Positions 1-64,000 of a stretch of 64,000 nt of DNA are shown one piece after another. The first letter of the stretch is position 1; the number at the start of each line of letters is the position of its first letter. The notes beneath the pieces were generated by a model. The model made no database searches, had not been told where the DNA came from, and saw only the letters and a list, made by a program, of their open reading frames with translations. The translations under genes were made by a program, and so were the position numbers. The stretch is from Caulobacter vibrioides (GTDB lineage: Bacteria; Pseudomonadota; Alphaproteobacteria; Caulobacterales; Caulobacteraceae): NCBI RefSeq assembly GCF_002858865.1, contig NZ_PJRR01000014.1, positions 248,001-312,000 of the forward strand. The letters run 5' to 3'.

Positions 1-2
1 AC

Positions 3-200
3 AGCTCCGCCGCCCTCGCCGCGCGGGCCGAGGCCGTGTTCGCCGCGCGCGCGCGCGATGAGGCGACCGTTCCGACCACGATCGGGGTCGAGAAAGCCAC
101 CAATCCCTTTCTGCGCGCGCCGCTGCTGAGACCGGACGCGCCATCGCCGGCTCAAGCTTTCGCCGAAATCCGCGCGGCCAAGGACAGTTTCAAAGGATGA
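3..200 (+). CDS. gloB: Hydroxyacylglutathione hydrolase (glyoxalase II), C-terminal part
   Basis: The last 65 codons of a gene that begins left of the window. Glyoxalase II hydrolyses S-D-lactoylglutathione to D-lactate and glutathione in the cytosolic methylglyoxal detoxification pathway. The visible part matches the C-terminal HAGH domain: a PTTIGVEKATNPFLR segment, which carries the conserved NPFLR glutathione-contact motif, followed by a short helix ending AAKDSFKG. The metal-binding metallo-beta-lactamase half is outside the window. The TGA stop overlaps the ATG of the next gene (ATGA), so the two are probably co-transcribed. The family call rests on the tail only. Confidence 0.8.
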   Translation, partial: SSAALAARAEAVFAARARDEATVPTTIGVEKATNPFLRAPLLRPDAPSPAQAFAEIRAAKDSFKG

Positions 201-667
201 ACGACATGACCAAGCCAGGCCTGGGACTCTCTGGCGATCTGGGCGCCCAGGAGATCGTGCGGATGCTGGACCTGCAGCCGCATCCTGAGGGCGGCTGGTA
301 CCGGCAGACCTTTCAGGACGCGCCCGGCCCTGACGGCCGCGCCGCCTCGACCTGCATCTACTACCTGCTGGAAGCCGAGCAGATGTCGGCCTGGCACCGC
401 GTCGACGCCGTCGAGACCTGGCACTATTACGCCGGCGCGCCGATCTCGCTGACGCTCTCACCGCCTGACGGCAAAGGGGCCAGCGCCTATGTGCTGGGCC
501 CTGACCTGCGCGCCGGATGTCGCCCGCAGGTGATTGTCCCGACCTTGTGGTGGCAGACGGCGGTCAGCCTGGGCGCATGGACCCTGGTCGGCTGCACCGT
601 CGCGCCAGGGTTCAGGTTCGAGGGCTTCGAAATGGCGCCGCCGGACTGGACCCCGTCGACGGGCTGA
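197..667 (+). CDS. Cupin domain protein, DUF985 type
   Basis: A 156-residue protein of the single-domain DUF985 (Cupin_5) family of RmlC-like beta-barrels. Typical motifs are EGGWYRQTF at residues 31-39, then SAWHRVDAVETWHYY at 64-78 with H67, E73 and H76 placed as cupin metal or ligand residues, and a closing PPDW near the C-terminus. The length is normal for the family. Members bind small molecules or sugars, but no reaction can be assigned here. The start ATG overlaps the stop of gloB, which suggests translational coupling. The following 255 bases (668-922) hold no gene that I can see. Confidence 0.8.
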   Translation: MNDMTKPGLGLSGDLGAQEIVRMLDLQPHPEGGWYRQTFQDAPGPDGRAASTCIYYLLEAEQMSAWHRVDAVETWHYYAGAPISLTLSPPDGKGASAYVLGPDLRAGCRPQVIVPTLWWQTAVSLGAWTLVGCTVAPGFRFEGFEMAPPDWTPSTG

Positions 668-922
668 TTCCCCAGCGACAATCGCCACGCGCCTTGTCCC
701 AGATCAGGGCGCGACGCCGTCCTGCAGCCTAATCTAGCGTGCGCCCGAGCGTTGGTCCGCATGCCGGGCTGAACCGCCGCGCGCGCCTGCGTCAGCGTGT
801 CGCAGGCGCTCAAAGCGGGTACCCATTGTGGGCAACTCCGTCACGTGGCCTCGTTACAGGGACCATGCAATCCTTTTCTGGATTCTGGATAAGAGCCGAC
901 GCTGGGGGGAACCAAGTCGCCT

Positions 923-1363
923 ATGTCTGAAGAGTACGCCAACGCTCGCGCCGCATCGCGCTACGCGACCGACTACATTCTGCGCTGGGTCGAGATCGCC
1001 AACGAGGTCCACGGCTCGGACCTTCTCTACGCGCTCGTGTTCACCACGCTCTGGGCGGGCAACTGCTCGCATATCCGCGGTGGCCACTATGCCGAGATCG
1101 ACGAGGTGCCGCCCGATCACGAGCGCCGACCGCTGACGGTCCGGCAGGTCGCCGATTCCCTGGGCCTTCCCTACGAGACGGTGCGCCGCCGCTTCGTCGA
1201 GATGCTGGAGAAGGGCATGGCCCAGCGCGTGGGCCGTGAAGGCTTCATCGTTCCGCAGTCCGCCCTGGCCAAGCCCGAAGTTCTGCAGGGCCTGCGCCGA
1301 TCGCACCAGAGCCTGACCCGCTTCCTCAAGGACCTGAAGAGCATCGGCATCGAGGCGGCATAG
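923..1363 (+). CDS. Winged-helix transcriptional regulator-like protein
   Basis: A 146-residue cytosolic protein. Residues 71-93 (LTVRQVADSLGLPYETVRRRF) form a helix-turn-helix of the kind seen in Crp-like or MarR-like winged helices, followed by a wing-like segment (MAQRVGREGFIVPQSAL). The N-terminal 65 residues are helical and contain a Cys/His pair (C48, H50) and no recognisable effector domain. The ATG follows a strong GGGGGGA ribosome site. The gene stands alone; its TAG stop is the first triplet of a TAGAGCC sequence, like the palindromic modules that follow. The targets are unknown, and the regulator role is inferred from the HTH. Confidence 0.6.
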   Translation: MSEEYANARAASRYATDYILRWVEIANEVHGSDLLYALVFTTLWAGNCSHIRGGHYAEIDEVPPDHERRPLTVRQVADSLGLPYETVRRRFVEMLEKGMAQRVGREGFIVPQSALAKPEVLQGLRRSHQSLTRFLKDLKSIGIEAA

Positions 1364-1394
1364 AGCCTGCTCGGCTGCAGACCTCACGCGCGGG

Positions 1395-1445
1395 AGAGCG
1401 TTTTCCGATCAGCGTGAAACGGCGATCGGGTCGAAGAGCGCTCTA
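1395..1445. repeat. Palindromic module F1 (TAGAGC...GCTCTA family), copy A1
   Basis: About 51 nt with complementary ends AGAGCG and CGCTCT and an inner pair around CGATC. Its reverse complement aligns base for base with much of the module at 63358-63410 (both contain TTCACxCTGATCGG). It is followed by an 11-nt spacer and a second module. The 30 bases before it, from the TAG at 1361, look like a decayed further module. Confidence 0.75.
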
Positions 1446-1456
1446 ACCGCCTGAAA

Positions 1457-1509
1457 TAGAAACTCTTTTATCCAATCTGACTGATTCAGTCAGATCGGAA
1501 AGAGCCCTA
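1457..1509. repeat. Palindromic module F4, copy A2
   Basis: An inverted repeat of about 53 nt: CTCTTT and AATCTGACT on the left pair with AGTCAGAT and AAAGAG on the right. Its reverse complement is clearly homologous to the module at 63294-63346 (shared TTCCGATCTGACTGAA core). It is separated from its neighbours by 11 and 12 nt. Confidence 0.8.
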
Positions 1510-1521
1510 AATGTTTGATTT

Positions 1522-1573
1522 TAGAGCCTGTTTATCTGGTTTAGATGGTTCCATCTAAACCAGACAGGCTCTA
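1522..1573. repeat. Palindromic module F2, copy A3
   Basis: A 52-nt near-perfect palindrome, TAGAGCCTG...CAGGCTCTA, with inner arms TCTGGTTTAGATGG and CCATCTAAACCAGA. Its reverse complement differs at only one or two positions from the copies at 2787-2838 and 61464-61515. Its last three bases (1571-1573) are the stop codon of the LacI-family gene. Confidence 0.9.
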
Positions 1574-2608
1574 GACGCTGCTGCCGCGTACGACCAATTC
1601 GACGGGCGACAGGGTCGACTCCGCCGGCTCGCCCGCCATGCGCGCGAACAGCCGGTCGACCATCTGGCGCGCCGCGAACTCCAGATCCTGTCGCACCGTG
1701 GTCAGCGGCGGCGCGCTGTGGCGGGCCAGCACGATGTCGTCGAATCCGACCACCGCCACGTCGCGCGGAACGCTCCTGCCGGCTTCCGTCAGCGCGGCGA
1801 TCGCGGCCAGGGCGATGACGTCGGAGAAGGCGAAAACCGCGTCGAAGTCGGCGCCCGTGGCGATGAAGTCGGCGATCGCCTCGCGGGCCTCGTCCATCGT
1901 GTAGTGGGCTGACACGACCAGGGCGGGATCGAAGGCAAGCCCCGCCTCCGCAAGGCCCTGCCGATAGCCCTCGAACCGCTGGGCGGCTTCCGGCGCATGG
2001 GTGGCGCCCAGAAAGGCGATCTTCCTGCGCCCCGCCTGCGCCAGATGCGCGACCGCCAGGCGACCGCCGGCGACATTGTCGCTGCCGACGGCGCAGTAGG
2101 CCTGCCCCGGCAGTTGAGCGCCCCATACGACGAGGGGCTTGTAGGTCTGGGCGACGGCATTGAGCACGTCATGCTGGTTGCTTTGCCCGATCAGAAGCAG
2201 TCCATCGGCGCGATGGGCCTGGATGATCCGCTCCAGCCAGCCGGTCTCGGTCACGACCACCTTGTGCAGCAGCACAGCGTAGTTTCTGCGCGTGATCTCA
2301 TCGGCCAGTCGCCCGATCATCTCCAGAAAGAACGGATCCGAGATCAGCTGACCCGTCTCGTGGCCCAAAGGAATGATCACCCCGATCGTGTCGGTCTTGC
2401 GCAGTCGCAGGGATCGCGCCGACTGGTTGACCACATAGCCGTGCGTCTGGGCGATCTCCACGATCTGATCGCGCAACGGCTTGGGGATCAGGGGGTTGCC
2501 CGCCAGAGCGCGCGACACCGTAGAGATCGACACGCCCGCCATGCGCGCGATGTCGGCCATTTTCAGACGGCCTCTATCGGGCGCCGGGGCAGTCTCGGAG
2601 TTCACCAT
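1571..2608 (-). CDS. LacI family transcriptional regulator
   Basis: A 345-residue sugar-type repressor. The LacI helix-turn-helix starts at MADIARMAGVSISTVSRALA, with the hinge at about 55-70, followed by a periplasmic-binding-protein-like ligand domain (GVIIPLG..., VVGFDDI near the C-terminus, and the closing TTVRQD segment). I chose the ATG at 2608, 16 codons before the HTH; an ATG at 2560 is also possible and removes the low-complexity lead, and neither has a strong Shine-Dalgarno sequence. No sugar operon adjoins it, so the ligand is unknown. Its TAG stop is contributed by the palindromic module at 1522-1573. Confidence 0.88.
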   Translation of the reverse strand: MVNSETAPAPDRGRLKMADIARMAGVSISTVSRALAGNPLIPKPLRDQIVEIAQTHGYVVNQSARSLRLRKTDTIGVIIPLGHETGQLISDPFFLEMIGRLADEITRRNYAVLLHKVVVTETGWLERIIQAHRADGLLLIGQSNQHDVLNAVAQTYKPLVVWGAQLPGQAYCAVGSDNVAGGRLAVAHLAQAGRRKIAFLGATHAPEAAQRFEGYRQGLAEAGLAFDPALVVSAHYTMDEAREAIADFIATGADFDAVFAFSDVIALAAIAALTEAGRSVPRDVAVVGFDDIVLARHSAPPLTTVRQDLEFAARQMVDRLFARMAGEPAESTLSPVELVVRGSSV

Positions 2609-2786
2609 GAAACGACAATAAGACCCTGCGATCGCGCGAAAAGGCCCGCTGGAGTCGCATGACGCAAGGTTGAGTTCGCGTGTCGACACCTTCGAGGACG
2701 GATCGACTACCGCCCGACTCAAGCCCAGTAAACCGCTGCTGAGTCTTTATGGTTACACTCAAAGAACGGCGTTCGCCAATCGCGCC

Positions 2787-2838
2787 TAGAGCCTGTCTGG
2801 TTTAGGTGGAACCATCTAAACCAGATAAACAGGCTCTA
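2787..2838. repeat. Palindromic module F2, copy B1
   Basis: A 52-nt palindrome, TAGAGCCTG...CAGGCTCTA, with one mismatch to the reverse complement of copy A3. It is followed by a 12-nt spacer, AAATCAAACACT, nearly the same as the reverse complement of the A2-A3 spacer, and then by another module. Confidence 0.9.
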
Positions 2839-2850
2839 AAATCAAACACT

Positions 2851-2902
2851 TAGAGCCCTTTCAAACGCTTTAGATGATTCCATCTAAAGCTAAAGGGCTC
2901 TA
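2851..2902. repeat. Palindromic module F3, copy B2
   Basis: A 52-nt inverted repeat, TAGAGCCCTTT...AAAGGGCTCTA, with inner arms CTTTAGATG and CATCTAAAG. Its ends belong to the TAGAGC...GCTCTA family, but the core differs from F1, F2 and F4. Bases 2900-2902 form the stop codon of the gene to its right. Confidence 0.85.
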
Positions 2903-3682
2903 GCGATTGATCACCTTGATGATCCGTTTCGAGGAGGGGCGCCCCGCCAAACCCTGTTCCGGAGAGTAGGTGATGGTCAGGGCCCCGTCCTTCAGCGATG
3001 CCGAAGGCTTGTGACCCTCAGCCAGCAGAACGCGGGCGATGCCCGAGATCAGCGACCGGTCGCCCTTCCGCGCCATGCGCTCGAACGCTTCGGCGACGAT
3101 GGTCGCCGTGTCGGCGGCCAGGACCGAGGTCTCGGGGCGCACGTCCTGCACGGTGGCGAACTCGATGTCGCGTTGCGCAGCGCGGCTGGCGCGGGCCGTG
3201 GCGATGCGGACGCGCTGCACGAACACGTTGAACGACAGCATCGCCGGCGGCTGGATGGACTGCGCTCGCCCAGAGAGGGCCACCGCAGCGCCCATCGGCG
3301 CATCGTCGGTGAAGAGGATGATGCCGCCCAGCTTGGTGACCCGCAGGACAGGTTCGCCAAGATCGTTGCGATAGATGACGTCGCCGCGCGAGGCGGGCTG
3401 GGCCTGAAGCACCCATATTTCGGCGCTGTTGTCGAACTTGATCAGCGGCCGCGGCGCAGCCTGGTCGAAGACGAAAGCGCCGCCGGTTTCGGAAACATAG
3501 CGCGCCACAGGCGGCGCGGGCGCGCGGCGCGCCTCCCCCTGGCCCTTGTGGCCCAGCAGGGCGTCACGCAGCGAGTGCGGAAGCTGTTGGGCGTGCGCAG
3601 GCGCCCCCATGAGCATCAGAGCAGCGATCATCAGGGCCGCCCGGGCGCCCCAGTCGCCAAACTCCGCCTTGTGGAATGTCAT
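2900..3682 (-). CDS. Secreted protein of unknown function (DUF4908-like)
   Basis: A 260-residue protein from the ATG at 3682, chosen because it gives a clean Sec signal peptide: a hydrophobic run (ALMIAALMLMGAPAHA) with cleavage after AHA at about residue 31. The start at 3769 would put 29 polar residues before it. The mature part opens with LRDALLG and continues as a beta-rich domain without catalytic motifs I recognise. The pattern fits DUF4908, a family I associate with Caulobacterales, but that assignment is from memory and tentative. It lies downstream of phaB on the same strand, about 120 nt away, and ends inside a palindromic module. Confidence 0.6.
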   Translation of the reverse strand: MTFHKAEFGDWGARAALMIAALMLMGAPAHAQQLPHSLRDALLGHKGQGEARRAPAPPVARYVSETGGAFVFDQAAPRPLIKFDNSAEIWVLQAQPASRGDVIYRNDLGEPVLRVTKLGGIILFTDDAPMGAAVALSGRAQSIQPPAMLSFNVFVQRVRIATARASRAAQRDIEFATVQDVRPETSVLAADTATIVAEAFERMARKGDRSLISGIARVLLAEGHKPSASLKDGALTITYSPEQGLAGRPSSKRIIKVINR

Positions 3683-3805
3683 GCGATCCGTACTGCCCGT
3701 CGACTGGGGCGAATCTTGGACGCGTGAACGCCGATCACCCGAAGCCCGGGACATGAGGCCAAACTGCAACAGCGGCCGTCAAGTCCGGGCTTCGAGGACG
3801 CGTCC

Positions 3806-4528
3806 TTAGGCCATGTACTGGCCACCGTTCAGGGTCAGGGTGGCGCCGGTCACGAAGCCCGCGCGCTCGCCCGCGAGGAACGAGACCATGTCGGCGATTT
3901 CCTCACCGCGGCCCAGGCGACCGACCGGAATGCCGGCGACGATCTGCGCCAGAACGTTCTCGGGAACGGCCGCCACCATTTCGGTGTCGATATAGCCGGG
4001 GCAGATCACATTGACGGTCACGCCCTTCTTGGCGTTCTCCAGGGCCAGGGCCTTGGTGAAGCCGATCAGGCCGGCCTTGGCCGCCGAATAGTTGGTCTGA
4101 CCCATCTGGCCCTTCTGGCCGTTGATGGAGCTGATGTTGATGATGCGGCCCCAGCTGCGGTCGCGCATGCCCTCGATCACCGGACGGGTCATGTTGAAGG
4201 CCGAGTCCATATTGACCCGGATCACTTCGGACCACTGCTCATAGGTCATCTTGTGCAGCATGCCGTCGCGGGTGATGCCGGCGTTGTTGACCAGGATGTC
4301 GATGGGGCCGAGCTCGGCCTCGACCTTCTTCACGGCCGCCTGGCAGTCCTCGAACACGCCGACATTGCCCTTCACGACCATCACGCCCAGTTCCTTGGCG
4401 CAGGCCTCGGCGGCGGCTTCATTGCCGGAATACCCCGCCGCCACCTTGTGGCCGTCAGCGATCAGCCGCTCGCAGATGGCTCGACCGATGCCGCGGGTGC
4501 CGCCGGTCACGAACGCAACTCTCGTCAT
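3806..4528 (-). CDS. phaB: Acetoacetyl-CoA reductase
   Basis: A 240-residue short-chain dehydrogenase that reduces acetoacetyl-CoA to (R)-3-hydroxybutyryl-CoA with NADPH, the second step of polyhydroxybutyrate synthesis. It has the cofactor motif TGGTRGIG at residues 8-15, NNAG at 81-84, and the catalytic triad S134, Y147, K151 in NYSAAK. The length and the GQMGQTNYSAAKAG stretch are those of PhaB rather than FabG. The ATG at 4528 follows a GGGAGAG ribosome site. It lies 70 nt after phaA in the same direction, with a stable hairpin between them. Confidence 0.93.
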   Translation of the reverse strand: MTRVAFVTGGTRGIGRAICERLIADGHKVAAGYSGNEAAAEACAKELGVMVVKGNVGVFEDCQAAVKKVEAELGPIDILVNNAGITRDGMLHKMTYEQWSEVIRVNMDSAFNMTRPVIEGMRDRSWGRIINISSINGQKGQMGQTNYSAAKAGLIGFTKALALENAKKGVTVNVICPGYIDTEMVAAVPENVLAQIVAGIPVGRLGRGEEIADMVSFLAGERAGFVTGATLTLNGGQYMA

Positions 4529-4561
4529 GTAACTCTCCCGATCGCTTTTCTTATGGTTGGC

Positions 4562-4587
4562 GGCGACCCGCCGATGGGCGGGCCGCC
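4562..4587 (-). other. Intercistronic hairpin between phaA and phaB
   Basis: GGCGGCCCGCC pairs with GGCGGGTCGCC around a CAT loop, one mismatch in 11 pairs. No U-tract follows on the minus strand, so it is unlikely to be a full terminator. It could stabilise the phaA message or reduce read-through into phaB. Confidence 0.5.
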
Positions 4588-4598
4588 TAAAGGTTGGC

Positions 4599-5854
<1,256 letters not shown>

Positions 5855-5938
5855 GCCACGACCGCGTTCGTCACGCGCACATTTTCACGCCTTCGCGACA
5901 CCTCCAAGTCATCAGAACACTGGCGTCACGCCTTTGCA

Positions 5939-5977
5939 TTCGCGATAGTGCGATGCGAAAAGCGGACGTAACCGCTT
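5939..5977. promoter_or_regulatory. Two palindromes just upstream of phaR
   Basis: TTCGC...GCGAA (5939-5959) and AAGCGG-N6-CCGCTT (5960-5977, six perfect pairs) lie next to each other and end 12 nt before the phaR ATG. Their position fits an operator for phaR autoregulation or a 5'-UTR structure. The ligand protein is unknown. Confidence 0.4.
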
Positions 5978-5989
5978 CTAGGGAACGAA

Positions 5990-6640
5990 ATGTCCGAGAA
6001 CCCTGAAAAAGGCGAGACGACCGCCGGAGGCGAAAAATCGTCCGGTCAGCGCGTGATCATCAAGAAATACGCCAACCGCCGCCTCTACAACACGGCATCC
6101 TCTTCGTACGTCACCCTCGAACACCTGTCGGACATGGTGAAGGAGGGCGTCGACTTCGTGGTCTATGACGCCAAGACCAACGACGACATCACCCGTTCGG
6201 TCCTGACCCAGATCATCTTCGAGGAAGAAAACCGCGGCGGCGGCCAGAACCTGCTGCCGATACAGTTCCTCCGCCAGCTGATCGGCTTCTACGGCAACTC
6301 GATGCAGGCCTTCCTGCCGTCGTATCTGGAGATGTCGCTCGAGAGCTTCGCCAAGCAGCAGGAGCGCCTGCGCGGGCAGCTCAGCACCATGGCCCCGGGC
6401 AAGATGCCCGGCATGGGCGTCTACGAAGAGCAGATCCGCCAGAACATGGCGCTGTTCGACCGGGCGATGAAGATGTTCTCGCCCTTCGCCTATGTCCGTC
6501 CCGAGGATGCGGCCGCCGCGCCGGCCGAGCCCGCGCCGGCCCCGGCGCCCGCGCCGCCCAGCGACGACTCCCTGGCCGATCTCAAGCGCCAGCTGGAGGC
6601 GATGCAGGAACAGATCGCCAAGCTGGCCAGCAAGTCTTAA
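5990..6640 (+). CDS. phaR: Polyhydroxyalkanoate synthesis repressor PhaR
   Basis: A 216-residue DNA- and PHB-binding repressor. The PHB/PHA accumulation regulator N-terminal domain is at about residues 22-82 (IKKYANRRLYNTASSSYVTL), followed by the second accumulation-regulator domain (LLPIQFLRQLIGFYGNSMQ, about 88-125), an Ala/Pro-rich linker and a C-terminal coiled-coil helix. PhaR proteins bind granules and leave DNA when polymer forms. It is divergent from phaA, whose promoter it probably controls. The polar, Gly-rich first 20 residues are probably disordered. Confidence 0.93.
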   Translation: MSENPEKGETTAGGEKSSGQRVIIKKYANRRLYNTASSSYVTLEHLSDMVKEGVDFVVYDAKTNDDITRSVLTQIIFEEENRGGGQNLLPIQFLRQLIGFYGNSMQAFLPSYLEMSLESFAKQQERLRGQLSTMAPGKMPGMGVYEEQIRQNMALFDRAMKMFSPFAYVRPEDAAAAPAEPAPAPAPAPPSDDSLADLKRQLEAMQEQIAKLASKS

Positions 6641-6688
6641 CCAAGCCGATCCAGCCGTTCTTAACCGTCCTGGCCCTAGGGTCTGGGC

Positions 6689-7012
6689 ATGAGCGGTCCG
6701 ATCGATCCCCTTCGACGCCCTGGTTCCACGCGACGCGCCCTGCCGGGCCCGCGTGATTCCGCTCGCAACGACGCCGACGAGGACGTGGTGTTCGTGGTCG
6801 AGGAAGACGTCCAGCCGACGCCGCCGCCCCCTCGTCGCGACGGCTTTGCCGCTTTCGCCGCCCATATCATGGGACAGTCGGGCCAGAAGCGCGGCCTGCG
6901 CGGTGGGCAGGAAGTGCTGGACACGGCCAGATCGACCTATCTTGGCACGGAATACTCCGGTCCCGCCGACCGGCGTCCGCCCACGGGCCTGCTGAAAAAG
7001 ACCAACATCTAG
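6689..7012 (+). CDS. Conserved hypothetical protein, 107 aa
   Basis: A small protein with no domain I recognise. It has a basic N-terminus (LRRPGSTRRALPGPRD), an acidic patch (NDADEDVVFVVEEDV), a proline run, and a C-terminal half (AFAAHIMGQSGQKRGLRGG...) that looks conserved in character. There is no signal peptide or membrane segment. It starts 48 nt after phaR in the same direction and could be in its operon. Its TAG stop overlaps the stop of the converging gene in a shared CTAG at 7009-7012. Confidence 0.6.
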   Translation: MSGPIDPLRRPGSTRRALPGPRDSARNDADEDVVFVVEEDVQPTPPPPRRDGFAAFAAHIMGQSGQKRGLRGGQEVLDTARSTYLGTEYSGPADRRPPTGLLKKTNI

Positions 7013-7311
7013 CGCGTCAGTCGCGCCAGCTCCGCCTCCAGCGCCGCGACCCTGGCCTCCAGAGCCACGATCCTGTCTCGGTCGCTGGGCGGCGCAGGAC
7101 GCACACCCGCGCGGGACGCCGCTTCCGCCGCCGAAACGCCCAATAGCTCGGCGAAGGCGTTGATTTCCCGCATCGAAAGCTCACGCTGATCCTTGAAGGC
7201 CAGGGCCAGATCGCCCTCGCTCATACCCGCCACCGCGGCCAGGATCCCGCGCGTCAGCCCGCGCTCGGCCAGACGCTGATCGTACCAGGCGGCGTCGAAG
7301 AATAGCGCCAT
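7009..7311 (-). CDS. Small HTH (Xre-like) protein with C-terminal coiled coil
   Basis: 100 residues from the ATG at 7311; a TTG two codons earlier is possible. Residues about 15-65 resemble an Xre/Cro helix-turn-helix (LTRGILAAVAGMSEGDLALA, then LSMREINAFAELLGVSAAEA). The last 25 residues form a short leucine-zipper-like helix (IVALEARVAALEAELARL) suited to dimerisation. DNA binding is inferred. It converges on the preceding gene with a 4-nt overlap. Confidence 0.6.
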   Translation of the reverse strand: MALFFDAAWYDQRLAERGLTRGILAAVAGMSEGDLALAFKDQRELSMREINAFAELLGVSAAEAASRAGVRPAPPSDRDRIVALEARVAALEAELARLTR

Positions 7312-7380
7312 CAGCAAACCGCCGCGGGCTGGCGCCGTTCTTGCTTAATCGAAGGTGAATTCGATCGCCGTGAGCTCGCC

Positions 7381-7446
7381 ATGTCCATCGCCGTCCGCAT
7401 CTTCGACATCGTCGTCGTCGCCCTGATCTTCACGGCCCTGACCTGA
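7381..7446 (+). CDS. Putative 21-aa single-span membrane peptide
   Basis: ATG to TGA encodes MSIAVRIFDIVVVALIFTAL plus a final Thr, a nearly pure transmembrane helix. A GTGAG at 7370-7374 gives a weak ribosome site. It lies alone in the 259-nt gap between the HTH gene and hemF. Without comparison to relatives it may be a chance ORF, but the hydrophobicity is not what random high-GC frames usually give. Confidence 0.3.
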   Translation: MSIAVRIFDIVVVALIFTALT

Positions 7447-7576
7447 TCTGAACGCCGGTCACGCCTGCCCAAGGGGCGAGTATGGCCGCGCCGAACGTTC
7501 GCTGTCGAACGCCTGCATCCCCGTTGTCGTCACGGACCCATTTGCACGCGGGCGCGCAGGGGCTTAATCGGCGGGT

Positions 7577-8449
7577 ATGAGCACCGATCAAGACCTCGAC
7601 TCCCAGAAGGCCGCCGCCCGGGCGTGGTTCGAAAGCCTGCGCGACCAGATCTGCGCCGCGTTCGAGCAGCTTGAGGACGAGGCCCCCGCCGATCTCTATC
7701 CCGGCGCGCCCGGTCGCTTCGAGAAGAAGGCCTGGGATCGCCAGGCGGGCGGCGGCGGCGTCATGGGCATGATGCATGGTCGTCTGTTCGAGAAGGTCGG
7801 CGTCCACGTCTCGACGGTGTTCGGAACCTTCACCCCCGAAATGGCCAAGAATATGCCGGGCGCGGCGGAAGACCCCCGGTTCTTCGCCACAGGCCTCAGC
7901 CTGATCGCCCACATGACCAATCCGCGCGTGCCTGCGGTGCATATGAACACGCGCTTCATCGCCACGACCAAGAGCTGGTTCGGCGGCGGCGGGGATCTCA
8001 CTCCCCTGCTCGGCTACCAGCGCCAGCAGGACTTCCCGGACGCCATCGACTTCCACGCCGCCTACAAGCGGACTTGCGACAAGTACGATCCGGAATGGCA
8101 CCCCAAGTACAAGGCCTGGTGCGACGAGTACTTCTTCCTGCCGCACCGCAACGAGCCGCGCGGCATCGGCGGCATCTTCTATGACCACCATGACAGCGGC
8201 GACTGGGCGCGGGATTTCGCCTTCACCCAGGATGTCGGCCGAGCCTTCCTGGAGATCTATCCCACCCTGGTCCGCCGCCGCATGGGCGAGGCCTGGACCG
8301 CCGACGAGCGCGAGCAGCAGCTGATCCAGCGCGGCCGCTATGTCGAGTTCAACCTGCTCTACGACCGGGGCACGATGTTCGGCCTGAAGACCGGCGGTAA
8401 CGTGGAGTCGATCCTCAGCTCCATGCCGCCGGCGGTGAAGTGGCCCTAG
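7577..8449 (+). CDS. hemF: Coproporphyrinogen III oxidase, aerobic
   Basis: A 290-residue oxygen-dependent oxidase that decarboxylates coproporphyrinogen III to protoporphyrinogen IX in haem synthesis. It has the family hallmarks [20 protein letters not shown] in the first half, then the GIGGIFYD segment, and the C-terminal [20 protein letters not shown]. The length is normal. It is a soluble cytosolic enzyme. It stands as a single gene with flanking non-coding stretches on both sides. Confidence 0.96.
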
Positions 8450-8542
8450 GGGCCGGGCCTGCACCCCAAGGCGGCCTTGCGGTTTCCTTCCGATGTGATC
8501 GCGCCTACGATGGTAGCGATAACATTCTAGAGGGTGGAAACG

Positions 8543-9994
8543 ATGCGAGCCTGGACGGGCCTTGTCTTGGCCATAGCGCTCGGCTGGATCGCGCCGGCGC
8601 ACGCCGCGCCTGAGGCCTCCGCCCCGGCCAAGGTGCGGTTGATCGTGCTCAGCGACATCGAGAACGAGCCCGACGACACGCAGTCGTTTGTCCGCCTGCT
8701 GCTGTACGCCAACGAGATCGACATCGAGGCGCTGGTCGCCACGACCTCGACCCACATGCGCGGCGAGATCTATCCGCAGTCGATCAAGCGGCTGGTGTCG
8801 CTCTATGGCCAGGTCCGGCCCAATCTTGTGCTGCATGCCGACGGCTATCCCACCGCCGAGACGCTCGCCGCCCGGGTTCGCGCGGGTCAGCCGGCCTACG
8901 GCCTTGCGGCGACAGGCCCCGGCAAGGACACCGAGGGCTCTCGGGCGATCATCGCGGCCCTGGACAGCCCCGACCCGCGTCCGGTCTGGGTCTCGGTCTG
9001 GGGCGGCGCCAACACCCTGGCCCAGGCCCTGAAGACCCTGAGCGCCACCCGCCCCGCCGCCGAGGTCGAACGCCTGATCGGCAAGCTTCGCGTCTATACG
9101 ATCTCGGATCAGGACGACGCCGGCGCCTGGATCCGCAAGACCTATCCGTCGCTGTTCTACGTCGTGAGCCCCGGCGGCTACGGCGCGGCGACCTGGGGCG
9201 GCATGTTCCAGGCCGTGGACGGCTTGGACAACACCACCGTCTCGAACGCGTGGCTGGCGCAGAACATCCAGCAGGGACGCGGACCTTTGGGCGCGGCCTA
9301 TCCGGACGTGGCTTACGGCATGGAGGGCGACACGCCCGCCTTTCTGAACCTGATCCCCACGGGCCTGGCCGACCCTGAGCGTCCCGACTGGGGCGGCTGG
9401 GGCGGCCGCTATGCGCTCTACACGCCCAACCTGGCCGATACGGATCCGAAGGGCTTTACCGGCGGGGTGCCGATCGAACCTGAGACCCGCCCGATCTGGA
9501 CCAATGCGATCGACACGGTGGCGCCGCACGAACCCGCCCCGTTCGGCCGGGCTGTGAAGGTGTCGGCCCGGGTCCACAAGGACTATCGCGCCACGGTCTG
9601 GCGCTGGCGGGACGCCTTCCAGAACGACCTCGCTGCGCGCATCGGATGGACGACCTTGCCCCGCGACAAGGCCAATCATCCGCCCGTCGCTGTCCTTGAT
9701 CACGCCGACCGTCTGACGGTGCGCGCCGGGAAGACCTTCAGCCTGAGCGCGCGCGGCAGCCACGATCCCGATGGCGATAGCCTGTCGTTTCTCTGGTTCA
9801 ACTATCCGGAGGCGGGGACGTGGAAGACGTCTATCCCCGCGAACGGCGCCGAAAACATCTATCGCGCGTCCTTCACAGCGCCCGCAGTCACCAAGCCCGA
9901 GACCGCGCACTTCATCGTGGCGATCAGCGACAAGGGCGCGCCGGCCCTGACCCGGTACCGGCGCGTGATTGTGACATTCCTCCCGGCGCCGTGA
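8543..9994 (+). CDS. Secreted Sde182/DUF1593-type nucleoside hydrolase-like protein
   Basis: 483 residues from the ATG at 8543, preceded by AGAGGG at a good distance; a GTG at 8534 is less likely because it overlaps that site. A Sec signal peptide ends at HAA (about residue 22). The N-terminal domain (LIVLSDIENEPDDTQSFVRL) has the acidic calcium-like motif of the nucleoside-hydrolase-fold DUF1593 family, and the last 100 residues form an Ig-like beta domain (SLSARGSHDPDGDSLSFLWF). The family is annotated as cellulose-binding Sde182; substrates are unproven. No neighbouring polysaccharide genes help. Confidence 0.8.
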   Translation: MRAWTGLVLAIALGWIAPAHAAPEASAPAKVRLIVLSDIENEPDDTQSFVRLLLYANEIDIEALVATTSTHMRGEIYPQSIKRLVSLYGQVRPNLVLHADGYPTAETLAARVRAGQPAYGLAATGPGKDTEGSRAIIAALDSPDPRPVWVSVWGGANTLAQALKTLSATRPAAEVERLIGKLRVYTISDQDDAGAWIRKTYPSLFYVVSPGGYGAATWGGMFQAVDGLDNTTVSNAWLAQNIQQGRGPLGAAYPDVAYGMEGDTPAFLNLIPTGLADPERPDWGGWGGRYALYTPNLADTDPKGFTGGVPIEPETRPIWTNAIDTVAPHEPAPFGRAVKVSARVHKDYRATVWRWRDAFQNDLAARIGWTTLPRDKANHPPVAVLDHADRLTVRAGKTFSLSARGSHDPDGDSLSFLWFNYPEAGTWKTSIPANGAENIYRASFTAPAVTKPETAHFIVAISDKGAPALTRYRRVIVTFLPAP

Positions 9995-10022
9995 CGCTCT
10001 TTCGGACGGTTTCGGAGCTTGT

Positions 10023-11825
10023 CTAGGCCGCCTTCTGGCGCACATCCTCGCTCAGCGAGAAGGCCCGGACCAGGTTCATCAGGTCCGAAGCTTCCCGCTT
10101 GAGGCTGTGGCTGGCCGCTGTGGTCTCTTCCACCATGGCGGCGTTCTGCTGGGTGACCTGATCCATCTGGCTGACGGCGGTGTTGATCTGGCCAAGGCCG
10201 ATGGCCTGTTCCTTGGCCGTCGTCGCGATGTCGTTGACCAAGGCCTCGATGCCGGAGAACTCGTCAACGACCGCGCCCAGCGCCTGCCCGACCCGCCCGA
10301 CCAAACCCACGCCGCTGTCCACGCTGGAGGAGGCTTCCGCGATCAGGCCCTTGATCTCCTTGGCCGCGTCGGCAGAACGCTGGGCCAGGGCCCGGACTTC
10401 CATGGCGACCACGGCGAAGCCACGCCCCGCCTCACCGGCGCGGGCGGCCTCGACCCCCGCATTCAGGGCCAGGAGGTTGGTCTGGAAGGCGATCTCGTCG
10501 ATCACGCCGATGATCTGGTTGATCTGGCGCGAGGATGTGTCGATCCGCTCCATGGCCCCGATCGCCTCGCCGGCCAGGTCGGCCGACTGCGTGACGGAGG
10601 ATCGGCTACGCGAGGTGGCTTGCTGAGCCATGGCGGCGCGCTCGGCGCTTTGACGGATCGTCGAGGTGACTTCCTGCAGGGCCGCAGCGGTCTCTTCCAG
10701 ACTGGCGGCTTGCTGCTCCGTGCGCCGGGACAGATCGTCGGCCGCCGAAGAGATCTCTCCCGCGCCGCCACCGACCGAGCCCGCCAGAGCGATCACCTTG
10801 GCGAGGGTCGCTTCCAGCATCTGAACCGAGGCGTTGAAGTTGATCCGCAGGTCTTCGAACTCGGCCGGGAACGGCTCATTGATCCGTTGTTGCAGCTCAC
10901 CGCGCGCCAGGCCGTTCAAGCCGCGATCCAAGGCCGACACGACCAGATCCCGCGCAAGAGCATCGGCCTGCGACTGAGCGGCCTGACGCTGCTGGGCGTC
11001 CATGGCCCGCGCATCCGCCGCCAGCTGCTGTTCGCGGGCGGCGCGGCGCTCCAGAACGGCGGTCCGGAACACACCGACAGAGCGGGCCATGTCTCCCAGT
11101 TCGTCAGCCCGCCCCTGATAGGGGACGTCCTTGTCATAGTTACCGTCGGCGAGCGCGCCCATATAGCCGGTCATGCCGAGCAGCGGCCTGACCATCTTCC
11201 TGCGCAGGATCCAGACGCCCCCGGCGGCCACGATCAGCATCAGCGCCGTGGCCAGCCCCACCGCGATGAAGATACGCTGGGATTGCGCCTCCGCGGCCTC
11301 GACCTTGGCCTTCGAGAGTCCCACCACCAGCGGCGTCAGTTCGGTGATCACCCGACGGTGCTCGCGGTAGGCGATCGTCATGGCGTCAAGCGCGGTGTTC
11401 ATGGCCGCGACATCGCCGGCGCGAAGGGCGGGTCTGAACTGCTTTTCGGCGATATCCCAGAACTTGCGGACCTGGATGTCCGACGCCGCGAGGCCGTCCT
11501 TGACCTCGGGCGTCAGCGGCCGTGTCGCCCAGTGCGCATGCCGGTCTTCATAGCTGGCATGGAGCGCGGTCAGGTCGCGGTCGATCTCCGCGCCCATGTC
11601 CAGTTCGTCCGGGCCACGGTGCGCCGTGAGCAGCGCTTCTACGATGAAGAGCGGCGGCGGCATGATGTCCGCCACCAGGGCGTCGACCTCCATCTGCTGC
11701 TTCGACAGCGGCCCTCCGACACGCAGCGTCATCAAGGCGTAGGTCGCCGTGCCTGTCGCCAAGGCGAAGGCCGCGATCAAGACGATCGCGAAGAGGTTCA
11801 AGGTTCCCGAAATGCGCAATGACAT
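10023..11825 (-). CDS. Methyl-accepting chemotaxis protein
   Basis: 600 residues from the ATG at 11825, about 10 nt after AAGGGGAG; an ATG at 11834 is too close to that site. There is one membrane helix at about 8-30, a periplasmic four-helix-type sensor of about 150 residues, a second helix (IFIAVGLATALMLIVAAGGVW), HAMP-like segments, then the signalling domain with the conserved hairpin tip (IDEIAFQTNLLALNAGVEAA). It ends LSEDVRQKAA with no CheR-binding pentapeptide. No che genes adjoin. The ligand is unknown. Confidence 0.92.
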   Translation of the reverse strand: MSLRISGTLNLFAIVLIAAFALATGTATYALMTLRVGGPLSKQQMEVDALVADIMPPPLFIVEALLTAHRGPDELDMGAEIDRDLTALHASYEDRHAHWATRPLTPEVKDGLAASDIQVRKFWDIAEKQFRPALRAGDVAAMNTALDAMTIAYREHRRVITELTPLVVGLSKAKVEAAEAQSQRIFIAVGLATALMLIVAAGGVWILRRKMVRPLLGMTGYMGALADGNYDKDVPYQGRADELGDMARSVGVFRTAVLERRAAREQQLAADARAMDAQQRQAAQSQADALARDLVVSALDRGLNGLARGELQQRINEPFPAEFEDLRINFNASVQMLEATLAKVIALAGSVGGGAGEISSAADDLSRRTEQQAASLEETAAALQEVTSTIRQSAERAAMAQQATSRSRSSVTQSADLAGEAIGAMERIDTSSRQINQIIGVIDEIAFQTNLLALNAGVEAARAGEAGRGFAVVAMEVRALAQRSADAAKEIKGLIAEASSSVDSGVGLVGRVGQALGAVVDEFSGIEALVNDIATTAKEQAIGLGQINTAVSQMDQVTQQNAAMVEETTAASHSLKREASDLMNLVRAFSLSEDVRQKAA

Positions 11826-11921
11826 CGTTTGCATTCTCCCCTTAAGGAAAGATGCGCGTCGATTCTTAACGCAAGGAAAACGTTGTTCCACCGGTTACCC
11901 AATCTGTGGGCGATCTACTCA

Positions 11922-11959
11922 ACCCAAAAGAAAGGCCCGGGATCTCTCCCGGGCCTTTC
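11922..11959 (-). terminator. Intrinsic terminator after rpoC
   Basis: AAAGGCCCGGGA pairs with TCCCGGGCCTTT around a 4-nt loop. On the minus strand the stem is followed by CTTTTG, and it lies 78 nt after the rpoC stop. Confidence 0.85.
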
Positions 11960-12037
11960 CTCAATCAATTGGCGAAAACCTTGCTCGGCGTCGCCCCGGA
12001 CACTTTTGGCGTCCGGGTCTTCGACTGTTTCGGGCGC

Positions 12038-16228
<4,191 letters not shown>

Positions 16229-16341
16229 CTTGGTTCCTTCTGCGGGGTTTCCCGCGAAAATTCTTGAGGGAGAGCGGGCTGAAAGGAGGCCCCTCCCCGG
16301 CCACCCTTCCTAAGAGGGGCAGGCGAGGAGGGAGGTCCGGA

Positions 16342-20412
<4,071 letters not shown>

Positions 20413-20748
20413 GTTGTTTCCCTGCGGCGCGGACGGAGTCCGCGCGTGAATTCGAATATCCGCTGCGTCCACCCTCGCCGCTCCCCTGGTCGGAGAGCTG
20501 CGGACGCTGGAATTCCCCTGTCGGGCGACCGGGACCGGAAGCCTGATGGGCGCCCCTTCGCGCTGGTCGGAGGGCGGCTGACCGCGCCTCGGGGCGTAAT
20601 ACGGACGCGCGTAGGCGCTCCGCCGATGTCATCGTGAACGCGGAGATATAGGGGAACAGGATGAGGAAGGAAAGGGGGATTCTTTCGCAGGCGTAAATGC
20701 GTGGGATCAGGTTGTCCTCAGCCCAGTTTCCCGCCCCGTTCACCCGAC

Positions 20749-20868
20749 CTCCCCGGCGAACGCCGGGGCCCAGATCCATCCGGAGTGGCTGGGGTGTTCG
20801 CGCTCGAAAGCATCACCCAAGCGATGGGCCCAGTGGCTTTGATCTGGACCCCGGCATTCGCCGGGGAG
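20749..20868. repeat. Inverted repeat, CTCCCCGGCGAA family (F7), in the rpoB upstream region
   Basis: CTCCCCGGCGAACGCCGGGG with CCCAGATCC (20749-20777) is repeated inverted at 20841-20868 (GATCTGGACC, CCGGCATTCGCCGGGGAG). Each arm is itself a small hairpin. The rest of the 466-nt gap between rpoB and the small gene at 20879 should hold the rpoB promoter and leader; I could not place them with confidence. Confidence 0.8.
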
Positions 20869-20878
20869 ATCGGAGGAG

Positions 20879-21037
20879 TCAGCCGTTGCGTAGAGCTTTC
20901 ATGGCCAGTGAGACGCCCAGCCCGATCAGGCAGACAAAGAAGGCGATCTTGGTGATCGCCCCGGCCACGTCCACGACGAAGCCGAGGATCCCGAACAGGA
21001 TCATGAGCGCGAGAAGGACGCCGGCGAGCTTAAGCAT
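20879..21037 (-). CDS. Small membrane protein, DUF1328/YtjA-like
   Basis: A 52-residue protein beginning MLKLAGVLLALMILFGILGF with a second hydrophobic helix (ITKIAFFVCLIGLGVSLA) and ending MKALRNG. The two-helix plan with FGxxG and AGAITKIAFF resembles the DUF1328 (YtjA) family of tiny inner-membrane proteins of unknown function. There is no clear Shine-Dalgarno before the ATG. It sits just downstream of the Ycf48-like gene, 42 nt away, and may be co-transcribed with it. Confidence 0.65.
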   Translation of the reverse strand: MLKLAGVLLALMILFGILGFVVDVAGAITKIAFFVCLIGLGVSLAMKALRNG

Positions 21038-21079
21038 GGGGGATAAACGCGGGCGACGGACGGGGGTTCCCGTCGGCCC

Positions 21080-22096
21080 CTACCCCCTCCAGAGACCGAT
21101 GGATCCTTTCGGACCGCAGAGCACCGCCGCCTTCTCAGAGGTCAGGCGCACGCTGTTCATCGGCGCTGCAGAGACGCGCTCGAACGCGCCGCCATCGCGG
21201 CTGACGATGGTTCCCGCAAGGCCGGTGGCCATCACCGTGCCGCCTCTGGCCGAGATTCCCGACAGATAACCCGGCGGCGCGGCGACGGGCTCGAACCTCG
21301 TGCTCCCTGGCGGCCGTCGGGCTAGGTTCACGCCTTCGCCTTGAGGGCTCCTGTAGTCGCCGCCGCAAACCCACAGCGTCCCGTCATTGGCGAAGGTGAC
21401 GGCGAACGCCCCTTTCGACGGGGCGTCCGCCAGGATCGGCGTCTCCAGCGCCACGAAGGCCCCGCCGCCGCGCGACAGATAGACCCGCGCCTTGCCTGCA
21501 CCGCCCGTGCAGAACGCCACCTGCCCTCGCGGGCCGATGGCGACGCAGCCATTGCTGGCGGCAAAAGCGCCCTCGTTCGGCGCGGCGAGCGGCACGCCCT
21601 TGGGATCGAGTCGGGTCCAGGTCTCGCCCGCGTCATCGGTGAAGAGCACCGTGAACCGGCCTTGCGTCGGGTCCCCGAGGATGTAGCCGCGCTTGTCATC
21701 GACGAAGGTGAGCGAGTCCCAGAAGCCCTCCGGATCCTGGTTCGCCGCGATCCGCGCCCAGGACTGGCCGCCGTCTCGGGTGCGCCACAGCTGCGAGGCC
21801 TCGCCCGGCCCGGCGCTCATGGCCAGGACATGCTGGTCGTGGAAAGCATGCAGTCCCCGGAAGTCCAGCGCCTCGGCGCCGACGATGCGGAGCGCGTCCT
21901 GCTGCGCGCCCCTGCCCCGGATGATCCAGCCTTTGGAGCCCGACGCCCACCAGGTCTTGCCGCCCGTCGGCGACAGACCGCGCAGTTCGCTATCGGTGAC
22001 CGAGGCCGGGATGATGAGGCCTGCGGCGGCCGGGGTGGCGATCACGGCGAAGCCGCCGACTAGGACAGCGCGGCGGGTCGTCGAGGACAGTGCCAT
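21080..22096 (-). CDS. Ycf48-like / BNR-repeat beta-propeller protein, exported
   Basis: 338 residues from the ATG at 22096, which follows GGAGTG; the longer frame to 22168 is not needed. The N-terminus (STTRRAVLVGGFAVIATPAAA) is a twin-arginine-type or Sec signal. The body carries Asp-box repeats (WRTRDGGQSWARI, LFTDDAGETWTRLD, IVSRDGGAF) typical of BNR/Ycf48-like seven-blade propellers annotated as oxidoreductases. No active-site residues can be named. It is divergent from hfsI with 132 nt between the starts. Confidence 0.7.
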   Translation of the reverse strand: MALSSTTRRAVLVGGFAVIATPAAAGLIIPASVTDSELRGLSPTGGKTWWASGSKGWIIRGRGAQQDALRIVGAEALDFRGLHAFHDQHVLAMSAGPGEASQLWRTRDGGQSWARIAANQDPEGFWDSLTFVDDKRGYILGDPTQGRFTVLFTDDAGETWTRLDPKGVPLAAPNEGAFAASNGCVAIGPRGQVAFCTGGAGKARVYLSRGGGAFVALETPILADAPSKGAFAVTFANDGTLWVCGGDYRSPQGEGVNLARRPPGSTRFEPVAAPPGYLSGISARGGTVMATGLAGTIVSRDGGAFERVSAAPMNSVRLTSEKAAVLCGPKGSIGLWRG

Positions 22097-22228
22097 GATC
22101 ACTCCATAAGGCTGCGACTGCGGCGCCTTCTCAATCTTGGCGAGCAAAGAGCGCTCCGCGCAATTCAAGGGGCGTTAATGAGTCGTCCATAAACCATAGC
22201 GCCGAAATCGGACCGGAGCCTCTTCGGC

Positions 22229-23551
22229 ATGACGACGCCCTATCGCCACCCCGACCAGGCGACGGCCGTGCCGCTCGACCTGGTCGGCGGCGGCGACCGG
22301 CCCCGCATCGACATCACCTTTTGGGCGTGCGTCTTCGCAACGCTGATCTTCAGCCAGTTCTATCTGCTGCTGCTCACAGGCCCAGGCACCGGAGGGGCCA
22401 GTCCGCAGTCCAGCGCGGCCAACAGCCAGTCCGCGTTCCTCCGACTGATCTTCCTACCGGTTTACCTGATCGTGCTGCTCGTCATCTGTGCGCGCCCATT
22501 GCGCTTCCTGGCGGTGCTGACGCGATCCTGGCTGCTGCTGGGGCTTCTGAGCATCGCCGTCTGCTCGGTGCTCTGGAGCTTGCAGCCCGACGTCACCATC
22601 CGCCGTCTGGTGGCGGTCGTCTTCACCACCCTGACCGGCGTGCTTCTGGCCGAGCGCTTCGAATGGCCCAAGACGCTCGAGGTGCTGGCCAGCACCTACG
22701 CCGTTGTGGTCACCCTATCCTTCGTCTTCGGCCTGTTCATGCCGGCCTATGGGGTGATGTCGATCGACTTCCCGGGCGCCTGGCGGGGCGTCTATGGCTT
22801 CAAGAACCAGCTGGGCTGGGCCATGTCGCTGGCCACCCCGACCTTTCTGGCCTGCGCCCTCGCCAATCCCCAGCGCCGCCGCCTGTGGCTGGGCTTTGCG
22901 GGCGCGGCGCTGCTGCTGATCGTGTTGTCGACGTCCAAGACCGCCTTGGTCTCATGCCTGGCGGGCCTGGCGTTCATGCCGCTGATCGCGCTTTGCCGGA
23001 TCGGACCCGCGCTCGGGACCACGGCGCTGCTCGCCGCCGTCAGTGTCGTAGCATTGGTCGGCGCTGTCTATGCGCTGGCGCCTGAGCTTGTCTTCGAGCT
23101 GATCGGCCGCGACGCGACCTTCACCGGCCGAACCCTGATCTGGGACGCCATCAGCCGCCAGATCGAACAACGTCCTCTGACAGGCTATGGCTACGGCGCG
23201 GTATGGGATGACCTTTCGGGCTGGGGCCCCGTCGCGTGGATCTCCAACGACCAGGGCTTCAAGATCTTCTCGGCCCACAACACGGTTCTGGGCGTCTGGC
23301 TGGAGCTTGGCCTCATCGGCGTCACCGCCTGGCTTATGCTGCTGGTCGGCGCCTGGCTGAAGGGCCTGTCCCGTCTGGCGACGGCCCCGGCCTATTTCTT
23401 CCTGCCCTTCCTGGCCATCTTCACGCTGCACAGCCTCACCGAGTCCGACGCCCTGATCCAGAACGACCTGGGCTGGGTGATCTTCTCGATGACGGTGACC
23501 AAGCTGGCCATGCCCTTTCGGCCGGGCGGGGGCGAGCGCGCCCAGAGCTAA
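22229..23551 (+). CDS. hfsI: Wzy/O-antigen ligase family polysaccharide polymerase, probable HfsI
   Basis: A 440-residue inner-membrane protein with about ten hydrophobic segments and a large periplasmic loop containing the ligase-like GRTLIWDAISRQIEQRPLTGYGYG region typical of the Wzy_C/O-antigen-ligase family. In C. crescentus the gene next to rpoB in this position (CC0500) is described as hfsI, a holdfast polysaccharide polymerase partly redundant with HfsC. The name is given from that memory of gene order plus family, not from an alignment. The ATG follows a GGAG at 22216. Confidence 0.75.
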   Translation: MTTPYRHPDQATAVPLDLVGGGDRPRIDITFWACVFATLIFSQFYLLLLTGPGTGGASPQSSAANSQSAFLRLIFLPVYLIVLLVICARPLRFLAVLTRSWLLLGLLSIAVCSVLWSLQPDVTIRRLVAVVFTTLTGVLLAERFEWPKTLEVLASTYAVVVTLSFVFGLFMPAYGVMSIDFPGAWRGVYGFKNQLGWAMSLATPTFLACALANPQRRRLWLGFAGAALLLIVLSTSKTALVSCLAGLAFMPLIALCRIGPALGTTALLAAVSVVALVGAVYALAPELVFELIGRDATFTGRTLIWDAISRQIEQRPLTGYGYGAVWDDLSGWGPVAWISNDQGFKIFSAHNTVLGVWLELGLIGVTAWLMLLVGAWLKGLSRLATAPAYFFLPFLAIFTLHSLTESDALIQNDLGWVIFSMTVTKLAMPFRPGGGERAQS

Positions 23552-23573
23552 GGGGTCCTAGCCGGCGGGCGCC

Positions 23574-24464
23574 TTACGGCTGAGCTTCCCAGACGCGGAC
23601 CGCAATCAGCAGAGCCAGGCCCAGCAGCGCCAACAGGACCTGCGCTGCGCCTTGAGGCCTATGCAACGCCACGCGACGCTTGGGCGGGTCCCACGGCGTA
23701 TGGCCATCGTCCTTCAGCCAGGAAAAGCCGGCGAATAGGGTGAAGAGCGACACGAACGGGATCCCCATCGCCAGGCCCTGGAACCAGACGCGCAGCTCCC
23801 GCCAGAACGCCGTGAAAACGCCGATCGGCCGCCCGTCCGGGCGGACGATGCGAATCCCGAACAGCCACTTGCCCGGGGTCGATCCCGTCAGGCCCAGCAG
23901 GATCGCATGGGCGGGGATCACCAGCAGGACGTTCAGCATGATGTCGGCCACCCGACCCCACAGGTCGGTCGTCAGGAACGTGATCACGCCTTGGGTCTGC
24001 GTCGGCGCCACCACGCCGCCGATCGCGCCCAGCAGGAGCGCCGTCGGGTATCCGAGCACCGCCGCATCCAACAGGCGCGCGCCGTAGCGCCGCCAGGGGT
24101 GGGGCGCGCGATCCGTCCAGCCGCGCCGGCTGGACGGCGCAGCGGGGCCCGGCGGGGGAGCAAGGACAAACGGAAGCTCTTCTAGCGCGGCGGGGGCGCG
24201 CGGCTCCACGGGTTGGTCGGCGAAAGGCTGCGGGCTATTGGACGGCCCAGGATCGGGTCGCACCCGCGTATCATCAGGACGCGCCGCGAACGGCGCCAAC
24301 TCTGGAAGCCAGTGGGCCAAAGGCTCCCATCGCATGCCCTCGGCCGGCCGCACCGGCGTCTCGACGGTGATCAGGCGTTCTCGCAGGAACAGGGCGAGTT
24401 CGTCCGTGGACACAGGTCCGCCCTCGCCCGTCGGACCAAGATATCCCCAATATCTGCTCAACAT
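23574..24464 (-). CDS. RDD family membrane protein with N-terminal GYF_2-like domain
   Basis: 296 residues. Residues 1-45 (YWGYLGPTGEGGPVSTDELA) fit a GYF_2 (DUF4339) domain. A Pro/Ala-rich linker leads to an RDD domain (PHPWRRYGARLLDAAVLGYP) with four to five membrane helices. RDD proteins are inner-membrane proteins, some linked to ion transport; the function is unassigned. It converges on hfsI (22 nt between stops) and lies downstream of rplL, separated from it by a terminator. Confidence 0.75.
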   Translation of the reverse strand: MLSRYWGYLGPTGEGGPVSTDELALFLRERLITVETPVRPAEGMRWEPLAHWLPELAPFAARPDDTRVRPDPGPSNSPQPFADQPVEPRAPAALEELPFVLAPPPGPAAPSSRRGWTDRAPHPWRRYGARLLDAAVLGYPTALLLGAIGGVVAPTQTQGVITFLTTDLWGRVADIMLNVLLVIPAHAILLGLTGSTPGKWLFGIRIVRPDGRPIGVFTAFWRELRVWFQGLAMGIPFVSLFTLFAGFSWLKDDGHTPWDPPKRRVALHRPQGAAQVLLALLGLALLIAVRVWEAQP

Positions 24465-24625
24465 AAGCGATCCCCCTCCGGCCGACCGCTACCTGTACGC
24501 GAGCCTCCTCTGGCGGCCGAAACTGTTCGCCCGCCACGGGTGCGGGTTCATGCGCGGAGGGAAGGCGCCGGAAAGGAAAAGCTATGATCGCGTCACGGAT
24601 CGGCGCGGGTCCGGATGGAAATCTT

Positions 24626-24706
24626 GGTCCTTCGATACGCCGGGGATGAGGATCTTGGGCGAACCGGGGCCGACCGTCGCCCTTACCCTGAGCGTGTCGA
24701 AGGGCC
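24626..24706. repeat. Inverted repeat, TCCTTCGAtACGC...GCGTGTCGAAGG family (F9)
   Basis: GTCCTTCGATACGC (24627-24640) is matched by CCTGAGCGTGTCGAAGGGCC at the right end (24687-24706), with about 50 nt between. It lies in the 359-nt gap between the RDD gene and rplL, which otherwise contains only the rplL terminator. Confidence 0.6.
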
Positions 24707-24735
24707 AGGACGGCCGCCCCGACGCCATCAACAGC

Positions 24736-24773
24736 CAAAAGAAAACGGCCCCGGAGGTTTCCCTCCGAGGCCG
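24736..24773 (-). terminator. Intrinsic terminator after rplL
   Basis: On the minus strand GCCTCGGAGG and CCTCCGGGGC pair around a GAAA-like loop and are followed by TTTTCTTTT. It lies about 50 nt after the rplL stop and would separate rplJL from genes further downstream. Confidence 0.88.
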
Positions 24774-24823
24774 CTTCGGCAGGTCCAAAAGGAACCCGGT
24801 TCCCAGCGAGCGCTGGGACCGAA

Positions 24824-25207
24824 TTACTTGATTTGGATCTTGGCGCCGGCTTCCGTGAGCTTCTTCGAGATCTCTTCGGCTTGTTGCTTCGAGACGTTCT
24901 CGACGACGTTCTGCGGAGCGCCTTCGACCAGGTCCTTGGCTTCCTTCAGGCCGAGGTCCGGACGGACGCCGCGGACTTCCTTGATCACGTTGATCTTCTT
25001 GTCGCCGCCGTCGACGAGGACGACGGTGAATTCGGTTTGCTCTTCAGCGGCTTCAGCCGGAGCAGCAGCGGCGCCACCGGCGACGGCCACGGCGACCGGA
25101 GCGGCGGCCGAGACGCCCCACTTTTCTTCCAGCAGCTTCGAGAGTTCAGCGGCTTCCAGCACCGACAGGGTGGACAGTTCTTCGACCAGCTTTTCGAGCT
25201 TCGACAT
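24824..25207 (-). CDS. rplL: 50S ribosomal protein L7/L12
   Basis: A 127-residue stalk protein. It has an N-terminal dimerisation helix ([20 protein letters not shown]), an Ala-rich hinge (about 40-55), and a C-terminal factor-binding domain with IKVIKEVRG-like [20 protein letters not shown] and DLVEGAPQ. It recruits elongation factors to the ribosome. It is 45 nt downstream of rplJ and followed by a terminator. Confidence 0.98.
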
Positions 25208-25252
25208 GTGTCAGTTCCTTAGAGAGATTGGGATAGATTGCGGGGATGACCG

Positions 25253-25771
25253 TTACGCGGCGTCTTTGGTCGCGTAGGCGTTGAAAACGCGAGCCAGCTG
25301 GCCAGCCGGGGCCTGCAGGACGCCAGCGACCTTGGTCGCCGGAGCCTGGATGAGGCCGATGAGCTTGCCACGCAGTTCGTCCAGCGACGGCAGCGTCGCC
25401 AGAGCACGCACGCCGGCTTCGTCCAGCACGTTGGTCTGGTCCAGAACGCCACCGACGAGCTTGAGCTTGTCGTTTTCCTTGGCGAACTGCACCGCGATCT
25501 TCGCGGCCGAAACGGCGTCCGGGCCGTAGGCGATGGCGACCGGACCGGTGAAGAGCTTGTCGCCCTTGTCACCGAGCTTGCCGTCCAGAGCCTTGAGGGC
25601 CAGGGTGTTCTTCACAACCTTGATCGCGGCGCCTTCCTTGCGGAGGCGAAGACGAAGGTCGGTCATTTCCGCAACGGTCAGACCCATGTAGTGGGTCACG
25701 ACGACAGCGCCGGCATCGGCGAAGACGCTTTTCAGCGACTCGATCGATTCCTGCTTTTGAGCGCGGTCCAT
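25253..25771 (-). CDS. rplJ: 50S ribosomal protein L10
   Basis: A 172-residue stalk base protein that anchors L7/L12 dimers to 23S rRNA. It begins MDRAQKQESIESLKSVFADA and contains the typical VVTHYMGLTVAEMTDLR and RKEGAAIKVVKNTLA segments and a long C-terminal helix that would carry the L12 dimers. It is preceded by a structured leader of about 290 nt and a clear promoter; autogenous control by L10 binding its leader is the known mode in bacteria. Confidence 0.98.
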   Translation of the reverse strand: MDRAQKQESIESLKSVFADAGAVVVTHYMGLTVAEMTDLRLRLRKEGAAIKVVKNTLALKALDGKLGDKGDKLFTGPVAIAYGPDAVSAAKIAVQFAKENDKLKLVGGVLDQTNVLDEAGVRALATLPSLDELRGKLIGLIQAPATKVAGVLQAPAGQLARVFNAYATKDAA

Positions 25772-25786
25772 TGCGGTCTCCTACTC

Positions 25787-26062
25787 AATAACAGCGGCCG
25801 GACCATTCCGGCAGCCAGATGCGAAACCCAAGCGGGATCGCTCCCGCGTGCGAGTCGCATGTGCCTGTTTCAAGGAAAGTCGGCCGCGTTCCGGTCCCGG
25901 ACCGGCCCAACACGAGGAAGGGGGTCACGAGCAGGAAGACTTGGCGTCTCTATCCCTGTCTCCCGACGGCGAGGAAGGGCTCTTCCTCGGTTATGGCGTT
26001 GGTGACCCCACGCCCCGTTGTTCTCAAACAGGTTCGCCAATGGACCGGAGTCCATCGGAGAA
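25787..26062 (-). ncRNA. Probable L10 (rplJ) leader RNA
   Basis: Between the promoter and rplJ the minus-strand transcript can fold ATGCGA...TCGCAT (25819-25824 with 25855-25860) around a GCGGGA/TCCCGC hairpin (25832-25847), followed by GCCGG/CCGGC (25797-25812) just before the gene. A nested stem with internal loops upstream of rplJ is the expected form of an L10-binding leader. I could not match it to a published consensus. Apart from this and the promoter, the 349-nt gap holds no gene. Confidence 0.5.
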
Positions 26063-26069
26063 GGCGCGC

Positions 26070-26098
26070 CGTATAGACGAAGACGGGGGAGATTTCAA
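26070..26098 (-). promoter_or_regulatory. Strong sigma70-type promoter for rplJL
   Basis: TTGAAA (26098-26093), a 17-nt spacer and TATACG (26075-26070). Transcription would start near 26063, giving a long leader before rplJ. Confidence 0.65.
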
Positions 26099-26120
26099 CA
26101 GGCCCCAGGCGAACAGCCGC

Positions 26121-26657
26121 CTAGACGCCCGCGCCGACCTTGCTGAGCTGCGCCGCCATCTGCTTCAGGCGCTTGTCCAGCTCGGCCATGGTGCGGTTCA
26201 GCGCGCCCTCGTCGTCGCGCCAGACCTGGACCACGCGCGCCCAGACCGCCGCCATGGCCGCAAGGCGCGGGACGGTCGCCTCGACCCCGGCCGCCTCGAG
26301 GATCGCGCGGGCGATGCGGGGGAAGCGGGCGGCCGAGGCCAGCACGCCCTCGGCCGAGGCGATGGCGATCAGCGCCGCGCGATGGGGCTCCATCGCCTCG
26401 ATCCGCGCCATCGCAGCGTCGAACAGCCGGTCGTGGACGGCGGCGGTCGCCGGATAATCGACGCCCAGCGCCGCTTGGTCGAACCGGGTCGAAAGGTGGT
26501 TGAGCACCGCCGCCTTGCTGTCGGCCAGCGCATAGAGCGCCGCGAAGGAAACATCAGCCTTCACGGCGATGTCGCGCAGGGCGACCTGAGGCCAGGGCTT
26601 GTCGGCGGCGAGAGCCAGGGCGGCGGCGGCGGCGCGGTCAAGAATATCGGCGGTCAT
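26121..26657 (-). CDS. TetR family transcriptional regulator
   Basis: 178 residues. The N-terminal HTH reads WPQVALRDIAVKADVSFAAL with YALADSKAAVL, the usual TetR layout at residues 22-55. The remainder is an all-helical ligand domain with no recognisable family, ending in a dimerisation-type helix (TMAELDKRLKQMAAQL). It precedes proC in the reverse direction of reading (proC is upstream on the same strand at the right), 68 nt apart. The target genes and ligand are unknown; alternatively the fold may be COQ9-like, which shares this HTH. Confidence 0.7.
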   Translation of the reverse strand: MTADILDRAAAAALALAADKPWPQVALRDIAVKADVSFAALYALADSKAAVLNHLSTRFDQAALGVDYPATAAVHDRLFDAAMARIEAMEPHRAALIAIASAEGVLASAARFPRIARAILEAAGVEATVPRLAAMAAVWARVVQVWRDDEGALNRTMAELDKRLKQMAAQLSKVGAGV

Positions 26658-26725
26658 GGAAGAGACATGGCCCCGGACTTTGACACGGACAAGACAAACC
26701 TCCCCCGTTCGGACGTCGAAGCGCT

Positions 26726-27508
26726 CTAGCCCCCCAGTTCCTTCGATCGCGCCACGGCGGCGTCCAGCGCCTTGGGCAGCAAGTCACCGAAACCGCCGGC
26801 GCCCATCAGCACCGAGAGCGCCGCCGCCGTCGTGCCGCCGGGCGAGGTCACCTGCTTGCGCAGCTCCGCCGGTTCCTCGCCGCTCTGCGCCATCAGGGCG
26901 GCGGCGCCGATGATCGTCGCCCGGGCGAGGCGCGCGCTCTCGGCAGGATCCAGGCCCTGGGCCGCGCCCGCCGCCTCCAGCGCCTCGATGAAGGCGTAGA
27001 GATAGGCCGGGGCCGAGCCCGACACGGCGGTAGCGGCGTGCATCAGGTCCTCGGTCGGCAGCACCGCCACGGCGGCGACCGGCGCGAACAGGGCTTTGGC
27101 CCGATCAAGGGCCTCGACATCGTCCGCATAGAGACTGGCCGCGCCCTGCCCGATGGCGACGGCCGTGGTCGGCATGACCCGCGCTACGCGGCGGCCGCCG
27201 AAGGCCTGCGAGATGTCCGCGGCGCGGACGCCGGCGGCGATCGACACGATCACCGCGTCCGGCGCCAGGTGCGGAACCACGTCCGCAATCGCCTCGCGCC
27301 AGATCTGCGGCTTGACCGCCAGCAACACGGTCTTGGCGGCGCCCAGGGTCTCGAGCGGCGGATTGACCACCGCGCCGGCGAAGGCCGCAGCGTCGACATG
27401 GGGGTCGCGGATAATGAGATCGGCGGCGTCAAACGCGCCGGCCGCCTGCCAACCCTGGATCAAGGCCCCGCCCATGCGGCCCGCGCCGAGAAGGAGGATG
27501 GGGGTCAT
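26726..27508 (-). CDS. proC: Pyrroline-5-carboxylate reductase
   Basis: 260 residues, the last step of proline synthesis: NAD(P)H reduction of 1-pyrroline-5-carboxylate. The Rossmann motif LLGAGRMGGALIQGW is at 5-19, and the C-terminal signature VTSPGGTTAAALSVL at about 225-239 is diagnostic. The DLMHAATAVSGSAPAYLYAF segment marks the dimer/active-site region. It ends in TAG within GCGCTCTAG, a possible remnant of the TAGAGC modules. It is upstream of the TetR-family gene on the same strand. Confidence 0.95.
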   Translation of the reverse strand: MTPILLLGAGRMGGALIQGWQAAGAFDAADLIIRDPHVDAAAFAGAVVNPPLETLGAAKTVLLAVKPQIWREAIADVVPHLAPDAVIVSIAAGVRAADISQAFGGRRVARVMPTTAVAIGQGAASLYADDVEALDRAKALFAPVAAVAVLPTEDLMHAATAVSGSAPAYLYAFIEALEAAGAAQGLDPAESARLARATIIGAAALMAQSGEEPAELRKQVTSPGGTTAAALSVLMGAGGFGDLLPKALDAAVARSKELGG

Positions 27509-27529
27509 GCGGATTACCTCTCAGCCTGT

Positions 27530-27677
27530 CCCTTCTCCCCTTGCGGAAGAAGGTGTCGCGAAGCGACGGATGAGGGGTCGCACGGTGGCGACCATCAGAC
27601 CTGTCGAGCGCCGGACGCAGAGAAACCCCTCATCCGACCTGCTTCGCAGGCCACCTTCTCCCGCAAGGGGAGAAGGA
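27530..27677. repeat. Inverted repeat, CCTTCTCCCCTTGCGG family (F5), copy 1
   Basis: CCTTCTCCCCTTGCGGAAGA with AGGTGTCGCGAAGCGACGG and ATGAGGGGT (27531-27578) is mirrored by ACCCCTCATCCGACC..., ending CCGCAAGGGGAGAAGG (27625-27676). It fills the 180-nt gap between proC and the YbjN gene. A homologous copy is at 52782-52914. Confidence 0.9.
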
Positions 27678-27688
27678 AAGTCCAGTGC

Positions 27689-28195
27689 TTAGGCCTGGCC
27701 GACCGTCTCGAACATGCAGGCGGCCATCGCCTGGTCGGGGGTCTTGGCGCCCTGCAGCAGGAACTCGAACGCCGGGAAGAAGCGGTCGGCCGCCTCCACC
27801 GCCGCATCGATCATCGAGGCGGCCTGGGCCATGGTCGGACGCTCGCCCGAGGGCAGGGCCAGGGCGTGGCGGAAGACAACTTCGCCGTCCTCGGTCCAGA
27901 CCTCGAAATGGCCCAGCCAGACGCGCTGGTTGATCAGGGCCAGCAGTTCATAGGCGTTGGCGCGCTTGGACTTGGGCGCGCGCAGATCCAGGGACAGGCA
28001 CAGCTGCAGGCAGTCGGCCTCGGGCCGCCAGGCGAACCACAGCTCGTAGTCCTTCCAGTCGCCCTTCAGGGCGAAGGCCAGGTCACCGTCCTCGGTGCGA
28101 TCAAAGGTGAGGTTCTCGGCCGACAGCACGTGCTCGACCACCTCCAGGGGATCGAGAGCCATCAGGACGTCGTCGTCTTCCGGTTGGGTGTCCAT
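27689..28195 (-). CDS. YbjN domain-containing protein
   Basis: 168 residues with a YbjN fold (type III secretion chaperone-like): an acidic N-terminus (MDTQPEDDDVLMALDPLEVV), a central beta sheet with YELWFAWRPEADCLQLCLSL, and a helical tail. YbjN proteins influence stress responses and motility in enteric bacteria; the molecular role is unclear. The ATG at 28195 heads the gene. It lies between a UbiK-like gene and proC on the same strand, with a palindromic repeat before proC. Confidence 0.75.
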   Translation of the reverse strand: MDTQPEDDDVLMALDPLEVVEHVLSAENLTFDRTEDGDLAFALKGDWKDYELWFAWRPEADCLQLCLSLDLRAPKSKRANAYELLALINQRVWLGHFEVWTEDGEVVFRHALALPSGERPTMAQAASMIDAAVEAADRFFPAFEFLLQGAKTPDQAMAACMFETVGQA

Positions 28196-28325
28196 GAAAA
28201 ACCTACGTCCCCGCCGGCGACGGCGGGGGTTAGCCCCGCGCTGAATCGCTCACGTACGGGGACACTAATCTGCTTCGCGGCGTTCGTCTCAACTCGCTTC
28301 ACGCTGGAAGCGAGCGGCGGATCGG

Positions 28326-28583
28326 CTATTCGCCTGAACTCGCGGTTTTCTTGGCGGGCGCCTTCTTGGCCGCCTTCAAGGCCGCCACTTCCTCGCGCAG
28401 CGCCGCGACCTCGGCCTTCAGGGCCTCGAAATCGTCGCGACGGATCAGGTCGAACTCGGCCGCCAGACGGTCCGCCTGGGCCCGCATCGCGGTCTTGGCC
28501 TCCTCGCCGGCCGTCTGGGCGATGCCCATGGCCGCCTGGGTCAGCTTGGCGAATTCGTCGAGGAAAGGGTTCTGGCTGTGCAT
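28326..28583 (-). CDS. UbiK/BMFP family accessory factor
   Basis: 85 residues from the ATG at 28583 (MHSQNPFLDEFAKLTQAAMG); the 11 codons upstream are not needed. It has the family pattern of an N-terminal amphipathic helix, a middle segment, and a C-terminal coiled coil (DDFEALKAEVAALREEVAAL) with a lysine-rich tail. UbiK helps the ubiquinone-synthesis complex, and BMFP proteins fuse membranes; which one applies cannot be told here. It is divergent from lgt. Confidence 0.75.
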   Translation of the reverse strand: MHSQNPFLDEFAKLTQAAMGIAQTAGEEAKTAMRAQADRLAAEFDLIRRDDFEALKAEVAALREEVAALKAAKKAPAKKTASSGE

Positions 28584-28697
28584 CGGTAATCCATGCCCGC
28601 GAATGGGCGCGCGCATCTTATATGGGAAACGGTGGATGAAAGCGAAGCCCGAACGCTATAGGACTGCGTCGATCTGTCCCGCACGGAGCCCGAGCGC

Positions 28698-29606
28698 GTG
28701 ATCTTTCCGAACATCGACCCCGTGGTTCACATCGGCCCCTGGGCCCTGCAGTTTGGCCCGCTGGCCCTGCGCTGGTACGCCCTGGCCTATGTCGCCGGTA
28801 TCCTTCTGGGCTGGCGCTACGCCCTGCGCCTGACCCGCACCGCCAGCGTGTGGGGCGCTCGCACGCCCACCGCTACGGCTCTGCAGATCGACGATCTGGT
28901 GCTGTGGATCACGCTCGGCATCATTGTCGGCGGGCGTCTCGGCTACATCGTCTTCTACATGCTGATGAACGATGATCAGCGCGCCTGGCTCGCCGCCCAT
29001 CCCATGGATGTCTTCAAGATCTGGGAAGGCGGCATGTCGTTCCACGGCGGCTTCCTGGGCGTCTGCGCCGCCATCATCCTGTTCGCACGTCAGCAGAAGA
29101 TCGACATGTTGCGCCTGGGCGACCTGATCGCGCCGGTCGCGCCCATCGGGATCTTCTTTGGCCGGATCGCCAACTTCATCAATGGCGAGTTGTGGGGCCG
29201 GGTTACGGACGGCCCCTTCGGGATCATCTTCTGCAACGAGACGATCCAGGCCAATCACCCTCAGCGCATCTGTCCGGCGGGACCTCTGCCCCGCCATCCC
29301 AGCCAGCTCTATGAAGCAGCGCTTGAAGGTCTTGTGCTGTTCCTGATCCTGGCCTTCGCCATCTATCGACTGAAGTGGCTGCGCCGGCGCGGCGCGCTGG
29401 TGGCGACCTTCTTGCTGGGTTATGGCCTGGCGCGGCTGGCGCTGGAAAACGTGCGCAATCCCGACGTCGGCATGCCCGAGTTCCCGCTGGGCCTGACCAT
29501 GGGGATGATGCTGTCGATCCCGATGATCCTGGCCGGCGGCTGGCTCCTGTGGAAGTCGTTGAAGGAACCGATCCGGGACGACGCCGAGGCGCATGAGCCT
29601 GCTTGA
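28698..29606 (+). CDS. lgt: Prolipoprotein diacylglyceryl transferase
   Basis: A 302-residue inner-membrane enzyme that transfers diacylglycerol from phosphatidylglycerol to the lipobox cysteine of prolipoproteins. It has seven hydrophobic segments, with the Lgt signature GRIANFINGELWGRV at about residues 155-169 and the HGG motif in SFHGGFLGV. It starts at GTG 28698. Its 3' end overlaps the next gene by 14 nt (start at 29593), indicating one transcript lgt - methyltransferase - pgeF - possibly more. Confidence 0.96.
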   Translation: MIFPNIDPVVHIGPWALQFGPLALRWYALAYVAGILLGWRYALRLTRTASVWGARTPTATALQIDDLVLWITLGIIVGGRLGYIVFYMLMNDDQRAWLAAHPMDVFKIWEGGMSFHGGFLGVCAAIILFARQQKIDMLRLGDLIAPVAPIGIFFGRIANFINGELWGRVTDGPFGIIFCNETIQANHPQRICPAGPLPRHPSQLYEAALEGLVLFLILAFAIYRLKWLRRRGALVATFLLGYGLARLALENVRNPDVGMPEFPLGLTMGMMLSIPMILAGGWLLWKSLKEPIRDDAEAHEPA

Positions 29607-30744
29607 TCGCCTGAAGGCCCAGATCGCCCAGGACGGGCCGATCGGCGTCCCGGAGTTCTTCACCCGCTGCCTGCATGACCCGCGCGACGGCTACTACGCC
29701 ACGCGGCCCGATCTGGGCGCCGGCGGCGACTTCATCACCGCGCCGCTGGTCAGCCAGATGTTCGGCGAGCTGATCGGCCTGTGGGTGCTGGAAACCTGGA
29801 CCCGCATGGGCCGCCCCGCGCCGTTTCGTCTGGTCGAGATGGGGCCGGGCGACGGAACGCTGATGAGCGACCTGCTGCGGGCCGGGCGGCTGGATCCGGC
29901 GTTCCTGGAGGCCGCGCAGGTGTGGCTGGTCGAAGTTTCCGAACCCCTGAAGGCCCGGCAAGCTGCACGGCTGGGCGAAGGGCCGCGCTGGGCCTCGCGC
30001 TTGGACGAGGTCCCCGGCGGCGCGCCGATGATCCTCGTCGCCAATGAACTCCTGGACTGCCTGCCCGCGCGCCAGTTCATCCGCACCCGGACCGGGTGGG
30101 CCGAGCGGGTGATCGGGCTGGGCGCGGATAGCGCGCTGGCGTTCGGGCTTCGCGCCATCAATCCTCCCCCCAGAGGGGGAGGGGTCCGCGTAGCGGACGG
30201 AGGGGGAAGCCCTGTCGGTCACGCCCCTTCCCCCTCCGGACCTTCGGACCACCTCCCCCGCTGGGGGGAAGAGCTGGAAGCGGGCGCCGTCGTCGAATCC
30301 TCCCCCGCCCAGGCCGCCCTGGCCTCGGACATCGCCCATCGCCTGGTCATCGACGGCGGCGCGGCGCTGCTGATCGACTATGGCCGCGCCGAGCTCGAGC
30401 CCGGCGACACGCTGCAGGCCATCCAAAACCACCGGAAGGTCGATCCGCTGGAGACGGCGGGCCTTGCCGACCTGACGGTCTGGGCCGACTTCCCGTCGGT
30501 GATAACGGCGGCGCGGGAAACCGGCGCGAAGGCGGGGCCGATCCTCACCCAGGGGGCGTTCTTGGTCGCTCTGGGAATCATCCAACGCGCCGAGGCCCTG
30601 GCCGCGCGCCAGCCCGAACGCGGCGACCAGATCGCAAGACAGCTTGATCGCCTGATCGGAGAGGCGCAGATGGGCGATCTGTTCAAGGTTGCGTGCCTCT
30701 GCGCCCCCGACCTTTCGCCCCCCCTCTTCGAGGACGCGACATGA
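29593..30744 (+). CDS. SAM-dependent methyltransferase, MidA/NDUFAF7 family
   Basis: A 383-residue class I methyltransferase. The SAM motif is RLVEMGPGDGTLMSDLLR at about residues 78-95, the family start is GPIGVPEFFTRCLHDPRDGY, and LLIDYGRAELEPGDTLQA marks the second half. Mitochondrial NDUFAF7 methylates an Arg of complex I; the bacterial substrate is not established. Residues about 190-226 (PPPRGGGVRVADGGGSPVG and onward) are encoded by a palindromic repeat inserted in frame, not by family sequence. It overlaps lgt by 14 nt and pgeF by 4 nt (ATGA). Confidence 0.88.
   Translation: MSLLDRLKAQIAQDGPIGVPEFFTRCLHDPRDGYYATRPDLGAGGDFITAPLVSQMFGELIGLWVLETWTRMGRPAPFRLVEMGPGDGTLMSDLLRAGRLDPAFLEAAQVWLVEVSEPLKARQAARLGEGPRWASRLDEVPGGAPMILVANELLDCLPARQFIRTRTGWAERVIGLGADSALAFGLRAINPPPRGGGVRVADGGGSPVGHAPSPSGPSDHLPRWGEELEAGAVVESSPAQAALASDIAHRLVIDGGAALLIDYGRAELEPGDTLQAIQNHRKVDPLETAGLADLTVWADFPSVITAARETGAKAGPILTQGAFLVALGIIQRAEALAARQPERGDQIARQLDRLIGEAQMGDLFKVACLCAPDLSPPLFEDAT
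30159..30270. repeat. Palindromic repeat F6 inside the methyltransferase gene
   Basis: AATCCTCCCCCCAGAGGGGG... and the mirror ...CCTCCCCCGCTGGGGGGAAG enclose GTCCGCGTAGCGGAC and TCCGGACCTTCGGA hairpins. The same architecture and sequence occur in an intergenic position at 32666-32777. Here it is read through in frame with no stop codon. Confidence 0.9.
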
Positions 30745-31526
30745 AGACGCCCGCCCTGCCCACCGTCCAGTCCCCGCTGCTGTCCAGCCTGCCGGGCGTC
30801 AAGCATGCCTTCTTCACCCGCCAGGGCGGGGTCTCGAAAGGCATCTATGACAGCCTGAACGTCGGGCGTGGCAGCCAGGACGAGCCGGCCGATGTCGAGG
30901 AGAACCGCGCCCGCATCGCGCGCTGGTTCGGCGGCGGCCCGGAGGATCTGAACGTCTGCTACCAGATCCACTCGACCATCGCGATCGTCGCCGACGGCTC
31001 GTGGGGCGACGCGCGGCCCGAGGGCGACGCGGTGGTGTCCAAGACCCCCGGCGTGATCTGCGGCGCCATGGCGGCCGACTGCGCGCCGGTGCTGCTGGTC
31101 GATCCCGAGGCGCGGATCGTGGCCGCCGCCCACGCCGGCTGGCGCGGGGCCCTGGATGGCGTTGTCCAATCAGCCGTCGACCGGATGGTCGAGCTCGGCG
31201 CCAGTCCCGCCAACATCACCGGCGTCGTCGGTCCCTGCATCGGGCCGAAGTCCTACGAGGTGGGGCTGGAGTTCCTGCATCGCTTCGAGGCCGACTGCCC
31301 AGGCTCGGGCCGGTTCTTCAAGCCGGGCGTCAGCGAGGACAAGCGCTTCTTCGACCTGCCCGCCTTCGTACTGGACCGTCTGGCGACGGCCGGCGTCGAG
31401 CGCCGCGAATGGGTGGGCCGCGACACCCGCGCCGAGGAGGAATGGTTCTTCTCCAACCGCCGCGCCTTCCTCAACAACGACGGCGACTACGGCCGTCTGC
31501 TGTCGGCGATCATGCTGGAGGGATAG
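30741..31526 (+). CDS. pgeF: Peptidoglycan editing factor PgeF (laccase-domain protein)
   Basis: 261 residues from the ATG at 30741, which overlaps the previous stop as ATGA. The multicopper-polyphenol-oxidase-fold motifs are present: FFTRQGGVSKGIYDSLNVG, AADCAPVLLVD, AAAHAGWRGALDGV with the metal-binding His, and GPCIGPKSYEV. PgeF removes wrongly incorporated serine from peptidoglycan precursors in E. coli. A diverged copy of its last 31 codons occurs at 32330-32428, beyond the GST gene. Confidence 0.93.
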   Translation: MKTPALPTVQSPLLSSLPGVKHAFFTRQGGVSKGIYDSLNVGRGSQDEPADVEENRARIARWFGGGPEDLNVCYQIHSTIAIVADGSWGDARPEGDAVVSKTPGVICGAMAADCAPVLLVDPEARIVAAAHAGWRGALDGVVQSAVDRMVELGASPANITGVVGPCIGPKSYEVGLEFLHRFEADCPGSGRFFKPGVSEDKRFFDLPAFVLDRLATAGVERREWVGRDTRAEEEWFFSNRRAFLNNDGDYGRLLSAIMLEG

Positions 31527-31579
31527 GGCGGCAAGGCCTGGACGAGACGTCCTATCCCTTGGAAGTCGCTGACCCTAGT

Positions 31580-32218
31580 TCAGGACATCGACTGCGCCTC
31601 GGTCGGAATGAGGGCGTTGTCGATCTCGTTGGCGCGCTCAGCGGCGGGGCGCTGCACGTGGCGCGCCACATAGGTTTCGAACGCCGGGCGCTTTTCGATC
31701 GTGCCGAAGGTCATCCCCCAGGACAGATGAGAGGCGAGATAGAGGTCGGCGGCCGTGAAGCTGTCGCCCACGATATAGGGGCGGTCTTTGATCGCCGTCT
31801 CGACGGCGCCCAGCACGTCCTCGATACAGCCGAAACCGAGTGAGCGGCGTTGCTCGGTCGTCGGCTCCAGGTTCACCGCCTTGGCGGCCACGGCCTGCTC
31901 GATGGGGCCGGCTCCGAAGAACAGCCAGCGATAGTAGGGACCGCGCAGCGGACTGTGCGCGGGGGGAGCCAGACCGACCTCTGGGAAGACGTCAGCGAGG
32001 TAGGCGCAGATGGCGGCGCATTCGGTAACGACGACCCCGTCGTGAACGATGGCCGGCACCTTCCCCATGGGATTGATGGCGAGGTACTCGGCGGCCTTCG
32101 CGTCTCCGGTCTCCCAGCGCAGGACTCTGGTCTCATAGGGCTGACCGACCTCTTCAAGCATCCAGCGGACGATGCGGCCGCGCGACATGGGGTTGGTGTA
32201 GAAGACGAGGTCGGACAT
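31580..32218 (-). CDS. Glutathione S-transferase family protein
   Basis: 212 residues from the ATG at 32218, which follows CCGGAGCC. The N-terminal thioredoxin fold has YTNPMSRGRIVRWMLEEVG (S13 a likely glutathione-activating serine), then NPMGKVPAIVHDG with the cis-proline, and VVTECAAICAYLAD as the glutathione-contact segment. The C-terminal half is helical. It is oriented against its neighbours and is flanked by the real pgeF and a fragment of a second pgeF 3' end, suggesting it came in as a cassette. The substrate is unknown. Confidence 0.9.
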   Translation of the reverse strand: MSDLVFYTNPMSRGRIVRWMLEEVGQPYETRVLRWETGDAKAAEYLAINPMGKVPAIVHDGVVVTECAAICAYLADVFPEVGLAPPAHSPLRGPYYRWLFFGAGPIEQAVAAKAVNLEPTTEQRRSLGFGCIEDVLGAVETAIKDRPYIVGDSFTAADLYLASHLSWGMTFGTIEKRPAFETYVARHVQRPAAERANEIDNALIPTEAQSMS

Positions 32219-32329
32219 GGTGGCTCCGGTTGTTTGCGACACCCTATCCCGAGGCTGCTGACAATCTCTGGCAGCAGCCGTTCGCGGCCGATGACCCAGG
32301 GTATGAACGGGGCGAGATCTGCGATCCCG

Positions 32330-32428
32330 ACGGGCGAAGAAGCGTTGCTGTTCTCCAATAGCCGCGCCTTTCTGAACGGCGAGGGCGACTATGGACGGCT
32401 GCTGTCGGCGATCATTCTGGAGTGCTGA
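32330..32428 (+). pseudogene. Remnant of a second pgeF 3' end
   Basis: The frame reads EEALLFSNSRAFLNGEGDYG then RLLSAIILEC stop, against EEEWFFSNRRAFLNNDGDYG then RLLSAIMLEG stop at the end of pgeF. Roughly 80% of bases match over about 85 nt, with many silent differences. No start or upstream PgeF sequence remains. It ends 3 nt before the ATG of the CopG-like gene, so that gene once followed a pgeF directly. Confidence 0.85.
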
Positions 32429-32431
32429 GGC

Positions 32432-32599
32432 ATGACCAAGCGCGTTCCCAAACTCATCACCGATGAGGACGCCGAGGCCTTCCTCGCCCAGGACCTGTCG
32501 GATCTGGACTTTTCACAGTTCAAGCCGATGCGCCTGGAGCCAGAGACGGAGAGGGCGGGCAAAGCACCGTTCTCGCCCGAGATGAGCGAGCGGAAGTAA
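32432..32599 (+). CDS. CopG-antitoxin-like small protein
   Basis: 55 residues: MTKRVPKLITDEDAEAFLAQ then DLSDLDFSQFKPMRLEPE and a charged tail. The PKLxTDEEAExFLxQDLSDLDFSQFKP pattern is that of the CopG_antitoxin family, usually the start of a longer antitoxin with a ribbon-helix-helix end. Here the protein stops shortly after that pattern and no toxin gene adjoins. GAGG precedes the ATG. It may be an orphan with another role. Recognition is by motif memory. Confidence 0.65.
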   Translation: MTKRVPKLITDEDAEAFLAQDLSDLDFSQFKPMRLEPETERAGKAPFSPEMSERK

Positions 32600-32665
32600 G
32601 CCGTCGCTGGGGACTCTCGCGCCAATAGCGGACATGCTGATAGTCAGAGAAGGGTGGTAGCGGAC

Positions 32666-32777
32666 CAATCCTCCCCCCAGCGGGGGAGGTGTCGGCGAAG
32701 CCGACGGAGGGGGAAGAAGCCGGCTCGGCAGAACTTCCCCCTCCGGCCTTCGGCCTCCTCCCCCTCTGGGGGAGGAT
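32666..32777. repeat. Palindromic repeat F6, intergenic copy
   Basis: CAATCCTCCCCCCAGCGGGG at the left mirrors CCTCCCCCTCTGGGGGAGGA at the right, with GTCGGCGAAGCCGAC and CCGGCCTTCGGCC inner hairpins. It matches the copy at 30159-30270. It occupies the middle of the 390-nt gap between the CopG-like gene and prs; the rest of the gap is the prs upstream region. Confidence 0.9.
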
Positions 32778-32925
32778 TTTCCAACCGTCCGCCCAGGGTC
32801 GAAATTCACCGTGCGCGCCTTGGCAACAAGCCGACCCTGCGATCGCAATCGCCCGGAACTGTCGGCCCAAACCCAACCCGAAAGCCACAAAACGTCACCG
32901 ATCCGTCATGGCGGCCGTTAAGGTC

Positions 32926-32951
32926 TTGCCCCGGGGCCGATCGCTGCTAGA
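32926..32951 (+). promoter_or_regulatory. Candidate prs promoter
   Basis: TTGCCCC, a gap of 13 nt and GCTAGA resemble the Caulobacter housekeeping pattern (TTGACGS, 10-14 nt, GCTANAWC) and lie about 40 nt before the prs ATG. Confidence 0.4.
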
Positions 32952-32989
32952 AGCCCCGCAACGCGCACCCCCCTGCCCCGAGCCATCCC

Positions 32990-33928
32990 ATGAAGCTGCT
33001 GTCCGGCAACTCCAACCGCCCGCTGTCCCAGGCGATCGCGGAATATCTCGACATGCCGCTGACCCGCGCCCAGGTGCGCCGGTTCGCCGATCTCGAGGTG
33101 TTCGTCACCATCGACGAGAACGTGCGGGGCGAGGACGTCTTCGTCATCCAGTCGACCAGCTATCCGGCCAACGACAACCTGATGGAGCTGTTGATCTGCA
33201 TCGACGCCCTGAAGCGTGCGTCGGGCAAGCGGATCACCGCCGTCATCCCGTACTTCGGCTACGCCCGCCAGGACCGCAAGACCGGTGGCCGCACGCCGAT
33301 CTCGGCCAAGCTGGTGGCCAATCTGATCACCCGCTCGGGCGCCGACCGGGTCCTGACGATGGACCTGCACGCCGGCCAGATCCAAGGCTTCTTCGACATC
33401 CCGACCGACAACCTGTTGCCCTCGCGCCTGATGGCCGAGGATATCCGTCGGCACTATCCGATGGGCGATGACCTGATGGTCGTCTCTCCGGACGTCGGCG
33501 GCGTGGTGCGGGCCCGCGCGCTGGCCAAGCGCCTGGACGACGCTGACCTGGCCATCGTCGACAAGCGTCGCTCGGGTCCGGGCCAGTCGGAGGTGATGAA
33601 CATCATCGGCGACGTCAAGGATCGCCGCTGCATCCTGTTCGACGACATCGCCGACTCGGCCGGCACCCTGTGCAACGCCGCCCAGGCCCTGATGGCCCAC
33701 GGCGCCAAGTCGGTCAGCGCCTACATCACCCACGGGGTGCTGTCGGGCGCGGCGGCCGATCGCGTCGCCAATTCGGTGTTGACCGAGCTGGTGGTCACCG
33801 ACTCGATCGAGGCCTCTGACCCGGCCAAGGCCTGCCCGAAGATCCGCTACGTCTCGTGCGCCCCGCTGATCGGCGAAGCCATCCGCCGCATCGCCAACGA
33901 AGAGTCTGTGTCCAAGCTCTTCGACTAA
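32990..33928 (+). CDS. prs: Ribose-phosphate pyrophosphokinase
   Basis: 312 residues; makes PRPP from ribose 5-phosphate and ATP for purine, pyrimidine, His and Trp synthesis. It starts [20 protein letters not shown]; it has [11 protein letters not shown] at about 88-98, the metal/ATP His segment [13 protein letters not shown], the flexible-loop region after [16 protein letters not shown], and the PRPP-binding [13 protein letters not shown]. The length and motifs are of class I bacterial enzymes. It is a single gene with its own promoter. Confidence 0.97.
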
Positions 33929-34087
33929 CGAGCCCAGGCTTGGCGCGTCTTGGTTAATCGCGCGGCTGCATATCGCTCGCCGAGCACACCACGACGACGA
34001 AGTTAAGGTTATTTTTCGCGTGAAACGGCGCGTTCCGTAAGGAATTCGCCTCACGCACGGTCACGCTTGTAAAAGCTTGGTTAACAG

Positions 34088-34108
34088 GGCGACAGTCACA
34101 ATGTCGCC
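34088..34108. other. Inverted repeat in the lipoprotein gene upstream region
   Basis: GGCGACA-N7-TGTCGCC, seven perfect pairs, lies about 50 nt before the ATG at 34159. It could be an operator or a 5'-UTR stem; there is no further support. Confidence 0.35.
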
Positions 34109-34158
34109 TGCCCAAGCTGCTATGCGCGCCACCAGAGTTTGATGGGGAAATTCGGATA

Positions 34159-35235
34159 ATGCGTTCCTTCTCGCGTACGCGGGTCGTGCTGACGACGACC
34201 GCCGTGGCGCTGGCCGCTATGGTCGCGGCCTGTAGCTCTCCGCCTCCCCCGCCCCCGCCGCCCGTGGTGCAAGCGCCGCCGCCGCCGCCGCCGATCACCC
34301 TCTCGGCCAGCGTGGTCGAACGGGCCAGCGCCTTCCGCGGCTACATGGCCCGCGCCAGCCAGGTCTCGCCCACCTTCCAGAATGGCGAGCAGATCCAGGC
34401 CTCGCTGAAAGTCGGCGCGGCCTACGAGACCAAGTCGTTCATGAACGGCGCTGTGGCCTACGCCGCCGTTCTGGCCCTGCAGGACCCCACCTTCGTCGCC
34501 TCGGTGCGCGAGGTCGCGGCCAACCCGGCCCAGCGCCAGGAGATGGTCAACAACATCTTCTCCAACCCCTCCTACGCCACGATGTTCAAGGGCGCCGACA
34601 GCGCTGCGGGCCTGATCATCGACACCATCGGCGGCGATGGGCTGAAGCTGTTCATGGCCGGCAAGGCCGTCAAGCAGGCCGCCTACGACGTTCAGAAATC
34701 CACCTGGTCGAAGGCGACCGTCGTCGACCGCGACGGCCGCCTAGCCTCGACCAAGTCCCTGTCGACCAGCCCGGCGCTGGCGGAAAGCGCCGACGTCGCC
34801 GTCCTGCAGCAAGCCTCTACGGGCGGCCAATCGCTGGGCCTCACCCCGCGCGCCGCCGAGGCGCCCTACTCGCCTGTGGTGGTCCGGGGCCTGGCCGTCG
34901 CCGCTCTCGCGGCCCTCGGCGCCGCCGGTGACGAGAACCTGACCTCGATCGACGCGCTCAGCGCCGATCCGGCCACGGGCAGCTGCCTGAACATGGCCAA
35001 GTTGAACCTCTACCAGTGCCTGGCCGTCTCGAAGCCGCACTACGAGGACATCTTCTGCCTGGGCCAGCACATCCTGATCGACACCGGCGCCTGCGTCATC
35101 AAAGCCGCCGGCGCTACGGTGCCGCCCGAACCGCCGCGCGTCCTGCCGGTCAAGGAATCGATCGCGACCAGGGGCGCGGGCTCCAACTCGCGCAAGGCCA
35201 AGACCCCCGCCAAGAAGCCGGCCAAGAAGGGCTGA
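34159..35235 (+). CDS. Lipoprotein of unknown function with proline-rich linker
   Basis: 358 residues. The lipobox is MVAAC with lipidation at C25, followed by an unusual linker of two proline runs (PPPPPPPP and PPPPPP) that could cross part of the cell wall. A mostly helical body follows. Near the end four cysteines (in SCLNMAKLNLYQCL, FCLGQH and GACVIK) could form two disulfides. The tail is lysine/alanine-rich (KAKTPAKKPAKKG), suited to contact acidic polymers. There is no enzymatic motif. It stands alone between prs and rplY. Confidence 0.75.
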   Translation: MRSFSRTRVVLTTTAVALAAMVAACSSPPPPPPPPVVQAPPPPPPITLSASVVERASAFRGYMARASQVSPTFQNGEQIQASLKVGAAYETKSFMNGAVAYAAVLALQDPTFVASVREVAANPAQRQEMVNNIFSNPSYATMFKGADSAAGLIIDTIGGDGLKLFMAGKAVKQAAYDVQKSTWSKATVVDRDGRLASTKSLSTSPALAESADVAVLQQASTGGQSLGLTPRAAEAPYSPVVVRGLAVAALAALGAAGDENLTSIDALSADPATGSCLNMAKLNLYQCLAVSKPHYEDIFCLGQHILIDTGACVIKAAGATVPPEPPRVLPVKESIATRGAGSNSRKAKTPAKKPAKKG

Positions 35236-35392
35236 TCTTTCGCCCATTCCATCACGAGGGGCCGGGCGTTGCGTCGCCTGGCCCTTTTGTGTATGTAGCG
35301 CGACCCCAAAACGACCGGGCGAGCGTGGCGATCCAGCCATAGGCGCTCTGGTCCCAGAAGAGAGCATCCGGCTCTCTAGAAAGAACGCCACC

Positions 35393-35986
35393 ATGGCCGA
35401 GATCATTCTGAACGTTGAAGTCCGCGACGGCGCCGGCACCGGCAATGCGCGCGCCACCCGCCGCGCCGGCAAGGTCCCGGGCGTCCTGTACGGCGGCGGC
35501 AAGGCTCCGGTGAACATCGCCGTGAAGGCCAACGAATTCCGCAAGTCGCTGTACACCGGCAAGCTGCTGGGTCACCTGGTCACCCTGCAGTACGGCGAAG
35601 AGAAGCAATCGGTCATCGCCAAGGCCGTGCAGTTCCACCCCGTCACCGACGAGCCGGTCCACTTCGACCTGTACCGCGTCGACGAGCACCAGCTGATCAA
35701 GATCGAAGTGCCGGTGCACTTCAAGAACCACGAAACCTCGGTCGGCCTGAAGAAGGGCGGCACGCTGGAAGTCATCCGTCACACCGTCGAGCTGGCCTGC
35801 CCGGCCGACAAGATCCCCGAGGAACTGGTCATCGATCTGGCCGGTCACGACATCGGCGACGTCATCCGCATCTCGGAAGTGAAGCTGCCGGAAGGCGTGA
35901 AGCCGGCCATGGACCGCGACTTCGTGATCGCCAACGTCAAGGCCTCGTCGGCCGCTCAATCGGACGCCGGCGACACGACCGCTTAA
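35393..35986 (+). CDS. rplY: 50S ribosomal protein L25, Ctc form
   Basis: 197 residues, the two-domain L25/TL5/CTC type: an N-terminal 5S-rRNA-binding barrel (residues 5-95, with ARATRRAGKVPGVLYGGG) and a C-terminal TL5 domain (about 100-190). It sits in the central protuberance of the large subunit. A small stem AGAGC-N5-GCTCT (35361-35375) precedes the start and may be a leader element. It is followed by a strong terminator before pth. Confidence 0.96.
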   Translation: MAEIILNVEVRDGAGTGNARATRRAGKVPGVLYGGGKAPVNIAVKANEFRKSLYTGKLLGHLVTLQYGEEKQSVIAKAVQFHPVTDEPVHFDLYRVDEHQLIKIEVPVHFKNHETSVGLKKGGTLEVIRHTVELACPADKIPEELVIDLAGHDIGDVIRISEVKLPEGVKPAMDRDFVIANVKASSAAQSDAGDTTA

Positions 35987-36019
35987 GTCTCTCGGTCTTC
36001 GGATCGAAGCGCATTACAG

Positions 36020-36054
36020 ACGGGCGGGCCTTCGGGTCCGCCCGTTTTTGTTTG
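36020..36054 (+). terminator. Intrinsic terminator after rplY
   Basis: ACGGGCGGGCC pairs with GGTCCGCCCGT around TTCG, followed by TTTTTG and TTT. It lies between rplY and pth, so pth is transcribed at a lower level by read-through or from a promoter I cannot see in the 20 nt left. Confidence 0.92.
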
Positions 36055-36073
36055 AACACCCGAGATCTTCGCG

Positions 36074-36691
36074 ATGCTGATCCTCGCCGGCCTGGGCAAT
36101 CCCGAGCCCAAGTACGAGAAGAACCGCCACAATGTCGGCTTCATGGCCGTGGACGCCCTGGCGCGAAAGTGGGGCACGGCACCGTGGCGCGCGCGCTTCC
36201 AGGGCCTGGCCTGCGAAGGCCAAGTCTCGACCCCCGACGGGCCGGTCAAGCTGCTGCTGCTCAAGCCCAAGACCTACTACAACGAAAGCGGCCGCGCCGT
36301 GGGCGAGGCCATGAAGTTCTTCAAGCTGCAACCCACCGACGTCATCGTCTTCCACGACGAGATCGACATGGCGCCGGGCCGCTTCCGCATGAAGTCGGGT
36401 GGCGGAGCGGCGGGCAATAACGGCATCCGCTCGGTGACCAGCCAGGTTGGAGACGCCTTCCGCCGAGGCCGCATCGGCGTGGGCCATCCGGGCCACAAGG
36501 ACGCGGTGATGCACTATGTGCTGGGCGACTTTCACAAGGTCGAGCACCAGTGGCTGGACCCGATGCTGGACGCCATCGCCGACGCCCTGCCCTTCGCCGC
36601 CGTCGGCGACGACGAGCGCTACCAGGCCGAGGTCATGCGCCTGGCCCCCGCGCCCAAGGCCGACCCGCGCAAGCCCGCCAAGGACGACTGA
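36074..36691 (+). CDS. pth: Peptidyl-tRNA hydrolase
   Basis: 205 residues; releases peptides from peptidyl-tRNA dropped by ribosomes. The motifs are LAGLGNPEPKYEKNRHNVGF with N9 or N10 and the catalytic His at 19-20, PKTYYNESG, FHDEIDMAPG with the catalytic Asp, and GAAGNNGIRS. The C-terminus is extended by a basic Pro/Lys tail. It often pairs with rplY as here. The next gene starts 2 nt after its stop. Confidence 0.97.
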   Translation: MLILAGLGNPEPKYEKNRHNVGFMAVDALARKWGTAPWRARFQGLACEGQVSTPDGPVKLLLLKPKTYYNESGRAVGEAMKFFKLQPTDVIVFHDEIDMAPGRFRMKSGGGAAGNNGIRSVTSQVGDAFRRGRIGVGHPGHKDAVMHYVLGDFHKVEHQWLDPMLDAIADALPFAAVGDDERYQAEVMRLAPAPKADPRKPAKDD

Positions 36692-36693
36692 CG

Positions 36694-37443
36694 ATGTTCT
36701 CGCTGCCCCTGCCGCTGCTGGGCCTGTCGCTGCTGTTCTCAATCGCCCTGTGCGTCCACGTCGTTCGGACCCATCGCGAGATGTACTGGCTGTGGATCAT
36801 CCTGCTGTTCCAGCCGGTCGGCGGCGTGGTCTATCTGGTCGCGGTGATCCTGCCTGAGCTGCTGCGCGGACGGACCGCGCAAAAGGTGGGCGCGGCCGCC
36901 CGCCAGGCGCTGGATCCGCAGCGCGAGTATCGCGAAGCCGCCAAGGCGGTTGAAGACGCGCCGACGGTGGCCAACCGCGTCCGCCTGGCCGTCGCCGCTA
37001 CGGAATTGGGCAGGCACGCTGAGGCCGAAGCGCTCTACGCCGAAAGCCTCGCGGGCCTCTACGCCGATGATCCGCAGCTGCTGCTGGGCCGCGCCAACGC
37101 CCTGATCGAGCTGAACCGCCCCGCCGAGGCCCTGCCACTGCTCGAAAAGCTGGGAGAAACCCCGACCGCCGGCCGCACCCCTCACACTATGCTGGCGCTG
37201 GGCAGGGTCTATCATGCCCTGGGTCGCGAAGAGCAGGCCGAGACCGCCCTGCGCTGGGCGGCTGACCACTATCCAGGCTTCGAGGGCGTGGCCCGCTATA
37301 CTGTCTTCCTCGCCAGCCAGGGCCGCCAGGATGAGGCGCGCGCTCAGCTGGCCGAGATCGACAAGCGCCTGGCCAAGACCCACGCCCACTTCCGCAAGGA
37401 GGCCAAGGGCTGGCGCGATTTCGCGGCTGGGGCGGTCAACTGA
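36694..37443 (+). CDS. Membrane-anchored tetratricopeptide-repeat protein
   Basis: 249 residues. There are two hydrophobic helices at the start (LPLPLLGLSLLFSIALCVHV and MYWLWIILLFQPVGGVVYLV), the second resembling a phospholipase_D-nuclease N-terminal membrane segment, and a cytosolic domain with three or four TPR-like helix pairs (EAEALYAESLAGLYADDPQL, RPAEALPLLEKL, LGRVYHALGREEQAETALRW). It is probably a scaffold; partners are unknown. It starts 2 nt after pth and is likely in the same transcript. Confidence 0.75.
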   Translation: MFSLPLPLLGLSLLFSIALCVHVVRTHREMYWLWIILLFQPVGGVVYLVAVILPELLRGRTAQKVGAAARQALDPQREYREAAKAVEDAPTVANRVRLAVAATELGRHAEAEALYAESLAGLYADDPQLLLGRANALIELNRPAEALPLLEKLGETPTAGRTPHTMLALGRVYHALGREEQAETALRWAADHYPGFEGVARYTVFLASQGRQDEARAQLAEIDKRLAKTHAHFRKEAKGWRDFAAGAVN

Positions 37444-37468
37444 CGCCGACCGCCCCGCTGGGTGCGCC

Positions 37469-39802
37469 TTAAGACACGCGCGCGCGCCTTGCGGCTTCGA
37501 CCATATTGGCGATCGCCGCCTGAGTTTCCGGCCACTTTCGGGTCTTCAAGCCACAGTCGGGATTGACCCACAGTTGCTCGCCGGCCAGCCGCTGACGAGC
37601 GGCCGCCAGCAGGGTGGTCATCTCCTCGACGGCCGGAACACGGGGTGAGTGGATGTCATAGACGCCCGGACCGATCTGGGCCGGATAGGCGTAGCCGACG
37701 AAGGCGTCCAGCAGCTCCATCTTCGACCGCGCCGTCTCGATCGAGATCACGTCGGCGTCCATCGCCCCGATGGCGGCGATGATGTCGTTGAACTCCGAGT
37801 AGCACATGTGGGTGTGGATCTGGGTCGCATCGGCCACGCCGGACGCCGCTAGCCGGAAGCTCTCGACCGCCCAGTCCAGATAGGCGCCCCAGTCGCCGCG
37901 TCGCAGCGGCAGGCCCTCGCGCAGCGCCGCCTCATCGATCTGGATGATCGCCGCCCCGGTGGCCTCCAGGTCGACGACCTCGTCGCGAATGGCCAGGGCG
38001 ATCTGCCGGCAGGCGGTCTCGCGCGGAAGGTCGTCGCGGACAAACGACCAGTTGAGGATCGTCACCGGTCCGGTCAGCATCCCCTTCATCGGTCGCCGCG
38101 TCAGCCCCTGGGCGTAGCGCCACCAGTCCACCGTCATCGGCGCCGGCCGCGAGACGTCGCCAAACAGGATCGGCGGCCGCACGCAGCGCGAACCGTAGGA
38201 CTGCACCCAGCCGCTCTGGGTGAAGGCGAAGCCCGCCAGTTGCTCGCCGAAATACTGGACCATGTCGTTACGCTCGAACTCGCCATGGACCAGCACGTCG
38301 AGGCCGACCGTCTCCTGCCAGGCCACCGCGCGGGCGGTCTCCTGGCGCAGGAAGGCCTCATAGGTCGCGTCGCTGATCTGTCCCTTGGCGAAGGCCGCCC
38401 GCGCCTGGCGTACCTCGGTCGTCTGGGGGAAGGACCCGATCGTCGTCGTGGGCAGCGGCGGCAAGTTCAGCCGCGCCCGCTGAGCCTCGCGACGCTGGTC
38501 GTAGGGCGAGCGGCGGCGGGTCATGTCGAACGTCACGGCGGCCAGGCGTTCGGCGACCTTCGGATCGTGGATGCGCGGCGAGGTCGCCCGCGCCCGCGCC
38601 GCCTGGGCGCTGGCTTCCAGCGCCGCGGCGACCGAGGCTCGGCCTCCGTTCAGCGCCTGGGCCAGCACCGCCAGCGCCTCGACCTTCTGGACCGCGAAGG
38701 CCAGCCACTGGCGGATCTCCGGATCCAGCGCCGTTTCCAGGTCCAGGTCGATCGGCGTGTGCAGCAGCGAGCACGACGGCGCCAGCACCACCCGGTCGCT
38801 TCCGCGTCGCGCCACCACGGGCTCCAGGCGATCCAGCAGGGCCGGCAGGTCGGCGCGCCAGACATTGCGGCCGTCGATCACGCCCAGCGACAGCACCAGG
38901 CTCTCGCGGCTGGCGGCCAGGGCGGCTTCCAGCTCACCCGGCGCGCGGACCAGGTCGAGGTGGAGGCCCTCCACCGGCAGATTGACCGCCGTCGCCAGGT
39001 TCTCGCCATAGCCGCCGAAATAGCTGGTCAGCATCAGACGCAGGCCGGGCGCGGCGTGGGTCAGGGCCCCATAGGCGCGGCGCAGCTCGGCGCGTTCGAA
39101 GTCCGTCAGGTCCAACGCCAGGCAGGGCTCGTCGATCTGCACCCAGTCCGCCCCGGCCGCCGCCAGGCCTTGCAGCACCTGGCCGTAAACCGGCAACAGG
39201 GCCGACAGCAGCGACAGCGGCGAGAAGCCCTCAGCCTTGGTCTTGGCCAGCTTGAGGAACGTCACCGGGCCCAGCAGCACCGGACGCGTGTGGACGCCCA
39301 GCGCCTTGGCCTCGAGGAACTCGTCGACCGGCTTGCTGGACGACAGCGCGAAGGCCTGACCCGGCGACAGCTCGGGCGCCAGGTAGTGATAGTTGGTGTC
39401 GAACCACTTGGTCATTTCCAGCGCCGGAACGCCGTCCGCGCCGGGCGCGTGGCCACAGCCCGGGCCGCACGCCTCGGCCGCCGGACGCCCCTGGTCGCCG
39501 CGCGCCATGGCGAAATAGGTCGCCAGGTCGACCGTCCCGCCCGACCAGCCGTAGGCGGCGGGGATCGCGCCGACCATCACCGCCGTGTCCAGCACGTGGT
39601 CGTACAGCGAGAAGTCATTGCTGGGCACGTGGGCGACGCCCAGCGCGGCCTGGCGCGTCCAGGTCTTGGCCCGCAGGTCGCGCGCCGTGTCGAGCAGCGC
39701 ATCCGCGTCGGTCTTCCCGGCCCAATAGGCCTCTAGGGCGAACTTCAGCTCGCGCTTGGGGCCGATGCGGGGAAAGCCCAGGGTGGCGATGGTGACGGTC
39801 AT
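37469..39802 (-). CDS. metE: Cobalamin-independent methionine synthase
   Basis: 777 residues; transfers the methyl group of 5-methyltetrahydrofolate (triglutamate) directly to homocysteine using zinc. It has the N-terminal start TIATLGFPRIGPKRELKFAL, and the C-terminal zinc ligands in QIHTHMCYSEFNDI and WVNPDCGLKTRKW. An IGSFPQT segment opens the catalytic half. It is preceded by a cobalamin riboswitch that should switch it off when B12 is present, and by a palindrome near the promoter. It converges on the TPR gene. Confidence 0.98.
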   Translation of the reverse strand: MTVTIATLGFPRIGPKRELKFALEAYWAGKTDADALLDTARDLRAKTWTRQAALGVAHVPSNDFSLYDHVLDTAVMVGAIPAAYGWSGGTVDLATYFAMARGDQGRPAAEACGPGCGHAPGADGVPALEMTKWFDTNYHYLAPELSPGQAFALSSSKPVDEFLEAKALGVHTRPVLLGPVTFLKLAKTKAEGFSPLSLLSALLPVYGQVLQGLAAAGADWVQIDEPCLALDLTDFERAELRRAYGALTHAAPGLRLMLTSYFGGYGENLATAVNLPVEGLHLDLVRAPGELEAALAASRESLVLSLGVIDGRNVWRADLPALLDRLEPVVARRGSDRVVLAPSCSLLHTPIDLDLETALDPEIRQWLAFAVQKVEALAVLAQALNGGRASVAAALEASAQAARARATSPRIHDPKVAERLAAVTFDMTRRRSPYDQRREAQRARLNLPPLPTTTIGSFPQTTEVRQARAAFAKGQISDATYEAFLRQETARAVAWQETVGLDVLVHGEFERNDMVQYFGEQLAGFAFTQSGWVQSYGSRCVRPPILFGDVSRPAPMTVDWWRYAQGLTRRPMKGMLTGPVTILNWSFVRDDLPRETACRQIALAIRDEVVDLEATGAAIIQIDEAALREGLPLRRGDWGAYLDWAVESFRLAASGVADATQIHTHMCYSEFNDIIAAIGAMDADVISIETARSKMELLDAFVGYAYPAQIGPGVYDIHSPRVPAVEEMTTLLAAARQRLAGEQLWVNPDCGLKTRKWPETQAAIANMVEAARRARVS

Positions 39803-39921
39803 TGTTGAAAAGCCTCTGCCGGTGTTGTGGCGAGGCTGATCGGGACGCGCGCGATCGAGCGCGCACGGGCGCTATGGTCCGGTCACGCTGAGCAAGCGGC
39901 CAGACCGGACACCCCGCCGGA

Positions 39922-40122
39922 GGACGTTATCTGTCGAGGCAGGTCTCCTGGCTCACGGGTCATCGCCCCTGCCCTGGCCTTCCCGACGCATCCCCGAACC
40001 AGCTCGGCGCGTCAGTGACACGAAACGGACAGCGGCTCGCCGCTCACAGTTGCGGGGGCAGCGCCGGATTCAGGGTTTCACGCCCTCACCGACTTCCCTC
40101 TTAGCTCCGGACGCGAACGTCC
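39922..40122 (-). ncRNA. Cobalamin (B12) riboswitch upstream of metE
   Basis: The minus strand contains the classical parts in order: GGGAAGTCGGTG-like start, GAATCCGGCGCTGCCCCCGC, AACTGTGAGCGG, GTCACTG, GGGAAGG, and the B12 box AGCCAGGAGACCTGCC. P1 can close by GGACGTT with AACGTCC (40116-40122 with 39922-39928). It ends about 120 nt before the metE start. The 413-nt gap between metE and the pirin gene holds this element and the metE promoter only. Confidence 0.95.
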
Positions 40123-40163
40123 GCAGACCACGACAGCGGCAACAGACCACGCGAGGGCCAAGG

Positions 40164-40192
40164 CGTCAATTTAGATATAAAGATTTCTTTAT
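40164..40192 (-). promoter_or_regulatory. metE promoter region with ATAAAGA palindrome
   Basis: A perfect palindrome ATAAAGA-N2-TCTTTAT (40177-40192) lies 7 nt upstream of TTGACG (40169-40164), a good -35 element for the minus strand. The -10 is unclear. The palindrome has the form of ArsR-family sites (SahR/SamR type) known at methionine genes of proteobacteria; that link is inference. Confidence 0.5.
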
Positions 40193-40216
40193 GTGATTTC
40201 CTGGGGGCGCTACGGA

Positions 40217-41047
40217 TCAGAACCGTCCGCGCTGAAAATCATCGAACGCCTGCATCAGCCCCTCGCGCGTGTCCATCACAAAGGGCCCGTGCCAGAACAC
40301 CGGCTCGCCGATCGGGCGGCCGGCCAGCAGCAGGACGCGGGCGTCGGTGACGGCTTCGACCCGGACGGTGTCGCCACGCCCCAGGAACACCCCCGACAGC
40401 GACTCGACGGTGTCGTGGGCGACGCGGACCTTGCCCTCATAGACGGCCAGCATGGCGTTACGGTCGTCGCCGACCGGCTCCTCGAATACCGTCCCCGCCG
40501 GCAGCACGACGTCGAAATAGAGGGCGTCCACCGCGCCGCCGCCGATCGGGCCGGCGGTCCCAGCGTCGGTGGCGCCCGAGATCACCTTGACCGTCACACC
40601 GCCGTCGCGGGCCTCGACCGGGATGCTGTCGGTCTCGAACTCCTGATAGCCCGGCGCGGTCATCTTCAAGCGGGCGGGCAGGTTCACCCACAGCTGGAAG
40701 CCGCGCATGCGGCCGTCGGCCTGCTCGGGCATCTCGGAGTGGACGATGCCCTTGCCGGCCCGCATCCACTGGATCCCGCCCGGACCGATCACGCCCTCGC
40801 GGCCGGTGTTGTCCTTGTGACGCATCCGGCCTTCCAGCATGTAAGTCACGGTCTCGAAGCCGCGATGCGGGTGGTCGGGGAAGCCGCCCATGTAGTCGGA
40901 CGCCTGATCGTTGTCGAAACAGTCCAGCATCAGGAACGGGTCGAACATCTGAGCTTCCGGGGTGCCCAGCATCCGCGTCAGCCGCACGCCCGCGCCATCC
41001 GACGTGGGCTGGCCTTTGACGATCTTCAGGACCGGACGGACGGACAT
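40217..41047 (-). CDS. Pirin family protein
   Basis: A 276-residue bicupin. The N-terminal cupin has FDPFLMLDCFDN, HPHRGFETVTYMLEGRMRHK with the metal-binding histidines, GGIQWMRAGKGIVHSEMP, and FQLWVNLPA. The C-terminal pirin_C domain follows. Pirins are iron-binding; some have quercetinase activity, others regulate metabolism. The substrate is not predictable. The ATG at 41047 follows AAGGAG. It lies upstream of the metE regulatory region, co-oriented with it. Confidence 0.92.
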   Translation of the reverse strand: MSVRPVLKIVKGQPTSDGAGVRLTRMLGTPEAQMFDPFLMLDCFDNDQASDYMGGFPDHPHRGFETVTYMLEGRMRHKDNTGREGVIGPGGIQWMRAGKGIVHSEMPEQADGRMRGFQLWVNLPARLKMTAPGYQEFETDSIPVEARDGGVTVKVISGATDAGTAGPIGGGAVDALYFDVVLPAGTVFEEPVGDDRNAMLAVYEGKVRVAHDTVESLSGVFLGRGDTVRVEAVTDARVLLLAGRPIGEPVFWHGPFVMDTREGLMQAFDDFQRGRF

Positions 41048-41171
41048 GGCGGGCTCCTTGCTCGGCGATTGATATCAGATCTTGTTGCGGTTCGCGCAAG
41101 AGGCGGCGCGCCGGTTCGCCTTTCGGCGCCATCCGTGCTAAGCGCGCGCCAACGAAATTCACGAGAGTTCC

Positions 41172-42272
<1,101 letters not shown>

Positions 42273-42288
42273 GCAACCAGAATACCAG

Positions 42289-42319
42289 CGGCCGGAGCAG
42301 AAACGCTCCGGCCGTTTTT
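42289..42319 (+). terminator. Intrinsic terminator after ychF
   Basis: CGGCCGGAGC-AGAAAC-GCTCCGGCCG followed by TTTTT, 16 nt after the ychF stop. Confidence 0.93.
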
Positions 42320-42336
42320 CATTGGGGAGTAAGCTT

Positions 42337-43017
42337 GTGGCCAAGACCATCACCCTGACCGCCGCCCATGACGGCTTTACGTTCACCGCCCTGCACGCCG
42401 AGCCGGAAGGCCCGCGCAAGGGTGGCGTCATCGTCATCCAGGAGATCTTCGGCCTGGATCAATACGTCCACCAGGACGTCGCCCGGTGGACCGCGCGCGG
42501 CTTTGAGGTGATCGCCCCCTCGATGTTCGACCGTCAGGAGAAGGGCTTTACCGCCCTGCACGACCCGGCGGGCTTCGAGAACGGCGTCAAGCACGCCCTG
42601 GCCAACGGCCCCGACAACGCCATGGGCGACCTCCAGGCCTGTGTCGACTTTCTCAAGGCCCGGGGCCCCGTCTTCGTGGTCGGCTACTGCTACGGCGGCA
42701 CCATGACCTGGCTGGCGGCTTCACGCTGCGAGGGGATCGCGGCGGGCTCCAGCTACTACGGCGGTCAGGTCGCCGGCATGGCCAAGTTCGCGCTGAAGGC
42801 GCCGGTGATCGTCCATCTGGGGCGCAAGGACCCGCATATCCCCGCCGACGAGGTCAAGGCGGCGGTGCGGGCCGCCCACCCCGAGGTTCCCGTCTATATC
42901 TATGAGGCCAGCGGCCACGGCTTCAACAATGACGGCCGCCCCGACTCCGACCTCGCCGACGCCGAACTGGCCCGTCAGCGGACCGTGGACTTCTTCGCCG
43001 CGCACGGGGCGGGCTGA
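42337..43017 (+). CDS. Dienelactone hydrolase family protein (1)
   Basis: 226 residues from the GTG at 42337, 7 nt after GGGGAG. An alpha/beta hydrolase of the dienelactone hydrolase class: nucleophile Cys in VGYCYGGTMTWLA, an acid in GRKDPHIP, and the His in SGHGFNNDGRPDS. The EIFGLDQYVHQDVARWTARG segment is typical of DLH. These enzymes open dienelactones in aromatic breakdown, but many have other ester substrates. Its TGA overlaps the next ATG by one base, pairing it with a paralogue. Confidence 0.9.
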   Translation: MAKTITLTAAHDGFTFTALHAEPEGPRKGGVIVIQEIFGLDQYVHQDVARWTARGFEVIAPSMFDRQEKGFTALHDPAGFENGVKHALANGPDNAMGDLQACVDFLKARGPVFVVGYCYGGTMTWLAASRCEGIAAGSSYYGGQVAGMAKFALKAPVIVHLGRKDPHIPADEVKAAVRAAHPEVPVYIYEASGHGFNNDGRPDSDLADAELARQRTVDFFAAHGAG

Positions 43018-43694
43018 TGGGCGAGCGGATCGCGCTCGCAACCCGCGAAGGCGCGCCCCTGGCCGCCTATCATGCGCCGCCCCTGGAGGCGCGGCGGGGC
43101 GGGATCGTCATGCTGCACGCGATCTGGGGCGTCACGCCGCATCTGCGTCAGCTTTCCGACAGCCTGGCCGAGCAGGGCTATGAGGTGATGCTCCCCAGCC
43201 TGATGGATGCGGCGGACGCAGCGTTTCCGGTCGAGGACACCACGCCTTCGATCCTCGACGCCCGCATGGCCATGGGGGAGCGGACGGGTTGGGGCGCGAG
43301 CACCCTACCCCGCGTTCAGGCCTGCATCGACGCCCTGAACGGGCCGGTCTACGCCATGGGCTTCTGCTATGGCGGCACGACCGCCTGGCTGGCCGCCTGC
43401 CGCTGCGAAGGCCTGTCGGCGGTCTCGGCGTTCTACGGCGGGGATATCGCCGCCTATCGCGACGAGACGCCCAAGGTCCCCACCATCCTGCACTTCGGCA
43501 AGACCGACACGATGATCCCTTTGTCTGACGTCGACGCCGTCCGGGATCACCACCCCGACCTGCCGGTGTATCTGTACGACGCCGGCCACGCCTTCGTCGC
43601 GCCCAGCGGTCATCATCCCGACAGCGCGCGTCTGGCGCTCTTGCGCACGCTGCAACTGTTCCAGCGGTCCAGCGGAACCCGCGCCGAGGCTTGA
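43017..43694 (+). CDS. Dienelactone hydrolase family protein (2)
   Basis: 225 residues, a diverged relative of the preceding gene: IWGVTPHLRQLSDSLAEQGY, the Cys nucleophile in MGFCYGGTTAWLA, the acid in FGKTDTMIPLSD, and the His in AGHAFVAPSGHHPDS. It starts ATG at 43017, sharing one base with the stop of its neighbour. The tandem pair probably arose by an old duplication and may handle related esters. No aromatic-ring-cleavage genes adjoin to fix a pathway. Confidence 0.88.
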   Translation: MGERIALATREGAPLAAYHAPPLEARRGGIVMLHAIWGVTPHLRQLSDSLAEQGYEVMLPSLMDAADAAFPVEDTTPSILDARMAMGERTGWGASTLPRVQACIDALNGPVYAMGFCYGGTTAWLAACRCEGLSAVSAFYGGDIAAYRDETPKVPTILHFGKTDTMIPLSDVDAVRDHHPDLPVYLYDAGHAFVAPSGHHPDSARLALLRTLQLFQRSSGTRAEA

Positions 43695-43696
43695 AC

Positions 43697-44224
43697 ATGA
43701 TCCGTCGACTGACTGCTATGACCCTCTCGCTGATGCTGGCCGGCGGCCCGGCCCTGGCGCAGACCGTCGTCATCGTGCGCCATGGCGAGAAGGTCTCGCC
43801 CAACGGCGATCCGGACCTGTCGGACGCCGGCAAGGCGCGGGCGCAGGCCCTGGCGGCCGCGCTGGCCGGCGCCAGGGTCTCGACGGTCCTGGCGACGCCG
43901 CTCAAGCGCACGCAACAGACCGCTCAGCCCACCGCCGACGCCGCCGGCCTGGTGATCCGGACGATCGCGCTGGATGGCGGTGTTCCCGCCCATGCCCAGC
44001 GCGTGGCTGAAGTCGCCCGACAAGCCCCGAAGGACGCCACCGTACTCATCGTCGGCCACAGCAATACAGTCGGCGAGATCGCCCGCGCTCTGGGTGACGC
44101 CGCTCCGAGCCCCGTCACCGATTGTGACTATGATCAGATGACGATCATCAGTCTCGATGCGCCCACGCCGCGTACGCTCCATGCCCGTTACGGGGCGCCG
44201 ACCCAGCCGTGTCCCACCAACTGA
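43697..44224 (+). CDS. Exported histidine phosphatase family protein
   Basis: 175 residues from the ATG at 43697, 2 nt after the previous stop; a TTG at 43691 would overlap that stop. A Sec signal peptide (LTAMTLSLMLAGGPALA) leads to VVIVRHGEK with the phospho-accepting His, then ATPLKRTQQTAQP and VGHSNTVGEI with the second His. Short SixA-like phosphatases of this branch can act on phospho-sugars, lipids or proteins; the periplasmic location is inferred. It is likely co-transcribed with the two hydrolase genes. Confidence 0.88.
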   Translation: MIRRLTAMTLSLMLAGGPALAQTVVIVRHGEKVSPNGDPDLSDAGKARAQALAAALAGARVSTVLATPLKRTQQTAQPTADAAGLVIRTIALDGGVPAHAQRVAEVARQAPKDATVLIVGHSNTVGEIARALGDAAPSPVTDCDYDQMTIISLDAPTPRTLHARYGAPTQPCPTN

Positions 44225-44289
44225 GGCGACGCCCGTCTGCACGCCTGCGCGCCATCGCGTGAACGCCTGGGCTGAGCTAGGCTGGGATC

Positions 44290-45063
44290 ATGCGTAGCCG
44301 CGTTTCCGTCCTGATCGCCTTCGCCGCCCTGCCCTGGGCGACCTTGGGCGTCGCGCACGCGGGCGAGACACGGTGCTGGTTCGAGAACGGCGCAGTGATC
44401 GCCCCGGCGGCCATCGGCGACATGGCCGGCGACTATGTGGTCGATCTTTCCGCGCCGCGCACCCTTCTGCACAACACCAAGGCCCAGATGGCCGGGATCA
44501 CGACCGAGGCGGTGACCCTGCCGGTCCAGATCGCCGGGCTCAAGGCGTCGGCCGTGACGGTGACCATCGCCGACCTCGATGATCGCGGGGCCGGCTTCGT
44601 CACCCCGATCGCCGGTGTCATCGGCATGGACGTCCTGGCCGGGCACAGCATCGAGATCGATTTTTCAGCCTGCCAGGTTCGCATCGACCAGCCCTGGCGT
44701 GCGCAGCGGCAGGTGGTGCTGCCGGTCGAGGTGATCGACGGGCTTCCGACCATCGCCGCGGCCGTCAGTGACGGGCCCACGGCGCGTCGCGGGGCCTTCG
44801 CGATCGACACGGCCTCGCGCGCCATGGCACGGCTCTCCACGCGCGAGGGGCGGGTCGCCGGCAAGCTGGACGTCAATGCTCGTCACAAGGCGCCCGCGCG
44901 GCTTCGCGCGCTGTCGATTGCAGGCGTGCTGGCCGAGAACGTCCCGGCGACGCTCGCCGAAGACCTGCCCGAGGGCGTCAGCGGAACCTTGGGAACCGCC
45001 TTGTGGGCCCGCCATCGCCTGCGTCTGTCAGCCGACGCCCGGACCCTGTCGATCGCGCCCTGA
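44290..45063 (+). CDS. Exported retropepsin-like protein with degenerate active site
   Basis: 257 residues with a Sec signal peptide ending AHA (about residue 24). Two lobes look like aspartyl-protease halves: the first has DYVVDLSAPRTLLH where a protease would have DTGA, then GVIGMDVLAGHSIEIDF, a typical retropepsin-like closing strand; the second has AFAIDTASRAMARL and TLGTALWARHRLRLS. The first catalytic Asp-Thr-Gly is replaced by DLS; the second has DTA. The fold call is from pattern; activity is doubtful. It is followed by a terminator shared with the opposing petC. Confidence 0.6.
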   Translation: MRSRVSVLIAFAALPWATLGVAHAGETRCWFENGAVIAPAAIGDMAGDYVVDLSAPRTLLHNTKAQMAGITTEAVTLPVQIAGLKASAVTVTIADLDDRGAGFVTPIAGVIGMDVLAGHSIEIDFSACQVRIDQPWRAQRQVVLPVEVIDGLPTIAAAVSDGPTARRGAFAIDTASRAMARLSTREGRVAGKLDVNARHKAPARLRALSIAGVLAENVPATLAEDLPEGVSGTLGTALWARHRLRLSADARTLSIAP

Positions 45064-45071
45064 GACCCGCC

Positions 45072-45106
45072 AAAAGAAAAGGCCCGGTGTCGCCACCGGG
45101 CCTTTC
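45072..45106 (-). terminator. Intrinsic terminator at the end of the petABC operon
   Basis: AAAGGCCCGGTG pairs with CACCGGGCCTTT; on the minus strand the stem runs into TTCTTTTG. The stem could also serve the converging gene ending at 45063, but the U-tract favours petC. Confidence 0.85.
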
Positions 45107-45130
45107 CAATCTTGGGAAGACGCTAGCCGC

Positions 45131-45976
45131 TTAGTGCGACTCGTTGCGCCACACCCGCTTGTAGCTGGCGTACAGCAGACCGCTCAGCAGCAGGAGGTAG
45201 ATGATCACCGCAAAGCCGGTTTGCTTGCGCTGTTCCAGCTTGGGCTCGGCGGCCCACATCAGGAAGGCCGAGACGTCCTTGGCCTGCTGATCGAGGGTCG
45301 ACTTGGTGCCGTCGTCAAACGTCACCTGACCGTCCTTCAGCGGCTGGGCCATCGCGATGAAGCCGCCCGGCGGGACCTTCTCGTGCGAGCCCGACCAGTA
45401 GGCCGTCAGATCGCCGGCCATATAGGGGTTGTAGTGCTGCCCCGGACCGATCTTCAGGCCGGCCGGCGGGTTCACGTAACCCACTAGCAGCGAGTAGATG
45501 TAGTCAGGACCGTTCGCACGAGCCTTGGCCAGCAGCGACATGTCCGGCGGCAGAGCGCCGCCGTTGGCGCCGCGCGCGGCGATCTCGTTCGGGAACGGCG
45601 CGGGGAAGTGGTCGGCGCTGGTCGCCGGACGCTTGATCGGATCGCCGGTCTCGGAGTCGATGTCGGCGACCTCGTACTCTTTGGCGATCGCCTTGACCCA
45701 CGGGTTGTCGTTCGAGTTCTTGTACTTCTCGTTATAGAACGGACCGCCCTTGTCGCCCAGGTTGCGGAAGCTGACCAGCTTCATCGAGTGGCACGACGCA
45801 CAGACCTCGCGATAGACCTTGTAGCCCCGCTGCAGCTGGACCTGATCGAACTTGCCGAACGGGCCTTCGAACGACCACTTGACGTCCTTGGGCGGCAGCG
45901 GGTGACCGGCGGCGAGCGCCTGGCCGGCGAAGGCCAGACCCGCGACGGCTGCGATGATGGAGAGTTTGCGCAGCAT
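45131..45976 (-). CDS. petC: Cytochrome c1 of the bc1 complex
   Basis: 281 residues from the ATG at 45976, giving a signal peptide (LSIIAAVAGLAFAGQALA). The haem c site is C59-A-S-C62-H63 followed by SMKLVSFRNLGD. The methionine ligand is likely in GGFIAMAQPLK. A C-terminal membrane anchor (TGFAVIIYLLLLSGLLYASY) closes the protein. It passes electrons from the Rieske protein to soluble or membrane cytochromes. It starts 5 nt after petB and is the last gene of the operon. Confidence 0.97.
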   Translation of the reverse strand: MLRKLSIIAAVAGLAFAGQALAAGHPLPPKDVKWSFEGPFGKFDQVQLQRGYKVYREVCASCHSMKLVSFRNLGDKGGPFYNEKYKNSNDNPWVKAIAKEYEVADIDSETGDPIKRPATSADHFPAPFPNEIAARGANGGALPPDMSLLAKARANGPDYIYSLLVGYVNPPAGLKIGPGQHYNPYMAGDLTAYWSGSHEKVPPGGFIAMAQPLKDGQVTFDDGTKSTLDQQAKDVSAFLMWAAEPKLEQRKQTGFAVIIYLLLLSGLLYASYKRVWRNESH

Positions 45977-45981
45977 CAGGA

Positions 45982-47262
45982 TCAGCCCTTCTTCTCGGTC
46001 AGCGCCGGCGACGCGATCGATTCCGGCACGGGCAGCGGCTTTTCCTTCAGGCCCAGGATCGGGAGGATCACCAGGAAGAAGGCGAAGTAATACAGCGAGG
46101 CGACGCGGCTGAGCCACACGAAGCTGTTCAGGTCAGCGTCGATCAGCTTGAAGGTGGTCAGGTGCGGGATCACCTTGTCGTCCGGCAGCTTGGCGCCGCA
46201 GAGGCCCAGGATGCAGCACGCCACGACGAAGATCATGAAATAGACCTTGGCGGTCGGGCGGTACCGCATCGAGCGGACCTTCGAGGTGTCCAGCCACGGC
46301 AGGGCGAACAAGCAGCCGATCGCGCCGAACATGGCCAGCACGCCCATCAGCTTGTCCGGCACGGCGCGCAGGATCGCGTAGAACGGCAGGAAGTACCATT
46401 CCGGAACGATGTGCGCCGGCGTCACCAGCGGGTTGGCCTCGATGTAGTTGTCGGGGTGGCCCAGGGCGTTGGGCATGAAGAAGACGAAGTAGGCGAAGAG
46501 GATCATGAAGACGCTCATCGCGAACCCGTCCTTCACCGTCGCATACGGCGTGAAGGGCACGGTGTCGGCCTTCGACTTCGGCTCGACGCCGGTCGGGTTG
46601 TTCTGACCCACCACGTGCAGCGCCCAAATATGCAGGATCACGACGCCCGCGATCATGAAGGGCAGCAGGTAGTGCAGCGAGAAGAAGCGGTTCAGCGTGG
46701 CGTTGTCGACCGCGAAGCCGCCCCACAGCCAGGTGGTGATGCTCTCGCCGACGATCGGCAGAGCGCCGAACAGGTTGGTGATCACGACGGCGCCGTGGAA
46801 CGACATCTGACCCCAGGGCAGGACGTAGCCCATGAAGGCCGTGGCCATCATCAGGAGGTAGATCACGCAGCCCAGCAGCCACAGCACTTCACGCGGCGCC
46901 TTGTAGGAACCGTAGTAGAGGCCGCGCATCATGTGGATGTAGACGGCGATGAAGAACATCGACGCGCCGTTGGAGTGCATATAGCGGATCAGCCAGCCGT
47001 AGTTCACGTCGCGCATGATGTGCTCGACCGACGCGAAGGCGCCGGCGGCGCTCGGCGTGTAGTGCATCACCAGGATGATGCCGGTGATCAGCTGCGAGGC
47101 CAGGCACAGCGACAGGATGCCGCCGAAGGTCCACCAGTAGTTCAGGTTCCGCGGGGTGGGGTAATCGACGAACGAGTCGTAGCCCAGGCGGATAATCGGC
47201 AGACGGGCGTCGAGCCAGCGCTCGAAACCGGTCTTGGGTTGGTAGGTCGAATGTCCGCTCAT
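45982..47262 (-). CDS. petB: Cytochrome b of the bc1 complex
   Basis: A 426-residue integral membrane quinol oxidase core. Eight membrane helices carry the four haem-ligating histidines (in [15 protein letters not shown] and the later [20 protein letters not shown] region). The quinol-oxidation site motif PEW is seen in [15 protein letters not shown]. It starts [20 protein letters not shown] in the first helix. It oxidises quinol and drives proton translocation. It lies 5 nt after petA and 5 nt before petC. Confidence 0.98.
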
Positions 47263-47267
47263 ATCCG

Positions 47268-47819
47268 TTAGCCGATCTTGACCTTGGTGTCGGAGAGGAA
47301 GGCGTATTCCGGAACCACCAGGTTCGTGGGCGCGGGGCCCTTACGGATACGACCCGAGGTGTCGTAGTGCGAGCCGTGGCAGGGGCAGAACCAGCCGCCG
47401 AAGTCGCCGCCGCCGAACGTCGGCACGCAGCCCAGGTGCGTGCACGAGCCGATCAGCACCAGCCACTGAGCCTTGCCAGGCTTCACGCGGTCGGCGTCCT
47501 TCTGCGGGTCCTTCATCGACACGGTGTCGTCCGCGACAGCCTTGTCGATCTCGCCCTTGGTGCGGTTGCGCACGAAGAGCGGCTTGCCGCGCCACTTCAG
47601 CGTGACCTGCTGGCCTTCCGGCACCTTGGTCAGGTCGAACTCGGTCGAAGCCATGGCCAGCGTATCCGCCGACGGGTTCATCTGGTCGATGAACGGCCAC
47701 GCCAGAGTCGCCGCGCCGCCAGCAGCGGCGGCGATCGCGGCGATATGAATGAAGTCGCGCCGGGAGGGATCACCCCCGTGTTCCGGCTCGGTCGTTGCGC
47801 CCACGGCGGTGTCGGCCAC
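47268..47819 (-). CDS. petA: Rieske iron-sulfur protein of the bc1 complex
   Basis: 183 residues from a GTG at 47819, after GGGTGA. The N-terminus [20 protein letters not shown] is a twin-arginine membrane anchor. The 2Fe-2S ligands are in CTHLGC (residues about 129-134) and [20 protein letters not shown]. It takes an electron from quinol and gives it to cytochrome c1. First gene of petA-petB-petC; the 204-nt region before it, shared with trmL on the other strand, must hold the promoter. Confidence 0.98.
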
Positions 47820-48023
47820 CTTAAGTCACCCTTTGGTTCCGCCAGGCCGCGGGAGCGACCGGCTTGGAGACGCGCCTTGCGGCGCCATATCTTGCTCGAC
47901 CCGCAAGCGGATCTCCGCCACAAGGCAGCGGTCAAATCGGTCTATCGGACGCGCGGGCCAAGTCCGCAAGTCCTTTCGATTCGTGGCAAAGCCCCTGCTG
48001 CCCTTGTGGTTGGTTCGCTTATT

Positions 48024-48488
48024 ATGCGCATCGCACTTTTTCAACCAGGCATTCCCCAAAACGTTGGGGCCTGCATCCGACTGACAGCCTGTTTCGGCTT
48101 AGGGTTAGACGTGATCGAGCCCTGCAGTTTTCCTTTGAACGACAAGAGTTTGAAGCGTGCGGCCCTGGACTACGGCTCTTTGTCGCACCTGACCCGCCAC
48201 GACAGTTGGGAGACATTCCTTAAGGCGCCGGAACGCGTTGACGGGCGACTTCTGCTGTTCACGACCAAGGGCGCGACTCCGTTCCACCGGTTTTCGTTCG
48301 AACCCGGAGATACGCTGCTGTTCGGCAATGAGAGTCGTGGTGCGCCGGAAGAGGTTCACGCTGCGGCGCACGGCCGAATCGTCATTCCGATCCGCCCCGA
48401 GGCGCGCTCGATGAATCTGGCGACGACGGCCGCCATGGCGCTGGGCGAGGCCCTGCGCCAGACGGGCGGCTTCCCCGAGGCGGGTTAG
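48024..48488 (+). CDS. trmL: tRNA (cytidine(34)-2'-O)-methyltransferase
   Basis: A 154-residue SPOUT-fold enzyme that methylates the wobble ribose of certain leucine tRNAs. The motifs are PGIPQNVGACIRLTACFG, LLFGNESRGAPEEVH and IPIRPEARSMNLATTAAMAL, which form the knot. I start at the ATG 48024 (MRIALFQPGIP); a GTG six codons earlier is in frame, and neither has a clear ribosome site, so a leaderless transcript is possible. Its stop overlaps the converging gene by 4 nt. Confidence 0.93.
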   Translation: MRIALFQPGIPQNVGACIRLTACFGLGLDVIEPCSFPLNDKSLKRAALDYGSLSHLTRHDSWETFLKAPERVDGRLLLFTTKGATPFHRFSFEPGDTLLFGNESRGAPEEVHAAAHGRIVIPIRPEARSMNLATTAAMALGEALRQTGGFPEAG

Positions 48489-48949
48489 TTATCGCCGAAA
48501 TCCACGTCCCGCCGCGCCGCCACGATGGTGACGATAAAGCCGGCCAGCACGTCCAGCAGCACCATCAGGGTGATCAGGAAGAAGGTCGAGGTCGCGAAGG
48601 CCGGGGCGAGCAGAAACTCGACCAGGCACAGGATGAACAGCACCATCGACAGCGAGTGGTTGATGATCGCGATCTTGCGGCTGGTCGTCGACTTCAGCAG
48701 CTCGACGAACAGCACCACCAGCGAGGCGGCCATCAGCAGATCGCCCAGGCTGACCGCCCAGTCGGTGCGCGAGGTCATATGGATGGTGAACAGCGCCTCG
48801 TTCATCCGAGCCGTCGCGTCGGTGGCCTTGAAGCCTCCGGTCAGCGTCAGGGCGACGAGATTGTAGACAATCACCGGCAAGGCCAGCAGCGGAACGGCCG
48901 CGAACATCGAGCTTCCCCCTCCGGCGTCCACGCGAGGTGTGGTCGCCAT
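48485..48949 (-). CDS. Four-helix membrane protein of unknown function
   Basis: 154 residues with four predicted membrane helices (MFAAVPLLALPVIVYNLVAL, LGDLLMAASLVVLFVELL, SLSMVLFILCLVEFLLAPAF, STFFLITLMVLLDVLAGFIV), a short polar N-terminus and a charged end (ARRDVDFGDN). No family is recognised. It lies directly downstream of the GT2 gene on the same strand (56 nt), near an ArnT-like gene, so a role with lipid-linked sugars is conceivable but unproven. Confidence 0.65.
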   Translation of the reverse strand: MATTPRVDAGGGSSMFAAVPLLALPVIVYNLVALTLTGGFKATDATARMNEALFTIHMTSRTDWAVSLGDLLMAASLVVLFVELLKSTTSRKIAIINHSLSMVLFILCLVEFLLAPAFATSTFFLITLMVLLDVLAGFIVTIVAARRDVDFGDN

Positions 48950-49005
48950 GGTTAAGGCCTAGCCGGAAATTCGGCTTCGGTGAAGCCGGCTCGCCTGACG
49001 CGCGC

Positions 49006-49743
49006 CTAGACCTCGTCGACGCCCTGCGGATTGCGCGCCCGCGATTGCAGCCACATCACGCCCAGCAGGTCGGAAATCGACGCCTTCAGGCGGCCTAGGT
49101 TGGTGTACTTCGACACGCCGGTCTCGCGGTGACGGTGATTGACCGGCTGGAACGCGACCTCGTAGCCCTCGCGCAGCATCAGGGCCGGGATGTAGCGGTG
49201 GATGTGATCAAAGTACGGCAGGCGCAGGAACGCCTCACGGCGGAAAGCCTTAAGGCCGCAGCCGGTGTCCTTCGCCGTATCCTTCAACAGCCGCTTGCGC
49301 ACGCCATTGCCGACCTTCGAGGCGAAACGCTTGGCGCTGCTGTCCTGGCGCTTGACCCGCTCGCCGCCGACCAGGGCCAGGGTCTCGGGGCCGGCCGCCA
49401 GGGTCTTGGCCAGACGCGGCGCGTCGGCAGGATCGTTCTGGCCATCGCCGTCCAGGGTCACGATGATCCCGCCCCGCGCCGCCAGGATGCCGCTGCGCAC
49501 GGCGCGGCTCTGGCCGGAGTTCTTGCGATGGCCCAACACGCGAAGCTGCGGGATCTCGGCCTTCAAGGCGATCAGCCGCGCCTTGGTGTCGTCGCGGCTG
49601 GCGTCGTCGACGAAAATCATCTCGTAGTTCTCGCCGGCGAAGGCGACTGCGATCTCGCGGGCCAGCTTCGGCGCAGCCTCGCCCTCGTCAAAGACGGGCA
49701 CGACGACGGAAAAATCGGGAGCGGAGGCGCGGGCGGCGTTCAT
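49006..49743 (-). CDS. GT2 family polyprenyl-phosphate glycosyltransferase
   Basis: 245 residues, close to the dolichol-phosphate-mannose-synthase / ArnC / RgtE type: FSVVVPVFDEGEAAPKLARE at the start, MIFVDDASRDDT with the metal/nucleotide aspartates, LDGDGQNDPADAPRLAK (DxD-type), and HRHRETGVSKYTNLGRLKAS. It lacks the two C-terminal membrane helices seen in some relatives. It would make a lipid-linked sugar for a GT39-type transferase; such a gene (ArnT-like) is divergent from it by 56 nt. Confidence 0.85.
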   Translation of the reverse strand: MNAARASAPDFSVVVPVFDEGEAAPKLAREIAVAFAGENYEMIFVDDASRDDTKARLIALKAEIPQLRVLGHRKNSGQSRAVRSGILAARGGIIVTLDGDGQNDPADAPRLAKTLAAGPETLALVGGERVKRQDSSAKRFASKVGNGVRKRLLKDTAKDTGCGLKAFRREAFLRLPYFDHIHRYIPALMLREGYEVAFQPVNHRHRETGVSKYTNLGRLKASISDLLGVMWLQSRARNPQGVDEV

Positions 49744-49799
49744 CGCCCTCTAATACCGGAAAAATTTCCCCACGAAAGGATCGTGCTAAAGCAGGCGGT

Positions 49800-51479
49800 A
49801 TGACGCTTGAATCTCGCCTCGACGCCTGGAGCCGGGGGTGGCGCGCGCCGCTGTTCGCCGCGCTGGTCGCCCTGATCGCCGGCCTGCCCGGCCTGTTCGC
49901 CATGCCACCGCTGGACCGCGACGAGTCGCGCTTCGCCCAGGCCACCTCGCAGATGCTCGAGACGGGCGACTATGTGGTCATCAAGTTCCAGGACCAGCCG
50001 CGCTTCAAGAAGCCGGTCGGCATCCACTGGATGCAGGCGCTGAGCGTCACGGCGCTGTCCGACGCCGAGGCGCGCCAGATCTGGGCCTATCGCATTCCCT
50101 CCCTGCTGGGAGCCATGCTGGCGGCGGCGGCCTGCGCCTGGGGCGCGGCGGCCCTGTTCGGCGCCCGCACCGGCCTGTTGGCGGGATCAATCCTAGGGGC
50201 GACCTTCCTGCTGTCGTCCGAAGCCTTCATCGCCAAGACCGACGCCGCCCTCTGCGGCGCGACCACCCTGGCCATGGCGGCGCTGGCGCGGGTCTACATG
50301 GCCCACCTCAAGGGCGAGCCCTCCAGCAAATGGACCAAGCTCGCCTTCTGGCTGGGCCTGGCGCTGGCGGCCCTGATCAAGGGCCCGGTCGGCCTGCTGG
50401 TCGCTCTCTTCGCGCTGGTGTCCCTGGCGATCTGGGACCGCAAGGCCGGCTGGATGAAGGACCTGGGCTGGACCTGGGGCCTGATCCTGTTCGCCGCCAT
50501 CACCCTGCCCTGGGCGATGATGATCACCGTCGCCACCGACGGCGCCTTCTGGGGCGCGGCGGTCGGCGCGGACCTGGCGCCCAAGCTGGCCGGCGGTCAG
50601 GAAGGCCACTCGGGCCCCTTCGGCTACCACACCCTGCTCGCCCCCCTGCTGTCGTTCCCCGCGACCCTGCTCTTGCCGGCCGCTCTGGTCGTGGGCTGGT
50701 CGCAACGCAACGAACCGGGCGTGCGCTTCGCCCTCTGCTGGCTGATCCCGACCTGGCTGATGTTCGAGCTGCTGCCGACCAAGCTGGTCCACTACGAACT
50801 GCCGGCCTATGGAGCGCTGGCCATGCTGATGGCCGCCGCCGTACGTGAACCGATCGGCGCGCGGTCGCGCTGGATCGGCGGCGCGCTGTCAGTCCTGATG
50901 GGCGCGGTGCTGGCGGCCGTGGCGATCTATGGCCAGACGGTGTTCGGCGGCGCCGGCGATCTGGTCTGGACGATCATCGCCGCCGGTCTGGCCTTCGGAG
51001 CCGGGCTCGTCGGCGCTGTGCTGCTGCTGCGGCGGCAGTCGGTGCGGGCCCTGGTGTTCGCCGGGGCGCTGGGCGTTGGGGCGCATATCGCGTTGACCGC
51101 CGGCCTGATACCGCGGCTGGAGCCCTTGTTCCTGTCCAAGGACCTCGCCAAGGCGCTGGACTCCGCCCGCCTCTCCCCCCGTTCAGGCGCGCCCGGTCCG
51201 GTGGCGGTCACCGGCTACGCCGAGCCCAGCATGATCTTCCAGCTGGGGACGACCACGGAGCTGACGGACGGCGCCGGGGCGGCTCAGGCGGTCGCCGAAG
51301 GCCGGCCTGCCATCGTCGAGGCGCGGGAGGAAAAACCCTTCCAGGCCGCCCTGGCCAAGCTCGGCTTGACCGCCAAGCCTGCGGCCGTGGTCGAAGGCTT
51401 GAACTATTCCGACGGCGACGAAGAGCGCCTGACGATCTATCGCGGCGAACCCATCGCCCCCCAGGAGGCCCAGCCATGA
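49800..51479 (+). CDS. ArnT/GT39-like lipid-linked glycosyltransferase
   Basis: A 559-residue membrane protein with about 11-13 helices. The first periplasmic loop has the ArnT/PMT signature GLFAMPPLDRDESRFAQATSQ with the catalytic-type DRDE, and FKKPVGIHWMQA; TKLVHYELPAYGAL is typical of the family as well. ArnT transfers 4-amino-arabinose to lipid A; related Rgt enzymes of rhizobia transfer galacturonic acid. Caulobacter lipid A is reported to carry galacturonic acid, so that substrate is plausible. Its stop overlaps the next ATG (ATGA). Confidence 0.88.
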   Translation: MTLESRLDAWSRGWRAPLFAALVALIAGLPGLFAMPPLDRDESRFAQATSQMLETGDYVVIKFQDQPRFKKPVGIHWMQALSVTALSDAEARQIWAYRIPSLLGAMLAAAACAWGAAALFGARTGLLAGSILGATFLLSSEAFIAKTDAALCGATTLAMAALARVYMAHLKGEPSSKWTKLAFWLGLALAALIKGPVGLLVALFALVSLAIWDRKAGWMKDLGWTWGLILFAAITLPWAMMITVATDGAFWGAAVGADLAPKLAGGQEGHSGPFGYHTLLAPLLSFPATLLLPAALVVGWSQRNEPGVRFALCWLIPTWLMFELLPTKLVHYELPAYGALAMLMAAAVREPIGARSRWIGGALSVLMGAVLAAVAIYGQTVFGGAGDLVWTIIAAGLAFGAGLVGAVLLLRRQSVRALVFAGALGVGAHIALTAGLIPRLEPLFLSKDLAKALDSARLSPRSGAPGPVAVTGYAEPSMIFQLGTTTELTDGAGAAQAVAEGRPAIVEAREEKPFQAALAKLGLTAKPAAVVEGLNYSDGDEERLTIYRGEPIAPQEAQP

Positions 51480-52375
51480 GCCGCTTCATCCAGATCGTCG
51501 AGGTCGGGCCGCGCGATGGTCTGCAGAACGAGAAGACGGTGCTCTCCGTCGAGGAAAAGCTCGACCTGATCGCCAAGCTGGAAGCGGCCGGCGCCCGGCG
51601 CACCGAGGTGGTGTCGTTCGTCAATCCGAGCCGCGTACCGCAGATGGCCGGCGCCGAGGAGATCATGGCCGCCCTGCCCGCCGATCTCGTCCACTCGCGC
51701 ATAGGCCTTGTCTTGAACATGCGCGGCTGGGAGCGGTGCGTGTCGACGGGATGCGACGAGGCCAATGTCGTGGTCTGCGCCTCGGACGGCTTCGCCACCC
51801 GCAATCAGGGCTCGACGACACGGCAGCAGGTCGAAACCCTCGCCGCCATCGTCGAGCGCCAGGCGACCGAAGGCGGCCCGCCGATCACCGCCACCATCTC
51901 GGTGGCGTTCGGCTGTCCGTTCGATGGCGAGGTCTCGCAGGATCAGGTCGTCGCCATCGTTCGCGAAGCCGCCGCCCTGGGCGTGCCCGAGATCGCCATC
52001 GCCGACACCATCGGCGTCGCCGACCCCTGGACCGTCCGCCGGCGGATCGAGGCTGTCCGCGCCGCCGCGCCGGACACGCGCCTGCGGATGCACTTCCACG
52101 ACACCCGCAATACGGGCCTGGCCAACGCCTATGCCAGCGTCGAGGCGGGGGTGGACGTGCTGGACGCTTCGGTCGGCGGCCTTGGCGGCTGCCCGTTCGC
52201 GCCGAACGCCACGGGCAATATCGGCACCGAGGATCTGGTTTACATGCTGGAACGCGCCGGCTTCGAGACCGGTTACGACCTGGCGGCGCTGATCCAGATC
52301 GGCCGCGACATCAGCCAACGCCTGGGCAAGGCTCCCGCCTCGTCCCTGGCCCGCGCCGGAGGCTTCCCCGCATGA
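51476..52375 (+). CDS. Hydroxymethylglutaryl-CoA lyase family protein
   Basis: A 299-residue TIM-barrel of the HMGL-like class. It has VEVGPRDGLQNE at about 7-18 with the Arg-Asp pair, VSFVNPSRVPQM, HFHDTRNTGLANAYASVEAG with metal-binding His residues, and the signature GGCPFAPNATGNIGTEDLVY with the catalytic Cys. HMG-CoA lyase yields acetyl-CoA and acetoacetate in leucine breakdown. No leucine-catabolic genes are nearby. It overlaps both neighbours by ATGA. Confidence 0.92.
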   Translation: MSRFIQIVEVGPRDGLQNEKTVLSVEEKLDLIAKLEAAGARRTEVVSFVNPSRVPQMAGAEEIMAALPADLVHSRIGLVLNMRGWERCVSTGCDEANVVVCASDGFATRNQGSTTRQQVETLAAIVERQATEGGPPITATISVAFGCPFDGEVSQDQVVAIVREAAALGVPEIAIADTIGVADPWTVRRRIEAVRAAAPDTRLRMHFHDTRNTGLANAYASVEAGVDVLDASVGGLGGCPFAPNATGNIGTEDLVYMLERAGFETGYDLAALIQIGRDISQRLGKAPASSLARAGGFPA

Positions 52376-52737
52376 GATCCCTGGCCCTGCTGCTGGCCCT
52401 CGGCCTGTCCGCCTGCGTCGCCGCGCCCGTCGCGGACGCGGGTCCCGCGCGCTGCGACGTGACGATCAAGTTCGGCAGCTATGGCGCAGGGATCGACCAT
52501 GTTCTCGCCGACAAGGTCGCCGCCGCTATCCAGGTCGACCGCGACATCGCGCGCTCCGAACGCAAACCCTGGGGCCGCGAGGGGGAGTTCGACCAATGCC
52601 TGACGGCCAAGCCCGGTCGCGACGTCAAGGCGATGTACGAGCGCTACCGGGCGATGCTGCCGGCCAGGAACCTTAAGGCGCCGACCTCGATCGAGGGCCC
52701 GGATGGCCTGAGGTTCGAGACCATCGCGCCGATGTAG
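52372..52737 (+). CDS. Small putative lipoprotein
   Basis: 121 residues with a signal peptide and lipobox LSAC, lipidation at C15, followed by a domain of about 100 residues with two further cysteines (ARCDVTIKFGSYGAGID, EFDQCLTAKPG) that could form a disulfide. No family is recognised. The ATG overlaps the previous stop (ATGA), so it is in one transcript with the ArnT-like and HMGL genes. Confidence 0.7.
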   Translation: MRSLALLLALGLSACVAAPVADAGPARCDVTIKFGSYGAGIDHVLADKVAAAIQVDRDIARSERKPWGREGEFDQCLTAKPGRDVKAMYERYRAMLPARNLKAPTSIEGPDGLRFETIAPM

Positions 52738-52781
52738 GCGGACGTTTGCGGGCGGTCTTGGGTGGATTGCGGGCCAAGGTT

Positions 52782-52914
52782 TCCTTCTCCCCTTGCGGGA
52801 GAAGGTGTCAGCGAAGCTGACGGATGAGGGGTTGAAAAGCCTCTCAGGATAGCCGAGCGCGACCCCTCACCCGACCGCCTTTGGCGGCCACCCTCTCCCG
52901 CAAGGGGAGAGGGG
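52782..52914. repeat. Inverted repeat, CCTTCTCCCCTTGCGG family (F5), copy 2
   Basis: CCTTCTCCCCTTGCGGGAGA with AGGTGTCAGCGAAGCTGACGG (from 52782) mirrors the right arm CCGACCGCCTTTGGCGGCCA and CCGCAAGGGGAGAGG (ending 52914). It lies between two converging genes and is homologous to 27530-27677. Confidence 0.9.
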
Positions 52915-52956
52915 AACATGTCCGTCCAGGGCCGTTGGCCGCCCCCAGCCCTGCCT

Positions 52957-53883
52957 CTAGATCGGCCGGCCCGTCAGTTTCCACAGCAGCGGGCGGCACA
53001 CGCTCATCAGCATGATGGCCGGCGCCAGCAGCACCGCCGCCGCGAACAGCTGCAGGCTGTCGGCGCGCTTGATGAAGTAGCGGGTCAGGCCCACGCCCTT
53101 GTGGAACTCGACCTTCACCGGGTGTTCCAGGCTGGTGTGGCCCAGGTGAACGACCTCGGCGTTGGGCTGGAACAGCACCTGGCCGCCGGCGCGGCGTGCA
53201 CGCCAGCACAGGTCGATGTCCTCGACATGCAGGAAGTAGCCCTCGTCAAAGCCGTTCAGCGCGACGAAGTCGGCGCGGCGCATGGCGAAACAGGCGCCCG
53301 AAATGGTCGGCATCGGCACGGGCGCGCCGGGCAGCGGTTCGTTCTCGCGGTGGATCTCGAACCCGGCCAGCTTGGGATAGCGGCGGGTCAGCTGGCCAAA
53401 GCTCAGCACGGTGCTGATCGGTGTGACGTCACCTCGACGACCGCCGCGCTGTTCGCTGCCGTCGGTGTTCAGCACACGTGCCCCCACGATCGTGGGCACG
53501 GGCTGGCCCTTGAAGGCCGTCACCAGCGAGGCCACGCAGCTGGGCTGCAGGTTGGCGTCGGGATTGAGGAAGACGATGTACTCGCCGCCGGCCGTCACCG
53601 CGCCCAGATTGGCGCCGCGCGCGAAGCCGACATTGCCGTGGCCCTGTTTGAGCACGACGCGCGGCTCGGTCAGCGCCAGCGAGCGCAGCATGTCCTCATC
53701 GCGCGAGGACGAGCCGTTATCGACGATGATGAACTCATCGACCAACGGCTCGGCCAGCACATGGCGGATGCTTTCGACCAGCGCTTCGCCCGTCCGATAG
53801 ACGACCATGACGACAGACACGTTCGGACGAGCCGGACGCGCACCAACGGCAAGGGTCGAGACGGACGGGAGAATGCTGTTCAT
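52957..53883 (-). CDS. Glycosyltransferase family 2 protein (rhamnosyltransferase-like)
   Basis: A 308-residue GT-A enzyme: VSVVMVVYRTGEALVESIRH, FIIVDNGSSSRDEDML, YIVFLNPDANLQPSC (DxD-type NPDA), ISGACFAMRRADFVALNGFD, and HVEDIDLCWRARRAGGQVLF. These are typical of inverting rhamnosyl- or galactosyl-transferases that build surface glycans. It ends in a hydrophobic stretch. Its start shares one base with the thrS stop, so it is translationally coupled to a tRNA synthetase, an odd partner. Confidence 0.88.
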   Translation of the reverse strand: MNSILPSVSTLAVGARPARPNVSVVMVVYRTGEALVESIRHVLAEPLVDEFIIVDNGSSSRDEDMLRSLALTEPRVVLKQGHGNVGFARGANLGAVTAGGEYIVFLNPDANLQPSCVASLVTAFKGQPVPTIVGARVLNTDGSEQRGGRRGDVTPISTVLSFGQLTRRYPKLAGFEIHRENEPLPGAPVPMPTISGACFAMRRADFVALNGFDEGYFLHVEDIDLCWRARRAGGQVLFQPNAEVVHLGHTSLEHPVKVEFHKGVGLTRYFIKRADSLQLFAAAVLLAPAIMLMSVCRPLLWKLTGRPI

Positions 53884-55850
53884 CAGGCGGTCACGGCCTC
53901 CTGGACGGCCAGGGCCCGCGCGACGTCAGGCGGCGTGGCGTCAGACTTCAGCACGCGCAGCGCCTCTTCAAGCGACAGGACGCTCTGACCTTCGCCGCCG
54001 AGGCGACGAAGGGCCAATTGCCCCGTTTCCGCTTCTTTACGTCCCACCACGGCGATCACTGGCACCTTCGCGAGGCTGTGCTCGCGAATCTTATAGTTAA
54101 TCTTCTCGTTTCGCAGGTCCAGCTCTGCACGCATGCCCAGTTTCGTCAATTTCTCAACGACCTCACGGGCATAGTCATCGGCGTCAGAGGTAATCGTGGC
54201 CACGACGATTTGCGTCGGAGCCAACCACACGGGCAGAGCGCCCGCGAAGTTTTCCAACAGAATGCCGATAAAACGCTCGAAGGACCCCAAGATCGCACGG
54301 TGAAGCATCACCGGACGCTTCTTCGAACCATCCTCCGAAACGTACTCGGCGTCCAATCGTTCCGGCAGCACGAAATCAAGTTGCAGCGTGCCGCACTGCC
54401 AGACGCGGCCGATGGCGTCCTTCAGCGAGAATTCCAGCTTGGGGCCATAGAAGGCGCCTTCGCCCGGCTGCAGGGTCAGGGTTTCACCAGCGGCCTCGGC
54501 GGCGGCGGCCAGAGCAGCCTCCGCCTTGTCCCAGGTCTCGTCCGTGCCGGCGCGCAGCTCGGGGCGCGTCGAGAACTTGGTGTCCGCCAGCGTCATGCCA
54601 AGGTCGTTATAGACCGAGCGCAACAGTTCGATGAACCGGGCGCTCTCCTCGGTGACTTGCTCCTCGCGGCAGAAGATATGGGCGTCGTCCTGGGTGAAGG
54701 CCCGCACCCGCATGATGCCGTGCATGGCGCCCGACGGCTCGTAGCGGTGGCAGGCGCCGAACTCGGCCATGCGCAGCGGCAGCTCGCGATAGGACTTCTG
54801 GCCGACATTGAAGATCTGGATGTGGCCGGGGCAGTTCATCGGCTTGACCGCCAGGACCTCGCCCTCGGCGCTTTCGCACATGAACATGGCGTGGCCGAAC
54901 TTTTCGGCGTGGCCCGACTTTTCCCACAGGCTGCGATCCAGGATCTGCGGGGTCTTCACTTCCTTGTAGCCGGCCGCGTCGAGGCGGCGGCGCATATAGT
55001 CCTCAAGCACACGATAGAGGGCCCAGCCCTTCGGATGCCAGAACACCATGCCCTTGCCCTCTTCCTGGATGTGGAAGAGGTCCATGGTCTTGCCCAGCTT
55101 GCGGTGATCGCGCTTCTCGGCCTCCTCGATGCGCTTCAGATGCGCTTCGAGATCGGCTTCCGAGGCCCAGGCCGTGCCGTAGATGCGCTGGAGCTGGGCG
55201 TTGTTCTGGTCGCCGCGCCAGTAGGCGCCGGCCAGCTTCGTCAGCTTGAAGGCCTTGCCGACATGCTTGGTCGACGGCAGGTGGGGACCCCGGCAGAGAT
55301 CCTTCCAGTTCCCCTGGCGATAGACCGTGATCGTATCGGTGTCCGGCAGGTCACGGATGATCTGCGCCTTGTACTGCTCGCCGATCCCGTCGAAGTGGGC
55401 GATCGCCTCGTTGCGATCCCAGACTTCGCGCGTGATCTTCTCGTCGCGGTCGACGATCTCCTTCATGCGCTTTTCGATCTTTTCCAGATCGTCCAGGCTG
55501 AACGGCTCGTCGCGGGCGAAGTCGTAGTAGAAGCCGTCCTCGACGTTCGGGCCGATCGTGACCTGGGTGCCCGGGAACAGCTCCTGCACCGCCTCGGCCA
55601 GGACGTGGGCGGTGTCGTGGCGGATGGTGTCTAGCGCCTCGGGCGCCTCGCGCGTCAGGATCTCGAACTTGCGCTCGCCCGTCAGCAGGTCAGGCGTCAG
55701 CGGACGGTCCAGGTCCAGAACCTGTCCGTCCAGCTTGATCAGCAGCGCCTTCTTTTCCAGCGATTTGGAGATAGCGGCGGCGACATCGCGCCCCGTCGCG
55801 CCGTCAGGATACTGACGCGACGAGCCGTCGGGGAAAACCAGATCGATCAT
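53883..55850 (-). CDS. thrS: Threonyl-tRNA synthetase
   Basis: 655 residues. The N-terminal TGS domain is at 1-62, the editing domain has [17 protein letters not shown] with the HxxxH zinc pair, and the class II core has [30 protein letters not shown], and the C-terminal anticodon-binding domain ([20 protein letters not shown]). It charges tRNA-Thr. The ATG overlaps the yidD stop by 4 nt. Here the thrS leader is short and no T-box-like structure is seen, as expected in proteobacteria. Confidence 0.98.
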
Positions 55851-56101
55851 TCTTCACATTTCCACTTGCGTGGCTGGTGTCGCGGCGGCGGCGGGTCGTA
55901 GCCCGATCCACCAAACGGATTGCAGCGGCAGATCCGTCGCAACCCCAGCCAGGAGCCCTTGAGCGGGCCATGATCCTTAAGAGCGGCGGCCGTGTACTCC
56001 GAACAGCTCGGTGTAAAGCGGCACTGACGCCCGATGAGGGGCGAGAGCGTCAACTTGTAGGCTCTAAGGCCCAGGTCGACGGTGCGTTCGTAGAAGGTCA
56101 T
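55847..56101 (-). CDS. yidD: Membrane protein insertion efficiency factor YidD
   Basis: 84 residues: [30 protein letters not shown] then [20 protein letters not shown]. The CRFxPSCSEY and RCxPF(G)GSGYDP motifs define the family (DUF37). YidD is an amphipathic-helix protein that helps YidC insert membrane proteins. Usually it lies near rnpA/yidC; here it is fused by overlap to thrS instead. The ends are charged (RKWKCEE). Confidence 0.95.
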
Positions 56102-56153
56102 GCCGGCGCGCGAATTGTTGCGATGCGGTTACACACCCCGAAGGGGGTGGCGA

Positions 56154-56615
56154 TCAAGCCGCGCCGGCGGTGCTAGTTCGCGTTTCACCGGCGCCTGTGG
56201 CCTTACGGACAGCCTCGACCGTCGCCTCGAACGCCAAAAGCGTCGAAGCGTGACGAGCGGGATAGTCCTTGACCGGCTCCAGCACGGCGAGCTCCGCAAA
56301 CCGGCCCGCGGGAGGCGAGCCGTTCGTCTTCAGCATAGCGGCAAGCGAGTCGCGCGCCAACTCGATGTCCGAAAGTTCCGCACCGATCACGTGGGCGCCA
56401 AGGATCGCGGCTGCGGCCTGACCCAGCGCGCAGGCCGAAACGTCCTGGGCGTAGTCGATGACCTTGCCATCCTTGACCATCACATCGACCGTGATCCGGC
56501 TTCCGCAGAGCTTGGCGGTCTTCTCGGCGCTGGCGTCGGGCGCCGCCAGACGCCCCGCACGCGGCATGTTGGCCACGAGCCCCAGGATCTTGGCGCTGTA
56601 GAGGTCGTCGATCAT
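56154..56615 (-). CDS. Iron-sulfur cluster assembly scaffold (IscU/NifU N-terminal type)
   Basis: 153 residues with the IscU-like pattern: DLYSAKILGLVANMPRAGRL, KLCGSRITVDVMV with the first ligand-type Cys, and VSACALGQAAAAIL with the second. At the third ligand position the segment reads YPARHASTLLAFEA with Ser where canonical IscU has Cys. This fits a divergent alphaproteobacterial subfamily. Function as a scaffold is therefore not certain. It starts 6 nt after the SRPBCC gene and precedes yidD by 52 nt. Confidence 0.8.
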   Translation of the reverse strand: MIDDLYSAKILGLVANMPRAGRLAAPDASAEKTAKLCGSRITVDVMVKDGKVIDYAQDVSACALGQAAAAILGAHVIGAELSDIELARDSLAAMLKTNGSPPAGRFAELAVLEPVKDYPARHASTLLAFEATVEAVRKATGAGETRTSTAGAA

Positions 56616-56621
56616 CGTCGC

Positions 56622-57083
56622 CTAGGTGGGGTTGCTGGAGCGTTCGGACCAGACAGCTTCGGCCCGATCGCGCACCGCCTCGCCCATCTGGGTGAACGCC
56701 GCCTTCAGCCGGCGACGCTCGTCGCGGCTGACGAACCGCAGCAGCATGCCCATGAACAGCTCACCGTTCGAGAAGGTGGCGTTCGCGGGCCCCATGGCCT
56801 CGATCTCGAGATAGCGGATCGCGGTGACGAAACCGCCCAGCCGGTTCGAGCGCCAGTGCAGCTGCTCGTAAGGCACCCAGTCCTGGACCACCGGCTGGAT
56901 GACCATCGGCGCTTGGCCCGGCAGATGCTGCTCCAGCACCAGGGTGGAGCCCACCTTCATAACGCCCTCGGCCCGGCGATAGAGCGGATTCCAATGGGTC
57001 CAGCCCTCGAAGTCGGAGACGACCTCCCAAATCACCTCGGCCGGCGCCTGGACCCCGATGCGATGCTCGACAGCGCGCTGCAT
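56622..57083 (-). CDS. SRPBCC (START-like) domain protein
   Basis: 153 residues of the polyketide-cyclase/START-like class: VEHRIGVQAPAEVIWEVVSD and FEGWTHWNPLYRRAEGVMKV at the start and a long C-terminal helix (RRLKAAFTQMGEAVRDRAEA) that closes the hydrophobic pocket. It probably binds a lipid or other hydrophobic ligand. It lies 2 nt after cysS and 6 nt before the scaffold gene, in the same transcript. Confidence 0.82.
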   Translation of the reverse strand: MQRAVEHRIGVQAPAEVIWEVVSDFEGWTHWNPLYRRAEGVMKVGSTLVLEQHLPGQAPMVIQPVVQDWVPYEQLHWRSNRLGGFVTAIRYLEIEAMGPANATFSNGELFMGMLLRFVSRDERRRLKAAFTQMGEAVRDRAEAVWSERSSNPT

Positions 57084-57085
57084 GG

Positions 57086-58477
<1,392 letters not shown>

Positions 58478-58672
58478 GACTCTGGGTTCTGACGTAGAGG
58501 AAGGGTGTTGCCCACCCCGTAATCGGCCCCATATAGCTTTCTGTTACGGCCAGGGCCACGGCGTGATGCGTCTAAGTTTCCGGCCCGGCCGTATGTGAAA
58601 CGGGTGGCACGCGTCATTCCGAGGCGATCGGCGTCTCGGCGCAACTCAGCCCGTGGAAAGAAACCCTCCAAA

Positions 58673-59311
58673 ATGGACGCACTGACCCGCGAGCGAACCC
58701 TGATCGGCTCTGACGACACGACCGGTCTTGATCTTGAACCCGTTCAGCGCCCTTCCAAGGACGAGGCCATGGCCGCCGTGCGGACGTTGCTGGCCTGGGC
58801 CGGCGACAATCCGGAGCGCGAAGGCCTGATCGACACGCCCAAGCGCGTCGTTGAGGCGTTCGACGAGTGGTTCGCCGGCTATCACGGCGATCCGGCCAAG
58901 GAACTGTCGCGCACCTTCGAGGACGTGCAGGGCTATGACGACATGGTCATGCTGCGCGGCATCGACGTGCAGAGCCACTGCGAGCACCACATGGCGCCGT
59001 TTCTGGGCAAGGCCTGGATCGCCTACATGCCGACCGGCAAGGTGGTGGGCCTGTCGAAGCTGGCGCGCCTGGTCGAGATCTTCGCCAAGCGTCTCCAGAC
59101 CCAGGAGACCATGACCATGCAGATCGCCGACGCCATCGAGGATCACCTCTCGGCCGCCGGCGTCGCCGTGCTGATCGACGCCGAGCATCAGTGCATGAGC
59201 ACCCGCGGCGTCCACCACCACGACGTCTCGACCATCACCACCCAGTTCCGCGGCGTGTTCAAGACCGACAAGGTCCTGCAGCAGCGCTTCATGGATCTGG
59301 TGAAGAAGTAA
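58673..59311 (+). CDS. folE: GTP cyclohydrolase I
   Basis: 212 residues from the ATG at 58673 (MDALTRERTLIG), the first codon after a purine-rich stretch; the longer frame would add a basic non-conserved lead. It converts GTP to 7,8-dihydroneopterin triphosphate for folate. It has zinc ligands in SHCEHHMAPFLG and the later HQCMSTRGVHH, with GKVVGLSKLARLVE and RLQTQETMTMQIA typical of the family. Single gene followed by a palindromic repeat. Confidence 0.96.
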   Translation: MDALTRERTLIGSDDTTGLDLEPVQRPSKDEAMAAVRTLLAWAGDNPEREGLIDTPKRVVEAFDEWFAGYHGDPAKELSRTFEDVQGYDDMVMLRGIDVQSHCEHHMAPFLGKAWIAYMPTGKVVGLSKLARLVEIFAKRLQTQETMTMQIADAIEDHLSAAGVAVLIDAEHQCMSTRGVHHHDVSTITTQFRGVFKTDKVLQQRFMDLVKK

Positions 59312-59323
59312 CAGCAAAAACCC

Positions 59324-59427
59324 GTGTCATCCCGGACGGCCGCAGGCCGATCCGGGACCCGGGGGCCAAATCCAGTGCGACTGCCCCTGGGTCCCGGCTC
59401 TCCGCTACGCTGCGGCCGGGATGACAC
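59324..59427. repeat. Inverted repeat, GTGTCATCCCGG family (F8)
   Basis: GTGTCATCCCGGACGGCCGC...GATCCGGGACCC on the left mirrors GGGTCCCGG...GCTGCGGCCGGGATGACAC on the right. It fills most of the gap between folE and the converging DUF817 gene and could also act as a bidirectional transcription end. Confidence 0.9.
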
Positions 59428-59458
59428 GCGATGATCTTGCTCAGGCGATAGCCGCCCC

Positions 59459-60343
59459 TCAAGCCGCTCGCCAGATCCCCTCGCGGATCCTAGCCACGCA
59501 AGCGTGCACCGGCGGATGCACCAGCGTCACCAGGACGAAGCTGATCAGCATCAGCAGGTACCAGGCGCCCATCTTCTCGAACGGCACCATCTGCCAGCCG
59601 TCGGCCTGGTTGGGATAGATCCACGCCCCGGCGAAGGTGCCCAGGTTCTCGGCGAACCAGATGAACAGCGACACCAGCACCGCCCCCATCAGCATGGGCA
59701 TGCGACGCGCGGTCTGGTCGGGCGTGAACACGAACCAGGTGCGCCCGAACAGCAGAACCGACAGCGCGAAAAGCCCCACCCGGATGTCGATCATGTAGTG
59801 GTGGGTGAAGAAGTTGGCGTAGATCAGCACCGCCAGGATGTGGGTGGTCCAGAACGGCGGATAGCGGATGAAGGTGATGTCGAACAGTCGCCAGATCCGC
59901 GCGATATAGCTGCCGACGCAGGCGTACATGAAGCCGGTGAACAGCGGCACGCCGCCGATCCGCAGGACGCTGTCCTCCGGATAGATCCACGAGCCGTGCG
60001 CGGTCTTGAACAGCTCCATGATGGTGCCGACCACATGGAACATGAAGATCACCAGCGCCTCGTCCCAACGCTCCAGCTTCAGCGCCAGCAGGGAAGCCTG
60101 GATGGCGATCGCGGCGACGACGAGAAAGTCATAGCGGGCGATCGGGGCGGCCTCGGGCCAGAAAAGCTTGGTGCCGACCAGCAGGGCCAGCATCAGCCCG
60201 CCGAACAGGCAGGCCCAGGCCTGCTTCAGGCCGAACAGAAGAAACTCGTAGGCGTAGCCGTTCCAGCGCGACTTCCGCGCCCACGGCCTAGCCCGCTCAT
60301 CCAGCGTCGCCACGCCGGCCTTGATGCGGTCTTTCAGGTTCAT
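59459..60343 (-). CDS. DUF817 family membrane protein
   Basis: 294 residues from the ATG at 60343 (MNLKDRIKAGVATLDERARP). About seven or eight membrane helices with aromatic-rich loops (KTAHGSWIYPEDSVLRIGGV, NLGTFAGAWIYPNQADGWQM) typical of DUF817. The repeated GSWIYP/GAWIYP motifs suggest an internal duplication or a carotenoid-hydratase-like fold. The function is unknown. It is divergent from hisI, with 90 nt between starts. Confidence 0.85.
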   Translation of the reverse strand: MNLKDRIKAGVATLDERARPWARKSRWNGYAYEFLLFGLKQAWACLFGGLMLALLVGTKLFWPEAAPIARYDFLVVAAIAIQASLLALKLERWDEALVIFMFHVVGTIMELFKTAHGSWIYPEDSVLRIGGVPLFTGFMYACVGSYIARIWRLFDITFIRYPPFWTTHILAVLIYANFFTHHYMIDIRVGLFALSVLLFGRTWFVFTPDQTARRMPMLMGAVLVSLFIWFAENLGTFAGAWIYPNQADGWQMVPFEKMGAWYLLMLISFVLVTLVHPPVHACVARIREGIWRAA

Positions 60344-60433
60344 CGCGTTCCACGGAGCGCGTCGCCGCGCTCCGTCCCCCAGAAGCGGCGCGGAAACTAG
60401 CGCAGACCAGCGGCCTGCGCCATATGTGGCGCC

Positions 60434-60853
60434 ATGAGCACCGACCTGTTCCCCCAAGCCCACAGCAAGCACGATCTGGAACGGGGCTTTGCCCTCGCGC
60501 CGCGCTTCAACGCCGACGGCCTGGTCGTTGCGGTGGCCCAGCACGCCGACACTGGTGAGATCCTGATGCTGGCCTGGATGAACGCCGAGGCGCTGAAGCT
60601 GACCGTCGAAACGCAGATCGCGCACTACTTCAGTCGCTCGCGCAACGAACTCTGGAAGAAGGGCGACACCAGCGGCCAGCTGCAGGACGTGGTCGAGCTG
60701 CGGGTCGACTGCGACCAGGATGCGGTGCTGCTCAAGGTGCGACCGCGCGGCGACGGCGGGGCCTGCCATGTGGGCTTCCGGTCGTGCTTCTATCGTGTGC
60801 TGGAGAACGGGGTGCTGGTCGAACGCGAAGCGCCGCTCCATGACCACGCCTGA
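60434..60853 (+). CDS. hisI: Phosphoribosyl-AMP cyclohydrolase
   Basis: 139 residues, the third step of histidine synthesis: opening of the purine ring of PR-AMP. It has MLAWMNAEALKLTVET, YFSRSRNELWKKGDTSGQLQ, and metal ligands in VDCDQDAVLLKVRP with a later conserved Cys (ACHVGFRSCFY). It is the stand-alone form, not fused to HisE. It overlaps the LysE gene by 14 nt. Confidence 0.97.
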   Translation: MSTDLFPQAHSKHDLERGFALAPRFNADGLVVAVAQHADTGEILMLAWMNAEALKLTVETQIAHYFSRSRNELWKKGDTSGQLQDVVELRVDCDQDAVLLKVRPRGDGGACHVGFRSCFYRVLENGVLVEREAPLHDHA

Positions 60854-61466
60854 GGCCCTGATCGCCTTCACCCTGGCCGCAGGTCTCTTGACCCTGACGC
60901 CGGGCCTGGACACCGCGCTGGTGATCCGCACGGCCGCCGCCGAAGGCCCGCGTCGCGCCGCCGGCGCGGCGATCGGGATCGGACTGGGATGTCTGATCTG
61001 GGGCGCGGCCGCCTCGTTCGGAGTCGGCGCCCTGCTGACCGCGTCCCAAACCGCCTACACGGTGCTGAAATGGGTCGGCGCGCTTTATCTGGCCTGGACG
61101 GGCCTGCGGATGATCCTGAAGCCGCGCGAGGCGTTTGAGCCCGGCGAGACCAGGGCCGTGGACGCAGGTCCGATGGCGGCGCTGCGCCGGGGTCTGTTGA
61201 CCAACCTGCTCAATCCCAAGGTCGGGATCTTCTACGTCTCGTTTCTGCCCCAGTTCATGCCGGTCGGCGTTGATCCGGCGCGCTTTGGCCTTCTGCTGAC
61301 GACGATCCATGTCGTGGAGGGCCTGTTGTGGTTCGCACTCTTGATCGCGGCCACCGTCCCGATCGCAGGACTTTTGCGACTGCCGGGGGTGGTCCGTTGG
61401 CTGGACCGGACCACCGGCCTGGTGTTCGTGGCGTTCGGACTGCGCCTGGCGCTGGACCGGCGCTAG
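60840..61466 (+). CDS. LysE family translocator
   Basis: A 208-residue inner-membrane exporter of the LysE/RhtB type: the first helix with FTLAAGLLTLTPGLDTALVI (the LTPGPD-like signature with D), GAAIGIGLGCLIWGAAASFG, and LLTNLLNPKVGIFYVSFLPQ. Six helices in all. Members export amino acids or related small molecules. It overlaps hisI by 14 nt, suggesting coupling. Its TAG stop is the first triplet of the palindromic module at 61464. Confidence 0.92.
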   Translation: MTTPEALIAFTLAAGLLTLTPGLDTALVIRTAAAEGPRRAAGAAIGIGLGCLIWGAAASFGVGALLTASQTAYTVLKWVGALYLAWTGLRMILKPREAFEPGETRAVDAGPMAALRRGLLTNLLNPKVGIFYVSFLPQFMPVGVDPARFGLLLTTIHVVEGLLWFALLIAATVPIAGLLRLPGVVRWLDRTTGLVFVAFGLRLALDRR

Positions 61467-61515
61467 AGCCTGTCTGGTTTAGATGGAAACCTCTAAACCA
61501 GATAAACAGGCTCTA
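61464..61515. repeat. Palindromic module F2, copy C1
   Basis: 52 nt, TAGAGCCTG...CAGGCTCTA, two mismatches from the reverse complement of copy A3. Its first three bases are the stop codon of the LysE-family gene. An 11-nt spacer (ATTCATAGACT) leads to the next module. Confidence 0.92.
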
Positions 61516-61526
61516 ATTCATAGACT

Positions 61527-61578
61527 TAGAGCGCGTTCGAGCGGTTTAACCGCTCACACTTAAACCTAACGCCCTCTA
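61527..61578. repeat. Palindromic module F1 variant, copy C2
   Basis: 52 nt, TAGAGCGCGTTCGAG...GCCCTCTA, with a central GAGCGGTTTAACCGCTC palindrome. The ends and TCACACTTAAACC stretch parallel the F1 modules of loci A and D, with a different core. Its last three bases are the stop codon of phoD. Confidence 0.8.
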
Positions 61579-63270
61579 AGCCTCGCGCAGCGCCTCCACC
61601 CCGCCGTCAGCCGAGGGCGTGACCACGAAGCGCTTCATCGCAGCCAGCTCGTAAGTCGGCTTCATGATGGTCGAGACCGCCATCAGTTCGCTGGTCGCCT
61701 TGCCGTGTTCGAGCGTCAGCAGCACGAAGCCCTTGGCGCTGGGGTGGGCGTACTTCACTTCCTTGTTGCGCTGCACGAAGGCCTCGCCGATCGGCACGCC
61801 GGGCAGGTAGTCGCCATAGCCGGGCGAGGTAACCGAGGTGGTCCCGAACTCGACCGCCACGCGCTTCTGGCCCGCGTCGTTCCAGAGTTCATTGGCCCAG
61901 AACATGTGGCTGTCGCCGGCCAGCACGATCGGACGCGCCTTGGCGGCCGTAAAGATGTCGTAGACCCGCTGGCGATCGGCCGGATAGCCGTCCCAGGCGT
62001 CCAGATTGGACGGCACGTCGAAGGCCGACATCGCCACCGACTGATCCACCCGCTTACGCGCGTATTCCGGCAGCTTGGCCTGCAGGTCGCCATAGGCCGC
62101 CTCGCCCATGGTGGCCTTCAGGTTGGCCGAGGCGACGCGCGCCATCACCACCTGGTTGCCGAGAACCTGCCAGGCGGTCTTGGCCTGGACCGAGGCGCCG
62201 ACCTGGCCGGCCAGCCACTGTTCCTGTCCCTCGCCCATCATCCGGCGCGACGGATCCTTCCACTTGGCCACGAAGGCCGCGACATCGGGCTTGCCATCGA
62301 CGATCGGCATGTCCCGGTCGTAGCTCAGCTCGGGGGTGCGGGCGGTCAGCCGGGTCTCGACCATCAGCAAGGACGCGACGTCGCCGAACTGGAACGACCG
62401 CCAGGCCGCTTCCGGCAGGGCCGCTTCGCGGATGGGCATCCACTCGTAATAGGCCTTCAGGGCGGCGGCCTTGCGGGCCGTCCAGTCGCCCTCGCCCTTG
62501 TCGGGATCATGGTTCTCGGCGCCGCCGACCCAGCTGTCGTTGGCGGTCTCATGATCGTCCCAAGCCACGATCCACGGCGCGCGCGCGTGGGCGGCCTGCA
62601 GAGCCGGATCGGTCTTGTACTGCGCGTGGCGGCGACGATAGTCGTCCAGGGTGACGATCTCGTGCGGCGGCTCGGGCGTGCGGGACTTCGCCACCGGCGA
62701 GTTCATGCCGTAGTCCTGCGGCGCGCCGCCATACTCGTAGATGTAGTCGCCCAGATGCACGACGGCGTCGACGCGCGGCAGCTTGGCGATGGCGTCGTAG
62801 GCGTTGAAGTAGCCGTTCGGATAGAGGCTGCAGGAGACCACCGCCAGCACCGCGTCCTTGGCCGCGCCCTTCACAAGGGTCTTGGTCCGACCGACCGGCG
62901 AGGTGACCCCATTGGCCTTGAAGCGGTACCAGTACTCGGTCCCCGGCTTGAGCCCCTGGCCATCCAGGTCGTGCTTGACGGTCCAGTCGCGGCTGGCGCG
63001 GGCGCGAAGGCCGCGGCTGGCGGTGACCAGGGTCTTGAAATCCGGGTCGGCGGCGACTTCAAGATCGACGTCGATGTCGCCGGTGGTCGCCTGCTTTGGC
63101 GTCACACGGGTCCAGAAGATCACATAGGTAAGGCCCGGATCGCCGCTGGCCACGCCGTGCTCAAAGGCGACGGGGCCCTTGAAGTAGCTGATCGGTTGAG
63201 CGGCGGCCTCACCGGCGGCGGCGCCCGAAACGCCCAGCAAGCCCAACAGTCTGCGACGATCGATGGTCAT
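61576..63270 (-). CDS. phoD: Alkaline phosphatase D (PhoD family)
   Basis: 564 residues. The N-terminus DRRRLLGLLGVSGAAAGEAA is a twin-arginine signal, so the enzyme is exported folded. It has the PhoD motifs FEHGVASGDPGLTYVIFWTR, VVHLGDYIYEYG, VAWDDHETANDSWVGG with metal ligands, and VLAGDSHMFWANEL. It hydrolyses phosphate esters or diesters with calcium/iron. Next to it lies a TonB receptor, suggesting a phosphate- or organophosphate-related uptake unit; I see no clear Pho box. It ends in module C2. Confidence 0.93.
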   Translation of the reverse strand: MTIDRRRLLGLLGVSGAAAGEAAAQPISYFKGPVAFEHGVASGDPGLTYVIFWTRVTPKQATTGDIDVDLEVAADPDFKTLVTASRGLRARASRDWTVKHDLDGQGLKPGTEYWYRFKANGVTSPVGRTKTLVKGAAKDAVLAVVSCSLYPNGYFNAYDAIAKLPRVDAVVHLGDYIYEYGGAPQDYGMNSPVAKSRTPEPPHEIVTLDDYRRRHAQYKTDPALQAAHARAPWIVAWDDHETANDSWVGGAENHDPDKGEGDWTARKAAALKAYYEWMPIREAALPEAAWRSFQFGDVASLLMVETRLTARTPELSYDRDMPIVDGKPDVAAFVAKWKDPSRRMMGEGQEQWLAGQVGASVQAKTAWQVLGNQVVMARVASANLKATMGEAAYGDLQAKLPEYARKRVDQSVAMSAFDVPSNLDAWDGYPADRQRVYDIFTAAKARPIVLAGDSHMFWANELWNDAGQKRVAVEFGTTSVTSPGYGDYLPGVPIGEAFVQRNKEVKYAHPSAKGFVLLTLEHGKATSELMAVSTIMKPTYELAAMKRFVVTPSADGGVEALREA

Positions 63271-63293
63271 GATGTTCTCCCCGGATGCCCTTC

Positions 63294-63346
63294 TAGAGCC
63301 CCTTCCGATCTGACTGAACCAATCAGATCGGATAAAAAGGGCTCTA
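63294..63346. repeat. Palindromic module F4, copy D1
   Basis: 53 nt, TAGAGCCCCTTCCGATCTGA...GGGCTCTA, homologous in the same orientation to the reverse complement of 1457-1509. It lies 23 nt before the phoD start and is followed by an 11-nt spacer. Confidence 0.88.
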
Positions 63347-63357
63347 TTTCAAAAATT

Positions 63358-63410
63358 TAGAGCGTTTTTTCGATCCGATCACCACTTCACACTGATCGGG
63401 GAGCGCTCTA
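63358..63410. repeat. Palindromic module F1, copy D2
   Basis: 53 nt, TAGAGCGTTTTTTCGATCC...GAGCGCTCTA, closely matching the reverse complement of 1395-1445. It ends 46 nt from the TonB-receptor stop codon. Confidence 0.88.
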
Positions 63411-63456
63411 GGCGTCCCGGCCCGACATGCGCCACGTCGAGCCGGGCGCGTACGTC

Positions 63457-64000
63457 TTAGTGGCGGAAGGTGATCCCAATACCCATAAAGCGCGGCTTGC
63501 CGGCGATGAAGGTCGGGATGCCGAAGCTGTCGCCGGTATTGCCCGCGTCCTTCAGATAGCGCTTGTCGTTCAGGTTCTCGACGAACGCCTCGATCTTCCA
63601 GCGATCATCCACGGCGCCAAAGCCCAGGCGGACATTCAGCAGGCCGTAGGCGTCCTGGAACTCGTCCAGCCGGGTGTCGGGGAAGAGACCGGCCGATTGC
63701 AGGTCCGCGCGGTCATTGTTGTCGTCGAAGAACATCTTCGAACGCCAGGTGTAGGTCGGCGTGAACGTGACCTTGCCGCCCAGGCCCTCGCGGCTGAACA
63801 GCGCGCCCACTGACACGGCGTGGTCGGGCGACAGGCGGAACTGGTTGCCCTTGCGCAGGCCGCTTTCGAGGCGGGCGTGGTTGTAGCCGTAGGTCCCGAA
63901 CAGGGTCCAGAAGTCACCGGCCTGCAGACGCGCCTCGCCCTCGAAGCCATAGGCTTTGGCCTTGCCGGCGTTCAGCGTCACGATCTGCGCGCCCTGACGG
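63457..64000 (-). CDS. TonB-dependent receptor, C-terminal part
   Basis: The last 180 codons or so of an outer-membrane beta-barrel whose start lies right of the window. The sequence shows alternating amphipathic strands (AKAYGFEGEARLQAGDFWTL, GTYGYNHARLESGLRKG, NVRLGFGAVDDRWKIEAFVE, NLNDKRYLKD) and ends with ITFRH, a typical outer-membrane C-terminus, here with His last instead of Phe. The substrate is unknown. The phoD gene follows in the same direction, 186 nt away, with two palindromic modules between. Confidence 0.9.
   Translation of the reverse strand, partial: RQGAQIVTLNAGKAKAYGFEGEARLQAGDFWTLFGTYGYNHARLESGLRKGNQFRLSPDHAVSVGALFSREGLGGKVTFTPTYTWRSKMFFDDNNDRADLQSAGLFPDTRLDEFQDAYGLLNVRLGFGAVDDRWKIEAFVENLNDKRYLKDAGNTGDSFGIPTFIAGKPRFMGIGITFRH

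Follow-up and report, generated by a model that had tools for sequence, protein, structure and literature searches.

The four composite repeats of a Caulobacter vibrioides window are very probably copies of a known kind of short mobile repeat, and some of their ends serve as stop codons

The Caulobacter CcrM-associated intergenic repeats (CIR) probably belong with the RIME of rhizobia and the Bru-RS elements of Brucella, in which Bru-RS1/2 are hot spots for IS711, an insertion sequence of the IS5 type. CIR were reported by Chen and Shapiro in 2003 (J Bacteriol 185:4997) and are described, in the available parts of two later papers (PMC2229807, PMC10969869), as elements of ~110 bp with two long inverted repeats as arms, a linker, TA termini, and GANTC at the loop of one arm, lying between genes in Caulobacter and other alpha-proteobacteria. 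The available part of the first paper has a 2007 table in which the CIR target duplication is entered as "?", and says that the mechanism of mobility needs more information (PMC2229807). Two further systems are described, again in the available parts of the sources: IS711 of Brucella, with a TA duplication in YTAR (PMC2266754), and REPs, palindromes of 20–40 bp with a GTAG or CGTC tag at one end (PMC3733652). In titles and the starts of abstracts of the open-licence literature, we found no treatment of CIR target sites or stop codons.

We analyzed a window of 64,000 nucleotides of Caulobacter vibrioides, in which a first-pass annotation had marked four loci (A to D) made of palindromic modules bounded by TAGAGC and GCTCTA. 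All four are present where it had placed them, and the motifs exceed shuffle expectation: TAGAGC occurs 25 times on both strands against 12.2 expected from dinucleotide-preserving shuffles, a count of 25 being reached in 1 of 100 of these, and the window has 6 copies of TAGAGC-N38-42-GCTCTA, where mononucleotide shuffles yielded 0.01 each. The loci and their flanking genes are as follows.

1395..1573, minus strand: locus A, an F4-F1 element with an F2 hairpin and a 12-nt linker joined at its left TA
1522..1573, minus strand: F2 hairpin of locus A, with a terminal CTA (1571-1573) that forms the TAG stop of a LacI-family gene
1571-2722, minus strand: LacI-family gene, its TAG stop supplied by the F2 end of locus A
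2787..2902, plus strand: locus B, a complete F2-F3 composite (F2 2787-2838, 12-nt linker 2839-2850, F3 2851-2902)
2900..3769, minus strand: gene for a DUF4908 protein (PF16252, 438 bits), its TAG stop (2900-2902) being the right end of locus B; start codon set mechanically
60720..61466, plus strand: LysE-type translocator gene (PF01810), its TAG stop (61464-61466) being the left end of locus C; start codon set mechanically
61464..61578, plus strand: locus C, an F2-G1 composite (F2 61464-61515, 11-nt linker 61516-61526, G1 61527-61578)
61576..63270, minus strand: PhoD-like phosphatase gene (PF09423), its TAG stop (61576-61578) being the right end of locus C
63294..63410, plus strand: locus D, an F4-F1 composite (F4 63294-63346, 11-nt linker 63347-63357, F1 63358-63410), upstream of the start of the PhoD-like phosphatase gene

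The annotated feet need correcting at two loci. Locus A reads F2-linker-F4-F1 on the minus strand and has both hexamers intact in F2 only; its F4 begins TAGGGC and its F1 finishes CGCTCTC. The second module of locus C, which finishes with CCTCTA, belongs to a type of its own, G1, rather than being the F1 variant that the annotation had called it. The F3 module of locus B carries GATTC near its loop.

Copies also lie elsewhere in this genome (3.97 Mb in 25 contigs). Seven seeds were used to assign modules in 56 stretches retrieved from the surroundings of copies. This gave 59 clusters of modules, most of them fixed pairs, namely F2-F3 (18), F4-F1 (9), E1-E2 (8), and F2-G1 (3). Solitary modules were F2 (7), F4 (5), F1 (3), and G1 (1), several of the solitary F2 copies being followed by the linker and then by the beginning of a disrupted second arm, and F2-F4-F1, F2-F3-F2, E1-F3, F4-F1-E1-E2, and F2 with a reversed F4 occurred once each. 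Forty clusters were two-module clusters of 110–117 bp. Because of this tally, the proposed single order of F2, then F3 or F4, then F1 becomes a set of separate two-hairpin families plus locus A; the fixed pairing itself stands. Distant copies are nearly identical, as the annotation had noted: in a BLAST search of the genome with locus B, 16 of 18 full-length matches (85–100% identity) reached at least 94%, and locus D gave 4 matches of 93–100% over 116–117 nt plus weaker ones. The loose form TAGAGC-N30-50-GCTCTA was found at 67 places in this genome against 32 for a reversed control; thus, part of the loose-form matches are due to chance. Shorter single hairpins of 42 nt with TAGAGC feet and other stems were also seen (G000:C4:266203-266244, G000:C5:76937-76978, and G000:C15:86246-86287), one of them occurring as two identical copies.

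Across the genus, the composite pattern with an 11-nt linker, which misses elements with a 12-nt linker, was found in 30 of the 75 genomes. In a genome scan it occurred in at least 114 stretches, mostly of Caulobacter, Phenylobacterium, Rhizobium, and Mesorhizobium; single records elsewhere among the matches listed, e.g. Helicobacter and Porphyromonas, are probably chance. The matches listed gave 80 unique full composites (17 from this genome, 8 from the genus, and 55 from named records; the last include some that probably arose by chance, Helicobacter among them). Among them, the linker was 12 nt in 42, 11 nt in 37, and 10 nt in 1, where 9–14 nt was allowed. These are composite modular elements of fixed order and spacing, as first proposed, rather than scattered hairpins in random arrangement. 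The modules are ~48–54 nt long with the same hexamer at both feet (TAGAGC/GCTCTA), and in 64 of the 80 listed composites they form bulged hairpins that face each other, the bulge lying on the linker side. The stems covary: 90% of cells were paired in 38 alpha arms of 52 nt, against a mean of 71% and a maximum of 75% in 500 partner shuffles, a test in which the search pattern fixes six foot pairs and the shuffles do not keep relatedness. We typed 87 of the 127 unique arms among the matches listed, 46 with a loop like GGAAYC and 41 with a loop like GTGKGAARCGG; GANTC is present in 29 of the 46 and in 2 of the 41, respectively. At least one arm carries GANTC at its middle in 42 of the 80 listed composites, and both arms do in 2.

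The composite pattern itself demands TA at its ends, and therefore the claim that the elements terminate in TA rests on empty sites and on mechanical flanking frames. We searched 34 of the 42 composites of this genome for empty sites in relatives (32 by joined flanks and 2 through the window), using sets of 8 and 3 relatives plus the genus, from which 20 were fetched and 10 used. Comparisons were obtained for 29 composites; L167, L177, L180, L187, and L191 gave none, and L152 (a 60-nt piece only), L158, L170, L178, two of the three at L181, L182, and L185 were left out, a further F4-F1 cluster at L187 not being among the 42. At 17 of the 29 sites, one or more relatives lack the element and have exactly TA in its place, which identifies the whole composite as the mobile unit. 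The 98 site–genome comparisons comprised exact TA (35), another 2 nt (11), another short sequence or overlap (30), and an insert (22). The 4-mers at the 35 exact-TA sites were CTAG (14), CTAA (8), TTAG (6), CTAT (4), TTAA (1), ATAG (1), and ATAA (1), so that 29 of 35 conform to YTAR, CTAG being the best and the remaining 6 being CTAT, ATAG, or ATAA. The empty sites establish insertion at TA; the second TA is probably a true duplication of the target rather than an element end that resembles it.

Some insertions are recent. In relative G046, the 29 sites were exact TA (11), occupied by the same family (7), occupied by another family at the same TA (4), occupied by a half element (1), or lacking the element as well as an exact TA (6). 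Locus B is empty there with TA in place and flanks 100% and 99% identical, and the same state, filled in this genome and empty in G046 with flanks 96–100% identical across the set, holds for the first element at L154 and for L190. The recent spread suggested by the annotation is thereby borne out, and gene conversion, its other explanation for near-identity, is unnecessary because the empty sites show insertion. Locus C is common to this genome and G046 and is exactly TA in G070, G065, G022, and G005, while G044 carries a different composite at that gene junction. Locus D is shared with G046; the element is missing from G044, G072, G070, and G027, but the sites there read CTGG or CTAA, and we therefore did not count it as an exact-TA site. 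At locus A, G046 has the F4-F1 part only, with the same flanks, and the 64 nt of F2 and linker are missing exactly at that junction; G070 has no element. On this alignment, locus A appears to be an F2 and linker joined to an older F4-F1 exactly at the TA of the older element, either by insertion of a half element or by insertion of a whole F2-F3 followed by loss of F3.

A different repeat was also seen. At L146, the flank just right of the element (query 292-404) holds a ~110-nt repeat of the CTCCCCC...GGGGGAG type, which matches dozens of places in G046, G072, and G070 taken together. Sequence resembling CTCCCCC...GGGGGAG also fills the locus C gene junction in several relatives (e.g. L200-L204, L207, L212, and L213).

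Four of the 29 sites (L138, L161, L163, and L164) differ in family between this genome and G046 at the same TA, with flanks 96–99% identical, which could mean that an occupied site exchanges its CIR family for a different one in a cassette-like manner. Assuming 40–80 copies in G046, random placement over all CTAG predicts 0.43–0.86 such coincidences (P 0.001–0.012), and placement over all YTAR gives P below 0.001; furthermore, no relative has an exact-TA empty site at L138 or L161. However, P rises to 0.01–0.10 if only half of the CTAG sites tolerate insertion, and 5 relatives have an empty TA site at L164, as G070 does at L163, so that independent insertion at a preferred CTAG suffices for these two. 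We regard exchange as distinctly improbable.

Much of the placement of the elements at gene ends is explained by the same target. Among 83 intact ends adjoined by a frame of at least 100 codons, the stop lay exactly at the terminal TAG in 43, before the element in 34, and inside it in 6; for terminal against inside stops (43 versus 6), with one third expected, the probability is 4e-15. One or both ends supply such a stop in 35 of the 59 clusters, and both ends do in 8 of 59. The base preceding TAGAG was C in 34 cases, T in 11, G in 2, and A in 1, and the base following CTCTA was G in 33, A in 5, and T in 1. As background, 20 of the 33 CTAG in the window lie inside the stop of a frame of at least 100 codons, a share that drops to 16 of 33 at 150 codons and 15 of 33 at 200 codons. 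Since 35 of 59 clusters is similar to 20 of 33 CTAG, the element end acts as the stop of the adjoining frame no more often than the CTAG preference predicts, and no preference for stop codons beyond CTAG has to be invoked. With the strict pattern, 21 of 38 ends in this genome were stops; among the matches listed, the shares were 22 of 48 in named Caulobacterales, 8 of 28 in Rhizobium-like records, and 2 of 14 in Mesorhizobium, for 98 of at least 114 named loci grouped by hand, with 8 elements near a locus edge dropped.

The build of the elements, two hairpins inverted relative to each other with covarying stems (64 of the 80 listed composites), had suggested a modular version of BIME/REP elements. 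Such elements are spread by RAYT, a Y1 HUH transposase that excises single-stranded hairpins and inserts them beside a TA-containing target; insertion without duplication beside YTA cannot be told from TA duplication by sequence alone, and this genome and G046 each have one Y1_Tnp match. The likeness in build holds, but kinship does not follow from it, for the modules are longer than REPs and carry an identical hexamer at both feet rather than a tag at one end. The distribution of the enzyme points in the wrong direction: of the 30 genomes with the composite pattern, 4 carry Y1_Tnp, against 18 of the 45 without it (Fisher p 0.019; counts transcribed by hand, and genomes with only 12-nt-linker elements counted as without because the pattern is built on an 11-nt linker). 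Among genomes with at least 8 pattern matches, 2 of 11 carry it. A profile search of genus genomes did not find it in G073, G072, or G022, and none of 30 Y1 loci (95,560 bases) contained a CIR module. On the Y1 distribution and the module-free loci, we rejected RAYT as a general mobilizer, and consider the reading of the elements as REPs, BIMEs, or REPINs very improbable. Locus L194 (1459-2124) holds a lone RAYT-like Y1 transposase gene of 221 aa (PF01797, 32.5 bits), and the 3.3 kb of this locus contain no CIR module.

Another candidate is that the elements are MITEs of an IS711-like (IS5-type) insertion sequence, which would supply the transposase in trans. The TA at both ends and the YTAR target, seen at 29 of 35 empty sites, equal the signature reported for IS711, and relatives contain two IS5-type elements with CTAG at both ends (L293 1408-2252, 845 bp; L279 1398-2254, 857 bp). 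The ends of these two, GGCTCAGGAC and GGGCCAATCG after TA, are nevertheless unlike CIR ends (GAGC), and the CIR ends have in common only the short TAGAGC-type inverted repeat. At a further IS5-type locus, L304, hexamers stand on both sides, with inverted ends that do not match. Neither DUF4096 nor DDE_Tnp_1 was found in this genome or in most of the copy-rich relatives searched: DUF4096 is absent from 8 of the 11 genomes with at least 8 pattern matches, this genome included, and of 9 genomes searched for DDE_Tnp_1, 1 had it. Across the genus, 25 of 75 genomes have DUF4096, and its presence is unrelated to the pattern (11 of 30 with the pattern, 14 of 45 without). A non-exhaustive set of 30 IS5-type loci contained no insertion sequence with CIR-like inverted ends, on which ground we rejected the IS5 type as the mobilizer; the MITE explanation as a whole is, in our judgment, rather unlikely. 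An IS630 origin was likewise rejected, DDE_3 being missing from this genome, the one genome searched for it.

Strong hairpins with covarying stems at gene ends could also be intergenic terminators or other RNA structures under selection, kept alike by function and gene conversion rather than by mobility. However, scans for terminators, hairpins followed by a T run, were at chance in both regions (2 against 1.6, one of the two touching element B; 0 against 1.6). At gathering scores, no Rfam family matched the window elements or the 7 fetched stretches, and an Rfam identity was rejected. Together with presence and absence that is precise to a single nucleotide between genomes whose flanks are 96–100% alike, these results make a purely functional origin highly implausible. 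The single Rfam match in the window is a cobalamin riboswitch (39921-40147, minus strand, 111.9 bits).

We conclude that the four copies in the window very probably represent a type of short mobile repeat already known from Caulobacter and related bacteria. It is likely that they are CIR-type non-autonomous elements, each a facing pair of bulged hairpins that a trans-acting transposase inserts whole at TA in YTAR. The mobile unit would be two bulged ~52-nt hairpins facing across a 10–12-nt linker on TAGAGC/GCTCTA feet, and its insertion would leave TA at both ends. In this GC-rich genome CTAG lies mostly within stop codons, and therefore insertions would often land there. The element begins with TAG and finishes with CTA, and as read from the sequence a flanking gene, or both of two convergent genes that share one CTAG, therefore keeps a TAG stop. 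Further insertions at the ends of resident copies may then give tandem and chimeric arrays such as locus A. More tentatively, CIR may be transposons whose ends double as stop codons and whose facing bulged hairpins are recognized, for insertion at TA in CTAG, by a transposase outside Y1, DUF4096, and DDE_Tnp_1 (and, for this genome only, DDE_3). If so, an element could enter a dense genome without breaking genes, at times through the stop that two convergent genes share. Insertion at YTAR accounts for much of the gene-end placement, and the empty sites make CIR mobility a testable transposition; comparing them also yields a list of probably young copies for the enzyme hunt. Annotators of these genomes should note that in some cases the end of a gene is the end of a repeat.

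Among known systems, REP, BIME, and REPIN elements share with these repeats an inverted hairpin pair dispersed between genes and differ in being built of REPs of 20–40 bp, as the available part of the source describes them (PMC3733652), against modules of ~48–54 nt footed by TAGAGC/GCTCTA at both sides with no Y1 link. IS711 shares the TA in YTAR, as reported in the available part of its source (PMC2266754), but is a coding element of 842 bp, whereas CIR are non-coding at ~115 bp, and searches with two families detected no IS5-type gene in this genome. With the Rhizobium-specific intergenic mosaic elements (RIME), known here by name only, the repeats share an occurrence in Rhizobium and Mesorhizobium records. 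The fit is closest to CIR, compared by the description in the available parts of the papers (PMC2229807, PMC10969869) rather than by sequence: the elements are 110–117 bp with two arms and a linker of 10–12 nt (80 of 80 composites among the matches listed), TA stands at both termini of intergenic copies, as judged from empty sites and mechanical flanking frames, and the distribution agrees as well. GANTC, given there at the loop of one arm, lies mid-arm in the 42 of 80 composites counted above. The elements depart from that description in that TA in YTAR takes the place of the "?" in the 2007 table, and that ends of the elements act as stop codons. Insertion of the whole composite at TA in YTAR, stops supplied by element ends, family differences at the same TA, and facing bulged hairpins are thus what this analysis adds to the known picture of CIR.
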